Positions 1 through 45,477 of a stretch of 45,477 bases of DNA are shown in pieces (position 1 is the stretch's first letter; every line of letters begins with the position of its first letter). Under the pieces are notes generated by a model that did no database searches, was not told the DNA's origin, and saw nothing but the letters and a program-made list of their open reading frames with translations. The stretch lies in the NCBI GenBank assembly GCA_016930635.1, contig JAFGGI010000056.1, positions 1 through 45,477 on the forward strand, in the 5' to 3' direction. This DNA is from Sedimentisphaerales bacterium (GTDB lineage: Bacteria > Planctomycetota > Phycisphaerae > Sedimentisphaerales > UBA12454). Both the position numbers and the translations under genes were made by a program.

Positions 1-1
1 C

Positions 2-454
2 TGTGGCAGTGCTACAGCAATCACCATGGTTGACGAAGATACTTATCGCGGCGGTGTTGTTCTCGAAGACGGCACAAAGGTAGACGTTGGCGTTACTTTT
101 TGGTTGTATCCTCCTGATCTTTGTGTTGGCCAGGTATTCAACGTGGCCTGTAATCCGACAGTTACTTTGACCATTACACAACCGATGGTTGACAAATTTG
201 TTTATCTTGGCTATCCGCAATGCTGGATGTGCGATGCACAGAAGTGCGGTAACGGCGCTTACGGCGGCGCAAGTATTAACCGCGTTGATACAGTTGACCT
301 TGGCGCACTGAAGAGTTCATGGTTCAAGACCTACACTGCAGTTGGTTACAATCCCTGCGTAGACTTTAACCTGTCCGGCCGGGTCGATACGGTTGATCTG
401 GGTATTCTTAAGAGCCACTGGTTTAGAACAGTTGCCGGGGGCAACTGCCTGTAA
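2..454 (+). CDS. Secreted dockerin-domain protein, 5'-truncated by window edge
   Basis: The frame is open from base 2 without a start codon that fits its paralogues, so the N-terminus (signal peptide and most of the cohesin-like domain) lies outside the window. The visible 150 residues end a beta-rich domain (TMVDEDTYRGG, also in the next gene), then a Cys-rich linker (VGQVFNVACNP, CWMCDAQKCG), then two dockerin-like half repeats, INRVDTVDLGALKSSW and DFNLSGRVDTVDLGILKSHW. Dockerin type I repeats bind calcium through Asp/Asn side chains and usually dock to cohesins. The first half-repeat has an imperfect calcium loop (GASIN for the usual DxNxDG). It is the first of three tandem paralogues. 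Extracellular location is inferred from the paralogues' signal peptides. Confidence 0.85.
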   Translation, partial: CGSATAITMVDEDTYRGGVVLEDGTKVDVGVTFWLYPPDLCVGQVFNVACNPTVTLTITQPMVDKFVYLGYPQCWMCDAQKCGNGAYGGASINRVDTVDLGALKSSWFKTYTAVGYNPCVDFNLSGRVDTVDLGILKSHWFRTVAGGNCL

Positions 455-471
455 AATGGGTAAAAATATAC

Positions 472-499
472 TTGAAATCGACAGGAAATGTGGTATAAT
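472..499 (+). promoter_or_regulatory. Sigma70-type promoter of second dockerin gene
   Basis: TTGAAA (472-477) and TATAAT (494-499) are separated by 16 bp. They lie 37 bp before the ATG at 536, which has a good Shine-Dalgarno (AAGGAG, 523-528). This suggests the second paralogue is transcribed independently of the first. Confidence 0.6.
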
Positions 500-535
500 T
501 GGATTAATCTGTTATATTCATGAAGGAGAAATAAA

Positions 536-1408
536 ATGAAAAGGTCGATATTTGTTTTAGCAATTCTTATTGCCGTCCCGGCATTTGCGCTTAACGTTGA
601 ACTGGTTGATAACGGCAACGGCACTATCAATATTGAGTATTCGGATGCTGATCCATGTAATTTACCTCGTATGTTCAATCTGGACCTTACGATGATCGAC
701 GGCAGTTTTACGAGTATCAGTAATTATTCAGTAGGCGAATCCAATGACACATCTCAGGGTTACGGCATCTATCCTGCCAAGATAAATATCGATATGTATG
801 GTGATGTCAATGACTGGGGCAATCCGCTGGCGGCAGAAGGTGCTCTGGGTACCAGCGACCAGGTACTGCCCAGCAACCATATCGTACTTGAGTTCGGCTC
901 GCTGTATTACGGCGAACCTAATGCTCCTCTGACAAGCGGTGTGCTTTGTACTATCGGTGTGGAAATCAGCGGCAATATTCCTACAGTTACTATGGTCGAT
1001 GAAGATACTTATCGCAGAGGCCTGGTACTCGAAGACGGTACAGAAGGCGAGGTAAGTGATGTACTGACTTTCGGTCCATGTCTGTCCGTTGGCCAGGTTT
1101 TCAGCGTAGCCTGCAATCCAACTGTTAATCTGACAGTTAGCCAGGCTATGTATGACAGGTGGGTAAATTACGGTCAGCCTACATGCTGGTGCTGTAACGG
1201 TCAAAAGTGTGGCGACACTAACGGCAGCGGCCGGGTAGATACGCAAGATCTCGGTGCATTGAAGCAAGCATGGTTTCTGTCGTATCCCAGTCCGGGCTTC
1301 AATCCCTGTACTGATTACAATCTATCGGGCCGGACTGATACTGTCGATCTTGGCATTCTTAAATCGCACTGGTTCCGTATGGTCGATCCTTGTCCGTCTT
1401 TACCTTAG
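536..1408 (+). CDS. Secreted cohesin-like/dockerin protein (290 aa)
   Basis: A Sec signal peptide (residues 1-18, MKRSIFVLAILIAVPAFA) precedes a beta-rich domain of about 150 residues. A Cys-rich linker follows (VGQVFSVACNP about 181-191; CWCCNGQKCGD), then a dockerin-like pair: TNGSGRVDTQDLGALKQAW and DYNLSGRTDTVDLGILKSHW. The N-terminal domain's pattern (LNVELVDNGNGTINIEYS, then a late VEISG strand) resembles cohesin or carbohydrate-binding beta sandwiches, but I could not test this. Such small dockerin proteins are common in Phycisphaerae. The start is supported by AAGGAG seven bases upstream. The linker DNA is nearly identical to the next gene's, pointing to recent duplication or gene conversion. 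Function unknown; extracellular adhesion or assembly is a guess. Confidence 0.85.
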   Translation: MKRSIFVLAILIAVPAFALNVELVDNGNGTINIEYSDADPCNLPRMFNLDLTMIDGSFTSISNYSVGESNDTSQGYGIYPAKINIDMYGDVNDWGNPLAAEGALGTSDQVLPSNHIVLEFGSLYYGEPNAPLTSGVLCTIGVEISGNIPTVTMVDEDTYRRGLVLEDGTEGEVSDVLTFGPCLSVGQVFSVACNPTVNLTVSQAMYDRWVNYGQPTCWCCNGQKCGDTNGSGRVDTQDLGALKQAWFLSYPSPGFNPCTDYNLSGRTDTVDLGILKSHWFRMVDPCPSLP

Positions 1409-1488
1409 CAGGATGCGGCTGTAATAGCTGTAAGATATAAACTGTATGTAATAAAATAAGAATATGGTTTTGAAGAGGGAGGGGCAAA

Positions 1489-2304
1489 ATGAGAGTGTTG
1501 CTATTTTCATTTCTGATCCTGACGACGGCATCTATAGCAAGTGCTGAGGTACATATCTATATCACAGATGTCGCAGGCAACAGCGAAATCACGCTTGCAC
1601 CGTCCGAGACGGTTGAACTGCTAATATGGTACACAGGCGACCCGATCATCTCATTCGATCTGGAAATCGGAGTAACATCAGGTTCCGGTACATTATCTGA
1701 TCCAGCTATCACAGCAGTTGGCAGAAATCAGATGTATGATATTATAGTTTGCTATCTTGGTTTTTGTGAACTGGGTGCCGCTGGTGATAGTGGTCAGCTT
1801 GGCTCAGGTATTGCGCAGCCTTTAGCTAATATCCAATTCCACTGTGACGGCACAGGTGATGTAACTATTGATATGACGGATATCTATACACTGGACCCAA
1901 CCTGGGGCCAGGTAATGCCAATAATGCATGGGATGACCATTCATCAGGAGCAGGCACAAGACCCGAACTGCCTGTATGTTGGCCAGGTTTTCAGCGTAGC
2001 CTGCAATCCAACTGTTAATTTAACTGTTAGCCAGGCTATGATTGATAAGTGGGAATATCTCGGCAGACCTTTGTGCTGGTGCTGTGACGGGCAAAAGTGC
2101 GGCGACTGCAACGGTGACGGCCGGGTAGATACGCAAGACCTGGCTTGTGTAAAATTTTACTGGTATAAAAGTTACACACAGACTGGTTATAATCCATGTG
2201 GTGATTTTAATATGTCGGGCAGGATAGATACTACTGAGCTTGCTAATCTTAAGGCTCACTGGTTCAAAACTGCAAATATTGATCCCTGTCCGCCTTTGCC
2301 TTAG
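1489..2304 (+). CDS. Secreted cohesin-like/dockerin protein (271 aa)
   Basis: A signal peptide (residues 1-19, ending ASIASA) is followed by a beta-sandwich-like domain (about 20-155). Strands such as SFDLEIGVTSGSGTL and PLANIQFHCDGTGDVTIDM are typical of cohesin-like folds, where a hydrophobic strand leads to a late ANIxF segment. The linker VGQVFSVACNP...CWCCDGQKCGD leads to dockerin loops DCNGDGRVDTQDL (the best calcium-loop match of the three genes) and DFNMSGRIDTTELANLK. A strong Shine-Dalgarno (GGGAGGGG) precedes the ATG. Having both a cohesin-like and a dockerin-like half on one small protein would allow head-to-tail association, but that is inference. It shares even the bases around the stop (CCTTAGCAGGATGC) with the preceding paralogue. 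Confidence 0.85.
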   Translation: MRVLLFSFLILTTASIASAEVHIYITDVAGNSEITLAPSETVELLIWYTGDPIISFDLEIGVTSGSGTLSDPAITAVGRNQMYDIIVCYLGFCELGAAGDSGQLGSGIAQPLANIQFHCDGTGDVTIDMTDIYTLDPTWGQVMPIMHGMTIHQEQAQDPNCLYVGQVFSVACNPTVNLTVSQAMIDKWEYLGRPLCWCCDGQKCGDCNGDGRVDTQDLACVKFYWYKSYTQTGYNPCGDFNMSGRIDTTELANLKAHWFKTANIDPCPPLP

Positions 2305-2382
2305 CAGGATGCAGATTCTACAATAGTCGCAAATTACAGGCAGCAGACTAATTATGCTAAGTGGCGGTAGTGTATTTTCATT

Positions 2383-2411
2383 TTGCATTTTTTGCTGTGC
2401 GTTCTTATCAT
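2383..2411 (+). promoter_or_regulatory. Candidate promoter giving a leaderless cobO transcript
   Basis: TTGCAT (2383-2388), a 17-bp spacer and TATCAT (2406-2411) would place the transcription start at about 2417-2419, on the ATG at 2418. No Shine-Dalgarno precedes that ATG. The -35 match is weak. Confidence 0.35.
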
Positions 2412-2417
2412 ATCACT

Positions 2418-2960
2418 ATGTCGAATAAGGGATTGGTCCATATTTATACAGGTAACGGCAAGGGCAAGACTACCGCAGCTATGGGCCTGGCCCTGCGGGC
2501 GGCAGGTTGGAGGAAAAATGTCATTATTTATCAATTCTTAAAGCCCCCTTCTCTCGAACTGGGCGAAAGAAAAGCAATAGGCCAAGCTACCCTGTCGATA
2601 AAAATCGAAGCTGTCGATATCGAATGGAATATGGCTAAATCGTTCGAAGATAAGATAGCTGTTGAGAATGCACGGGCAAAAATCGAGCAAATCTGTAACC
2701 AGATAAAAGATGAGGCGAAACAGAAAAAGTATGACATTATAGTCTTAGATGAAATAGTCTTTTGCCTGTCGAAAAAATTAGCCCAGATCGAATGGATAAA
2801 GGATATAATCGAATCTAAAGAATCATCTGTTGAATTAGTCCTGACAGGCAGAGGCGCAAGCGACGAGCTTGTTAAGTTAGCAGATATCGTTACGGAAATG
2901 AAGGAAATAAAACATCCGTTTAATAGAAATATAAAGGCCCGGAAAGGCATTGAGTATTAA
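2418..2960 (+). CDS. cobO: Cob(I)yrinic acid a,c-diamide adenosyltransferase (CobO/BtuR)
   Basis: Transfers the adenosyl group of ATP to the cobalt of corrinoids, the last activation step to adenosylcobalamin; cytoplasmic. The 180-residue protein has the family P-loop GNGKGKTTAA (12-21), the Walker-B-like IIVLDEI segment, the LTGRGAS motif and the C-terminal HPFNRNIKARKGIEY tail that closes BtuR/CobO proteins. Length is normal. The chosen ATG begins the conserved MSNKGLVHIYTGNGKGKTT block; an in-frame ATG 57 bases upstream would add a hydrophobic, non-conserved stretch. There is no Shine-Dalgarno, so the mRNA may be leaderless. No cobalamin riboswitch was recognised upstream, and no other cobalamin biosynthesis gene is in the window. 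Confidence 0.9.
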   Translation: MSNKGLVHIYTGNGKGKTTAAMGLALRAAGWRKNVIIYQFLKPPSLELGERKAIGQATLSIKIEAVDIEWNMAKSFEDKIAVENARAKIEQICNQIKDEAKQKKYDIIVLDEIVFCLSKKLAQIEWIKDIIESKESSVELVLTGRGASDELVKLADIVTEMKEIKHPFNRNIKARKGIEY

Positions 2961-3046
2961 ATTAATCACTGATTTCGCTGATTGAAATAATTTTTATATC
3001 TACTCTTTAAAATCAGCGTAATCTGCGATAAAAAAGGAAAAGAAAA

Positions 3047-3805
3047 ATGGACATAGCTGTAATTATTTGTGCGGCGGGTAGAAGCGAGAGGTTTGTTGAA
3101 GACCAGAAGAAAAAACTCGAAGCGGCAAAGAAAAAACAGTTTACCGACGTGGCAGGCAGAGCGGCATTTTTGCGGAGCGTAGAGTTCTTTGCCAATAACG
3201 ATGATGTAAAACAGATACTCGTTGCCATCGGGCCTGAAGATGAGGAGATGTTCAAGATCACACATGAAACAACACTTAATTTTCATGGAGGCAAGTCCTG
3301 TATAGGCGGGGCTGAAAGATTTGAAACTGTTGCAAAGGCACTTGAGCTTGTTAAAGACGATATAGACTTTGTAGCGATTCATGATGCGGTTCGGTGCTGT
3401 TTGAAAGATGAATGGCTAAAAGATGTTTTCAAAGAGGCAGAAAAAAGCGGTGCCGCGATGCTGGCCTGCCCTGTCGTAGCAACTATAAAGAAAGTAGAGA
3501 AAGGAAAGATAATAGAGACTGTCGACCGGACAGGACTTTACGAGGCACAGACACCACAGGTATTTAAGAAAGATCTGCTGCAAAAGGCATATGCAAATAT
3601 CGACAAGCTGGACAAGTCGAAAATAAGCGATGATTCCCAGCTTGTAGAGGCTTTAGGACATAAGGTATCTATCATCGAGACGGATTCGTCAAATATCAAG
3701 ATAACCACCAAGGCCGATATCGCTATAGCAGGAGCGATCATTAAATCCCGCGAGAAGCCGAAGAAAAAAGGCTATGTGGGACCTTATGGCAAAGCAGAAT
3801 GGTGA
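3047..3805 (+). CDS. ispD: 2-C-methyl-D-erythritol 4-phosphate cytidylyltransferase (IspD)
   Basis: Third step of the MEP isoprenoid pathway: MEP + CTP to CDP-ME; cytoplasmic. Visible family marks are the nucleotide-binding start IICAAGRSERF (6-16), the KQF segment (30-32), the AIHDAVR motif and an ETVDRTGLYEAQTPQVF block typical of IspD. Aligned by eye with E. coli IspD, catalytic Arg20 and Lys27 correspond to Arg15 and Lys30. The loop between them is about eight residues longer and Lys-rich (VEDQKKKLEAAKKK). The C-terminus ends in a short basic tail, KPKKKGYVGPYGKAEW. Shine-Dalgarno AAAAGGAAAAG precedes the ATG. ispF (20359) and dxr (minus strand, near 42 kb) complete three MEP genes in the window. 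Confidence 0.9.
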   Translation: MDIAVIICAAGRSERFVEDQKKKLEAAKKKQFTDVAGRAAFLRSVEFFANNDDVKQILVAIGPEDEEMFKITHETTLNFHGGKSCIGGAERFETVAKALELVKDDIDFVAIHDAVRCCLKDEWLKDVFKEAEKSGAAMLACPVVATIKKVEKGKIIETVDRTGLYEAQTPQVFKKDLLQKAYANIDKLDKSKISDDSQLVEALGHKVSIIETDSSNIKITTKADIAIAGAIIKSREKPKKKGYVGPYGKAEW

Positions 3806-3847
3806 AAAAAGTTTAAAACTAAAAGTGAAAAGTTAAAAACTAAAGAA

Positions 3848-3868
3848 TCCGCTGGCGCGGAGATTTTT
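3848..3868 (+). terminator. Candidate intrinsic terminator after ispD
   Basis: TCCGC (3848-3852), a TGGC loop and GCGGA (3857-3861) form a short stem followed by GA and five T residues. It lies between the convergent ends of ispD and the minus-strand hypothetical gene. The stem is short, so this is tentative. Confidence 0.4.
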
Positions 3869-3880
3869 ATTGTAACAAAC

Positions 3881-4396
3881 CTAAATTTTTCTGCTGTCGT
3901 AGGCCCAGTGGAGAAGTGCCTGGCGTTGGCGTTTGCGGCAATTTAAATCACCCTTCTTGCAGTTTATTTTTATCTGGGCAATGTGTCTTCTTATAGCTTT
4001 CCACCTTTTTATCTGTCTTCTATCCTCATCGCCGAGACGCCTGCCCATATAATATCTGCAATACCACTGGAACCAGCCTCGCGGGTCATCAGGATGTATC
4101 CAGCCTTTGTCCTGCCAGACGGATAAGGGCTGGCTGGCATCGACGCCGAAAAAGTTTAGGGTTTTGTCGTGTTTGTCGGGACTTAGTTTTGCCTTTTTGA
4201 ACCATGATTTGGGGAATTCTTTTTGGCAATCGGTCATATATTTGCCACCGAAGACGCCTAACTCAAGCATTTCTTTCGGGGTAAGCTGAGGATGGAAATC
4301 GGTGTGGAAATTTCTGCCTATAGGTTCGGTCAGTTCGTAGCGATAATTTTTCTGCATCTTATCGTTGACCACAACAACTTTAGGCTTTGTCCGCGG
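3881..4396 (-). CDS. Conserved hypothetical protein (171 aa), unrecognised family
   Basis: No enzyme motif that I can name. The protein is basic and aromatic-rich. It has the segments RNFHTDFHPQLTPKEMLELG, VFGGKYMTDCQKEFP, GWIHPDDPRGWFQWYCRYYM and a C-terminal RQRQALLHWAYDSRKI. Two basic, helix-like stretches (RQIKRWKAIRRHIAQIKINC, CRKRQRQALLHW) carry paired cysteines (NCKKGDLNC). There is no signal peptide or membrane segment, so it is probably cytoplasmic. I remember similar uncharacterised proteins in other bacteria and algae, but cannot cite a name. The start is taken at the ATG at 4396 (MPRTKPK); a TTG seven codons upstream is possible. It is convergent with ispD and divergent from the BamD-like gene. 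Confidence 0.75.
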   Translation of the reverse strand, partial: PRTKPKVVVVNDKMQKNYRYELTEPIGRNFHTDFHPQLTPKEMLELGVFGGKYMTDCQKEFPKSWFKKAKLSPDKHDKTLNFFGVDASQPLSVWQDKGWIHPDDPRGWFQWYCRYYMGRRLGDEDRRQIKRWKAIRRHIAQIKINCKKGDLNCRKRQRQALLHWAYDSRKI

Positions 4397-4594
4397 CATT
4401 TTTCTACTGCTATCCAAAAATCTTCTTAAAGTTCTGTCTGGAATGATATTACACCATATACGGGGTAAGATGCCAAGTGATTTTTGCTATTCAATTCGGC
4501 CTGAATATACTGCTTGACAATGGGTCGGGAGTTGTTAATCTGGTATACGGTAAAAAAAGTGGAATTCAAGGTTGAAGGTTGAAAGGATTTGACT

Positions 4595-5374
4595 ATGAAA
4601 AAGGCCGCTCTATTAATAGTTTCCATATCTTTAGCTTTAGCACTTACCGGCTGCGGCGACAGTCAGAAAAGATTTATGACGGAAAAGCCGGCGAGCAATG
4701 ATGTGTTCGAAGAGATGACACCATCGGCTGCTACCGAGGTTGCGCTGGCTGAAGAGATCGCCCAAAAACGTCTTGAATACCGCAAAGTACTCGAGAAGAT
4801 ACAGGCCTTTTATGAGCAGGCAGGCAATCAGCTCAAGCTCGAATGGGTTCAAAAGGAGCTCGCTTCGCTCGATGCTGCACCAAGGTATCGGTATATTATC
4901 CAGGCTGAGGTGGCAGGCAGTAAGCTTACGGCGACAGATTCTGTGCCGAAGGCAGATGCTCTTTATGAAGATGCTTTGAAGATTTATAACAAGGCTACTG
5001 TCGTTCCTTTATTCGGCAGCAAAAAGAAGCTGCAGTTAGCGCTTAACAAGTTCAACCAGATAATAAAAGAATATCCTGCGAGCGATAAGATAGATGATGC
5101 GGCATACAGGGCAGGTCAGATACATGAAATTTTCGGCGATTATTCGATCGCTGTGCTGTATTACAAAAGGGCTTTCCAGTGGGATGAGGAAACTTCGCAT
5201 CCTGCCAGGTACAGAGCTGCAAGGATACTCGATTATAAGTTATTCGAAAGAGCCCAGGCTCTGGAGCTTTATAAAGAATCACTCAAAAAGGAAAATTGTC
5301 CCGAATACCGTGAAGCAATACAATACAGGATTTCCGAACTGATGCTTAAGAATGATTCTGTGAGAATTAAATAA
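4595..5374 (+). CDS. TPR outer-membrane lipoprotein, BamD/YfiO-like
   Basis: A lipoprotein signal peptide with lipobox LALTGC (cysteine about residue 20) is followed by a charged linker, a helical stretch (EVALAEEIAQKRLEYRKVL) and tetratricopeptide-like helices: ALNKFNQIIKEYPASDKIDD, AAYRAGQIHEIFGDYSIAVLYYKRAF and ARILDYKLFERAQALELYKE. The NQIIKEYPASDKIDDAAY pattern is that of BamD/YfiO-type lipoproteins, which help assemble beta-barrel outer-membrane proteins. No other Bam gene is nearby, so a generic TPR lipoprotein is an alternative. The ATG at 4595 is preferred because GAAAGG lies 8 bases upstream; an in-frame TTG at 4589 is less likely. Confidence 0.8.
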   Translation: MKKAALLIVSISLALALTGCGDSQKRFMTEKPASNDVFEEMTPSAATEVALAEEIAQKRLEYRKVLEKIQAFYEQAGNQLKLEWVQKELASLDAAPRYRYIIQAEVAGSKLTATDSVPKADALYEDALKIYNKATVVPLFGSKKKLQLALNKFNQIIKEYPASDKIDDAAYRAGQIHEIFGDYSIAVLYYKRAFQWDEETSHPARYRAARILDYKLFERAQALELYKESLKKENCPEYREAIQYRISELMLKNDSVRIK

Positions 5375-5399
5375 GCTTATCTCACGTCGTTTTAAAACT

Positions 5400-5433
5400 A
5401 CAGGCCTGTAATTATACTACAGGCCTGTTTTTT
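5400..5433 (+). terminator. Intrinsic terminator after TPR lipoprotein gene
   Basis: Two copies of the self-palindromic ACAGGCCTGT (5400-5409 and 5419-5428) form a stem followed by a run of T (5428-5433). Because each arm is itself a palindrome, the repeat is both direct and inverted. Confidence 0.75.
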
Positions 5434-5447
5434 ATATTGATTCAGAC

Positions 5448-6860
5448 ATGCAAAAAGACATTGAAGAAAAAGTATTAGCCTTTTCAAAACAGTATAATCT
5501 GTTTAAGACAGGTAAAAGGGTCTTACTGGCTGTTTCAGGCGGTGCTGATTCAGTTGCACTTGCCCAGATACTTATAAATGCAGGCAGAACAGGCAATAAT
5601 TTTCATATCGCACATATCAACCATCAACTGAGGGGTAAAAAAGCCGACGAAGATGAAAATTTTGTCAAAAGCCTTGCTCAAAAATACGACCTGCCTGTAA
5701 CAATCGAACGGATAGATGTCAGAAAATATGCAAAAGAGAATAAACTTTCCATCGAAACAGCGGGCAGAGAGCTGAGGCTTGGGAAACTTGCCCAAACAGC
5801 GAAGAAAAATAACTGCGAGAGCATAGCAACTGCTCATCATAAAAATGATAATGCCGAGACAATAATCCATCGTATATTAAGAGGAACTTCGTTTAAGGGA
5901 CTTGCAGGGATAAGGCCGAAGATGGAATTGAATGATATTACTTTTATCAGGCCCCTGCTTTGTCTGGATAGAAGCGAAATTGAGGACTATCTTGTATCAG
6001 GAAATATTAACTGGCAAACGGACCATACGAATATGGACTGTCGATTTACTCGCAATCGTATAAGACACAAACTTTTGCCGATGCTGCAAAGTCAAAGCAA
6101 AGATAATCTTATAGAATCACTTTTTGTTTTATCTCAAAAGTATCTGGCATTTTCAGAAAGAATCGAAAGCCTGGCAAAAGCAGCTCTACAAAACTGTATG
6201 ATGAATAAATCACAGGATGCAGTATCAATCGATATTGAAAAGTTCGATAATTATTCTGCTCTATTAAAAGTGGAAATTATCCAACTTGCTCTGCAACAGT
6301 GCGGCACAGGCCTGCAGAAGATGACCTCTGAGCATTATGAAAAAACCATCAATTTCACGGCAAATGGTCAAACGGGTAAAACGCTGCAGATGCCGGGTAA
6401 GGTTATTTTCAAAAAGGAGCAAAATAGCTTTAGTTTAAGCTGCTGTCAAAGTGTTGTTCAAAAGCTGGAACCGGTCAAATTGGAAATACCATCAGTGGTA
6501 TGTTTCGGAAATTTCATCATTGAAGCTCAGAAGCTGTCATCGGACAGTATTGATATTGAAAATATCGGCAAAAATAAAGATGACTATATTGAGTGGTTCG
6601 ATGCCGAGCGGGTAAAACCGCCTTTAATTGTCCGTCAGAGGCAGACGGGGGATAAATTCAAGCCATTCGGACTTGATAGTTATAAAAAAATAGGTAAATT
6701 TTTAACCTCTGCAAAGATCGAAAGCAGCCAGCGAAAAAAAGCTTTTCTTGTATGCGACAGCGAAAAGGTTCTCTGGCTTGTACCGGCAAGGCGAAGCAAT
6801 GAGGCTGTGGTGAATTGTAAAAGCAAAATGCTACTTCAGATAAAGATAACGAAGAAATAA
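5448..6860 (+). CDS. tilS: tRNA(Ile)-lysidine synthase (TilS)
   Basis: Modifies cytidine-34 of tRNA-Ile(CAU) to lysidine using ATP and lysine, letting the tRNA read AUA; essential and cytoplasmic. The N-terminal PP-loop is LLAVSGGADSVAL (SGGADS at 30-35). It is followed by HINHQLRG, ETAGRELR and the family block HHKNDNAETIIHRILRGTSF. The central helical region is about 200-370. The C-terminal substrate-binding domain (about 390-470) has RQRQTGDKFKPFGL and SSQRKKAFLVCDSEKVLWLV. At 470 residues it is a normal bacterial TilS. It begins 14 bp after the terminator T-run, and TATATT at 5433-5438 lies just upstream, so its transcript leader is very short or absent. Confidence 0.93.
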   Translation: MQKDIEEKVLAFSKQYNLFKTGKRVLLAVSGGADSVALAQILINAGRTGNNFHIAHINHQLRGKKADEDENFVKSLAQKYDLPVTIERIDVRKYAKENKLSIETAGRELRLGKLAQTAKKNNCESIATAHHKNDNAETIIHRILRGTSFKGLAGIRPKMELNDITFIRPLLCLDRSEIEDYLVSGNINWQTDHTNMDCRFTRNRIRHKLLPMLQSQSKDNLIESLFVLSQKYLAFSERIESLAKAALQNCMMNKSQDAVSIDIEKFDNYSALLKVEIIQLALQQCGTGLQKMTSEHYEKTINFTANGQTGKTLQMPGKVIFKKEQNSFSLSCCQSVVQKLEPVKLEIPSVVCFGNFIIEAQKLSSDSIDIENIGKNKDDYIEWFDAERVKPPLIVRQRQTGDKFKPFGLDSYKKIGKFLTSAKIESSQRKKAFLVCDSEKVLWLVPARRSNEAVVNCKSKMLLQIKITKK

Positions 6861-6878
6861 AACCGGGAGATAGAATTT

Positions 6879-8987
6879 ATGAATTCGACCAGAAATATTT
6901 TTAAAGCATTGATACTAATATGCCTTCTTTTTATAGCCGGCTGTTTTACTACTTCAATGCGGCAGGATATAAAGGCTATTCCCCAGACGCGAATGGATAA
7001 TATAAAAGAGCAAGTTCACGGCATTGAAATTATCGACCCTTACCGCTGGCTCGAAGATGGTCAAAGTGAAGAAACCCGCCAATGGATAGAGGCTCAAAAT
7101 AATTATTCACAACCGCTGATTGGTAATCGGCCTGACAGGACAAGGCTTAAAAAGAGGATTACCGAACTATTGAAAGTTGATTGGCAAAGTCTGCCTCAGG
7201 AAAGAAACGGGCGTTATTTTATTCGTAAGCGGTCAGGTGACCAGGAAATGGCTGTTCTCTATATGCGAGAGGGCCTCGACGGCAAGGATGTCATGCTTGT
7301 CGATCCTAATCCAATGAGTTCGGACAACACAACAAGTACGAGATTGCAAGGTGTATCAGAGGACGGCAGCCTGATGGCCTACAGCATTCGCCAGGGAGGA
7401 CAGGACGAACAGAGTATTCATTTTCTTAACGTAGATACAAAAGAAAACCTGCCGGAAGTTCTGCCGACGGCACGCTATATGAGCTTTTCCCTTAAGCCGG
7501 ACAAGAGCGGCTGTTATTATACCCGTCACGAGGCCAACGGCCCCAGAATTTATTATCACAAAATGGGAACAGAACCCGCAAGTGATATAAAAATCTTCGG
7601 CGACGGGTATGATGCCGACAAAATCGCATATACGGAATTATCCGAAGACGGCCGGCATTTGCTTATAACGGTTAGACACGGCTCAGCGGGAATGAAAATG
7701 GAGCTTTATTACCAGGACATGGTCAAGAATACTCCCATTGTACCGATCGTTAATGATATAGACGCAAAATTCTACGGAGAGATCGTAGATGAAAAGTTCT
7801 TTCTGCAGACAGACTGGAATGCACCAAACGGTAGAATTATTAGTTTCGATATCAATAATCCAGACCGCAAATACTGGAAAGAAATAGTCAGGCAAAACGA
7901 CGCTGTAATTGATTATTTCAAACTGGCAGGCGGAAAGCTCTTCATCAATTACACAAAAAATGCCAGTTCGACATTATCCGTATTCGAGGCGGACGGCAGG
8001 TATATAAAGGATATTCAGTTCCCTGCAATAGGCTCGATAGGTGATTTTGTCGGCAGATGGAAAAATAACGAGGCATTTTTCTCCTTCTCTACATATCACA
8101 TTCCGTCAAAAACATACATATATAATACAAAGACAGACACTAAGAAAATCTGGTGGGAAGCCGATATCTCGGTTCAAAGCGATACATATGATGTCAAGCA
8201 GGTCTGGTTCAAATCAAAAGACGGCACAAAGGTACCTATGTTCATCGTTCATGCCAAAGGTGTCAAACTAAATGGGAAAAATCCTACTCTTCTAACCGCC
8301 TATGGAGGTTTCGGCCATAAGGAAACTCCTTACTTTTCGGTTATGGCAACATTATGGATGGAGGCCGGGGGAGTTTACGTCATGCCTAATATCAGAGGCG
8401 GCGGAGAATTCGGTGAGAATTGGCACAAGGCGGGAATGCTCGAAAATAAACAAAATTCTTTTGATGATTTTATTGCTGCTGCGCAGTGGCTGATAGATGA
8501 AAAATATACCTCATCAGATAAAATCGTTATTGTCGGCGGCAGTAATGGCGGACTGCTTGTCGGGGCGGCCATTACACAAAGGCCTGATATGTTCCGGGCG
8601 GCAGTTTGTCTGTATCCGCTGCTTGATATGGTGCGTTATCATAAGTTTCTCGTCGCAAAGTTCTGGGCATCTGAATACGGCTGCGCTGAAGATCCACAGC
8701 AGTTCAAATATCTATATGCATATTCTCCATACCACCACGTCAAAAAAGGAGTAAAATACCCTGCCGTACTGTTCGTCACTGGCGACCGCGATACGAGGGT
8801 TGACCCGCTTCACGCAAGGAAAATGACTGCCCTGCTCCAGTCGGTCGCAACGGCTGACAGGCCCGTTTTGCTGCAATATTACACCAAGGCAGGCCATGTG
8901 GGCGGACATCCTATGAGCAGGAAAATTGAAGAGGTGGCGGATGACTTCGGTTTTATGCTGTGGCAGCTCGGAATGAGCTTCCCATAA
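6879..8987 (+). CDS. Prolyl oligopeptidase family lipoprotein (S9A)
   Basis: A serine peptidase cleaving short peptides, typically after proline. A lipoprotein signal peptide with lipobox LFIAGC (cysteine 22) suggests anchoring outside the cytoplasm. The N-terminal beta-propeller begins with the family start EIIDPYRWLEDGQSEETRQW. The C-terminal alpha/beta-hydrolase domain (about 440-702) has the nucleophile motif IVGGSNGGLL, the acid in VTGDRDTRVDP and the histidine in KAGHVGGHP, so the catalytic triad is complete. LTAYGGFG, PNIRGGGEFGENWH and SYSPYH-like (AYSPYHHV) segments also match S9A. At 702 residues it is the usual length. It follows tilS after 18 bp and may be cotranscribed with it. 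Confidence 0.92.
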   Translation: MNSTRNIFKALILICLLFIAGCFTTSMRQDIKAIPQTRMDNIKEQVHGIEIIDPYRWLEDGQSEETRQWIEAQNNYSQPLIGNRPDRTRLKKRITELLKVDWQSLPQERNGRYFIRKRSGDQEMAVLYMREGLDGKDVMLVDPNPMSSDNTTSTRLQGVSEDGSLMAYSIRQGGQDEQSIHFLNVDTKENLPEVLPTARYMSFSLKPDKSGCYYTRHEANGPRIYYHKMGTEPASDIKIFGDGYDADKIAYTELSEDGRHLLITVRHGSAGMKMELYYQDMVKNTPIVPIVNDIDAKFYGEIVDEKFFLQTDWNAPNGRIISFDINNPDRKYWKEIVRQNDAVIDYFKLAGGKLFINYTKNASSTLSVFEADGRYIKDIQFPAIGSIGDFVGRWKNNEAFFSFSTYHIPSKTYIYNTKTDTKKIWWEADISVQSDTYDVKQVWFKSKDGTKVPMFIVHAKGVKLNGKNPTLLTAYGGFGHKETPYFSVMATLWMEAGGVYVMPNIRGGGEFGENWHKAGMLENKQNSFDDFIAAAQWLIDEKYTSSDKIVIVGGSNGGLLVGAAITQRPDMFRAAVCLYPLLDMVRYHKFLVAKFWASEYGCAEDPQQFKYLYAYSPYHHVKKGVKYPAVLFVTGDRDTRVDPLHARKMTALLQSVATADRPVLLQYYTKAGHVGGHPMSRKIEEVADDFGFMLWQLGMSFP

Positions 8988-9013
8988 CGCTAAATCCGGA
9001 CAATAATTTCCCC

Positions 9014-9042
9014 TTGACAGTCTGCTGTATCGTCCATAAAAT
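9014..9042 (+). promoter_or_regulatory. Strong sigma70-type promoter of gap
   Basis: TTGACA (9014-9019), exactly 17 bp, then TAAAAT (9037-9042). The implied leader of about 75 nt contains an inverted repeat, ATCCCG (9042-9047) with CGGGAT further on, and ends in a good Shine-Dalgarno, AAAGGAG, before the ATG. Confidence 0.7.
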
Positions 9043-9123
9043 CCCGATTCCGATGGCTTCGCGAATTAACGGGATAGTACCCTGTCAATCTAATATAAAT
9101 CTTTATAGTTAAAGGAGTTTTCG

Positions 9124-10134
9124 ATGGCGACAAAAGTTGCAATTAACGGCTTTGGCCGAATCGGCAGAGCAGTAGCAAGAATTATTATGAACAGAAGTGA
9201 TATGGAGATAGCAGCTATCAACGATCTGGCTGATGCTGCTTCCCTGGCACATCTTTTCAAGTATGATACCGTAATGGGGCCATGGAAAGGCACAGTCGAA
9301 GCCAAGAGCGATGCCCTGGTAATCAACGGCAAGAGCATCAAGGTACTGGCTGTGAGGAACCCGGCAGAGCTGCCATGGAAGGATATGGGCGTCGATGTTG
9401 TGGTAGAATCTACTGGTATCTTCAGGACAAAGGAATCACCAAAAGGCGGCTATGGCGACCACCTCAAAGCAGGAGCCAGGAAAGTCGTCCTTACCGTCCC
9501 TGCCAAGGATGCTATCGACTGCACCTGTGTTATGGGCGTAAATGACAACACAGTTACCAAGGATATGAACTGCATTTCGAATGCAAGCTGTACGACAAAC
9601 TGTCTTGCTCCCCTGGCCAAGAGCCTTCACGAGGCTTTCGGTATCAAAAGAGGCCTGATGACAACGGTTCACGGCTATACAAACGACCAGAGAGTCGCCG
9701 ATATGATCCACAGCGATATGCGCAGGGCAAGAGCTGCTGCGATGAACATCATCCCGACAACTACCGGTGCTGCAAAGGCAGTCGGCAAGGTTATTCCTGA
9801 GCTTAACGGCAAACTCGACGGCTTCGCTCTCCGCGTACCAGTTATAGTCGGAAGCTGTGTTGACCTGAGCGTTGAGCTGGGCAAGGAAGTAACCGCTGAT
9901 GAGCTTAATGCTGCTGTTAAAAAAGCCGCAGAAGGCAAACTTAAAGGCATCCTGCAGTATTGTGATGAGCCTATTGTAAGCTCTGATATCATCGGCAATC
10001 CATGTTCGAGCATTTTCGATTCGCTGTGCACGATGACAATGGGCAATTTCGCCAAGGTGATAAGCTGGTATGACAATGAGTGGGGTTACTCGAACCGCAC
10101 GGTTGACATTATCGCAAAAGTCGCGGCTATGTAA
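9124..10134 (+). CDS. gap: Glyceraldehyde-3-phosphate dehydrogenase, type I
   Basis: Oxidises glyceraldehyde-3-phosphate to 1,3-bisphosphoglycerate with NAD+; cytoplasmic. The Rossmann start [13 protein letters not shown] (7-19) is followed by a second-strand end AAINDLAD, with Asp34 favouring NAD over NADP. The active-site block [13 protein letters not shown] has nucleophile Cys156. HGYTNDQR and the C-terminal [12 protein letters not shown] segments also match. At 336 residues it is normal length. It has its own promoter and terminator, so it is expressed apart from the ndk-like and pgk genes that follow, although all three serve the same region of metabolism. Confidence 0.97.
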
Positions 10135-10140
10135 AATACG

Positions 10141-10187
10141 AAAGCCCCCATTCTTGTTTTCGCAGGAAAGCACGGGGGCTTTTTTTA
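10141..10187 (+). terminator. Intrinsic terminator after gap
   Basis: AAAGCCCCC (10141-10149) pairs with GGGGGCTTT (10174-10182), followed by T residues to 10187. This is a classic GC-rich stem with a U-tract. Confidence 0.9.
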
Positions 10188-10211
10188 ATATATTAAGAAG
10201 GACGCCGTAAT

Positions 10212-10949
10212 ATGAAAGAAGAAAAGCTCGAACAGACGCTCGTTCTTATCAAGCCGGATGCGCTTAAGAATTCAATAACAGGGTTTATATTTTCACAATT
10301 GTCGGAGCTTCACACCGGAGCCCGCTTTGCGGCAGCTAAGGTTGTAAATGTATCGAGCCTTCTGGCTGAGGAACATTATGCCGAGCATACAGGCAAGCCG
10401 TTTTTCAATCCCCTGCTCGATTATATAATGGGCAAAGTACATTATCCCGAAGAGAACAAATGGAAACGAAGAGTGATAGCGATAGTTTACCTGGGCAACG
10501 GCGTTCTTAACAGGATAAGGACGCTTGCAGGCCCGACAAATCCGCATAAGGCAAGAGACGAAAAGCCCGGCTGTATAAGGTCGCTGGGTACAGTGGTACA
10601 GCTCAAAGATAAAGACGGCAACAACATCGGCGACAGGCTCGATAACCTGATCCACACATCTGCTACAACAGAGGAAGCGGAAAGGGAAATCAAGCTTTGG
10701 TTTGTGCCGCATGATATTCCGCCGGAGATGCGGTTATACAAGACGGAGATCTGCCCGACGCATTACTATTATAAACAAGGCAAACTGTATAACACATACG
10801 AGAAGGACAGTATGCTGCTTTTGGCGCCGGGCGATATTGTATGGAAGACCGATATCGAGATACTCGAAAGCTACGACGGCAAGGAATGCAAAAAAGGTCG
10901 ATTAAACACGGTAGCGGCAAAGTATCTAATCAACAGAGTAAATATATAG
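10212..10949 (+). CDS. Enlarged nucleoside diphosphate kinase-like protein
   Basis: The N-terminal two thirds (about 8-165) match NDK, which transfers the gamma-phosphate of NTPs to NDPs through a phospho-histidine. It has the start TLVLIKPDAL, the AGPTNPHKARDEKPGCIRS region (usually GxTxPxxAxPGTIRG) and the active-site segment DNLIHTSATTEEAEREIKLW with His148 in place. The usual NxxHGSDS reads NLIHTSAT, there is an insertion before the histidine (KDKDGNNIG), and about 78 C-terminal residues (168-245) have no counterpart in 140-150-residue NDKs. That tail contains CPTHYYYKQGKLYN. The start has AAGAAGGA upstream. It sits between gap and pgk; likely a genuine NDK variant, but activity is unproven. 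Confidence 0.8.
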   Translation: MKEEKLEQTLVLIKPDALKNSITGFIFSQLSELHTGARFAAAKVVNVSSLLAEEHYAEHTGKPFFNPLLDYIMGKVHYPEENKWKRRVIAIVYLGNGVLNRIRTLAGPTNPHKARDEKPGCIRSLGTVVQLKDKDGNNIGDRLDNLIHTSATTEEAEREIKLWFVPHDIPPEMRLYKTEICPTHYYYKQGKLYNTYEKDSMLLLAPGDIVWKTDIEILESYDGKECKKGRLNTVAAKYLINRVNI

Positions 10950-10976
10950 GTTGAATTGCATTAAAGGGAAGCTGAT

Positions 10977-12215
10977 ATGGCTAAAAAAACAATTGCGGAT
11001 ATCGATGTAAAAGGGAAAAAGGTTTTAATGCGGGTCGATTTCAACGTTCCGCTGGATGAGGATCGTAAGATAACCAGCGACGCAAGAATTGTTGCCGCCC
11101 TGCCTACGATACAGATGATCCTCGATAACGGCGGCTCGGTTATACTGATGAGCCATCTGGGCAGGCCAAAAGGTCAGCGCAAAGCGGAGTTTTCGCTGGA
11201 ACCTGTAGCAAAGAGGCTCGGCGAACTTCTCGGACAGGAAGTAATCTTTGCAACCGACTGCATCGGCCGAAAGGTAAACCAGAAAGTAACTGCTTTAAAG
11301 CCAGGCGACTGTCTGCTGTTAGAAAATGTCAGATTCCACCAGGAAGAAGAAATAAAGGATAAAAAAGCCGCTGAAGATGAATCCCTGCGAAAAATGAAAG
11401 ACGAATTTGCCAGGCAAATCGCTATGTTAGGCGATGTCTATGTCGATGATGCGTTCGGAACCGCGCATCGCGACAACGCTTCGATGTACACCGTCCCTGC
11501 TATGATGGAAGGCAAGGACAGGGTTATAGGCTTTCTTATCGAAAAGGAGCTCAAGTTCCTCGGCGATGCACTTAATAATCCGCAAAAACCCTTCGCAGCT
11601 ATCCTGGGCGGAGCGAAAATATCAGATAAGCTTAATGTCATAGAAAATCTCATCTCTAAAGTTGACCGCATTATCATCGGCGGCGCGATGGCCTATACGT
11701 TCTTCAAAGCACAGGGAAGAAAGATCGGCAAGAGCCTGTGTGAAGACGATTTTATCGAAAAAGCAAAAGAACTGCTCGAAACAACCAAGGCAAAAGGCTG
11801 TGAACTTGTACTGCCTGTTGATGATGTTATCGCAAGCGAATTTAAAGCAAATGCTGAAAATAAAGTCGAGGCCGGTGATATCCCCGACGGCTGGCAGGGT
11901 CTCGATATCGGGCCTGAGTCGATAAAATTATTCGTCGAAAAGCTCAAAGGCGCCAAGACCGTTGTTTGGAACGGGCCGATGGGCGTTTTCGAGATGGAGC
12001 CTTTCGATAAAGGTACAAAGGCAGTGGCAAATGCGGTGGCCGATGCTACCGATGCCGGTGCGATAAGTATCATCGGCGGAGGCGACAGCGCAAGCGCTAT
12101 AAAGAAGATGGGCCTGACCCACCGCGTAAGCCACGTCTCGACCGGCGGCGGCGCAAGTCTTGAATTTATGGAAGGCAAAAAGTTCAAGTGTCTCGAAATC
12201 TTAGATGATAAATAA
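10977..12215 (+). CDS. pgk: Phosphoglycerate kinase
   Basis: Converts 1,3-bisphosphoglycerate and ADP to 3-phosphoglycerate and ATP; cytoplasmic. Motifs are VLMRVDFNVPLDE (substrate-binding Asp/Asn), LMSHLGRPKG, LENVRFHQEEE, VDDAFGTAHRDNAS, the hinge ILGGAKISDK and the nucleotide-binding VVWNGPMGVFE and SIIGGGDSASAI. At 412 residues it is slightly above the usual 390-400, with additions in the EEEIKDKKAAEDE stretch. It follows the NDK-like gene by 27 bp and has an AAGGGA Shine-Dalgarno. It is probably cotranscribed with that gene and ends at a clear terminator. Confidence 0.97.
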   Translation: MAKKTIADIDVKGKKVLMRVDFNVPLDEDRKITSDARIVAALPTIQMILDNGGSVILMSHLGRPKGQRKAEFSLEPVAKRLGELLGQEVIFATDCIGRKVNQKVTALKPGDCLLLENVRFHQEEEIKDKKAAEDESLRKMKDEFARQIAMLGDVYVDDAFGTAHRDNASMYTVPAMMEGKDRVIGFLIEKELKFLGDALNNPQKPFAAILGGAKISDKLNVIENLISKVDRIIIGGAMAYTFFKAQGRKIGKSLCEDDFIEKAKELLETTKAKGCELVLPVDDVIASEFKANAENKVEAGDIPDGWQGLDIGPESIKLFVEKLKGAKTVVWNGPMGVFEMEPFDKGTKAVANAVADATDAGAISIIGGGDSASAIKKMGLTHRVSHVSTGGGASLEFMEGKKFKCLEILDDK

Positions 12216-12264
12216 CAACCACAGATAACACAGAGACCACAGAGAATTTTAACATAATATTTAG

Positions 12265-12289
12265 CCCGCCGTTTTACGGCGGGTTTTTT
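12265..12289 (+). terminator. Intrinsic terminator after pgk
   Basis: CCCGCCG (12265-12271), loop TTTTA, CGGCGGG (12277-12283), then six T residues. A textbook factor-independent terminator. Confidence 0.9.
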
Positions 12290-12540
12290 ATTGCCGCAGA
12301 GTTCACAGAGGTATTATTAACCACGAATGGATACGAATATACACAAGTAATTTCGGTTAGCCCTGCCATCACGCCTGTCCTGAGTTTATCGAAGGGTATG
12401 GCAGGGTTGTCATTGCGAGGACACCTTAGGTGGACGAAGCAATCTCATCGTGTCATTCCCGTAAAAACGGGAATCCATTCTTTCCGGTTTTGCCTTAAAT
12501 ATCAAAATTTCGTGTCTTCGTGCCTTGGTGGCTATTTATC
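12290..12540. repeat. Intergenic patch of dispersed-repeat words
   Basis: No gene is seen here. The stretch strings together short sequences of a kind often found between genes in repeat-rich bacteria: GCAGAGTTCACAGAGG; an inverted repeat CCCTGCCAT (12361-12369) / ATGGCAGGG (12398-12406) enclosing CCTGAGTTTATCGAAGG; CATTGCGAGGACACC with GACGAAGCAATCTC; the 25-bp palindrome annotated separately; and CGTGTCTTCGTGCCTTGG. It directly precedes the promoter of the HAF/PEP-CTERM gene. It may be non-coding mobile or recombination debris. Confidence 0.6.
12452..12476 (+). repeat. REP-like palindrome, left copy
   Basis: GTC + ATTCCCGT (12455-12462), loop AAAA, ACGGGAAT (12467-12474) + CC. An inverted-orientation counterpart lies at 13665-13689 on the other side of the HAF/PEP-CTERM gene. 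The two copies differ only at two positions that pair with each other in the stem. Confidence 0.75.
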
Positions 12541-12568
12541 TTGACAAATCCGCAATTTATGGTATAAT
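12541..12568 (+). promoter_or_regulatory. Sigma70-type promoter upstream of HAF/PEP-CTERM gene
   Basis: A perfect TTGACA (12541-12546), 16 bp, then a perfect TATAAT (12563-12568). The predicted start near 12575 is about 205 bases before the ATG of the next gene and only about 25 bases before a terminator-like hairpin. Confidence 0.7.
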
Positions 12569-12574
12569 ACGCCC

Positions 12575-12638
12575 GAAATTAGGGAGGTATCTGGAGAAAA
12601 CGCGTTACCAAATTAGTTGGTTTTTGCGCGTTTTTTTT
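12575..12638 (+). ncRNA. Candidate short RNA or attenuated leader ending in a terminator hairpin
   Basis: From the predicted start (about 12575), the RNA would carry a purine-rich segment (AGGGAGGTATCTGGAG) and then a hairpin: AACGCG (12599-12604) with CGCGTT (12627-12632), inner stem ACCAA (12607-12611) with TTGGT (12617-12621), followed by T residues to 12638. The result is either a small RNA of about 64 nt or an attenuator controlling the HAF/PEP-CTERM gene. No known RNA family was recognised. The 5' boundary is inferred from the promoter. Confidence 0.4.
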
Positions 12639-12779
12639 ATGTTCACACCGCAAAAAACCATCCGAAAAAGGGAAATGGAGAAGAAGGTATGAGGTTTTTT
12701 ACTTCACATCATTTCAATTTTGCTCAACTTCTCTCCATACAATAATACATTAAAACTATTTTTTTGGAAGGAGAAGAAA

Positions 12780-13634
12780 ATGAAAAAGGCATTTCTAATT
12801 TGTGCGGTAATAATACTATTTAGTACAACTTGCTTAATGGCCGGAACCTGGACTACGCTGGATGTGCCAGAGTCACGAGAGACAGCGATATATGATATCG
12901 ATGAAGGTAATCTTGTTGGTTACTATTATTTTAGCTGGCCTAGTATCCATGGTTTTCTCTACGATGGCACAACCTGGACCACTTTCGACAAGCCTGAGGC
13001 ACAATGGACAGAGACATTTGACATTGATGGCAGCAGTCTTGTTGGCTACTACGCGGATGCCAATGGTCATCACGGATTTCTATATGATGGCATAACTTGG
13101 ACTACTCTTGATGCACCTAACTCGGTCAGTACATATGTTTGTGGTATTGATGGAAGTAATCTTGTGGGCACTTATGATAGCCATGGTTTTCTCTATGACG
13201 GAATAGGCTGGACTACCCTTGATGTACCTGGAGCACTTAGCACAGAAATCTCTGATATTGATGGCAGTAATCTTGTTGGCCGTTACTATGATGGTTTTAA
13301 TTATCATGGAGTTCTCTATGACGGAATAAGCTGGACCACCATTGATAAACCTGGAGCAACTAACACATATATTTGTGATATTGATGGAGATAATCTTGTC
13401 GGTACTTATGATGGACATGGTTTTCTATACGACGGAGAAAACTGGACTACTCTTGATATGCCAGGGGCAATTGAGACAATAATACATGGTATAGATGGGG
13501 ACACTCTTGTTGGTCGCTACCAAGACAGTTCTGGTGGTCCACATGGCTTTGTGTATGAAGTCCCTGAACCTGGAACATTTTTATTACTTAGTTTGGGTGG
13601 ACTGGTTTTAAGAAGAAAAAATAATTATTTCTAA
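12780..13634 (+). CDS. HAF-repeat PEP-CTERM sorted surface protein
   Basis: A signal peptide (residues 1-21, ending TTCLMA) is followed by six tandem repeats of 37-41 residues, each running WTTLDxPxx, IxDIDGxNLVG, then HGFLYDG. This is the pattern of the extracellular HAF repeat family, probably a beta-propeller-like array. The C-terminus is a PEP-CTERM sorting signal: VPEPG, a hydrophobic segment (TFLLLSLGGLVL) and a basic end RRKNNYF. Such proteins are processed by exosortase and exported to the cell surface or exopolysaccharide; no exosortase gene is in the window. The ATG at 12780 has GGAAGGAG upstream; an in-frame ATG 60 bases earlier would break the signal peptide. Its role is unknown. 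Confidence 0.88.
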   Translation: MKKAFLICAVIILFSTTCLMAGTWTTLDVPESRETAIYDIDEGNLVGYYYFSWPSIHGFLYDGTTWTTFDKPEAQWTETFDIDGSSLVGYYADANGHHGFLYDGITWTTLDAPNSVSTYVCGIDGSNLVGTYDSHGFLYDGIGWTTLDVPGALSTEISDIDGSNLVGRYYDGFNYHGVLYDGISWTTIDKPGATNTYICDIDGDNLVGTYDGHGFLYDGENWTTLDMPGAIETIIHGIDGDTLVGRYQDSSGGPHGFVYEVPEPGTFLLLSLGGLVLRRKNNYF

Positions 13635-13664
13635 TTAAAATCAGCGTAATCAGTGATTAAAAAT

Positions 13665-13689
13665 GGATTCCCATTTTTATGGGAATGAC
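13665..13689 (-). repeat. REP-like palindrome, right copy (inverted)
   Basis: GG + ATTCCCAT (13667-13674), loop TTTT, ATGGGAAT (13679-13686) + GAC. Read on the minus strand it matches the 12452 copy except for one compensating base-pair change in the stem (G-C to A-T). It is followed by a second inverted repeat, TCCGCC (13710-13715) / GGCGGA (13734-13739), and by GACAATGAGATTGTCTC. Confidence 0.7.
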
Positions 13690-13769
13690 ACAAAATAGAT
13701 TCTTCACGTTCCGCCGTTACACATTCGTGCTATGGCGGACAAGTCGTTCAGAATGACAATGAGATTGTC

Positions 13770-15014
13770 TCAGTACAGGACTGTGGTTTGGTCATTCTCA
13801 AGCAGTGTTGGGATATCTGTAGTATAAGCAGTTGGGCTTAGGGGATTATTTCTCACATCCAGCCAGGTAAGATTTGCCAAAGATAAGACACTTGAAATAT
13901 CGGCGATATTATTCTTATTAAAAGAAAGCGTCTCTAAATTTATCAAGCCGGCCACAGCAGTAACATCACTTATATTATTGCTGCCTACGTGTAAGAACGC
14001 CAAATCCGTCAACCCAGCCACCGGCGATATATCATTAATATAATTGCCAGCCAGATACAGGTCCGTCAGCCAGGTCAAATTCGACAGCGCCGAAAGATTC
14101 GAGATCTGGTTATAACCCAACCGCAGGAACATTAAATTACTCAGATTTGCTAACGGGCTTATGTCGTAAATTTTATTGCCGTCAAGTTCGAGGTAAACCA
14201 GGCCGGTCAAATCAGCCAAAGGCGAAATATCTCTTATCCTGTTTCTGTTGAGGCACAGGTCTGCCAGATTCGTCAGATTCGATACGCCTGAGATATCGGT
14301 CAGGCCGGAGTCGTTTAGATATAAAGATTCCAAATTTACCTGCTGGAAAACGATGGAGAAATCTTCTATATCATTATTGCCCAGTTCCAGATGCAGGAGG
14401 TCAAAGTTTGAAAGGACGGAAATATCACTTATGGGGTTATTCTGCAGGGCAAGTTCTTCCAGTACTGTCAATCCTGACAGAGGCGACAAATCGCTGACAT
14501 TGTTATAGGCCAGAAGCAATCGCCAAAGATTTGTAAGCTCTGCCAATGGCGATATGTCGCCGATTTGATTGCCGGACAGGTTCAGATGACCGAGATTTGT
14601 CATATTTGATAAGGCAGATATCTCAGTAATCTCGTTGAACATAAGCAGCAGGCTTTCGAGATTTGTCAAATCCGACAGCGCGGAGATATCAGTTATATTA
14701 TTTCCAAAGAGAACTAATACTTTCATCTCTGTAAGATAGGACAATGCTGATATATCGGTTATATTATTATCAGAGAGGTTGAGATATGTAAGGTTCTCGG
14801 CATATTCAAGGCCGGCCAGGTCGGTGATACCCTTGTTACGCGCATCAAGTCTTGTCAGGCCGAGCAAGTCTTCTGCTGCAGGATTTGAAATTCCAAGCTG
14901 CTCTTCGATGGCTGTTTGCAAATTGGGCTCGGCAAAATATACCGCATCTTGTGCAGAGGTAATACCGGATATTAGTACAATTAGAATGATCGCTAAATCG
15001 ACTGTTTTTTTCAT
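13770..15014 (-). CDS. Secreted leucine-rich-repeat protein (internalin-type)
   Basis: A signal peptide (first 22 residues, ending GITSA) and a short cap (YFAEPNLQTAIEEQLGI) are followed by about 15 leucine-rich repeats of 22 residues with the consensus LxxLxxLxLxxNxIxDISPLA. These include LTYLNLSDNNITDISALS and LVYLELDGNKIYDISPLANL. The DISxL pattern is that of internalin-like LRRs, which form a curved protein-binding surface. The C-terminus (TDIPTLLENDQTTVLY) has no obvious anchor, so the protein is probably released or periplasmic. The start is the ATG at 15014, with AGGAG seven bases upstream; a TTG lies directly before it. Its partner is unknown. Confidence 0.88.
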   Translation of the reverse strand: MKKTVDLAIILIVLISGITSAQDAVYFAEPNLQTAIEEQLGISNPAAEDLLGLTRLDARNKGITDLAGLEYAENLTYLNLSDNNITDISALSYLTEMKVLVLFGNNITDISALSDLTNLESLLLMFNEITEISALSNMTNLGHLNLSGNQIGDISPLAELTNLWRLLLAYNNVSDLSPLSGLTVLEELALQNNPISDISVLSNFDLLHLELGNNDIEDFSIVFQQVNLESLYLNDSGLTDISGVSNLTNLADLCLNRNRIRDISPLADLTGLVYLELDGNKIYDISPLANLSNLMFLRLGYNQISNLSALSNLTWLTDLYLAGNYINDISPVAGLTDLAFLHVGSNNISDVTAVAGLINLETLSFNKNNIADISSVLSLANLTWLDVRNNPLSPTAYTTDIPTLLENDQTTVLY

Positions 15015-15125
15015 CAACCTGCTCCTATTGGTTTAAAATTATAGATACAATGCTACTATACACTTTTTGGGCGAAAAATCAAGTAAAAACCGATTTGTAC
15101 AAGTAACTGCATATGTTTAAACCTG

Positions 15126-15153
15126 TTGCAATCGGCGACAAAAACGATATACT
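15126..15153 (+). promoter_or_regulatory. Candidate promoter of rpe
   Basis: TTGCAA (15126-15131), 16 bp, TATACT (15148-15153), in the 190-bp gap between the divergent LRR gene and rpe. Confidence 0.5.
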
Positions 15154-15203
15154 TGGCGTAGAAAATTGAACATTTGAAAGGCGAACAGGTGAAAGAGAAC
15201 ACG

Positions 15204-15872
15204 ATGAATAAATTACCAAAAACAGGAACGATCGAAATTGCACCGTCGATATTGAGCGCTGATTTTGCGAAGCTGGCCAGTGAAATCGCTGAAGTGGAAA
15301 GTGCAGGCGTAAAGATGCTGCATCTCGATGTGATGGACGGCCATTTTGTGCCAAACATAACTATCGGCCCCCCTGTCATTGCCAAACTCCGCAAACATTC
15401 GAAGCTGTTCTTCGACAGTCATCTTATGATAAACGAGCCGGAAAAATACGCTGATGCCTTTATAAAGGCAGGCGTTGATCATATCACCTTTCACATCGAA
15501 GTTGTGCCTGAGCCGAAAGATTTTATCAAGAGGCTGCACGATTCTGGTGTAACGGCCGGGCTGTGTCTTAATCCGGAGACGCCGGTTTCGGCGATAGAAA
15601 AATACGCATCGCTTACGGATATGATTCTTATAATGACGGTTCATCCGGGCTTCGGCGGGCAGAGCTTTATCCGCGAGGCTGCTGAGAAGATTAAACCGGT
15701 CCGTCAGATAGTCGGGCCTGATATTCGTATCGAGATCGACGGCGGCATTAATCCTGAAAACGCCGCTATCGTAGTACCGCTTGGAGCAGATACACTTGTC
15801 GCGGGTAACGCGATATTCTCAAAGCCGAACCGCAAAAAAGCAATAGAGGACATCCACAAGGCTTGCAGGTAA
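15204..15872 (+). CDS. rpe: Ribulose-phosphate 3-epimerase
   Basis: Interconverts ribulose-5-phosphate and xylulose-5-phosphate in the pentose phosphate pathway; cytoplasmic, a metal-dependent TIM barrel. Family signatures are present: IAPSILSADFAKLASEI, LHLDVMDGHFVPNITIGPPV (metal-binding His and Asp), ILIMTVHPGFGGQSF, RIEIDGGINPENA and DTLVAGNAIF. At 222 residues it is normal. The start is uncertain: the ATG at 15204 gives MNKLPKTGTIEIAPSIL. An in-frame ATG at 15174 adds ten residues (MKGEQVKENT) without a clear Shine-Dalgarno. Confidence 0.95.
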   Translation: MNKLPKTGTIEIAPSILSADFAKLASEIAEVESAGVKMLHLDVMDGHFVPNITIGPPVIAKLRKHSKLFFDSHLMINEPEKYADAFIKAGVDHITFHIEVVPEPKDFIKRLHDSGVTAGLCLNPETPVSAIEKYASLTDMILIMTVHPGFGGQSFIREAAEKIKPVRQIVGPDIRIEIDGGINPENAAIVVPLGADTLVAGNAIFSKPNRKKAIEDIHKACR

Positions 15873-16220
15873 TTTCGCACAGATTTGTAATTACTGCATA
15901 GCTTTCCCAAGCCTTATAAAAACTTATCGGACTCACCGATAACTTCCCCAGTTTTTTCATATATTTTTACGATTTATCCGTTTAGGCCTATTTCGGCCTA
16001 TTATAGGGAATATTCCGGTTATACAGCCTATGCAGGATGTATTTAAAGACAGAAACAGATTATGCCTTAAGAAAACAAGTTATACGAGAAGTTCTGGTGG
16101 ACGATGGCCCTATATAAAGCCCAGGAAAGACTAAACCGTATTTTTCTGCTGGCTATATTATAGAGGTATATTGCAAAAAACAGGCTAATAAGGAAAACTT
16201 AAATTTTGGGAGATATAAAA
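15873..16220. other. 348-bp intergenic region before the FtsZ-like gene
   Basis: No gene is supported. It holds a short inverted repeat around TAGGCCTATTTCGGCCTA (about 15985-16002), several TATA-like words (CTATATTATAG near 16153) and, at the end, a good Shine-Dalgarno, GGGAG, before the ATG at 16221. Its length compared with the tightly packed neighbours suggests that the FtsZ-like gene has its own regulated promoter, but no consensus -35/-10 pair stands out. Confidence 0.4.
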
Positions 16221-17570
16221 ATGGCAAAAAGATCAACAAAAAACGGAAAACGGACGAGGTCAAGAAGGTCTACTGCTGTGAAAGCCAGGTCGACTTCAAG
16301 GGCAAAAGCAAAATCAAGGACCAGGACGACTTCAAAGGCAAGATCAACCTCAAGGACAAGAACAGCTAAAAGGACCACGAGGAGCACTGTTCAGAGGCGT
16401 AGCACTGTAAGTGCAAAAACTACCTCTCGTGCACACCTGCTGCCAACGTTAGAACTCGAACAGTATGAAGCCAATATTGAGCCCGAGGTAGGCGTCAGGG
16501 ACTTTATCCAGGGCTCTACCCGCTATGCATGGCTCGGAGCCGGTCAATGCGGCGGCAGATTGGTCAAGTCATTCTGGGACCTGGGCTACAAGAAGGTATT
16601 GGCTGTAAACACCACACATCATGATTTAGACCTGCTCGATATCCCTCAGGACCAGAAGTTCCTCATGGACATAGGAGCAAAGGGTGCCGGCAAGGATGTG
16701 GAAAGAGGCAAACACGCTGTCCAGCAGTACCAGCAGGAAATTCTGCACTTAGCCAGACAGACATTCGGTACTCAGATCGACCACATTATGGTCTGCTTCG
16801 GAGCAGGCGGCGGCACAGGCGGCGGCAGCGCAACAGGACTGATCGAGATCGCAAAGAGATATGCCAGATATATTGGCCTAGCCGAACCGAACAAAAGAGT
16901 GGGCGTGGTTATGACCCTGCCGACTGTGGGCGAAGCCAGTTCTCCACTCGTAGCAGAAAATGCACACAAGATAGCCAGCGAATTAAGCCAACTGGCAAGT
17001 GACGGACAGATATCACCGCTCATCATCGTGGATAATGAAAAGATCAACAAGCTGTATCCAGGGATGACGGTAAAATCCTTCTGGCCGAACATTAACAGCA
17101 CTGTAGCAGGTCTGTTCGACATCTTTAACAGAGTCAGCGCTCTCAGCAGCGGGTACACTTCTTTTGATCCTGTGGATTATCACAGCATTATGGAAGCCGG
17201 CAGCTGCGCGATAATGGGCTTGACAAAAGTTGAAGAATTCAAGGACAAGTTTGCCATATCTCAGGCCGTCAAGAGGAACCTGGAGAAGACATTATTGGCA
17301 AGCGGATTCAATTTATCCACTGCTAAAGTGGCCGGGTGCATCGTCGTGGGCGGCAGGAAGTTAATGGCAGAAGTCAAGGGTCTGCAGGACAATATCAATT
17401 ACGCCTTTGACGTCTTGTCAGAGATAACAGGCCAGGCAACAATCCATCGTGGAATTTATGAAGATGAGAAGAATTCCATAAGGGTTTACACCATTATTGG
17501 TGGATTGAATGCTCCAACTCAAAGGCTTGAAGAGCTTCTGAGCTGCGGCGCTGTTTGCTGTGTTGCTTAA
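16221..17570 (+). CDS. Non-canonical FtsZ/tubulin-family GTPase with a long basic N-terminal tail
   Basis: A tubulin/FtsZ-type GTPase domain (about 100-449) has the T1 loop WLGAGQCGGR (104-113), VNTTHHDLDLLD (129-140), the T2/T3-like IGAKGAGKDVERG (151-163) and the tubulin signature FGAGGGTGGGSATG (193-206). The cofactor loop T7 reads SFDPVDYHSIM (314-324), where E. coli FtsZ has NVDFADVRTVM: both Asp are kept but Asn207 is Ser. Before it is a tail (1-72) of Arg, Lys, Ser, Thr and Ala with 26 basic and no acidic residues and a repeated KARSTSR (21-27, 39-45), like histone-H1-type tails. The protein stops at SCGAVCCVA with no FtsZ C-terminal peptide. GGGAG sets the start. Polymerisation, GTPase activity and any DNA or envelope binding are inference. 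Confidence 0.85.
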   Translation: MAKRSTKNGKRTRSRRSTAVKARSTSRAKAKSRTRTTSKARSTSRTRTAKRTTRSTVQRRSTVSAKTTSRAHLLPTLELEQYEANIEPEVGVRDFIQGSTRYAWLGAGQCGGRLVKSFWDLGYKKVLAVNTTHHDLDLLDIPQDQKFLMDIGAKGAGKDVERGKHAVQQYQQEILHLARQTFGTQIDHIMVCFGAGGGTGGGSATGLIEIAKRYARYIGLAEPNKRVGVVMTLPTVGEASSPLVAENAHKIASELSQLASDGQISPLIIVDNEKINKLYPGMTVKSFWPNINSTVAGLFDIFNRVSALSSGYTSFDPVDYHSIMEAGSCAIMGLTKVEEFKDKFAISQAVKRNLEKTLLASGFNLSTAKVAGCIVVGGRKLMAEVKGLQDNINYAFDVLSEITGQATIHRGIYEDEKNSIRVYTIIGGLNAPTQRLEELLSCGAVCCVA

Positions 17571-17600
17571 AATCTATAGACAACAACTGTAAATTATAAT

Positions 17601-17645
17601 ATTCGCCGGACGTGTTGTTAGCGACATGTCCGGCGAATTAGTTTT
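17601..17645 (+). terminator. Intrinsic terminator after the FtsZ-like gene
   Basis: ATTCGCCGGACGTG (17601-17614) pairs with CATGTCCGGCGAAT (17625-17638) over 14 bp with one G-U pair, followed by TAGTTTT. The stem is long; the T-run is short and slightly displaced. Confidence 0.7.
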
Positions 17646-17727
17646 ATCTCCAAATAGCTTCCTAATAATCCCACTGCCCTGTCTAATAGGCCTTTAAAAA
17701 AAACTCGCCTTAAATATTAACTTCTGG

Positions 17728-17733
17728 TATAAT
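17728..17733 (+). promoter_or_regulatory. -10 element upstream of accD
   Basis: A perfect TATAAT preceded by TGG, 15 bp before the accD ATG. No convincing -35 is seen at the correct distance. The implied leader is under 10 nt and no Shine-Dalgarno is present. Confidence 0.4.
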
Positions 17734-17748
17734 CAGTGCACTTCATTT

Positions 17749-18615
17749 ATGAGCACGATGAAAAAAATGGCAAAGCAGTCAAAATCACAATGGGACGGCT
17801 ACAGTTTAAAGCCTCGCAAAGAAATGCCGGAAGGCTTGTGGCTCAAGTGCCCCGGCTGCGCTAAAACTATCTTCCAAAAGGCCGTTGCTGAGAATATGCA
17901 CGTCTGTCCGGAATGCGGTCATCATTTCCGTATCGGGGCTAAGGAGAGGATTCAATATCTGGTTGACGAAGGCTCGTTCGAGCAGATATTAAGCGAACTG
18001 GTCACGTCGGACCCGCTGGATTTTAAGTTTCGGGACACTTCATATAAAGAAAGGGCAAAAAGCGCTGAAAAGGGCGCAGCAGGCAAAGAGGCAATGCTGG
18101 CCGGTAAGGCGTTTATAAAGGGCAGAGGTATAATGCTGGCCGTGATGGACTTTAACTACCTGGGCGGTTCAATGGGAGCGGTTGTTGGCGAAAAGCTGAG
18201 CACTACTATTGAAAAGGCGATGGAGGATTCACTGCCTTTGGTGGTGATAAGCTCAAGCGGCGGAGCAAGGATGCATGAAGGCGTTCTGTCCCTGGGCCAG
18301 ATGGCTAAGACTAGTGCGGCACTGGCCAAATTTGACGATAACGGCGGGCTTTTCATATCAATCCTGACGGATCCGACTACCGGGGGTGTAACGGCGAGCT
18401 TTGCAATGCTGGGCGATGTCATAATAGCCGAGCCTGGAGCATTGATAGGCTTTGCAGGGCCTCGGACGATTTACGAGACAATTAAGGTTGAGCTGCCGGA
18501 GGGTTTCCAGCGTGCTGAATTTCTGCTGGAACACGGCTTTATCGATATGATAGTGAAACGTAAGGACTTAAGAAGCGAAATCGCCAGGCTTATCGATTAC
18601 TGCGGCAAACACTGA
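17749..18615 (+). CDS. accD: Acetyl-CoA carboxylase carboxyltransferase subunit beta
   Basis: With AccA it transfers CO2 from carboxybiotin to acetyl-CoA, giving malonyl-CoA for fatty-acid synthesis; cytoplasmic. The N-terminal zinc ribbon is present: CPGC (Cys34, Cys37) and CPEC (Cys53, Cys56). A carboxyltransferase domain of the crotonase fold follows, with MDFNYLGGSMGAVVGEK, VVISSSGGARMHEG, SILTDPTTGGVTASFAMLGD and IGFAGPRTIYETI. At 288 residues it is normal. accA is not in the window. It heads a long plus-strand gene run that continues with hisC. The ATG at 17749 is the first; another at 17758 is possible. Confidence 0.96.
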   Translation: MSTMKKMAKQSKSQWDGYSLKPRKEMPEGLWLKCPGCAKTIFQKAVAENMHVCPECGHHFRIGAKERIQYLVDEGSFEQILSELVTSDPLDFKFRDTSYKERAKSAEKGAAGKEAMLAGKAFIKGRGIMLAVMDFNYLGGSMGAVVGEKLSTTIEKAMEDSLPLVVISSSGGARMHEGVLSLGQMAKTSAALAKFDDNGGLFISILTDPTTGGVTASFAMLGDVIIAEPGALIGFAGPRTIYETIKVELPEGFQRAEFLLEHGFIDMIVKRKDLRSEIARLIDYCGKH

Positions 18616-18678
18616 TTAACACGGATGGATGCAGACTATAACGCTGACAGACACCGAAAATAAGTCAAAAATCATCAT

Positions 18679-18706
18679 TTGCAATCCTCAATTTTGGACG
18701 TATAAT
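18679..18706 (+). promoter_or_regulatory. Candidate promoter just before hisC
   Basis: TTGCAA (18679-18684), 16 bp, TATAAT (18701-18706). Transcription would start at about 18713, only about three bases before the ATG at 18716, so the hisC mRNA would be nearly leaderless. Confidence 0.45.
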
Positions 18707-18715
18707 TCAGGGATT

Positions 18716-19771
18716 ATGGGTTATTTTCGGGAAAATATAGAAAAAATGGCAGGATATGAGCCGGGCTTTCAGCCGACAGAGGCTGATGTTGTAAAGCTCA
18801 ATACCAATGAAAATCCATATCCGCCGAGTCTGAAGGTAACCGAGGCCATACAGAAAATGACCTCTCAGCAGTTAAGGCGATATCCTCAGCCGATGGGAGA
18901 CAGTTTCAGGGATGCCGCTGCTAAAATCCTCGGTGTAAAACCTGAAAATATCATCTGCACCAATGGCGGAGACGATTTGCTCAATATTGCTATAAGAGCA
19001 TTTTGTGATAAAAAACGCGCCGTGGCTTTCCCGACGCCGACATATTCACTCTACCCTGTTCTGGCACAAATACAGAATTGCCCTTTCATTGAAATACCCT
19101 TTGATGAGGAATTTAATCTGCCTGCTAAACTTGCCTCGACAGGTGCAGCACTTACGATCGTCTGCAATCCTAATGCGCCGAGCGGGACATTAGTCCCGAA
19201 AGATGAACTCATCCAGCTTGCAACTGAGCTTAAAGGCAAAGGTGTTTTGCTGATAGATGAGGCATATGTCGATTTCGCAGAGAATAACTGTCTTGAGCTT
19301 ACTAAAAAATTTGACAATGTAATTGTCCTCCGTTCGATGAGTAAAGGCTATTCACTTGCGGGAATGAGATTTGGTTTTGGCATAGCAAATAAAGAACTGA
19401 TAAAGGGTCTTTTGAAAGTTAAAGACTCTTATAACGTAAATGCAGTCTCTATTACGGCAGCTACTGCTGCGATAGAGGACCAGCAGTATTTCAAAAACAA
19501 TATAAAGAAAATCAAAATAGACAGAAAAATACTGGCAGAGGCACTAGCCAAACTCGATTTTGAAGTGCTGCCAAGTGAGGCTAATTTTCTGCTTGCAAAG
19601 CCGGCAAAGATGCGGGCTATTGATATCTATGAAAAACTAAAGGAGCAAAATATCTATGTCCGATACTGGGCGTATCAGGATATAAAAGACAAGCTGAGAA
19701 TCACGGTAGGTACATCACAGCAAAACCAGGCACTGATTACAGCACTAAAGGAAATTTTAGCCGAGGGATAA
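18716..19771 (+). CDS. hisC: Histidinol-phosphate aminotransferase
   Basis: PLP-dependent transaminase converting imidazole-acetol phosphate to histidinol phosphate in histidine synthesis; cytoplasmic, fold type I. Motifs are KLNTNENPYPPS, ICTNGGDDLLNIAIRAF, FPTPTYSLYP, VCNPNAPSGTLVP, VLLIDEAYVDFA and the PLP-lysine block VLRSMSKGYSLAGMRFGFG. From the ATG at 18716 it is 351 residues, the usual length. An in-frame ATG at 18629 would add 29 residues encoded partly by a repeat-like word (CACTGATTAACACGGATGG) and by the promoter region, so it is rejected. hisB follows after 3 bp; the other his genes are not here. Confidence 0.93.
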   Translation: MGYFRENIEKMAGYEPGFQPTEADVVKLNTNENPYPPSLKVTEAIQKMTSQQLRRYPQPMGDSFRDAAAKILGVKPENIICTNGGDDLLNIAIRAFCDKKRAVAFPTPTYSLYPVLAQIQNCPFIEIPFDEEFNLPAKLASTGAALTIVCNPNAPSGTLVPKDELIQLATELKGKGVLLIDEAYVDFAENNCLELTKKFDNVIVLRSMSKGYSLAGMRFGFGIANKELIKGLLKVKDSYNVNAVSITAATAAIEDQQYFKNNIKKIKIDRKILAEALAKLDFEVLPSEANFLLAKPAKMRAIDIYEKLKEQNIYVRYWAYQDIKDKLRITVGTSQQNQALITALKEILAEG

Positions 19772-19774
19772 AAA

Positions 19775-20359
19775 ATGGCTGACAGAAAAGGGAAAGTTAC
19801 AAGAAAGACTAACGAAACGGATATATCAGTTGAGATCAATCTTGACGGCACGGGCAGGTATGAGATCGACACGGGTGTAGGTTTTCTCGACCATATGCTC
19901 TGCCATTTGAGCAAGCACAGCAAGATAGACTTAACTCTTAAAGCCAAAGGCGACCTTGAAGTTGACCAGCATCATACGGTCGAAGATGTTGCGATATGTT
20001 TAGGGCAGGTGCTCGGCGAGGCGCTGGGCGACAAGAAAGGCATCGTGCGTTACGGTAATAGTTCTGTTCCGATGGAAGATGCTCTTGCAAACGTTGCGGT
20101 TGACCTGTCGGGCAGGCCTTTCTGTGTTTATAACGTAGAATACAGAACAGAAAAAATAGGTGAATTTGACGTTGAATGCCTCGAAGAACTTTTAAGAAGC
20201 TTTGCAAATCACGGCAAATTCAATCTGCATATTACCGTCCCGCACGGGGTGAACAGCCATCATATCGCTGAGGCGATATTTAAAGGACTCGGCCAGGCTT
20301 TGGGACAGGCCGTTAAGATAAGCGGCAAAGATATTCCGAGTACAAAGGGAACTCTTTAA
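19775..20359 (+). CDS. hisB: Imidazoleglycerol-phosphate dehydratase
   Basis: Dehydrates imidazoleglycerol phosphate to imidazole-acetol phosphate, the step directly before HisC; a manganese enzyme in the cytoplasm. It is a monofunctional 194-residue form without the HisB phosphatase domain. Family motifs are the start RKTNETDISVEINLDGTG, GVGFLDHMLCHLSKHSKIDL, the metal ligands in VDQHHTVEDVAICLG, VDLSGRPF and the second metal cluster GVNSHHIAEAIFKGLGQAL. Its stop codon shares one base with the ispF start (TAATG), implying translational coupling. Confidence 0.96.
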   Translation: MADRKGKVTRKTNETDISVEINLDGTGRYEIDTGVGFLDHMLCHLSKHSKIDLTLKAKGDLEVDQHHTVEDVAICLGQVLGEALGDKKGIVRYGNSSVPMEDALANVAVDLSGRPFCVYNVEYRTEKIGEFDVECLEELLRSFANHGKFNLHITVPHGVNSHHIAEAIFKGLGQALGQAVKISGKDIPSTKGTL

Positions 20360-20862
20360 TGATTAATTACGAATACAGAACAGGTATAGGGACTGATATT
20401 CACCAATTGGTCGAAGGCAGAGCCCTGGTGCTTGGCGGAGTTTCTGTACCGTTCGGCAAAGGGCTCCTGGCTTACAGCGACGGTGATGTTGTGCTGCATG
20501 CAGTGATAGATGCAATCATAGGAGCAGCAGGTATGGGTGATATAGGAATGTTCTTCCCTGATACCGACCCGCAATTCAAGGATGTTGACAGCAAACAGCT
20601 CGTATTAAAGGTGCGGGACTATATCGCAGAGAACAACTGGGAAGTAGTAAATATCGATGTCACAGTCAGTGCCGAGGAGCCGAACCTGTCGCCATATAAA
20701 ATGCAGATGAAAAGATGCATAGCTTCTCTTTTGGTAATCGATTTTTTAAATGTTAATGTAAAAGCCAAGACAAATGAAGGCCTGGGCGAAATAGGTAACG
20801 GACTTGCAATTTCCGCCATAGCTTCTGTACTGCTGAGAAGAAAAATTAAGAAAGAACTGTAA
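20359..20862 (+). CDS. ispF: 2-C-methyl-D-erythritol 2,4-cyclodiphosphate synthase
   Basis: Cyclises CDP-ME 2-phosphate to MEcPP with release of CMP, the fifth MEP step; a trimeric zinc enzyme in the cytoplasm. It shows GIGTDIHQL (metal ligands Asp and His), LVLGGVSVP, SDGDVVLHAVIDAIIGAAGM (third metal ligand), GDIGMFFPDTDPQFKD and the C-terminal KAKTNEGLGEIGNGLAI. At 167 residues it is slightly above the usual 155-160. It sits between hisB and cysS rather than next to ispD. Confidence 0.97.
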   Translation: MINYEYRTGIGTDIHQLVEGRALVLGGVSVPFGKGLLAYSDGDVVLHAVIDAIIGAAGMGDIGMFFPDTDPQFKDVDSKQLVLKVRDYIAENNWEVVNIDVTVSAEEPNLSPYKMQMKRCIASLLVIDFLNVNVKAKTNEGLGEIGNGLAISAIASVLLRRKIKKEL

Positions 20863-20872
20863 AGGACACCAG

Positions 20873-22303
20873 ATGCCTGTGGAATTATATAATACACTGA
20901 CTAAACGCAGAGAAGAATTCAAACCGATGGCGCCCGGCAAGGTTGGGATCTACAGCTGCGGGCCGACGGTATATTCACATCCGCATATAGGAAACTTCAG
21001 GAGTTTTCTTGTCGCGGACCTGCTTAAGCGGTTTTTTGAATTCAAAGGTTTAAAAGTTACTCACATTATGAATATAACAGATGTCGGGCACCTGGTAGAT
21101 GATGCCGATGAAGGTGCCGACAAGCTGGAAGAGACCGCAAGGAAGGAAAAGAAAGACCCCCTGGAGATTGCAAGATTCTATACCGAATCTTTTATGACCG
21201 CCAGCAAGCTGCTCAATATAAAACCTGCCGATGTATATCCCAAGGCAACAGAGCATATCCAGGAAATGATAGATATGGTCAAGACCCTCGTCGATAAAGG
21301 CTACGCCTATGTCGTCGGGGGAAATATTTATTATGACGTTACTAAATTTGCCAATTACGGCCGGCTGTCAGGCAATACTTTAGATGATCTAAACGCTGGG
21401 GCGAGAATTGAGCTTAATCCGGAGAAGAAAAATCCGCAGGACTTCGCTCTATGGAAGCACGACCCTAAGCATCTTCAGCAATGGGACAGTCCCTGGGGTA
21501 GAGGTTTTCCCGGCTGGCATATAGAATGCTCGGCAATGAGCTCAAAATATCTGGGAGCCCAGTTCGATATCCATACAGGCGGAGAGGATAATATCTTTCC
21601 GCATCATGAATGCGAGATCGCACAGGCCGAGGGGGCAAGCGGGAAAAAATTTGTCCACTATTGGCTTCACACCCGTTTTCTGCTGTTCGACGGCGAGAAG
21701 ATGTCCAAATCAAAGGGCAATTTATATACTATCCAGGAACTTATCGAAAAAGGCTTTAAGAAAAACGCTATACGTTATGCCCTTATATCCTCGCATTACA
21801 GGCAGAACTACAATTTTACCTTTGATGGGCTAAAAGCCGCTGCCCAGGCAATAGATAAAATACAGCAATGTGTCTTTCAGTTAAAAGATATAAGTAAAAA
21901 CAAAGAGTCCGGCCAGGTCAGAAAAGAACTGCAGGAGTTATCTTCTAACTGCCTGGCTCAATTCGATGAGGCTTTGTCGGATGATCTGAATATCTCAAAG
22001 GCCCTGGCGGTATGTTTTGATTTTCTCAGGGAAGTAAACAAGGTCGATGATGCCAATTCAACAGAAGCTAACGCCCTACTCGATACCATCGGTAAGATCG
22101 ATTCGGTACTTGGTGTTTTAGAAAAGGCTGACGAAGAAGTACCTGCCCAAATAATAGAGATGGCTGAAAAGAGGAAAGAGGCCAAGGCGAATAAGGACTG
22201 GAAAACAGCCGATGCCATGCGCGACGAGATCACTGCAAAAGGCTGGATACTCGAAGATACCCCCGGCGGAGGATATAGAATAAAACGAGGGGGACAGGAT
22301 TAA
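20873..22303 (+). CDS. cysS: Cysteinyl-tRNA synthetase
   Basis: Class I aminoacyl-tRNA synthetase charging tRNA-Cys; cytoplasmic. The zinc-binding and HIGH region reads [20 protein letters not shown] (HIGH as HIGN). Other ligands are in [15 protein letters not shown] and [11 protein letters not shown], and the KMSKS loop is [14 protein letters not shown] helical DALR-type domain (about 340-430) and a C-terminal segment ending GGGYRIKRG complete it. At 476 residues it is standard length. It starts 10 bp after ispF. Its TAA is overlapped by the ATG of the small ORF leading to ruvC. Confidence 0.97.
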
Positions 22304-22416
22304 TGAATCCCGCACCTTCCTTTTATTCGTTTTTTTTTAGGGGCTCTGCAGACAAAACGATGTTCTTTTCCACTTTTCAAAATACCATTATTGAATATCT
22401 GGAAGGTGCGGGATGA
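22303..22416 (+). CDS. Candidate 37-codon leader ORF between cysS and ruvC
   Basis: The ORF begins at an ATG sharing its A with the cysS stop (TAATG). It ends in a TGA overlapping the ruvC start (ATGA), tiling the gap exactly. The product begins [12 protein letters not shown] and ends IIEYLEGAG; it has no recognisable domain. The first six codons form the left arm and the last four codons the right arm of the inverted repeat. The GT9 leader also reads MNPAP at its left arm and EYKEGAG-stop at its right arm. The region may be translated only as a coupling device, or the reading may be a by-product of the inverted repeat. Confidence 0.4.
   Translation: MNPAPSFYSFFFRGSADKTMFFSTFQNTIIEYLEGAG
22307..22414 (+). 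promoter_or_regulatory. Inverted-repeat leader element of ruvC (site 1)
   Basis: Left arm ATCCCGCACCTTCC (22307-22320) and right arm GGAAGGTGCGGGAT (22401-22414) are perfect 14-bp complements around an 80-nt interior. The right arm contains the Shine-Dalgarno (GGAAGG) and the first two bases of the ruvC ATG. The left arm starts 3 nt after the cysS stop, where a terminating ribosome would cover it. Two further copies of the arrangement precede the GT9 gene and fhs. A translational-coupling hairpin is the favoured reading. Confidence 0.7.
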
Positions 22417-22883
22417 AAATACTCGGCATAGATCCGGGCCTGCGAGTTTGCGGATATGCCGTTATCAGTATCAATAGCGGCGATGTAAAGCTTATCGAGG
22501 CAGGTATTTGCAAAACCTCTACTAATGGGCCTCTGGAAAAAAGGCTTGTTCAGATACAAACAGACATAACAAGTCTGCTTAAGAGACATAAACCTAACTG
22601 CGTAGCGGTTGAGGATTTATATTCGCACTATGCACATCCAAAAACCGCAATCTTGATGGGACACGCAAGAGGTGTTATACTGTCAACTGCATGCAGCAGC
22701 GGTATTGAAGTAAAGAGTTTTGCCGCGACGAAAATAAAGAAATCATTGACCGGCAACGGCAGAGCTACGAAGCCGCAGATGCAGAAAAGCATAAAAAGTC
22801 TTCTTGGCCTGGCAAATGTGCCGGCCCCTGCCGATGTCGCAGATGCCGCGGCAGTGGCGCTTTGCTGTGCCAATTCGCTATAA
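22413..22883 (+). CDS. ruvC: Crossover junction endodeoxyribonuclease RuvC
   Basis: Resolves Holliday junctions by paired nicks, with RuvAB. RNase-H-like fold with the acidic active site visible: MKILGIDPGLRVCGYAV (Asp7), VAVEDLYSHYAHPKTAILMG (Glu) and the C-terminal PADVADAAAVALC (Asp pair). HARGVILSTA and GNGRATKPQMQ also fit. At 156 residues it is slightly short of E. coli RuvC (173). ruvA and ruvB follow, separated from it by the cystathionine gamma-synthase gene. Its Shine-Dalgarno and start codon lie in the right arm of the repeat leader. Confidence 0.95.
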   Translation: MKILGIDPGLRVCGYAVISINSGDVKLIEAGICKTSTNGPLEKRLVQIQTDITSLLKRHKPNCVAVEDLYSHYAHPKTAILMGHARGVILSTACSSGIEVKSFAATKIKKSLTGNGRATKPQMQKSIKSLLGLANVPAPADVADAAAVALCCANSL

Positions 22884-22916
22884 AAAATAAGGACATCGCA
22901 CGATGAAAGGATTGCA

Positions 22917-24101
22917 ATGAAGAAAAAAGCCAACAAAAAGGACGGTTTTTCTACCACCGCAGTACACGCAGGAGAGATACGCTATAACGAATACGGCTCA
23001 ATAACAACACCTATTGTTCAGAGCTCAACATTCATATTTAAGAACATTGAAGACATAAAAAAGCTGGCTGAGGGTGTAACCGGCAGGTTCGAATACGGCC
23101 GATACGGCCATCCCGCACAGGTTGCGGCCGAGGGGAAACTTGCCGCCCTGGAAGAAACTGAAGATGCGGTGCTGTTTTCTTCGGGAATGAGTGCTATAAC
23201 GACCACTCTGTTCGCCCTGTTGAAGGCAGGCGACCATATAATAATAACAGATGACGCATACAAACGAACGCTTGACTTTTGCCTGAAGTGTCTGGACAGA
23301 TTCGATATCGAATGCACCGTTGTGAAAATGGGTGATTATGAAGCAATAGAAAAAGCAATAAAACCGAATACAAAGGTTTTCTTTTCCGAGTCGCCGACAA
23401 ATCCCTATCTGAACATAATGGATATGGAACGGCTGATGAAAATTTTCAAGGGAAAAGATATATACGTCATATCGGACAGCACATTCGCAACGCCCTACAA
23501 TCAAAAACCGCTGGAATACGGAGTCGATCTGGTTATACACAGTGCTACTAAATATCTCGGCGGTCATAATGACCTGCTCAGTGGAGTGGTATTAGGCAGA
23601 AAGGAACTGACCGATGGTATCCGCGAATATCTCAAAATAACCGGCGGTTGTATCGATCCGCATTCTTCTTATCTGTTGATCCGCGGATTGAAGACCTTCG
23701 AACTTCGTATGCAGCGTCATAATGCTACCGCCCAGGCAGTTGCTGAGTATCTCGAAAAGCATCCGAAGGTAAACCGCGTATATTATCCAGGCCTGAAGAG
23801 TCATCCGCATTACGAAATCGCCAAAAAACAGATGAAAGGCTTCGGCGGTGTAGTTACTTTCGAAGTAGAACATGATGTTTCTTATGCCCTGAATTTTCTT
23901 AGCAAGCTGAAAATCATAAATATCGGTCCCAGTCTTGGCGGTGTGGAGTCGCTTATAACACATCCTGCTACGGTAAGTTACTATGCCATAACAAAAAAAG
24001 AACGTCTGGAGCTGGGAATAACAGACGGGCTTATCCGGCTCGCTGTAGGTGTAGAGAACACAGAAGATATTATCAGAGATATAGAGCAGGCATTAGAGTG
24101 A
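22917..24101 (+). CDS. metB: Cys/Met-metabolism PLP enzyme, probably cystathionine gamma-synthase
   Basis: Trans-sulfuration family PLP enzyme; cytoplasmic. The N-terminal block is FSTTAVHAGEIRYNEYGSIT. Cofactor-binding segments are FEYGRYGHPAQVAAEGKLA and VLFSSGMSAITTTL. VFFSESPTNPYLNIMD follows, then the PLP-lysine block DLVIHSATKYLGGHNDLLSG. The C-terminal part (RGLKTFELRMQRHN, VYYPGLKSHPHYEIAKKQM, GVESLITHPATVSYY) resembles plant-type cystathionine gamma-synthases by eye, but gamma-lyase, beta-lyase or methionine gamma-lyase cannot be excluded from motifs alone. At 394 residues it is typical. It sits inside the ruv cluster and overlaps ruvA by 4 bp, so the two are translationally coupled. 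Confidence 0.85.
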   Translation: MKKKANKKDGFSTTAVHAGEIRYNEYGSITTPIVQSSTFIFKNIEDIKKLAEGVTGRFEYGRYGHPAQVAAEGKLAALEETEDAVLFSSGMSAITTTLFALLKAGDHIIITDDAYKRTLDFCLKCLDRFDIECTVVKMGDYEAIEKAIKPNTKVFFSESPTNPYLNIMDMERLMKIFKGKDIYVISDSTFATPYNQKPLEYGVDLVIHSATKYLGGHNDLLSGVVLGRKELTDGIREYLKITGGCIDPHSSYLLIRGLKTFELRMQRHNATAQAVAEYLEKHPKVNRVYYPGLKSHPHYEIAKKQMKGFGGVVTFEVEHDVSYALNFLSKLKIINIGPSLGGVESLITHPATVSYYAITKKERLELGITDGLIRLAVGVENTEDIIRDIEQALE

Positions 24102-24730
24102 TAGCACAGGTTGAAGGAAAACTCGTAAATTTAAACAGTGACACTGCCCTGGTTCAGGTCGGACAGATATGCTATGAAATTCTCCTGCCTGGTTATCTGG
24201 CGGCTATGCTGTCCGACAAAATCGATCAGGATATTACTCTTTGCACAATGGAATATTATGAAGGCAGCGTGGCAGGCGGCAATCTCGTGCCGCAAATGGT
24301 AGGTTTTCTGTCGCCCGGCGAAAAGGACTTTTTCAGGCGTTATACATCCGTAGGCGGAATCGGCATTAAAAAAGGCCTAAAGTCTTTGGCTGTCCCGATA
24401 GCTTCTATAGCTGCTGCTATTGAAAGCGGAGACGATAAAACACTTATCGCCCTGCCAGGAATAGGCAAAAGACTTGCCCAGCACATAATTGCCGAGCTTA
24501 AAGGCAAACTGACAGACTTTGCTATTGGCGCAGAGTCTGCAATAAACGAAGAAAAAACAGCGTTTACAGGTTTCCAGATAGAGGCTCTTGAAATTCTTAT
24601 CGCCTGGGGTGAAAAACGTATTGAAGCCTCAGAGCTTATCAAGCTTGCCTGCAACAGGCATCCGCAGATAAAGACTGCAGAAGAGCTTGTGCCGCTGGTG
24701 TACAGAATAAAACAAGGAATAGAGGTATAG
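24098..24730 (+). CDS. ruvA: Holliday junction branch migration protein RuvA
   Basis: Tetrameric protein that binds the four-way junction and loads the RuvB motor. It has an N-terminal OB-fold (MIAQVEGKLVNLNSDTALVQVGQICYEI), the YEGSV and FFRRYTSVGGIGIKKGLK region, and tandem helix-hairpin-helix motifs (VGGIGIKKGL, LPGIGKRLAQHIIAELKGKL). A C-terminal RuvB-binding domain follows (about 155-210). At 210 residues it is normal. It starts with GTG within the end of the preceding gene (GTGA overlap). ruvB begins 1 bp after its stop. Confidence 0.93.
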   Translation: MIAQVEGKLVNLNSDTALVQVGQICYEILLPGYLAAMLSDKIDQDITLCTMEYYEGSVAGGNLVPQMVGFLSPGEKDFFRRYTSVGGIGIKKGLKSLAVPIASIAAAIESGDDKTLIALPGIGKRLAQHIIAELKGKLTDFAIGAESAINEEKTAFTGFQIEALEILIAWGEKRIEASELIKLACNRHPQIKTAEELVPLVYRIKQGIEV

Positions 24731-24731
24731 G

Positions 24732-25766
24732 ATGGCGATAGACAGGGTTTTAAATTCTGAATCGACAAGCCAGCAGGAAGAAAGCTTTAACGCTTCGCTT
24801 CGGCCGACGAATTTAGACGAATGTCTCGGCCAAAAGAATGTAAAAGAGAAATTATCTATCGCTATTGCTGCGGCAAAGAAAAGAAATGAGCCCTTGGACC
24901 ATATTCTGTTTTACGGCCCGCCCGGCCTTGGTAAGACAACTTTAGCCCATGTCATTGCCAAGGAAATGGGAGCAAAGATAAAGACCACTTCCGGCCCTGC
25001 CCTTGTAAAGCAAGGCGATGTGATGGGCCTTTTGAGTAATATAAATACAGGCGACATATTATTCATAGACGAAGTACATCGGCTAAGCACACCGGTCGAA
25101 GAATTCATCTACCCTGCTATGGAGGATTTCAGGGTCGATTTTACAGTGGACAGCGGCCTTCATGCAAAAACGATAAATTTTCCATTGAAGCGTTTTACTC
25201 TCATCGGCGCAACTACCCGCGCAGGTCTTTTGAGCGCCCCGCTGAGAGGCAGGTTCGGGATGCTGTATCATCTGGAATTCTACAGCAGCGGCGAACTTGC
25301 CCAAATCCTTAAGCGTTCAGCAGGACTTTTGAATTTATCCTGCCAGGACGGCACACTTGGGACTATTGCCTCTCGAAGCAGAGGTACACCAAGGATAGCT
25401 AACAGGCTTCTAAAGCGAGTCCGTGATTATGCACAGGTAAAGGGTAAAGGCAGGCTTACTGAAGATGTAGTTACAAACGCTCTGAAAATGGAGCAGATCG
25501 ATGAGCTTGGCCTTGACGAGCTTGACAGGTCGTTTTTAAGGGCTTTGGCTAATGTCTATAACGGCGGGCCTGCGGGCATCGAGGCCATTGCCGCTACGCT
25601 GGGCGAGGAAAAAGACACACTCGAGGATGTTGTTGAGCCCTATTTATTGCAGATAGGATTTATCCGCAGAACAAATCGGGGAAGAGAGATAACCGAAAAA
25701 GCTTATAACCATCTGGGTATTGAGCCCAAAAAAAGAAGTAAGCAGAATGATACAGGATTATTTTAG
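24732..25766 (+). CDS. ruvB: Holliday junction branch migration ATPase RuvB
   Basis: AAA+ hexameric motor that drives branch migration with RuvA. Walker A is YGPPGLGKTTLAHVIA (GPPGLGKTT, 62-70), Walker B is ILFIDEVHRLS, sensor 1 is FTLIGATTRAGLLSAPLRGRFG with the arginine finger. A C-terminal winged-helix DNA-binding domain follows (GGPAGIEAIAATLGEEKDTL, VEPYLLQIGFIRRTNRGRE). At 344 residues it is standard. It is immediately downstream of ruvA. Confidence 0.97.
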   Translation: MAIDRVLNSESTSQQEESFNASLRPTNLDECLGQKNVKEKLSIAIAAAKKRNEPLDHILFYGPPGLGKTTLAHVIAKEMGAKIKTTSGPALVKQGDVMGLLSNINTGDILFIDEVHRLSTPVEEFIYPAMEDFRVDFTVDSGLHAKTINFPLKRFTLIGATTRAGLLSAPLRGRFGMLYHLEFYSSGELAQILKRSAGLLNLSCQDGTLGTIASRSRGTPRIANRLLKRVRDYAQVKGKGRLTEDVVTNALKMEQIDELGLDELDRSFLRALANVYNGGPAGIEAIAATLGEEKDTLEDVVEPYLLQIGFIRRTNRGREITEKAYNHLGIEPKKRSKQNDTGLF

Positions 25767-25855
25767 AAACCTTTTGAAGTTTTGGGGTGCATTTCTGTAA
25801 AAAATCATGCTGCATAGTTGAAAAGGACGACAACTATAGATAAGAAGGAATGGAA

Positions 25856-26794
25856 ATGAGAAAATTTGCACTACTGATATTTTTATCCATATCCGCAGCA
25901 ATCGCATTATCAGGCTGTCAGAAGCCTGCTCAGCGAAGCGGGGATTTTTCACTTGAGCCTGAGCAGATGGTCAATCTCTACTACATGGCTGGGACTTTTG
26001 GTATGACCGTAACAGTTGCAGACGACAGAATTATTCTCAGCAATGAGGATAATACCGTAATCATTTATCCGGAGGTTGATCAGGTTTACGTCAATAATCA
26101 ATATATTGCTCCTTTGGGCAGGACAAGGAAAATTGACGGCATGCTCCATGTACGTTCAGGACTTGAAGAGCAGATTCGAAGCAGTTTTAAGGTCGAGATA
26201 AAACCAATTGTGCCTAAACCGGTCCCTGTCCCGAAAATTCCTCCAAAAATTACAGGTGCGACAATTGTAATTGACCCAGGCCATGGCGGCAAAGATCCAG
26301 GCGCAATCAGTACTTATGGTTTTTATGAAAAAACCGTGAATCTCGATGTAGCTATGCAGATATCAGATATACTGAAAAAGCAGGGCTGTAATATCATAAT
26401 GACCCGTGACAGGGATGTATTTATCGAACTCGAAGAACGAGCCGATATTGCAAACCGAAACAGAGCAAAACTGTTTATCAGCATTCATGCAGACTCGTGT
26501 AATACGAAAAATGCAAACGGTTTTACCCTTTATGTTGCCAGAAATGCCAGCCAGGCTGCAAAAATGCTTGCTACATCAATTGACGGACAAATGCCGCAAA
26601 CAGGTATAAAAAGCCGCGGAATAAAACAGGCTGATTTTAAAGTCTTAAAGCACACCCGCTGCCCTGCGGTACTTATAGAACTCGGCTACCTCTCAAACTA
26701 CTGGGAAGCAAAACAGCTCAAAAACCAAGATATGCAAAGACGTCTTGCCAATGCCATCGCTGACGGGATAACGGATTATCTCAAACATAAGTAG
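25856..26794 (+). CDS. N-acetylmuramoyl-L-alanine amidase lipoprotein (Amidase_3)
   Basis: Cleaves the bond between MurNAc and the stem peptide of peptidoglycan. A lipoprotein signal peptide with lipobox ALSGC places it in the periplasm. An N-terminal region of about 110 residues (VNLYYMAGTFGMTVTVADDR) resembles a copper-amine-oxidase-N-like or AMIN-like domain. The amidase domain (about 135-312) carries the zinc ligands VIDPGHGGKDPG, FYEKTVNLDVA and LFISIHADSC, and the catalytic Glu in AVLIELGYLSN. RGIKQADFKVLKHT is also typical. AAGGA six bases before the ATG at 25856 supports that start over one six bases earlier. This supports a peptidoglycan wall. Confidence 0.92.
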   Translation: MRKFALLIFLSISAAIALSGCQKPAQRSGDFSLEPEQMVNLYYMAGTFGMTVTVADDRIILSNEDNTVIIYPEVDQVYVNNQYIAPLGRTRKIDGMLHVRSGLEEQIRSSFKVEIKPIVPKPVPVPKIPPKITGATIVIDPGHGGKDPGAISTYGFYEKTVNLDVAMQISDILKKQGCNIIMTRDRDVFIELEERADIANRNRAKLFISIHADSCNTKNANGFTLYVARNASQAAKMLATSIDGQMPQTGIKSRGIKQADFKVLKHTRCPAVLIELGYLSNYWEAKQLKNQDMQRRLANAIADGITDYLKHK

Positions 26795-26796
26795 TC

Positions 26797-27609
26797 ATGG
26801 ACACTCAAAACCTTTTGATAGCGATAGGTTTGACAGTTTTTGCCGGGTTATCCACCGGTATCGGCAGTGCTATGGCGTTTTTCGCCAGAAGAACCAATAC
26901 AAGTTTTCTCTCGGCTTCTATGGGATTTTCTGCAGGAGTTATGATTTATGTCTCACTTATCGAGATCGTTTCCAAAGCAAAAGATGGACTAACTGAAGAA
27001 TTAGGAATAGTTGCGGGTTCCTGGCTGACAGCAGCGGCTTTTTTTGCAGGGATATTTATAATAGCCTTAATTGACAAAGTTATACCTGATATCGGCAATC
27101 CGCATGAAACACAAAAAATCGAGAAAATTGACGATGCTGAAGCTGCCGAGAAATATCGCAATCTTTATCGTACAGGATTATTTACTGCCCTGGCAATCGC
27201 GATACATAATTTTCCGGAAGGATTTGCAACCTTCATGGCGGCAATAAAAGACGTTCGGATCGGTATCCCTATCGCTGTTGCAATAGCTATTCATAACATA
27301 CCAGAAGGTATCGCGGTTTCCATACCTGTATATTATGCAACGGGCAACCGGAAAAAAGCCTTTTGGCTGTCGTTTCTTTCCGGTCTGGCTGAGCCTTTAG
27401 GCGCTGTCATAGGATATACTATCCTCTTTAGCATAATGAATAACATAATATACAGCATAGCATTTGCAGCAGTTGGCGGTATAATGGTGTTTATCTCGGT
27501 AGATCAGTTGATACCTGCAGCGGAAAAATACGGTAAACATCATTATGCCGTGTATGGTTTTGTCGCAGGAATGATAGTTATGGCGATAAGCTTGTTACTC
27601 TTTGTGTAG
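26797..27609 (+). CDS. zupT: ZIP-family zinc/divalent metal transporter (ZupT-like)
   Basis: Inner-membrane metal importer with about eight transmembrane segments and a short cytoplasmic His/Glu-containing loop after the third (DKVIPDIGNPHETQKIEKID). The two metal-binding signatures of the ZupT subgroup are present: IAIHNFPEGFATF in TM4 and IAIHNIPEGIAV in TM5. GLAEPLGAVIGY lies in TM6. At 270 residues it is close to E. coli ZupT (257). The ATG is 2 bp after the amidase stop and lacks a strong Shine-Dalgarno, suggesting coupling. Substrate range (zinc, iron, manganese) cannot be told from sequence. Confidence 0.92.
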   Translation: MDTQNLLIAIGLTVFAGLSTGIGSAMAFFARRTNTSFLSASMGFSAGVMIYVSLIEIVSKAKDGLTEELGIVAGSWLTAAAFFAGIFIIALIDKVIPDIGNPHETQKIEKIDDAEAAEKYRNLYRTGLFTALAIAIHNFPEGFATFMAAIKDVRIGIPIAVAIAIHNIPEGIAVSIPVYYATGNRKKAFWLSFLSGLAEPLGAVIGYTILFSIMNNIIYSIAFAAVGGIMVFISVDQLIPAAEKYGKHHYAVYGFVAGMIVMAISLLLFV

Positions 27610-27618
27610 AAAAATAAA

Positions 27619-28563
27619 ATGAATCCTTATCCTTTAAAATTTCATCCTATCTATAAGGAACTCATCTGGGGCGGGTCTAAGCTCAAAGATGTCCTGGGCA
27701 AAGATTTTCCTCCTAATGTCAAAATCGGTGAAAGCTGGGAACTGGCCGATCTGCCAGATAATAAATCAATGATTATAAACGGCGAATTAGCAGGAAAAAC
27801 AATCACCGAAGTCCTGCAGAAATATCCTCAGCAGATTATCGGCAAAAAAGATTATGAGCCTCCTTTCGGGCTGCTTATCAAATTTATCGACGCTGCCGAT
27901 GTTCTCAGCGTCCAGGTTCATCCCGATGCAGATGCGGTGAAAAGACTCAAAACAGGTCGGCCTAAAACCGAATGCTGGTATATCATCGACGCTGAGCCGG
28001 GGGCCTGTATCTACAAAGGTTTAAAGCCCGGAACAACAAAACAGCAGTTTGCCCAGGCAATAAAAGACGGCAATTGTGCTGAACTTCTGAATAAAATTTC
28101 CGTAAAGCCCGGCCAATGCCATCTGCTCCCTGCCGGGACCGTTCATGCAATTTCGGCAGGAATTTTAATAGCTGAGATTCAGACTCCCTCGGATACAACT
28201 TTCAGGGTTTTCGACTGGAACAGGCTGCAAAACGGAAAACCCAGGCAATTGCACATCACACAGGCCCTGGAGAGTATTAATTTCAACCAAAGTCCTGACG
28301 ATATCCCGGTAACTACAGAAGGAAAACTTGCCGAGACACAATTTTTCAAGATCGATAAGTTCACAGCAAAAGCTAATACCTCAAACGATATTAATAACGA
28401 CCAAATGAAGGTAATTATAGTCATCGAAGGCTCAGGAAAAATAACTTCACCCCAGTCGCAGAAAGCGGATTTTGCAAAAGGCCGGACGATTCTCCTGCCG
28501 GCAGAATTTAAAGGTACAATTGAATTTGAGACTTATACTGAATATCTGCAAATCACCATATAA
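27619..28563 (+). CDS. manA: Mannose-6-phosphate isomerase, class I
   Basis: Interconverts fructose-6-phosphate and mannose-6-phosphate, feeding GDP-mannose and surface glycans; a zinc enzyme of the cupin fold. The family start is LKFHPIYKELIWGGSKL, as in the short (about 315 aa) bacterial ManA group. Zinc ligands lie in LSVQVHPDADAV, KTECWYIID and PAGTVHAISAGILIAEIQ. SDTTFRVFDWNR is the characteristic arginine block. At 314 residues it is the usual short-form length. It lies a few kilobases upstream of a glycosyltransferase cluster. Confidence 0.95.
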   Translation: MNPYPLKFHPIYKELIWGGSKLKDVLGKDFPPNVKIGESWELADLPDNKSMIINGELAGKTITEVLQKYPQQIIGKKDYEPPFGLLIKFIDAADVLSVQVHPDADAVKRLKTGRPKTECWYIIDAEPGACIYKGLKPGTTKQQFAQAIKDGNCAELLNKISVKPGQCHLLPAGTVHAISAGILIAEIQTPSDTTFRVFDWNRLQNGKPRQLHITQALESINFNQSPDDIPVTTEGKLAETQFFKIDKFTAKANTSNDINNDQMKVIIVIEGSGKITSPQSQKADFAKGRTILLPAEFKGTIEFETYTEYLQITI

Positions 28564-28577
28564 AAGACTCGGAAGCA

Positions 28578-28606
28578 TTGACATTTTTACAGGTTTTTAA
28601 TAAAGT
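28578..28606 (+). promoter_or_regulatory. Promoter placing a leaderless start on the nusG-like gene
   Basis: TTGACA (28578-28583), exactly 17 bp, TAAAGT (28601-28606). The expected transcription start (28612-28614) coincides with the ATG at 28613, and no Shine-Dalgarno is present. Confidence 0.5.
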
Positions 28607-28612
28607 ATATTT

Positions 28613-29167
28613 ATGCTGAAACCGAGTGAAAATCCACCGATAATATGGCCATCCGGAAAAAGTGTAAAAGACTTCCAGGGAACGTGGTGGATTGCACATA
28701 CAAAGAGCAGAAATGAAAAGGCGCTCGCCTGGCAAATGCAGAAAAAAAACGTCAGCTATTTCCTGCCTCTTGTTGAGAAAGTATACAGAAGAAGCCGGAG
28801 AGTTTTTCGCTCAATGCTGCCTTTGTTCAGCGGATATGTTTTTTTCTGCGGCAGTGAAAATGACAGGCTTGAAGTGTTAAAGACGAATCGAGTCGCAGGT
28901 CTGTTAAATATAAACGACCAGGAACATTTAGTTTCAGAGCTTTTACCTATTGAAAAGGCTATCACGAACGGCATGAATCTTGCGCCGCATAATTATATTA
29001 AAGCGGGCCAGAGGTGCAGAGTAGTTGCCGGTTCACTCATAGGAACTGAAGGCCTGGTGGTCAGCGACCAGAATAAGACCAGGCTCGTATTGCAGGTCGA
29101 TATACTCGGCAAGGCCACATGTCTTGAGATAGATGCCGATCTGCTTGAAATACTCCAGGAAGATTAA
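28613..29167 (+). CDS. NusG/RfaH-family transcription elongation factor paralogue
   Basis: The NGN domain (about 28-125) is recognisable from WWIAHTKSRNEKALAWQMQ, SYFLPLVEKVYRR, FSGYVFFCGSEN and VAGLLNIND. A KOW-type C-terminal domain (about 130-184) starts with the glycine-centred loop RCRVVAGSLIGTEGLVVSD. NusG-family proteins bind RNA polymerase and suppress pausing. Specialised paralogues such as RfaH and UpxY act on long polysaccharide operons. Since it is not next to secE and ribosomal protein genes, it is more likely a specialised paralogue than housekeeping NusG. The surface-glycan genes begin about 3 kb downstream, past the opposed feo operon. At 184 residues its size fits. Confidence 0.85.
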   Translation: MLKPSENPPIIWPSGKSVKDFQGTWWIAHTKSRNEKALAWQMQKKNVSYFLPLVEKVYRRSRRVFRSMLPLFSGYVFFCGSENDRLEVLKTNRVAGLLNINDQEHLVSELLPIEKAITNGMNLAPHNYIKAGQRCRVVAGSLIGTEGLVVSDQNKTRLVLQVDILGKATCLEIDADLLEILQED

Positions 29168-29190
29168 ATATATTCACATGGAGGTGACTT

Positions 29191-29562
29191 ATGAATCTAC
29201 AATGGTTACCCAAAATCATTGCCATACTCCTTGTTATTGATGCACTTGTTGCTCTGTTCCGGCCTGACATAGTAAAAAAATATTGCCAGTTTTTTTCTCA
29301 AGGTACAATAATCTATCTGATCGCAGCTATTGACGCTTTAATTGGAATAGCTCTTCTATTAGGCGGGGCAAAATGTAATCTTCCCTGGGCTGTTATTGCT
29401 ATCGGGATACTGGCTATTGCAGTGGCATTTTTTATTGTCGCTATGCCGCAACAGTCAAGGGCCATATCCAACTGGTTCGGGGCAAAAAACACAATTACGC
29501 TGCGTTTTTTTGCGATAATTTATTTGGCTGTAGCTGCTTTTCTGGTATATGCATCAGGATAA
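29191..29562 (+). CDS. Small integral membrane protein (123 aa), unknown function
   Basis: Four predicted transmembrane helices: IIAILLVIDALVALF, IIYLIAAIDALIGIALLLGG, WAVIAIGILAIAVAFFIVA and FFAIIYLAVAAFLVYA, with short basic loops. A very strong Shine-Dalgarno, GGAGGTGA, precedes the ATG. I cannot assign a family with confidence; the size and layout resemble small uncharacterised inner-membrane proteins. It ends 9 bases inside the convergent feoB gene. It is probably cotranscribed with the NusG-like gene 23 bp upstream. Confidence 0.75.
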   Translation: MNLQWLPKIIAILLVIDALVALFRPDIVKKYCQFFSQGTIIYLIAAIDALIGIALLLGGAKCNLPWAVIAIGILAIAVAFFIVAMPQQSRAISNWFGAKNTITLRFFAIIYLAVAAFLVYASG

Positions 29563-31611
29563 ATACATACCGAGCTGATAAACCACAAGGGTAACAACAT
29601 ATGCCAGAGCAGTCAGTCCTGCCCACTGAAATATCGCCCAGCCGATTCGGCCGGTTTCTGCCCGTGTAACAGCCACAGTTGCAACACAGGGAGCGCTTAT
29701 CAAGCAAAATAACATAATACAAAAAGCCTGCAAAGGTGTATAATCCGCCCTGAGCTTTTCACGTAATACTGATACATCTTCATGTTCACTAATAGCATAT
29801 GTGATACCCATTTGTGCGACAAAAACTTCCTTTGCCGCCATTGCACCTATCAAAGCAGTAACTATTCTCTTGTCAAACCCCAGGGGTTTAAACGCAGGCT
29901 CCAGAAATCCGCTTAATCGCCCTGTTATTGAATATTCAAGTATCTGTTTTTGCGAAATATCTTCTTCCTCCTGCTCTACGGCCGATCGGGGAAAATTACC
30001 TGCAAACCATAATATTACGGATATGACTAAAATAACTGTTCCTGCTTTTTTCAGATACAGCCAGCCCCTTTCCCACATATGTATAAGTATCGCTTTAAAG
30101 GTCGGCATTCTGTAAGGCGGCAATTCCATCACGAAAGGTACGGTCTCTCCTCTTAACAAAGTCAGCCTTAAGATCTTCGCTGCGATAACAGCAAGAACAA
30201 TACCGATAAAGTAAATCAACAGCATTACTGCGCCCCGCCATTTGAGAGCAAAAAATGCCGGTATGAACAATGCATAAATTGTGATCCTCGCCCCGCAGCT
30301 AAATAGTGGCAGCACAAGAATCGTTGTTATACGATTTCTGCGGTTTTCAAGAATTCTGCAGGCCATTATCGCCGGCACAGTACAGCCAAAACCGATAAGC
30401 ATCGGTATAAAGCTTTTGCCGTGCAGACCTATTTTGTGCATTATCCTGTCGGTAACGAATGCAGCTCTTGCCATATATCCTGTACCTTCGAGAACAGCAA
30501 TCGCCATAAAAAGCAGAAGGATATTAGGCAAAAAGATAACAACACCGCCGACACCACCAAGTATTCCATCTACAATAAGAGACTTGATAAGACTTTCCTG
30601 GCCGGTCGGCCAAAAGCCTGATATGTATCTCGAAAGAAAACCGAAAAGCCCTTCCAGCCAGCCCATAGGCCATTTGCCAATCCTGAAGGTGAGGTCGAAA
30701 ACAATATACATCAAGGCAACAAAAATCGGCAAACCAAAAACTCTGTGAGTAACAACCGCATCTATCATATCACTGCGATTATGCCTGGTCTCAATGGTAT
30801 TTTTAACCGCTTCCTGACAGGCTCCGGAGATAAAACCGTAGCGTCTGTCAGCTATTATAATCTCAGGTTCTTCACCGAAAATTTCTCGCAAATGATTGAT
30901 ACTATCCTGTGCAGCATCTAAAACCTTCGTATCTTTTACCTGTTTTAGAATCTCTTCATCCTGTTCAAGCAGTTTTACCGCTATCCATCTGCTGTTAAAT
31001 TTTTTCAGCAAATCTTTCTCTGTCTGCAATTGCTGCTGTAATTTTTCGAGCTCATCTTCTATTTCTTTGCCGTATTTAATCCTGAGATTAGAACATCTTT
31101 GTTTGTCCTGTGCCGTTTTAACTGTCGCCTCTAACAGTTCATTTATACCCTGGTCCTTATTTCCAATTGTTTGCACTATAGGCAAACCAAACAGAGATGA
31201 AAGCATTTCTATATCGAATATAAGTCCCTTATTTTTAGCAACATCACTCATATTAAAAGCAAGAACAATCGGGGCTTCCATCTCCATAAGCTGCACTGCA
31301 AGATAAAGATTTCTTTCTATATTCGCCGAGTCAATAACATCCACAACTACATCAGGTTTTTCTTCGACAATAAAATTCCTTGCTACAATTTCCTCGGCTG
31401 AATATGCAGTAAGACTATAAGTACCTGGCAAATCTACAATATTAAGTACAAAATCTTTGTGATGACAAAGACCTTCCTTTTTTTCAACAGTAACGCCGGG
31501 GTAGTTGCCGACATGCTGCCGCATACCTGTTAGTGAATTGAAAACAGTAGTCTTGCCGCTGTTCGGATTACCAGCGAGTGCAATCGTGATATTTTTTATT
31601 TTTTCAGTCAT
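29554..31611 (-). CDS. feoB: Ferrous iron transport protein FeoB
   Basis: Inner-membrane Fe(II) importer with an N-terminal GTP-binding domain. G-motifs: G1 AGNPNSGKTTVFNSLTG (about 14-30), G3 NIVDLPGTYSL and G4-like LAFNMSDVAKN. A GDI/linker helical region follows (about 170-275), then the membrane part with the two Gate repeats: GGVGGVVIFLPNILLLFMAI, GYMARAAFVTDRIMHKIGLH, IPMLIGFGCTVPAIMACRIL and, later, ELPPYRMPTFKAI and MAAKEVFVAQMG. At 685 residues it is slightly shorter than E. coli FeoB (773). Its ATG overlaps the feoA stop by 8 bases. Confidence 0.96.
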   Translation of the reverse strand: MTEKIKNITIALAGNPNSGKTTVFNSLTGMRQHVGNYPGVTVEKKEGLCHHKDFVLNIVDLPGTYSLTAYSAEEIVARNFIVEEKPDVVVDVIDSANIERNLYLAVQLMEMEAPIVLAFNMSDVAKNKGLIFDIEMLSSLFGLPIVQTIGNKDQGINELLEATVKTAQDKQRCSNLRIKYGKEIEDELEKLQQQLQTEKDLLKKFNSRWIAVKLLEQDEEILKQVKDTKVLDAAQDSINHLREIFGEEPEIIIADRRYGFISGACQEAVKNTIETRHNRSDMIDAVVTHRVFGLPIFVALMYIVFDLTFRIGKWPMGWLEGLFGFLSRYISGFWPTGQESLIKSLIVDGILGGVGGVVIFLPNILLLFMAIAVLEGTGYMARAAFVTDRIMHKIGLHGKSFIPMLIGFGCTVPAIMACRILENRRNRITTILVLPLFSCGARITIYALFIPAFFALKWRGAVMLLIYFIGIVLAVIAAKILRLTLLRGETVPFVMELPPYRMPTFKAILIHMWERGWLYLKKAGTVILVISVILWFAGNFPRSAVEQEEEDISQKQILEYSITGRLSGFLEPAFKPLGFDKRIVTALIGAMAAKEVFVAQMGITYAISEHEDVSVLREKLRADYTPLQAFCIMLFCLISAPCVATVAVTRAETGRIGWAIFQWAGLTALAYVVTLVVYQLGMYLS

Positions 31612-31855
31612 TTTTTGATATCGGCTTTACAAGCATCTTATCTGCCATTCCCTTGCCGAGAACCATACGATTGCCTTTTAAATCGATGACAAACGGCCCG
31701 GGATGACCATTATTAATCACTGTAAACTGCACACCAGGTAAAAGCCCCATTGCAGCAAGCCTTACTTTCAGTCCCTGGCCTGCATCTATCTTCAGGAGCA
31801 TTACCAATGTACCACTTGACACTTTTCTTAATGAGATTTCTTCCTTACTCTTCAT
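31604..31855 (-). CDS. feoA: Ferrous iron transport accessory protein FeoA
   Basis: Small SH3-like cytoplasmic partner of FeoB. The 83-residue protein has the FeoA layout: an N-terminal strand, KVRLAAMGLLPGVQFTVINN (the usual RLxxMGLxPG motif), GPFVIDLKGNRMVLGKGMA and a final valine-rich strand. The start is the ATG at 31855, with AGGAAGG upstream inside the end of the regulator gene (11-base overlap). An in-frame upstream ATG would extend the overlap without conserved sequence. It is cotranscribed with the DtxR-type regulator and feoB. Confidence 0.92.
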   Translation of the reverse strand: MKSKEEISLRKVSSGTLVMLLKIDAGQGLKVRLAAMGLLPGVQFTVINNGHPGPFVIDLKGNRMVLGKGMADKMLVKPISKND

Positions 31856-32303
31856 TAACCTTCCTGTACCGACAGAATTCTTTAAATTCATTAGCTATAC
31901 CCGTCCCCTGCAGATTAGATTTTTCAGCAAATTCAGTGAAATTTAACAACCTTGAAATAACCTCAGGTCCTAAAGCATGTTCGGCCTTACAGGCGGCATG
32001 CCTGGCAGCTTTCCGCTGGACACCAAGGACATTAACAAAAAAAGACTCTATAATATTATGCTTTCGAACAACTTCCTGTGCCTGATGAGTGCCTTTTTCT
32101 GTTAAAGTAATGAAACTGTAGGGCTTATAATTTATTAACCCCTTGCTTCGCAAGAGCTTAAGTGCTCCTGTGACAGACGCCCGCGATACACCGAGACTCT
32201 GTGCGATATCTCTGCTTCGGGCAACCTTCGGCTCACGACTTAGATTGTATATCGCCTCAAGATAATCTTCCAATGAAGCACTTAATTTCTTCTTTACAGT
32301 CAT
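31845..32303 (-). CDS. DtxR/MntR-family metal-dependent transcriptional regulator
   Basis: Winged-helix repressor that binds DNA when loaded with Fe(II) or Mn(II). The start SASLEDYLEAIYNLSRE is the hallmark of the family. The recognition helix is RDIAQSLGVSRASVTGALKLL, followed by the wing INYKPYSFITLTEKG. The metal-binding and dimerisation region has RKHNIIESFFVNVLGV and the HAACKAEHALGPEVISRL block, with His and Cys/Glu ligands. At 152 residues it lacks the SH3-like third domain of DtxR, as MntR does. It is the first gene of the feo operon and lies next to a palindromic operator, so autoregulated iron uptake is likely. A GTG at 32312 inside the operator is a less likely start. Confidence 0.92.
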   Translation of the reverse strand: MTVKKKLSASLEDYLEAIYNLSREPKVARSRDIAQSLGVSRASVTGALKLLRSKGLINYKPYSFITLTEKGTHQAQEVVRKHNIIESFFVNVLGVQRKAARHAACKAEHALGPEVISRLLNFTEFAEKSNLQGTGIANEFKEFCRYRKVNEE

Positions 32304-32310
32304 ATTTCTC

Positions 32311-32351
32311 ACTATATTAATTATAACTAATATAGTTAGCTGTAACTAACT
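32311..32351. promoter_or_regulatory. Tandem palindromic operator of the feo operon (DtxR-type)
   Basis: Two overlapping inverted repeats lie just upstream of the regulator gene: ACTATATTA (32311-32319) / TAATATAGT (32328-32336), and AGTTAG (32334-32339) / CTAACT (32346-32351). The recurring TTAG/CTAA half-sites resemble DtxR-family boxes. The expected ligand is the adjacent regulator. Confidence 0.6.
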
Positions 32352-32452
32352 TTTAAAGTAAAAATTTCTAAAATATTTAATTATTGGAAAAAAGACGTTT
32401 TGCGTGGTAAATTCATTGTCTAATTAGTGTTAGGATTTAGGATTTTCAAAAA

Positions 32453-34138
32453 ATGGCAAATACTGCGATTAATTCCGAGAAAAATAATTCTTTTAATTTC
32501 TGGCTTGCTGCCGGTTTACTGGCAGTTATTACTGTTCTGTCTTTAACCCGTGACATAGACAGGCCATTCTGCGGTCTTCACAGTTGGGCCGAAGCAAGTA
32601 CCGCCTGGGTTGCCCGAGCACATGTAAAATACGGCTTCGGTTATACAAAAGGAGTTTGCACCTGGGCTGTTGGTAACCCCCCGCCTGAAACACCAACCCG
32701 ATATTGGGATCATCCTCAACTGAGTAATATATTAGTCTCACTACTTATGAGAGTCACGGGTACAGGTGAAAGAACTATACGCATATATCGAGCAGGTCTT
32801 TCTGCTTTGGGACTTCTGATATTTGTAAAACTTGTAAGGAAGCTAACAGATGATACAACCGCCCTGCTTGCCGGCCTTTTTATCGTGATATTCCCACTGG
32901 TTCAGTACTTCGGAATGGAAGGCTGGCTGATGCCGTTAGGGTTTTTGTCATTCTGGTACTATATCGCTGTACTGGAAAAATCCGAAGACAAAACCAGTAA
33001 ACTGTCTGCGAATCACATCGGTTTAGCCTTATGTATATTTTTCAATATGCTTTTTGGATGGTCAGGCTTCTTTTTCGCCATGGCCATTGGCGTACATTAC
33101 GTCTTCAGATGTCTGTTCCGTAAAAAATATCCTAACAAATTATTACTGGCAATTCTCATATTAGCTCCTGCAACCGGCCTTTTGATTAATTTTACAGTTA
33201 TGGCAGCAGGTTACAGCTGGAATATTCAGAAAATAGTAGACCTTTATAAATGGCGGTCGGCAAAAGGAGAGATGCCTGAATTCCTCTGGGGTAAATGGTT
33301 TGCCAAGTTCTGGGAACATGCTTTGACGAATTTCACTCTTCCGGTTTTATTGCTTGTTATAGGATATTTAACTCTCGGTCAATTGTTTATATGGACAAAC
33401 ACAGAAAAAAAGGAGGACACCTCATCTCAAACCTCGAGAAAATTTCCTTATTTCTGGTTATTCCTTATGCCCTGGGTATTTCAGCTTTTAATACTTAGAG
33501 GATGTCTATGGAGGCATCAAAGCTGGGAAGCACCAATGATGTCATTTATGGCAATTGCAACAGCTTTAAGCGTATTGATCATAAAAGATCAACTTTCCAA
33601 AATAAATCATAAATTATCTTCAATTGTTATGATATTTCTAATCTCTTTCCTGGTTTTGATTTGTCTTAATGGCGGAAATGATTATTACAGCATACAGTGG
33701 CAACCTCTATCCAAGATCAATATGTTCAAAACTCTTAATCAGGCAATACCATCAGATAAGTCTCTCCTGAGTTTTGAAGACTTAATTGTAAATCAACACC
33801 CCTCAAAAGGAGGTTTCTATCGTCCTGAATACGCGTATTACCTTGACAGGGAAGTTGTCCAGGCAACATCTCCTGAAGAAATACAAAAGTATGCTTCAAC
33901 AGGGCAGTACCCATATTATCTGATACCAAATGTACCACAACTTTCCCAATTGATAACTCCACTGCGAGAGAAATACCCTTTATTTAAATATATACCGGGT
34001 GATCCCGGCGAAAGAAAAAATGGTAAATTTGTAAAAGCCGGCATGCCCCCATACTTAATACTTGACCTGCAACAGTCTGGAGCAATTCCAGAAAACACAA
34101 AAAAACAAAAATTTGACCCTAAATCTGAACTGCAATAA
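32453..34138 (+). CDS. Multi-pass membrane glycosyltransferase, GT39/ArnT-like
   Basis: Inner-membrane protein of 561 residues with about ten hydrophobic helices. After the first helix comes a long extracytoplasmic loop with acidic and aromatic residues (FCGLHSWAEASTAWVARA, TRYWDHPQLSNILVSLLMR). This is the architecture of PMT/ArnT-type transferases, which move a sugar from a lipid carrier, where an Asp/Glu after TM1 is catalytic; here the candidate acidic residue is the Glu of SWAEAS. The C-terminal 150 residues are soluble. Donor and acceptor are unknown. It overlaps the next gene by one base (TAATG) and starts a run of envelope-glycan genes. Confidence 0.75.
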   Translation: MANTAINSEKNNSFNFWLAAGLLAVITVLSLTRDIDRPFCGLHSWAEASTAWVARAHVKYGFGYTKGVCTWAVGNPPPETPTRYWDHPQLSNILVSLLMRVTGTGERTIRIYRAGLSALGLLIFVKLVRKLTDDTTALLAGLFIVIFPLVQYFGMEGWLMPLGFLSFWYYIAVLEKSEDKTSKLSANHIGLALCIFFNMLFGWSGFFFAMAIGVHYVFRCLFRKKYPNKLLLAILILAPATGLLINFTVMAAGYSWNIQKIVDLYKWRSAKGEMPEFLWGKWFAKFWEHALTNFTLPVLLLVIGYLTLGQLFIWTNTEKKEDTSSQTSRKFPYFWLFLMPWVFQLLILRGCLWRHQSWEAPMMSFMAIATALSVLIIKDQLSKINHKLSSIVMIFLISFLVLICLNGGNDYYSIQWQPLSKINMFKTLNQAIPSDKSLLSFEDLIVNQHPSKGGFYRPEYAYYLDREVVQATSPEEIQKYASTGQYPYYLIPNVPQLSQLITPLREKYPLFKYIPGDPGERKNGKFVKAGMPPYLILDLQQSGAIPENTKKQKFDPKSELQ

Positions 34139-35127
34139 TGGATTTAAAAAAATATAAAAGGCCTGTTCAGAATATTATCGCCGTAATTTGTGTCATTTAT
34201 ATTATCTTTTTTCTGACAAAAAATAGGGCTGAAATTCAACAGGCTCTCAACTTGCGTCCTTTAATAGTAGCTGCATTGATCATTATATTAATACTTGATC
34301 TTGCTATTAATGGTCTTCGTATGAAGATCGTTATGGAAAAATGCAGCGATACCAAAATTCCTTTAGGTCCATGGTATAAAATATTTATCCTCGGCCGGTT
34401 TCTTAACACCGTCATTCCACAGTTGGGAAATTTATATCGCGGCATAACACTGAAGCAAAAACACAATATCTCCTATACAAATTATATAAGCAGCCTTGCT
34501 GCTTTTGCATGGATGGAAATTAGTATCAATCTTATCATTGCATTAATAATAGTCCTTCTGACAAACCGTCAGTTGCAAATCGCCGGTATAGATGCATGGA
34601 TATTTCTGACCGGGATGATTATCGTTATAATGGCAGGACCAATTATAGCCGATGCTGTTATCCAATTATTCAAAATACAAAATAAAGCTCTCGCATGGAT
34701 TCATTCTAAACTTTCACAGGTTTTCTCTACAGCTGTAACTTCTTTAAAAGACATACGTTATATGACATCTATCGTATCAACCACGCTGCTGGCCTTCATT
34801 ATCGTCACGGTAATGTTCCGCCTCTGCTTTATGGGTATTAATATTCATGTCAGTATTACTGAAATTGTCATTTTTTTAGCTATATTAAAAGTTATGGATG
34901 TGATTGTAATTACTCCCGGTAATGTCGGCATAAGGGAAATATTTTTCGGTATAGTTACACAGCAAATTGGTTTGAGTATGATGGAAGGAATCCTTGCTTC
35001 AACAATATTGCGTATCCTTGGTACTATGGTAGTTTTCATTTTAGGGGTATCTTTAGGAGGTATTGGGATATTACAACGGCGTTACGAATATTCTCAGCAG
35101 TCCCAATCACAGAGAGATTTAGAATGA
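34138..35127 (+). CDS. Flippase-like / lysylphosphatidylglycerol synthase TM-domain protein
   Basis: Integral membrane protein of 329 residues with about eight helices. It matches the UPF0104/LPG-synthase N-terminal transmembrane family by its start (VICVIYIIFFLTKNRAEIQ), NGLRMKIVMEK, the ILGRFLNTVIPQLGNLYRG block (family pattern: a helix with N, P and G before R) and VITPGNVGIREIFFG (usually xPGGlGxrE). It lacks the C-terminal soluble aminoacyl-transferase domain of MprF, so it is more likely a lipid or glycolipid flippase-like protein paired with the preceding GT39-like enzyme. Its TGA directly abuts the left arm of the second repeat leader. Confidence 0.82.
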   Translation: MDLKKYKRPVQNIIAVICVIYIIFFLTKNRAEIQQALNLRPLIVAALIIILILDLAINGLRMKIVMEKCSDTKIPLGPWYKIFILGRFLNTVIPQLGNLYRGITLKQKHNISYTNYISSLAAFAWMEISINLIIALIIVLLTNRQLQIAGIDAWIFLTGMIIVIMAGPIIADAVIQLFKIQNKALAWIHSKLSQVFSTAVTSLKDIRYMTSIVSTTLLAFIIVTVMFRLCFMGINIHVSITEIVIFLAILKVMDVIVITPGNVGIREIFFGIVTQQIGLSMMEGILASTILRILGTMVVFILGVSLGGIGILQRRYEYSQQSQSQRDLE

Positions 35128-35180
35128 ATCCCGCACCTTTTAAATATTCAAATAATTTTAAAAAATCTGAAAGTAATTAA
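35124..35180 (+). CDS. Candidate 18-codon leader ORF before the GT9 gene
   Basis: It starts at an ATG overlapping the stop of the preceding gene (ATGA) and encodes MNPAPFKYSNNFKKSESN. The first five residues equal those of the leader ORF at 22303, because both contain the left arm of the repeat. Unlike that ORF it stops 55 bases before the next start. It may not be translated. Confidence 0.3.
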   Translation: MNPAPFKYSNNFKKSESN

Positions 35181-35237
35181 ACATAAAGATTAATAACATG
35201 AAATACAAATTAAAAGAATATAAAGAAGGTGCGGGAT
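35128..35237 (+). promoter_or_regulatory. Inverted-repeat leader element of the GT9 gene (site 2)
   Basis: Left arm ATCCCGCACCTT (35128-35139) and right arm AAGGTGCGGGAT (35226-35237) are perfect 12-bp complements. The left arm begins on the base after the upstream TGA; the right arm holds the Shine-Dalgarno and the AT of the start codon. Stop-to-start distance is 108 nt (109 nt at ruvC), although the interiors are unrelated. The right side also shares GAATAT, three variable bases, then GAAGGTGCGGGATGAAAAT with site 1. Confidence 0.7.
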
Positions 35238-35239
35238 GA
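35198..35239 (+). CDS. Candidate 13-codon ORF ending on the GT9 start codon
   Basis: Reads MKYKLKEYKEGAG and stops at a TGA that overlaps the GT9 ATG (ATGA). Its last residues (EYKEGAG-stop) parallel the end of the ruvC leader ORF (EYLEGAG-stop), in the same register relative to the downstream start. There is no clear Shine-Dalgarno. It may reflect DNA/RNA-level conservation rather than a peptide. Confidence 0.25.
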   Translation: MKYKLKEYKEGAG

Positions 35240-36318
35240 AAATCCTAATGTTTTTTTCTTCCGGCCTTGGTGATGCACTCCTAATAGCTCCGACGATTTT
35301 CGCATTGCGGAACATTTATCCATCTGCAGATATATCCGCCGCAGTACCATACGTAAGATTTAATAAGTTTTTACTTGAAAATGTTCTCGGATTAAACAAC
35401 GTGCTTCACTTAAAAAGACTAAGAAGCCTCCGGCCTGGAGCTGTTGTATCCTATATAAACTTCTTCTGCAAATTCACTAAAGAAATAAGACGTCAGAAAT
35501 TTGATATGATAATTGTTACAGTCCAGGCATGCCTGCCAGACCAGTATTTTCTCGCCCGTATATCAGGCGCAAAACAGCGAATCGGTCCGAGATTATGGCG
35601 AGGCCGGAACAATACCTTTCGTTTCCTTCTTACTACTCAGACCAACCCTAATCAGCATGGACACCTCATTAACAATCATTTTGAGGTAATACGTTCTCTA
35701 AATAAAGATATTAATGTCCAAAAATATGTTCAAAAAACCACTGATACACTCATCTCAAAAGCTCAACCCTGCGGTTTTACTCCGATTACAGATAAATTAA
35801 TTATTATATTGCCCGGTAGCGGTACCCAGGCTTACAAACGCTGGCCCTTCAGCAAATACCTCCAGACAGCACAGGAAATTCTGAATCGTTACAATTGTGA
35901 TATTGCCATCCTTGGCGGCAGTGGAGAATATGATCAAAATCTTATCCCTCCACACCTGGCTAACAATGACAGGTTTCATGATCTTTCAAACACTCTTAAC
36001 ATCCCACAGCTTATAGACTTGTTCTGTAACGCAAATCTGGTACTGAGTAATGACAGCGGCCTGCTGCATCTTGCCGAATTTCTTAATACACCTACTATCG
36101 CCATATATCCCGGGAATTGGACTTACGTATCAAAAAGATATTTCGACAATGACACCAGACATATCGTACTCCCCAAAGATCAGCCTGATATCCTCGCTGA
36201 ACAGTTACTCAGACACACATGGAGAAACAAGAAAATACAAAATCTTTGCAGAGATGTTGTAAACAGTGTCAAGACAGATGATTTAATCAACGAGATACAT
36301 AACTCAGGTTTTCTATAA
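35236..36318 (+). CDS. Glycosyltransferase family 9 (heptosyltransferase-like)
   Basis: GT-B fold enzyme adding heptose or a related sugar to surface glycolipids from the cytoplasmic side. It starts with the family block MKILMFFSSGLGDALLIAPT. It has IIVTVQACLPDQYFLARISG and GAKQRIG in the N-terminal domain. The nucleotide-sugar-binding domain has IIILPGSGTQAYKRWPFSKY (usual xPGxxxxxKxWP), IAILGGSGEYD, NIPQLIDLFCNANLVLSNDS and GLLHLAEFLNTPTIAIYPG. At 360 residues it is normal. It is translated from a start codon buried in the repeat leader and is convergent with the methyltransferase gene. Confidence 0.9.
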   Translation: MKILMFFSSGLGDALLIAPTIFALRNIYPSADISAAVPYVRFNKFLLENVLGLNNVLHLKRLRSLRPGAVVSYINFFCKFTKEIRRQKFDMIIVTVQACLPDQYFLARISGAKQRIGPRLWRGRNNTFRFLLTTQTNPNQHGHLINNHFEVIRSLNKDINVQKYVQKTTDTLISKAQPCGFTPITDKLIIILPGSGTQAYKRWPFSKYLQTAQEILNRYNCDIAILGGSGEYDQNLIPPHLANNDRFHDLSNTLNIPQLIDLFCNANLVLSNDSGLLHLAEFLNTPTIAIYPGNWTYVSKRYFDNDTRHIVLPKDQPDILAEQLLRHTWRNKKIQNLCRDVVNSVKTDDLINEIHNSGFL

Positions 36319-36328
36319 GCCGGATTTT

Positions 36329-36985
36329 CTATTCCACTTTCTTCTTTAATACAATCTCTATGGAATACTCTCCCTGACTCTGAAGGTCCTCTGCCGGTAT
36401 CTTATGTCCATCATCACAAACTTTTGCCTCCATAATTTCATAGTCTGATAAACACCTTGAGGCTAATGGAATTATACCCACCGTATCAGGAGGATCATCT
36501 TTATCTAAAAGAAAGAATCGCTTATGTTCCGGATTCCAACGGCTTGGCAGAGCCTTCCTGCGTTCATATAACTCTCTTTCAGGCAGATAAAGGATTAAAT
36601 AGCCGCCTGGTTTCAAAACCCGCCACCAGTTTTTAAGTGCTTCCTCAGCACTATTCATATGTTCCAGCAAATGAGAGGAATAGACAAAGTCAAATTCCTC
36701 ATCAGTTATTGTCTCCAATTTTTGCCCATCACCATCCTCAATATCCCATCCACAACATTGATTTGTAATAGCATCTCCTCCATAACCAATATCAAGTCCT
36801 TTTCCCTGGCAATATTTTTCGAAAAAGTTCTCCTTTATCCGTCTTGCCCTGGCTTTACTCGTTTCCAAAAGCTTTGTAGGCCTTTTGGCAAATCGATACC
36901 AAATCTTTGCGTACTCTATAGAAAGAAAACGGTATATCGATGTCGGCAGAATAGCTCTCAGCAAATTTATTAAAAAACGTTTCAT
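36329..36985 (-). CDS. Class I SAM-dependent methyltransferase
   Basis: The Rossmann-type SAM-binding motif is GKGLDIGYGGDAITN (about 61-75, in place of the usual DxGxGxG). It is followed by an acidic second strand GWDIEDGDGQ, then FDFVYSSHLLEHMNSAEEAL and WWRVLKPGGYLILYLPE, as in Methyltransf_11-type enzymes. The N-terminal 45 residues are basic. The substrate is unknown; its place among glycosyltransferases on the same strand suggests a sugar or glycolipid. At 218 residues it is a typical single-domain enzyme. The GT4 gene is 51 bp upstream in its direction of transcription. Confidence 0.85.
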   Translation of the reverse strand: MKRFLINLLRAILPTSIYRFLSIEYAKIWYRFAKRPTKLLETSKARARRIKENFFEKYCQGKGLDIGYGGDAITNQCCGWDIEDGDGQKLETITDEEFDFVYSSHLLEHMNSAEEALKNWWRVLKPGGYLILYLPERELYERRKALPSRWNPEHKRFFLLDKDDPPDTVGIIPLASRCLSDYEIMEAKVCDDGHKIPAEDLQSQGEYSIEIVLKKKVE

Positions 36986-37036
36986 TTTTTACTCTGTTCC
37001 TTTACTTCTTATAATATTCAAAAGATATTATACGTG

Positions 37037-38227
37037 TTACTTTATATTCAGGCAATCTTTATACACTACCATCGTTTTTTCTGCACATATAGGCCATGAT
37101 ATCCCCAGCTCATCTATACGTTTTCGCATAGTCTCACCTGCCCTGTGCCGCAAATCATCATCTCTTACCATTTTCTCAATAGCCCCGGCAAGTTGTATCT
37201 CATCATTAGGCTCAACAACAAATCCGCTGATCCCATCAACAACCAATTCAGCTGGAAATCCCACCTTTGTTACAATAACAGGCAGGCCGAAAGCCGCAGC
37301 TTCTGCAACGGAACTACCGTGAGTCTCAACAGTAGTAGCAGAGACATACACATCTGCTGCCGCTATATACTCAAAAACTCCGCTATGCCGGACCATGCCG
37401 GGAAATTGAACACTATCACAAAGGCCAAGCTCCTTGACAAGCGATTTCAACTGTGCCAACGCCGGGCCGTCTCCCAAAATTGTAAGAAAAACATTATCAT
37501 TACCAAGGCGTACTTTAGCAAAAGCCTTAAGAACAATATCGTATCGCCTCTCCGGAATAAGCCTGGCCATACTTAACAAATTTATGCTGTTATCATGCTT
37601 TTTATACTTCTGTCTCAACTCAGCCAACTGCTCTTTTTCGGGACACTCAACTCCATTATTAATATAATAAGTTTTCTTCTCGTCACCTCGCAACTGGCTG
37701 CAAAATTCATAATTCTGCGGGGAATTTGTTATAACAGCATCAGCATGTTTTATCGCCCATTTAGTAACAGTTGTTATAAGCTTGTTCTTCGAGCTCAGAT
37801 CCGTACCGTGAATCATAACAACAACAGGTTTCCGGTGAATAAACCTCGCTGCTATTGCAACAGCACCTAATATCCCCCAATTCGCATGAATAACATCAAT
37901 CCTCCGAACAACAGTAAACATCCTAAAGATGATAGCGCCTAATAAGAACGGTATATTAAGCCATGCAATAAAACTATGCCTCAGATTCCACGGTATTCCG
38001 TCACCATAGGCAAGTCTCTGCAAACCTCTGGGCCAGAAGTATCTGCATCTATATACCGAAATAGTATTATCTTCTTCATTGCCGGATGCTTTGATATCAG
38101 CAGGAGCTATCACAGTGATTTCAACATTATGCCGCCGGACCAGAGAATTGACAAGTTCCTGTACAAAATCCCCTGCTGCATCTCCCTGCCAGCGAGGATA
38201 ACTCGTTGTTAAAAAACATACCCTCAC
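37037..38227 (-). CDS. Glycosyltransferase family 4
   Basis: Retaining GT-B glycosyltransferase, cytoplasmic or peripheral to the membrane. It has an N-terminal MRVCFLTTSYPRWQGDAAG and PVVVMIHGTDLSSKNKL acceptor-side domain. The C-terminal nucleotide-sugar domain has NLLSMARLIPERRYDIVLKA, VFLTILGDGPALAQLKSLV, VQFPGMVRHSGVFEYIAAAD and the E-x7-E motif region THGSSVAEAAAFGLPVIVT. At 396 residues it is normal. Its start overlaps the end of the GT2 gene by 4 bases (ATGA), so the two are translationally coupled. The donor and product are unknown. Confidence 0.92.
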   Translation of the reverse strand: MRVCFLTTSYPRWQGDAAGDFVQELVNSLVRRHNVEITVIAPADIKASGNEEDNTISVYRCRYFWPRGLQRLAYGDGIPWNLRHSFIAWLNIPFLLGAIIFRMFTVVRRIDVIHANWGILGAVAIAARFIHRKPVVVMIHGTDLSSKNKLITTVTKWAIKHADAVITNSPQNYEFCSQLRGDEKKTYYINNGVECPEKEQLAELRQKYKKHDNSINLLSMARLIPERRYDIVLKAFAKVRLGNDNVFLTILGDGPALAQLKSLVKELGLCDSVQFPGMVRHSGVFEYIAAADVYVSATTVETHGSSVAEAAAFGLPVIVTKVGFPAELVVDGISGFVVEPNDEIQLAGAIEKMVRDDDLRHRAGETMRKRIDELGISWPICAEKTMVVYKDCLNIK

Positions 38228-39174
38228 TTGAGGTCCTTATTTGCTTCCATATCGAACCACATGGCAAAGAGTGTAAACTGAACCGCTGTAATAAAAGAAA
38301 ACATTGCCGCAAGTGCATTCATTGGCGGGATATGACTCATACTGAACCATTTACAGAACAGCCTGAGAAACAAAATCAAAGTTGCAATATCGAACAAAAA
38401 ACCGAACATATAAAAGAAAACCAGCGGATGAAAATCTCTGATAATATACTTTTCCTTGATCCTGTACAGGAAACATTTAAACAACAGCCATGAAAGCTTC
38501 GGCACAACCTTATGGATTTTAATCCCGCTTTTCTCTCCTATGTTATAAATCGGCTTTATAGGCACATCGCGAACCTTTAAATTATATATATTCAGTTTTA
38601 CAAGCAAATCGTTCGGCATACCGTAGCGTTTATAGATCTTGTCCGGATCAATAAGCTCGAGACTTCGCAAATTTATTACCGTATAACCTGTCTGTGAATC
38701 TGCGATATGCCAATATCCGCTCGCAATTTTTGTCAGCAGCGAAAGAAATGAATTACCCAGGTATCTTACTTTCGGAATAATGTTCCATGCATTTCCGGTA
38801 AAAAGGCGATTGCCTTTTGCATAATCAATTTCCCCGTTCACCACAGGGTCAAGCAGAGCCGGCAAATCTTCCGGGTCCATCTGCGCATCGCCCGCCATCA
38901 CCGCTGTTGCGAATATCTTATTGTCCCTTGCCCATTTATAGCCGGTCGCGATTGCAGCCCCGACTCCCTGATTTTTATCATGACAGATAAGAACCACTTT
39001 GCCATTGGATTTTTCAGCGTATTGGCTGACAATTGTAGCTGTATTGTCTATGCTCGTATCATCAACTACAACGATCTTGTCAACATAATCAGGCATTGTC
39101 TCAATAACTTTGCCTATAAGATCCTCCTCGTTATACGCGGGCACCACCACACAAACGGTCTTGTTCTTATACAT
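38224..39174 (-). CDS. Glycosyltransferase family 2 with C-terminal membrane helices
   Basis: GT-A enzyme of the dolichol-phosphate mannosyltransferase/undecaprenyl-phosphate transferase type: it likely loads a sugar on a lipid carrier at the cytoplasmic face. The start is TVCVVVPAYNEEDLIGKVIE. The nucleotide-binding Asp pair lies in KIVVVDDTSIDNTA and the DxD-like motif in AVMAGDAQMDPEDLPALLDP. NQGVGAAIATGYKWA and SQTGYTVINLRSLELI also match. Two hydrophobic helices close the protein (about 245-305). At 316 residues it is typical. It may supply the lipid-linked sugar used by the GT39-like enzyme. Confidence 0.92.
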   Translation of the reverse strand: MYKNKTVCVVVPAYNEEDLIGKVIETMPDYVDKIVVVDDTSIDNTATIVSQYAEKSNGKVVLICHDKNQGVGAAIATGYKWARDNKIFATAVMAGDAQMDPEDLPALLDPVVNGEIDYAKGNRLFTGNAWNIIPKVRYLGNSFLSLLTKIASGYWHIADSQTGYTVINLRSLELIDPDKIYKRYGMPNDLLVKLNIYNLKVRDVPIKPIYNIGEKSGIKIHKVVPKLSWLLFKCFLYRIKEKYIIRDFHPLVFFYMFGFLFDIATLILFLRLFCKWFSMSHIPPMNALAAMFSFITAVQFTLFAMWFDMEANKDLK

Positions 39175-39185
39175 ACAGAATCCTT

Positions 39186-41249
39186 CTATTTGCTAAAGAA
39201 AACCCTTATGATATCATTATATGTGATCAGTACAAACAGAACCCCTATCACCGCAAGACCGGCATAAGTCAGCCCCTCCTGTATTTTTATATGAACCGGA
39301 GAGCCTTTGACCTTTTCGATTATCAGCAAAACAATAAGCCCTCCGTCAAGTATAGGCAGCGGTAAAAAGTTCATAACCGCAAGACAGGCGCCGATAATAC
39401 CCATAAAATGCAGATATTGTATGATATCCTTTTCAGATATAATCTTTGAACTTGCCGCTATCATACCCACAGGACCCATAAGACTCTTATGACTTACACT
39501 GCCAACTATCAAACCTTTAAGTGTCATATATGTCTGTGCGATAAATTCCACGGTCTTCCTTGAGCCCATCGCCACTGCATCAAGAGTTCCATCTGCCCTG
39601 TAAAGCCTCGTCAATTCCCTAAAAGGCAATTCCTCTATAAGAATTGCTTTTGTGGCAGGAACCTGTTCAATTAGAGGTACTGCCAAAGTAATTTCTCCAT
39701 AGCTAAATTCGTCTGAATATCCCAGCCTGACTGTCTTGCCTCTATTCTCTTTCAGTGTCTCGAAAATATCAAAATAGTTTGCTACTTCTTTTTCCGCAAC
39801 ATAAGTTATCTTAGCCCCCCTCGGCAAAGCAGCCAAACCCGGCATGTCAACATTGCTCACTTTTGCCACTATAGCATGCTCTGTATCCAGCCCAACGCCA
39901 ATACCAATAACCACTCTTCCATCAGTTCCTTTTTTAGGAACAATTGTCGTTTCCACTAATTCATTTTTACGAAGCACTGTCATCCCGAGTTCTTTATCCG
40001 CATGAACCTTTGTAATAGTTCGTATTTCCTCATAAGTCGGATTAACAATATCGCCCGCCTGAATAATGATATCACCTGATTGCAGAGATTCGCTGGCAGC
40101 AGCATTAACAGAAGATATCTCAAGCCTTGGTATCAGGCCGTATATATGAGAAAGAGCGAAATCATTGCCATCTTCGTATTTTAAAGCAGCCGTAAACTCT
40201 GTTTTAAATTCCTTTACTACCGGCTTGTCCTGCCCAGGCCTTTGAAATGTCAATCTGACAGATGGCGCAAAAGTCCTCTTAAGTCTTTCGCCATATTGCC
40301 AATACTCCTCAACTTTTTCTCCATCAATAGCTGTTAAAACATCTCCCGGTTTTAGCCCCGTTTTGACATACAGTTCATCCGGACTCTGGACCTTTGCGAT
40401 TTCAGTCGAGATTGGACGCAGAACGCCAAAGCCTTTATATCCTGCCCCAGGCAGCTCCCGAGCGACAAGGGTAACGTCCTCAACAGCACCTTCTCTGCGT
40501 TTAACTTTCAACTGGACAGGTTCACCTTTGTTCGAAAGTGCCGCCGCAATGGCCATACCGCTAAAATCTATCCCACTTTCTCCATTAACCTCCAGTATCT
40601 CATCGCCCATATGCAGCCCGGCCTTATCCGCGGGGAACCCTTCCATAATATCACCGATAACTGCAGGAGGCATATTAATGCCTACCGTAAAGACTATAAC
40701 GAAAAATATTCCGGCAAGGATAATATTGAAGGTTACACCTGCTGCTGCAACTACTATACGTTTCCATATCGGCTTATTAACAAAAGATCTCGGATCATCA
40801 CTGGGTTTATCCGCCCCGACATCTTCCTGTCCGAGAAGCTTTACAAAACCGCCTATCGGAAATATTCTTAATTGGTATTCTGTTTCGCCGGCTTTACCGC
40901 CAATTGGAATACGCACACATAACAGGCCCAACTTATCAGGATCATTAGCCTTTTCTATCATCGTCGGCAGTATCCTTATTTGCAGGAAACCTTCGACTTT
41001 TTTGATCCCAATAACTACTGGCCCGAAACCTATCGCAAATGCTTCGACATTGATATCGCACAATTTACCCGAAACAAAATGACCCAGCTCATGAACAAAT
41101 ATAACGAAACCCAGACCGACAAAAGACAGAATGATACTGCTGCTCTTTTCAAAGTTGTCCGTAACAAGATAGATCACCGCCGCTATTATCACCAAAAGTA
41201 TCAGCGTATTAGTGAAATTCTTGCTTACTACCCTGTTTTGTTCAGACAT
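39186..41249 (-). CDS. rseP: RseP-type site-2 protease with expanded PDZ region (687 aa)
   Basis: Intramembrane zinc metalloprotease that cleaves membrane-bound anti-sigma factors or signal peptides. The zinc motif is FVHELGHFVSG (HELGH 53-57), with GFGPVV shortly after. The third ligand segment is NFLPLPILDGG (627-637) near the C-terminus, where RseP has NxxPxPxLDGG. Between them, where E. coli RseP (450 aa) has two PDZ domains, there are about four PDZ-like repeats. Their cores are DKAGLHMGDEILEVNGESG, KPGDVLTAIDGEK, QSGDIIIQAGDIV and PRGAKITYVAEKEV. An extra N-terminal helix (LILLVIIAAVIYLV) precedes the active-site helix. The gene starts inside the end of dxr (22-base overlap). Confidence 0.9.
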   Translation of the reverse strand: MSEQNRVVSKNFTNTLILLVIIAAVIYLVTDNFEKSSSIILSFVGLGFVIFVHELGHFVSGKLCDINVEAFAIGFGPVVIGIKKVEGFLQIRILPTMIEKANDPDKLGLLCVRIPIGGKAGETEYQLRIFPIGGFVKLLGQEDVGADKPSDDPRSFVNKPIWKRIVVAAAGVTFNIILAGIFFVIVFTVGINMPPAVIGDIMEGFPADKAGLHMGDEILEVNGESGIDFSGMAIAAALSNKGEPVQLKVKRREGAVEDVTLVARELPGAGYKGFGVLRPISTEIAKVQSPDELYVKTGLKPGDVLTAIDGEKVEEYWQYGERLKRTFAPSVRLTFQRPGQDKPVVKEFKTEFTAALKYEDGNDFALSHIYGLIPRLEISSVNAAASESLQSGDIIIQAGDIVNPTYEEIRTITKVHADKELGMTVLRKNELVETTIVPKKGTDGRVVIGIGVGLDTEHAIVAKVSNVDMPGLAALPRGAKITYVAEKEVANYFDIFETLKENRGKTVRLGYSDEFSYGEITLAVPLIEQVPATKAILIEELPFRELTRLYRADGTLDAVAMGSRKTVEFIAQTYMTLKGLIVGSVSHKSLMGPVGMIAASSKIISEKDIIQYLHFMGIIGACLAVMNFLPLPILDGGLIVLLIIEKVKGSPVHIKIQEGLTYAGLAVIGVLFVLITYNDIIRVFFSK

Positions 41250-42388
41250 CCTTTTACCTCATTTCTCGCCCAGTCATCGGCTAAGAGTAAATCGTCCAGT
41301 TTTGCTTCCGTCTTAACTGTATGCTTTTCAAGGCAGTGTTCGATAAGTTCGACTATATTAACAAATTTTATCCTTCCTGCCAGAAATTCTTCGATCGCTG
41401 CTTCATTGGCCGCGTTAAACACCGCTGTCGCTGTCCCGCCTGTTTTAGCCACCTGATAGCCGATTTTCAGCGCCCCAAACACATCCATATCAGGCTTTTC
41501 AAATGTCAATGACCCCATCTGCTCGAGCCGAAGAGGCTTTTGCCTCCCTTTGACCCTTTTCGGATACGTCAACGCATATTGTATCGGCAGACACATATCA
41601 GGCTCAGACATCTGCGCTATCACAGAACCATCAATAAACTCGACCATCGAATGAATGATCGACTCCGGATGGATCAGTATCTCAATTTTATCCACCGGCA
41701 CATCAAACAGCCATTTCGCTTCTATCACCTCCAGGGCCTTATTCATCATCGTTGCCGAATCTATCGTTATCTTCTTGCCCATATTCCACGTCGGATGAGC
41801 CAGTGCCTGCTCGATCGTCGCATTTTGTATTTCTTCAATACTCGCCCCGCGGAAAGGCCCGCCGCTGGCTGTAAGTATTATCCTGTTTATCTCACTAACA
41901 GCCCCTGCCTGCAATGCCTGAAAAACCGCCGAATGCTCACTGTCCACAGGCAATATTTGGGCACCGTTTTCCCTTGCCGTCTCGGTCAAAAGCTCACCAG
42001 CCACAACCAAAGGCTCCTTATTGGCAATAGCAAGTACCTTACCCGCCTTTGCCGCTGCCAATATAGCCGCCAGCCCTGCCACTCCGACAATGGCCCCTAT
42101 CACAATATCAACATCTTTTTGTGAGGCTGCCTTTATCAGCCCTTCACTGCCGCCAAGTATTTCTGTCTTACTTTCACCCAAAAGCTCTTTAAAGTTACCT
42201 ATCTTGTCAGGATTGGTAACCACTGCCATCTTAGGCCGGTACTTGGCGACTTGTTCAGCAAGCAGTTCGACATTGTTATGGCCGCTAAGCGCAAAAACCT
42301 CATAATCGGCGCCTAGCCGCTCTATTACGCGCAGGGCATTTGTGCCGATTGAGCCCGTTGAACCAAGTATAGATATTCTTTTCGCCAT
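41228..42388 (-). CDS. dxr: 1-deoxy-D-xylulose 5-phosphate reductoisomerase
   Basis: Second MEP step: rearranges and reduces DXP to MEP with NADPH; cytoplasmic. The NADPH-binding start is ISILGSTGSIGTNALRVI. LAIANKEPLVVAGELL, the metal-binding ILPVDSEHSAVFQAL, ILTASGGPFRG, HPTWNMGKKITIDSATMMNK and EVIEAKWLFDVPVDKIEILIHPES (broken here: EVIEAKWLF, IEILIHPES) follow. FNAANEAAIEEFLAGRI lies in the C-terminal domain. At 386 residues it is normal. The order dxr-rseP is common in bacteria. It diverges from fhs across a 281-bp gap. Confidence 0.97.
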   Translation of the reverse strand: MAKRISILGSTGSIGTNALRVIERLGADYEVFALSGHNNVELLAEQVAKYRPKMAVVTNPDKIGNFKELLGESKTEILGGSEGLIKAASQKDVDIVIGAIVGVAGLAAILAAAKAGKVLAIANKEPLVVAGELLTETARENGAQILPVDSEHSAVFQALQAGAVSEINRIILTASGGPFRGASIEEIQNATIEQALAHPTWNMGKKITIDSATMMNKALEVIEAKWLFDVPVDKIEILIHPESIIHSMVEFIDGSVIAQMSEPDMCLPIQYALTYPKRVKGRQKPLRLEQMGSLTFEKPDMDVFGALKIGYQVAKTGGTATAVFNAANEAAIEEFLAGRIKFVNIVELIEHCLEKHTVKTEAKLDDLLLADDWARNEVKGCLNKTG

Positions 42389-42607
42389 ATATAATTTTCG
42401 GCTAATTATACATTAATAAAGAATTTTTGGCACTATTTTGCTCAAATCCGGACAAATTCCTCACTCCAAAGCGGACAAATGCTATCTCCAATGCAAACAG
42501 GGGTAAAACTAATTATTTTTACGCTGAAATACCCCCTAAGTTCACCCAAAACGTGCAAAACTCATAAATTCAGGCTCCATAATAGCCGATTAAATAGTGA
42601 TATATGA

Positions 42608-42671
42608 CCTCGCACCTTTAAAAAGTGCGGGGCTAATGAAAAGATAAAATGACATAGAAAAGGTGCGGGGT
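42608..42671 (+). promoter_or_regulatory. Inverted-repeat leader element of fhs (site 3), with two alternative stems
   Basis: Left arm CCTCGCACCTTT (42608-42619) can pair over 12 bp (one G-U) with AAAGGTGCGGGG (42659-42670), which contains the Shine-Dalgarno and the first base of the GTG start. The left arm can instead pair over 8 bp with an extra copy, GTGCGGGG (42625-42632), to make a short local hairpin that would leave the start free. No upstream gene ends here (dxr is divergent). A five-codon ORF (42604-42621) spans the left arm. Confidence 0.6.
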
Positions 42672-44436
42672 GAAGTTAGACCCTACAAAACTACAGGACT
42701 GGCAGATAGCCGAAATTGCCGAGGAAAACGCCAAACCGATCAGTGATCTTGCTCGAGAACTCGGCCTCAAAGCCGACGAGGTTATTTACGCCGGGCGGTT
42801 ATTGGCCAAGATAGATTATAAAAAGGTCGTCAAACGTCTCGGCTCACATCAGCGGGCAAAATACATTGACGTTACCGCGATAACCCCTACCCCGCTGGGC
42901 GAGGGCAAGACAACAACTACGATAGGTCTGATTGACGGCCTGGCCCAGATCGGCAAAAAACCATGCGGTGCGATCCGCCAGCCAAGCAGCGGCCCGACAT
43001 TCAACATCAAAGGTTCTGCCGCAGGCGGAGGTTTGAGCCAATGCGTACCTTTGGTGCCACTTTCCATCAGGTTGACAGGCGACATCAATTCCGTCACGAA
43101 TGCCCATAATCTTGCGATGGTTGCTCTTACCAGCAGGATGCAGCACGAGAACAATTACGACGATGCCAGACTTGCCAGGAGCGGCTTGAATCGGCTCGAC
43201 ATTGACCCTAAAACGGTACAGATGAAATGGGTAATGGATTTTTGTGCCCAGGCCCTCAGGGATATAATCATCGGCCGAGGCGGTAAGATGGACGGCTTTG
43301 AGATGAAGTCCGGCTTTGCGATATCCGCATCGAGCGAGTTAATGGCCATTTTAGCAGTCTCCACCGGCCTTACGGATATGCGTAAAAGGATCGCAAAAAT
43401 TGTCGTCGCCTATGACAAAAAAGGCAACGAGGTCACAACCGCAGACCTCGAAGTCGATGGAGCGATGACTGCCTGGATGGCCGAAGCGATAAATCCGAAT
43501 TTACTGCAGACAATCGAAGGCAATCCTGTTTTTGTCCATGCCGGCCCGTTCGCAAATATCGCTATAGGCCAAAGCTCCATAATGGCTGATATGCTCGGAA
43601 CTAAGCTTGCCGACTACCATGTAACTGAAAGCGGTTTCGCAGCGGATATCGGATTTGAAAAGTTCTGGAACCTCAAGTGCCGGATGTCAGGACTCGTACC
43701 CAATGCCGTGGTCATCGTGGCAACAATACGAGCCTTGAAAATGCATGGTGGAGGTCCCGCCGTAAAGCCCGGCATTGAACTGAGCGAAGAATATACCAAA
43801 GAACATTTGCCGCTCGTTGCAAAAGGTTGCGAAAACCTCATCGCTCATATAGAGATCGTCAAAAAGAGCGGAATCAAGCCTGTCGTGTGCGTCAACAGCT
43901 TTTCTACAGATACAAAATCTGAAACCGAATTGGTCAGAAAGGTAGCTGAAGAAAACGGTGCTTTATGTGCCGTCTCCGACCACTGGCTAAGAGGTGGCAA
44001 AGGTGCAAAGGAATTGGCCGAGGCTGTTGTAGAAGCATGCGAGCATGAGGAACAGAACTTTAAATTTCTGTATGCACCCGAAATGCCGCTGCGAAAGAAA
44101 ATTTTACGCATCGCAAAAGAGATTTACGGTGCGGCACATGTCAAATATTCAGCCCACGCATTAGAAAAGGCCAAGGCCATCGAACATGACCCTGAGGCAC
44201 AAAAGCTCGGCACCTGTATGGCCAAGACACATCTTTCACTGTCACACGACCCGAATATAAAGGGTCGGCCAAAAGACTGGACACTTCCTGTAAAAGACAT
44301 TATCATCTACAAAGGCGCCGGCCTGGTAGTCCCGGTCATAGGCGATATTAAGCTTATGCCCGGCACGGCCTCGAACCCGGCATTCAGGAAAATTGATGTT
44401 GATGTTAAAACAGGAAAAGTAAAAGGACTGTTTTAA
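42670..44436 (+). CDS. fhs: Formate--tetrahydrofolate ligase
   Basis: ATP-dependent formation of 10-formyl-THF from formate and THF; cytoplasmic, the entry of formate into folate one-carbon metabolism or the methyl branch of the Wood-Ljungdahl pathway. The P-loop is TPTPLGEGKTTTTIGL (GEGKTT 77-82). AIRQPSSGPTFNIKGSAAGG, RLTGDINSVTNAHNLAMVAL, FVHAGPFANIAIGQSS and IVATIRALKMHGGG are present. The RQPS...GPTFNIKG wording differs from the common bacterial REPSLGP type. The protein is 588 residues, above the usual 555-560. It starts with GTG in the right arm of the repeat leader. folD follows. Whether this organism runs a full acetyl-CoA pathway cannot be told from this window. Confidence 0.96.
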   Translation: MKLDPTKLQDWQIAEIAEENAKPISDLARELGLKADEVIYAGRLLAKIDYKKVVKRLGSHQRAKYIDVTAITPTPLGEGKTTTTIGLIDGLAQIGKKPCGAIRQPSSGPTFNIKGSAAGGGLSQCVPLVPLSIRLTGDINSVTNAHNLAMVALTSRMQHENNYDDARLARSGLNRLDIDPKTVQMKWVMDFCAQALRDIIIGRGGKMDGFEMKSGFAISASSELMAILAVSTGLTDMRKRIAKIVVAYDKKGNEVTTADLEVDGAMTAWMAEAINPNLLQTIEGNPVFVHAGPFANIAIGQSSIMADMLGTKLADYHVTESGFAADIGFEKFWNLKCRMSGLVPNAVVIVATIRALKMHGGGPAVKPGIELSEEYTKEHLPLVAKGCENLIAHIEIVKKSGIKPVVCVNSFSTDTKSETELVRKVAEENGALCAVSDHWLRGGKGAKELAEAVVEACEHEEQNFKFLYAPEMPLRKKILRIAKEIYGAAHVKYSAHALEKAKAIEHDPEAQKLGTCMAKTHLSLSHDPNIKGRPKDWTLPVKDIIIYKGAGLVVPVIGDIKLMPGTASNPAFRKIDVDVKTGKVKGLF

Positions 44437-44477
44437 AAAAATTAAAACTCAAAAATAAAAAATCAAAATTGTGGAAA

Positions 44478-44502
44478 CGGCCTTCGGCCGAGATTGTTTT
44501 TT
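44478..44502 (+). terminator. Weak terminator-like hairpin between fhs and folD
   Basis: CGGCC (44478-44482), TTC loop, GGCCG (44486-44490), then AGATTG and a run of six T residues. The stem is only five base pairs and the T-run is displaced by six bases, so partial termination at best. Confidence 0.35.
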
Positions 44503-44540
44503 GCTTTCTATATGTCCTTTTTAGTTAATGGAGTGTTAAG

Positions 44541-45428
44541 ATGTCAGCCAAAATCATCGACGGCAAACAAATTGCTTCTGATATCAGAAATGAGCTAAAA
44601 GCCGAGGTTGAAAAACTGAAAACAAAGAACATCGTTCCAGGTCTGGGCGTAATCCTCGTCGGTACTGATGCCGCATCTATATCTTACGTAACAGCAAAGG
44701 AAAAGGCCTGCGCTGATATCGGTATCTATTCAGATGATAACCGTCTTAATGAAAATACAAGCGAAAAAGACCTGCTGGCATTGATCGACAAGATGAACAA
44801 GGACCCGAAAATCAATGGTATTCTTGTCCAACTGCCATTGCCGAAGCATATAGACGAAGAGAAGGTCTTATTAGCAATCGACCCGGTAAAAGACGTGGAT
44901 GGTTTTCATCCCGTAAGCATCGGAAAGATGGTTACAGGTCAAAAGGCATTTATATCCTGTACGCCTCACGGCGTTTTACAACTGCTGATCCGCAGCGGCG
45001 TAAAACTCGAAGGTGCCGAGGTAGTAATCGTAGGCAGGAGCAACATCGTAGGCAAACCTCTTGCAAATCTGCTTATGCAAAAATCCGATATGGGCAACGC
45101 AACTGTTACCGTCTGTCATACGCGGACGAAGGACATTGCAAGCCATACAAAAAGGGCTGATATTGTCATTGCCGCGGCGGGAAGGCCCAATACCATCACA
45201 GCCGATATGATAAAGGCCGGTGCCGCTGTCATCGATGTCGGTATAAACAGGGTTGAAGATGCCACTAAAAAGAGGGGTTACAGGCTCATAGGCGATGTTG
45301 ACTTTGAAAATGTCAGCAAAAAGGCCGGTTTTATCACACCTGTGCCGGGCGGGGTCGGGCCTATGACCATTACAATGCTGCTTTATAACACCGTGGAAAG
45401 TGCGAAAATAGCCAACGGTCTTGTCTAA
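44541..45428 (+). CDS. folD: Bifunctional methylene-THF dehydrogenase / methenyl-THF cyclohydrolase
   Basis: Interconverts 5,10-methylene-, methenyl- and 10-formyl-THF with NADP(H); cytoplasmic, continuing directly from the Fhs product. Visible motifs are GLGVILVGTDAASISYVTAK (catalytic region with Tyr and Lys in SYVTAKEKAC), GILVQLPLPKHID, PVKDVDGFHPVSIGKM, CTPHGVLQLL, the Rossmann block VVIVGRSNIVGKPLANLLMQ and the C-terminal TPVPGGVGPMTITMLL. At 295 residues it is normal. The start has a GGAG-type Shine-Dalgarno (TGGAGTG). The pairing with fhs supports active folate one-carbon metabolism. Confidence 0.97.
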   Translation: MSAKIIDGKQIASDIRNELKAEVEKLKTKNIVPGLGVILVGTDAASISYVTAKEKACADIGIYSDDNRLNENTSEKDLLALIDKMNKDPKINGILVQLPLPKHIDEEKVLLAIDPVKDVDGFHPVSIGKMVTGQKAFISCTPHGVLQLLIRSGVKLEGAEVVIVGRSNIVGKPLANLLMQKSDMGNATVTVCHTRTKDIASHTKRADIVIAAAGRPNTITADMIKAGAAVIDVGINRVEDATKKRGYRLIGDVDFENVSKKAGFITPVPGGVGPMTITMLLYNTVESAKIANGLV

Positions 45429-45477
45429 TAATTACTTATTAATCACTTAAGTGCCCCCCTGTTGTATCCGATATATA

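Follow-up and report, generated by a model that had tools for sequence, protein, structure and literature searches.

A TubZ-like, phage-related tubulin with a histone-H1-like N-terminal tail in a Sedimentisphaerales bacterium

The window, that is, the whole stretch of DNA analysed (45,477 nucleotides; contig JAFGGI010000056.1 of a Sedimentisphaerales bacterium), carries between rpe and accD an open reading frame with an ATG start (16221–17570, plus strand) that codes for a 449-aa protein, the sole tubulin-superfamily match in this genome. A 348-bp gap lies upstream and a terminator-like hairpin downstream, in keeping with the long upstream region, own terminator and position outside any division cluster claimed by the earlier sequence-only reading; that the gene stands alone is true of this genome, but several relatives have a tandem second tubulin. 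The upstream gap was searched for centromere-like repeats and yielded just one 10-bp direct-repeat pair, and an Rfam search of 15000–18500 gave no match. Misbinning of the contig is ruled out, its accD matching those of members of its own family at 75–85% identity along most of the gene. Elsewhere in the window, inspection by eye found three adjoining ORFs with dockerin-like repeats (GRVDTVDLG...LKSHWF) at 26–2304, and a leucine-rich-repeat protein encoded next to rpe (13770–15017, minus strand). The features of the tubulin gene, and of the second tubulins discussed below, are listed in Table 1.

Table 1. Features of the window tubulin gene and of second tubulin genes in relatives.
Locus	Feature	Position	Strand	Basis
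Window	Ribosome-binding site and spacer (GGGAGATATAAAA) ahead of the ATG	16208..16220	+	Alignment with L002, L003, L020, L025
Window	Histone-H1-like N-terminal tail, residues 1–72, net charge +26, predicted disordered	16221..16436	+	Composition, dN/dS, pLDDT
Window	36-bp tandem repeat (2 copies, 83%) inside the tail, coding both KARSTSR repeats	16285..16357	+	TRF
Window	Conserved linker LLPTLELEQYEA...GSTRYA joining tail to GTPase core	16437..16529	+	Alignments
Window	Tubulin/FtsZ GTPase domain PF00091 with GAGGGTGGGSA	16530..17057	+	Pfam, E 4e-12, 47 bits (cut-off 33)
Window	C-terminal domain, weakly TubZ-like_C (PF22453)	17133..17516	+	Pfam
Window	T7-loop aspartates D316 and D319 (DPVD)	17166..17177	+	Alignments
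Window	Likely intrinsic terminator, hairpin then T-rich stretch	17601..17638	+	15-nt inverted repeat, 93% complementary
L005	Second tubulin, C-terminal AAA_lid_14 fusion	7233-9026
L007	Second tubulin, C-terminal AAA_lid_14 fusion	6708-8285
L011	Second tubulin, C-terminal AAA_lid_14 fusion	7219-8919
L174	Second tubulin, C-terminal AAA_lid_14 fusion	1-861

The core of the protein begins at about residue 73, and AlphaFold (30-sequence alignment) models most of residues 90–440 with a pLDDT above 90. From the letters alone it had been taken for a complete core of FtsZ type; the PF00091 match and the AlphaFold model bear out its completeness, and the assignment to FtsZ is not supported. The curated FtsZ model (NCBIfam TIGR00065) is not passed (52.1 bits against a cut-off of 295.2), and neither is the Tubulin_2 model PF13809 (18.3 bits, cut-off 27), which sets the protein apart from the FtsZ-like Tubulin_2 proteins with a kinase domain described in the same phylum and superfamily (PMC9871819). 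A PDB search with the single sequence ranked an archaeal FtsZ first; with a 30-sequence profile the best solved relative was B. cereus TubZ/RepX (4ei7, E 1.4e-16), above an entry named FtsZ (4b46, 2e-10), c-st TubZ (4e-10) and M. jannaschii FtsZ (2e-6), and the top 21 Foldseek matches were all TubZ. PF22453 scores 18.2 bits in the window protein, below the cut-off of 26, and 26.5 bits, above it, in the relative L005. By the profile and fold rankings and the missed FtsZ cut-off, the core is TubZ-like rather than FtsZ-like, although superfamily, GTPase core and T7 aspartates are common to it and FtsZ; D316 and D319 are invariant in 30 family members, and also in a set that includes phage homologues. 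Neither a C-terminal linker nor an FtsA/ZipA-type peptide is present, the protein ending shortly past the fold's final helix (...RLEELLSCGAVCCVA), and neither sequence nor AlphaFold model contains a C-terminal tail of the kind that contacts the TubR–centromere complex.

Plasmid TubZ depends on TubR, a distinct adaptor that is bound to centromere DNA. Among known systems TubZ (type III partition, TubRZ/TubY; Bacillus and Clostridium plasmids, phage c-st) is the closest by profile and fold, with T7 aspartates and GTPase core in common and the GGGTG motif kept, and the TubZ plasmid proteins found are about 24% identical to the window protein. The window gene, however, is chromosomal and sits between housekeeping genes rather than on a plasmid or plasmid-like phage, with no recognised TubR or TubY gene and no centromere-like repeats beside it; in the four plasmid regions read a small ORF lies just upstream of tubZ, whereas the neighbours here are rpe and accD. 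Plasmid TubZ is reported to have C-terminal tails with basic clusters, and some Clostridia to carry a chromosomal TubZ without TubR (PMC7762940). In place of a C-terminal tail the window protein has a long basic N-terminal one.

This tail (residues 1–72) contains 9 Lys and 17 Arg, 52.8% Ser/Thr/Ala, no Asp or Glu and almost no hydrophobic residues, which reproduces the composition first noticed (26 Arg/Lys, no acidic residue, a repeated KARSTSR). In the AlphaFold model from the 30-sequence alignment residues 1–77 have a pLDDT mostly below 50, and the tail has no helix. A composition test, its criteria chosen with this tail in view (18 or more Lys/Arg, no more than 3 Asp/Glu and 20 or more Ser/Thr/Ala/Pro within 60 residues), was run on the 349 stop-to-stop ORFs that reach 200 aa in a 510-kb sample, about a fifth of this genome; the tail was the sole segment to pass, and no general habit of basic tails was seen within the 510 kb scanned.

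It is barely conceivable that the start was misassigned and that the protein does not include the tail. The L005–L007 proteins do begin with MAQ or MSQ just ahead of the core, but tails are present in almost every other type-A copy whose start was read, and the start is conserved among relatives: the ATG is common to all seven aligned rows (window gene and relatives), the ribosome site is kept and the MAKR N-terminus is conserved. In addition, dN/dS is below 1. In the close pairs among L028/L029/L030 and L002/L003 it is 0.25–0.42 in the tail against 0.02–0.09 in the core, in alignments made at the protein level and so silent on frame-shifting indels; the tail is therefore translated, under relaxed constraint. 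The same evidence rules out a chance ORF and upholds the claim of a genuine H1-like N-terminal extension.

Each of 118 genomes of the order was searched with PF00091, and no canonical FtsZ was found, as had been expected of a planctomycete lineage. Matches occur in 22 genomes, every one of which also holds this tubulin family, and 96 have none; the tubulin protein itself matches 23 of the 118 (about 80% lack it). Across 343 genomes of the phylum there were six matches, four from this order and two distant, and the family is confined to the one order. Within the order the distribution is patchy: 12 other genomes of the window's own taxonomic family lack the gene, while several relatives carry two or three copies. 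The rpe–tubulin–accD order is kept in L003/L015 and L020, and tubulin–accD in L025; in L090, a relative from the same family, rpe adjoins accD with nothing between. The shared gene order together with this empty site fits vertical descent with loss, and recent transfer of the tubulin gene alone is disfavoured, the order being common to different families. The core is 86% identical to that of L003, as against 65–76% for the neighbouring enzymes, and core dN/dS values run from 0.02 to 0.12.

A tubulin so well conserved, and the only one in its genome, might be thought to replace FtsZ and drive cell division, the more so as Phycisphaerae are held to divide in a binary-fission-like manner without FtsZ (PMC6952346). 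We consider this quite unlikely, given the 96 of 118 genomes without PF00091 (12 of the same family included), the missing C-terminal FtsA/ZipA-type peptide, the location outside a division cluster and the two or three copies in several relatives; nor does any FtsA match exceed the cut-off in this genome (G000). With most of the order lacking the gene and FtsA not over cut-off, the tubulin is probably not a division ring. Chromosome segregation has no obvious need of the tubulin: each of the 66 high-quality genomes of the order, among them the present one, has ParB, so that a role as substitute for ParABS is unsupported and any part of the tubulin in segregation would be accessory at most.

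Outside this bacterial clade, the closest kin are encoded by phage contigs. An IMG/VR search returned 46 loci, the best of them 45–52% identical over the core, and gp138 of Bacillus phage G is 28% identical. PhuZ is the studied example of a large-phage tubulin; the kinship described here is read from the IMG/VR contigs and phage G. A short LPTLDIED-type N-terminal motif is common to several phage proteins and the window family: the counterpart of our linker (LPTLDIEDFD-like) forms the very N-terminus of several phage homologues. No long basic tail was seen in the phage homologues whose N-termini were read, and the tail is thus specific to the bacterial lineage. L098/L099 have phage genes for a head protease, PhoH and an endolysin near the tubulin gene, whereas the bacterial genes keep their housekeeping synteny, with no recognised prophage around them. 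In a 57-row tree the bacterial clade (support 100/99.9) stands beside phage lineages. Phage-to-cell transfer of the gene is favoured by this arrangement but not proven, because a single viral clade is not rejected (p 0.225). As observations in their own right, loci L097–L125 are phage contigs coding for close relatives of up to 52% identity, and in L098 the tubulin gene lies near those for a head maturation protease and a PhoH-like protein.

Such kinship also admits a captured phage tubulin turned against phages, for example one that spoils the filaments of large phages by joining them. The patchy distribution and the repeated duplication, with one decayed paralogue, would suit this; the very slow evolution of the core and an rpe/accD site conserved across families are unlike typical defence genes, and the window protein has no PADLOC match. 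We rate a defence role as very unlikely.

Tails vary widely among relatives, in line with the survey of their conservation that had been proposed. Type-A copies read over their start have tails of about 47 to 270 aa (those of L024, L027 and L032, roughly 70–110 aa, were measured by eye), and absence of the tail, which would have counted against the initial reading, is seen only in four near-tailless copies and not in the family at large: L005–L007 (3 aa) and L018 (18 aa). Each of the four has, or probably has, a second tubulin next to it. Downstream in L005 and L007 this second tubulin is fused to AAA_lid_14, the lid of sigma54 activators, and joins it without a recognised AAA+ ATPase core; HTH_8, a Fis-type HTH, is over the cut-off in L007 and L174. 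For the second tubulins of L005 and L011 Pfam scored the lid only, and the end of the L005 protein has a PADLOC RtcR/PspF2 match; the AlphaFold model of the L005 protein has the lid mostly below 50 in confidence, and the fusion is therefore called from the Pfam and PADLOC matches. L006 stops at a contig edge; a second contig from that genome has at its own edge L174, a piece of a partner gene in which lid and HTH_8 are both present, and we infer that the two are paired across the gap. The partner tubulin of L018 is interrupted by masked bases. In three near-tailless genomes (L005, L007 and G064) the partner is a lid-fused tubulin; L011 combines a 47-aa tail with a lid-fused partner, and G064 and G079 retain a tailed copy as well. 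This pattern, drawn from two or three independent events, suggests but does not prove that tail and HTH are alternative DNA contacts.

By its composition the tail would be a polyanion binder, with DNA the most likely ligand. It resembles the long, repetitive, disordered Lys/Arg/Ala/Ser/Thr tails, likewise of variable length, of AlgP/PhaF and of Chlamydia Hc2, which bind DNA (PMC9239181 and PMC2848022, respectively), although those are C-terminal or stand-alone and this one is N-terminal on a tubulin. TubY supplies a further precedent, as do the HTH domains of the partner tubulins. RNA, polyphosphate or an acidic membrane may equally be bound, and the evidence, being indirect, leans to DNA. AlgP, itself histone H1-like, is needed for evenly spaced polyphosphate granules (PMC9239181), and the tubulin might likewise position or organise another polyanionic body, be it polyphosphate or storage granules, RNA or ribosomes. 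This seems unlikely to us: the presumed role of AlgP and PhaF is likewise to tether cargo to DNA, no conserved neighbouring granule-related gene was recognised, and the HTH domains of the second tubulin point to DNA. Anchorage of the filament on acidic membrane has its parallel in the Lys-cluster tail of TubY, which binds both DNA and membrane in the TubZ partition system (PMC7762940). That tail is an amphipathic helix, however, whereas the tails here are almost without hydrophobic residues and AlphaFold gives the window tail no helix; a membrane anchor is accordingly improbable.

We therefore give about even chances to a chromosomal, phage-related TubZ-class filament with its own DNA tether, acting as an accessory, DNA-linked cytoskeletal element. 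The fold class, the translated tail specific to the bacterial clade and the strongly constrained core are observed; filament formation, GTP hydrolysis, DNA binding and the cellular role we infer. As expected by homology, the TubZ-class GTPase would form GTP-dependent filaments; the disordered H1-like tail would bind DNA without sequence specificity and tie the filament to the nucleoid or other DNA with no separate adaptor; and the filament would position, organise or move DNA rather than build a division ring. Held more tentatively is the fuller account, in which a phage tubulin captured by a planctomycete chromosome grips the DNA of the cell by its tail and, in some relatives, by an HTH-fused second tubulin.

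No published description of a tailed or lid-fused tubulin was found in the literature searched, which covered few subscription journals. Planctomycetes are described as being without FtsZ, and the conserved tubulin-class protein that some members of this order carry is a defined target. Should the tail bind DNA, the tubulin filament would bring its own DNA tether in place of the separate adaptor of plasmid TubZ, giving a cytoskeletal element linked to DNA in bacteria presumed to lack filaments of this kind; tubulins fused to the end of a sigma54 activator would then solve the problem in a second way. Given its kinship with phage tubulins, the gene may also exemplify the takeover of a viral cytoskeleton gene by a cell.

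Several other genes came to light among the relatives. L010 (JAGLHE010000168.1) comes from a record labelled Omnitrophota, and its tubulin falls inside the planctomycete clade, by transfer or through a misbinned contig. In L081 (G011:C57), a paralogue of genus g15, the GGGTG motif region reads CLSEEEPEGAALF, and this is probably a decayed, non-GTPase tubulin. L077 (G299:C45; family f18) encodes a distant tubulin-like protein with an N-terminus that looks FHA-like by eye. Three genomes share a conserved gene (57–70%; L177:3551-4216, L176:5590-6255 and L173:2-499) immediately upstream of the tubulin; its only matches are weak ones to GAF that fall below the cut-off.
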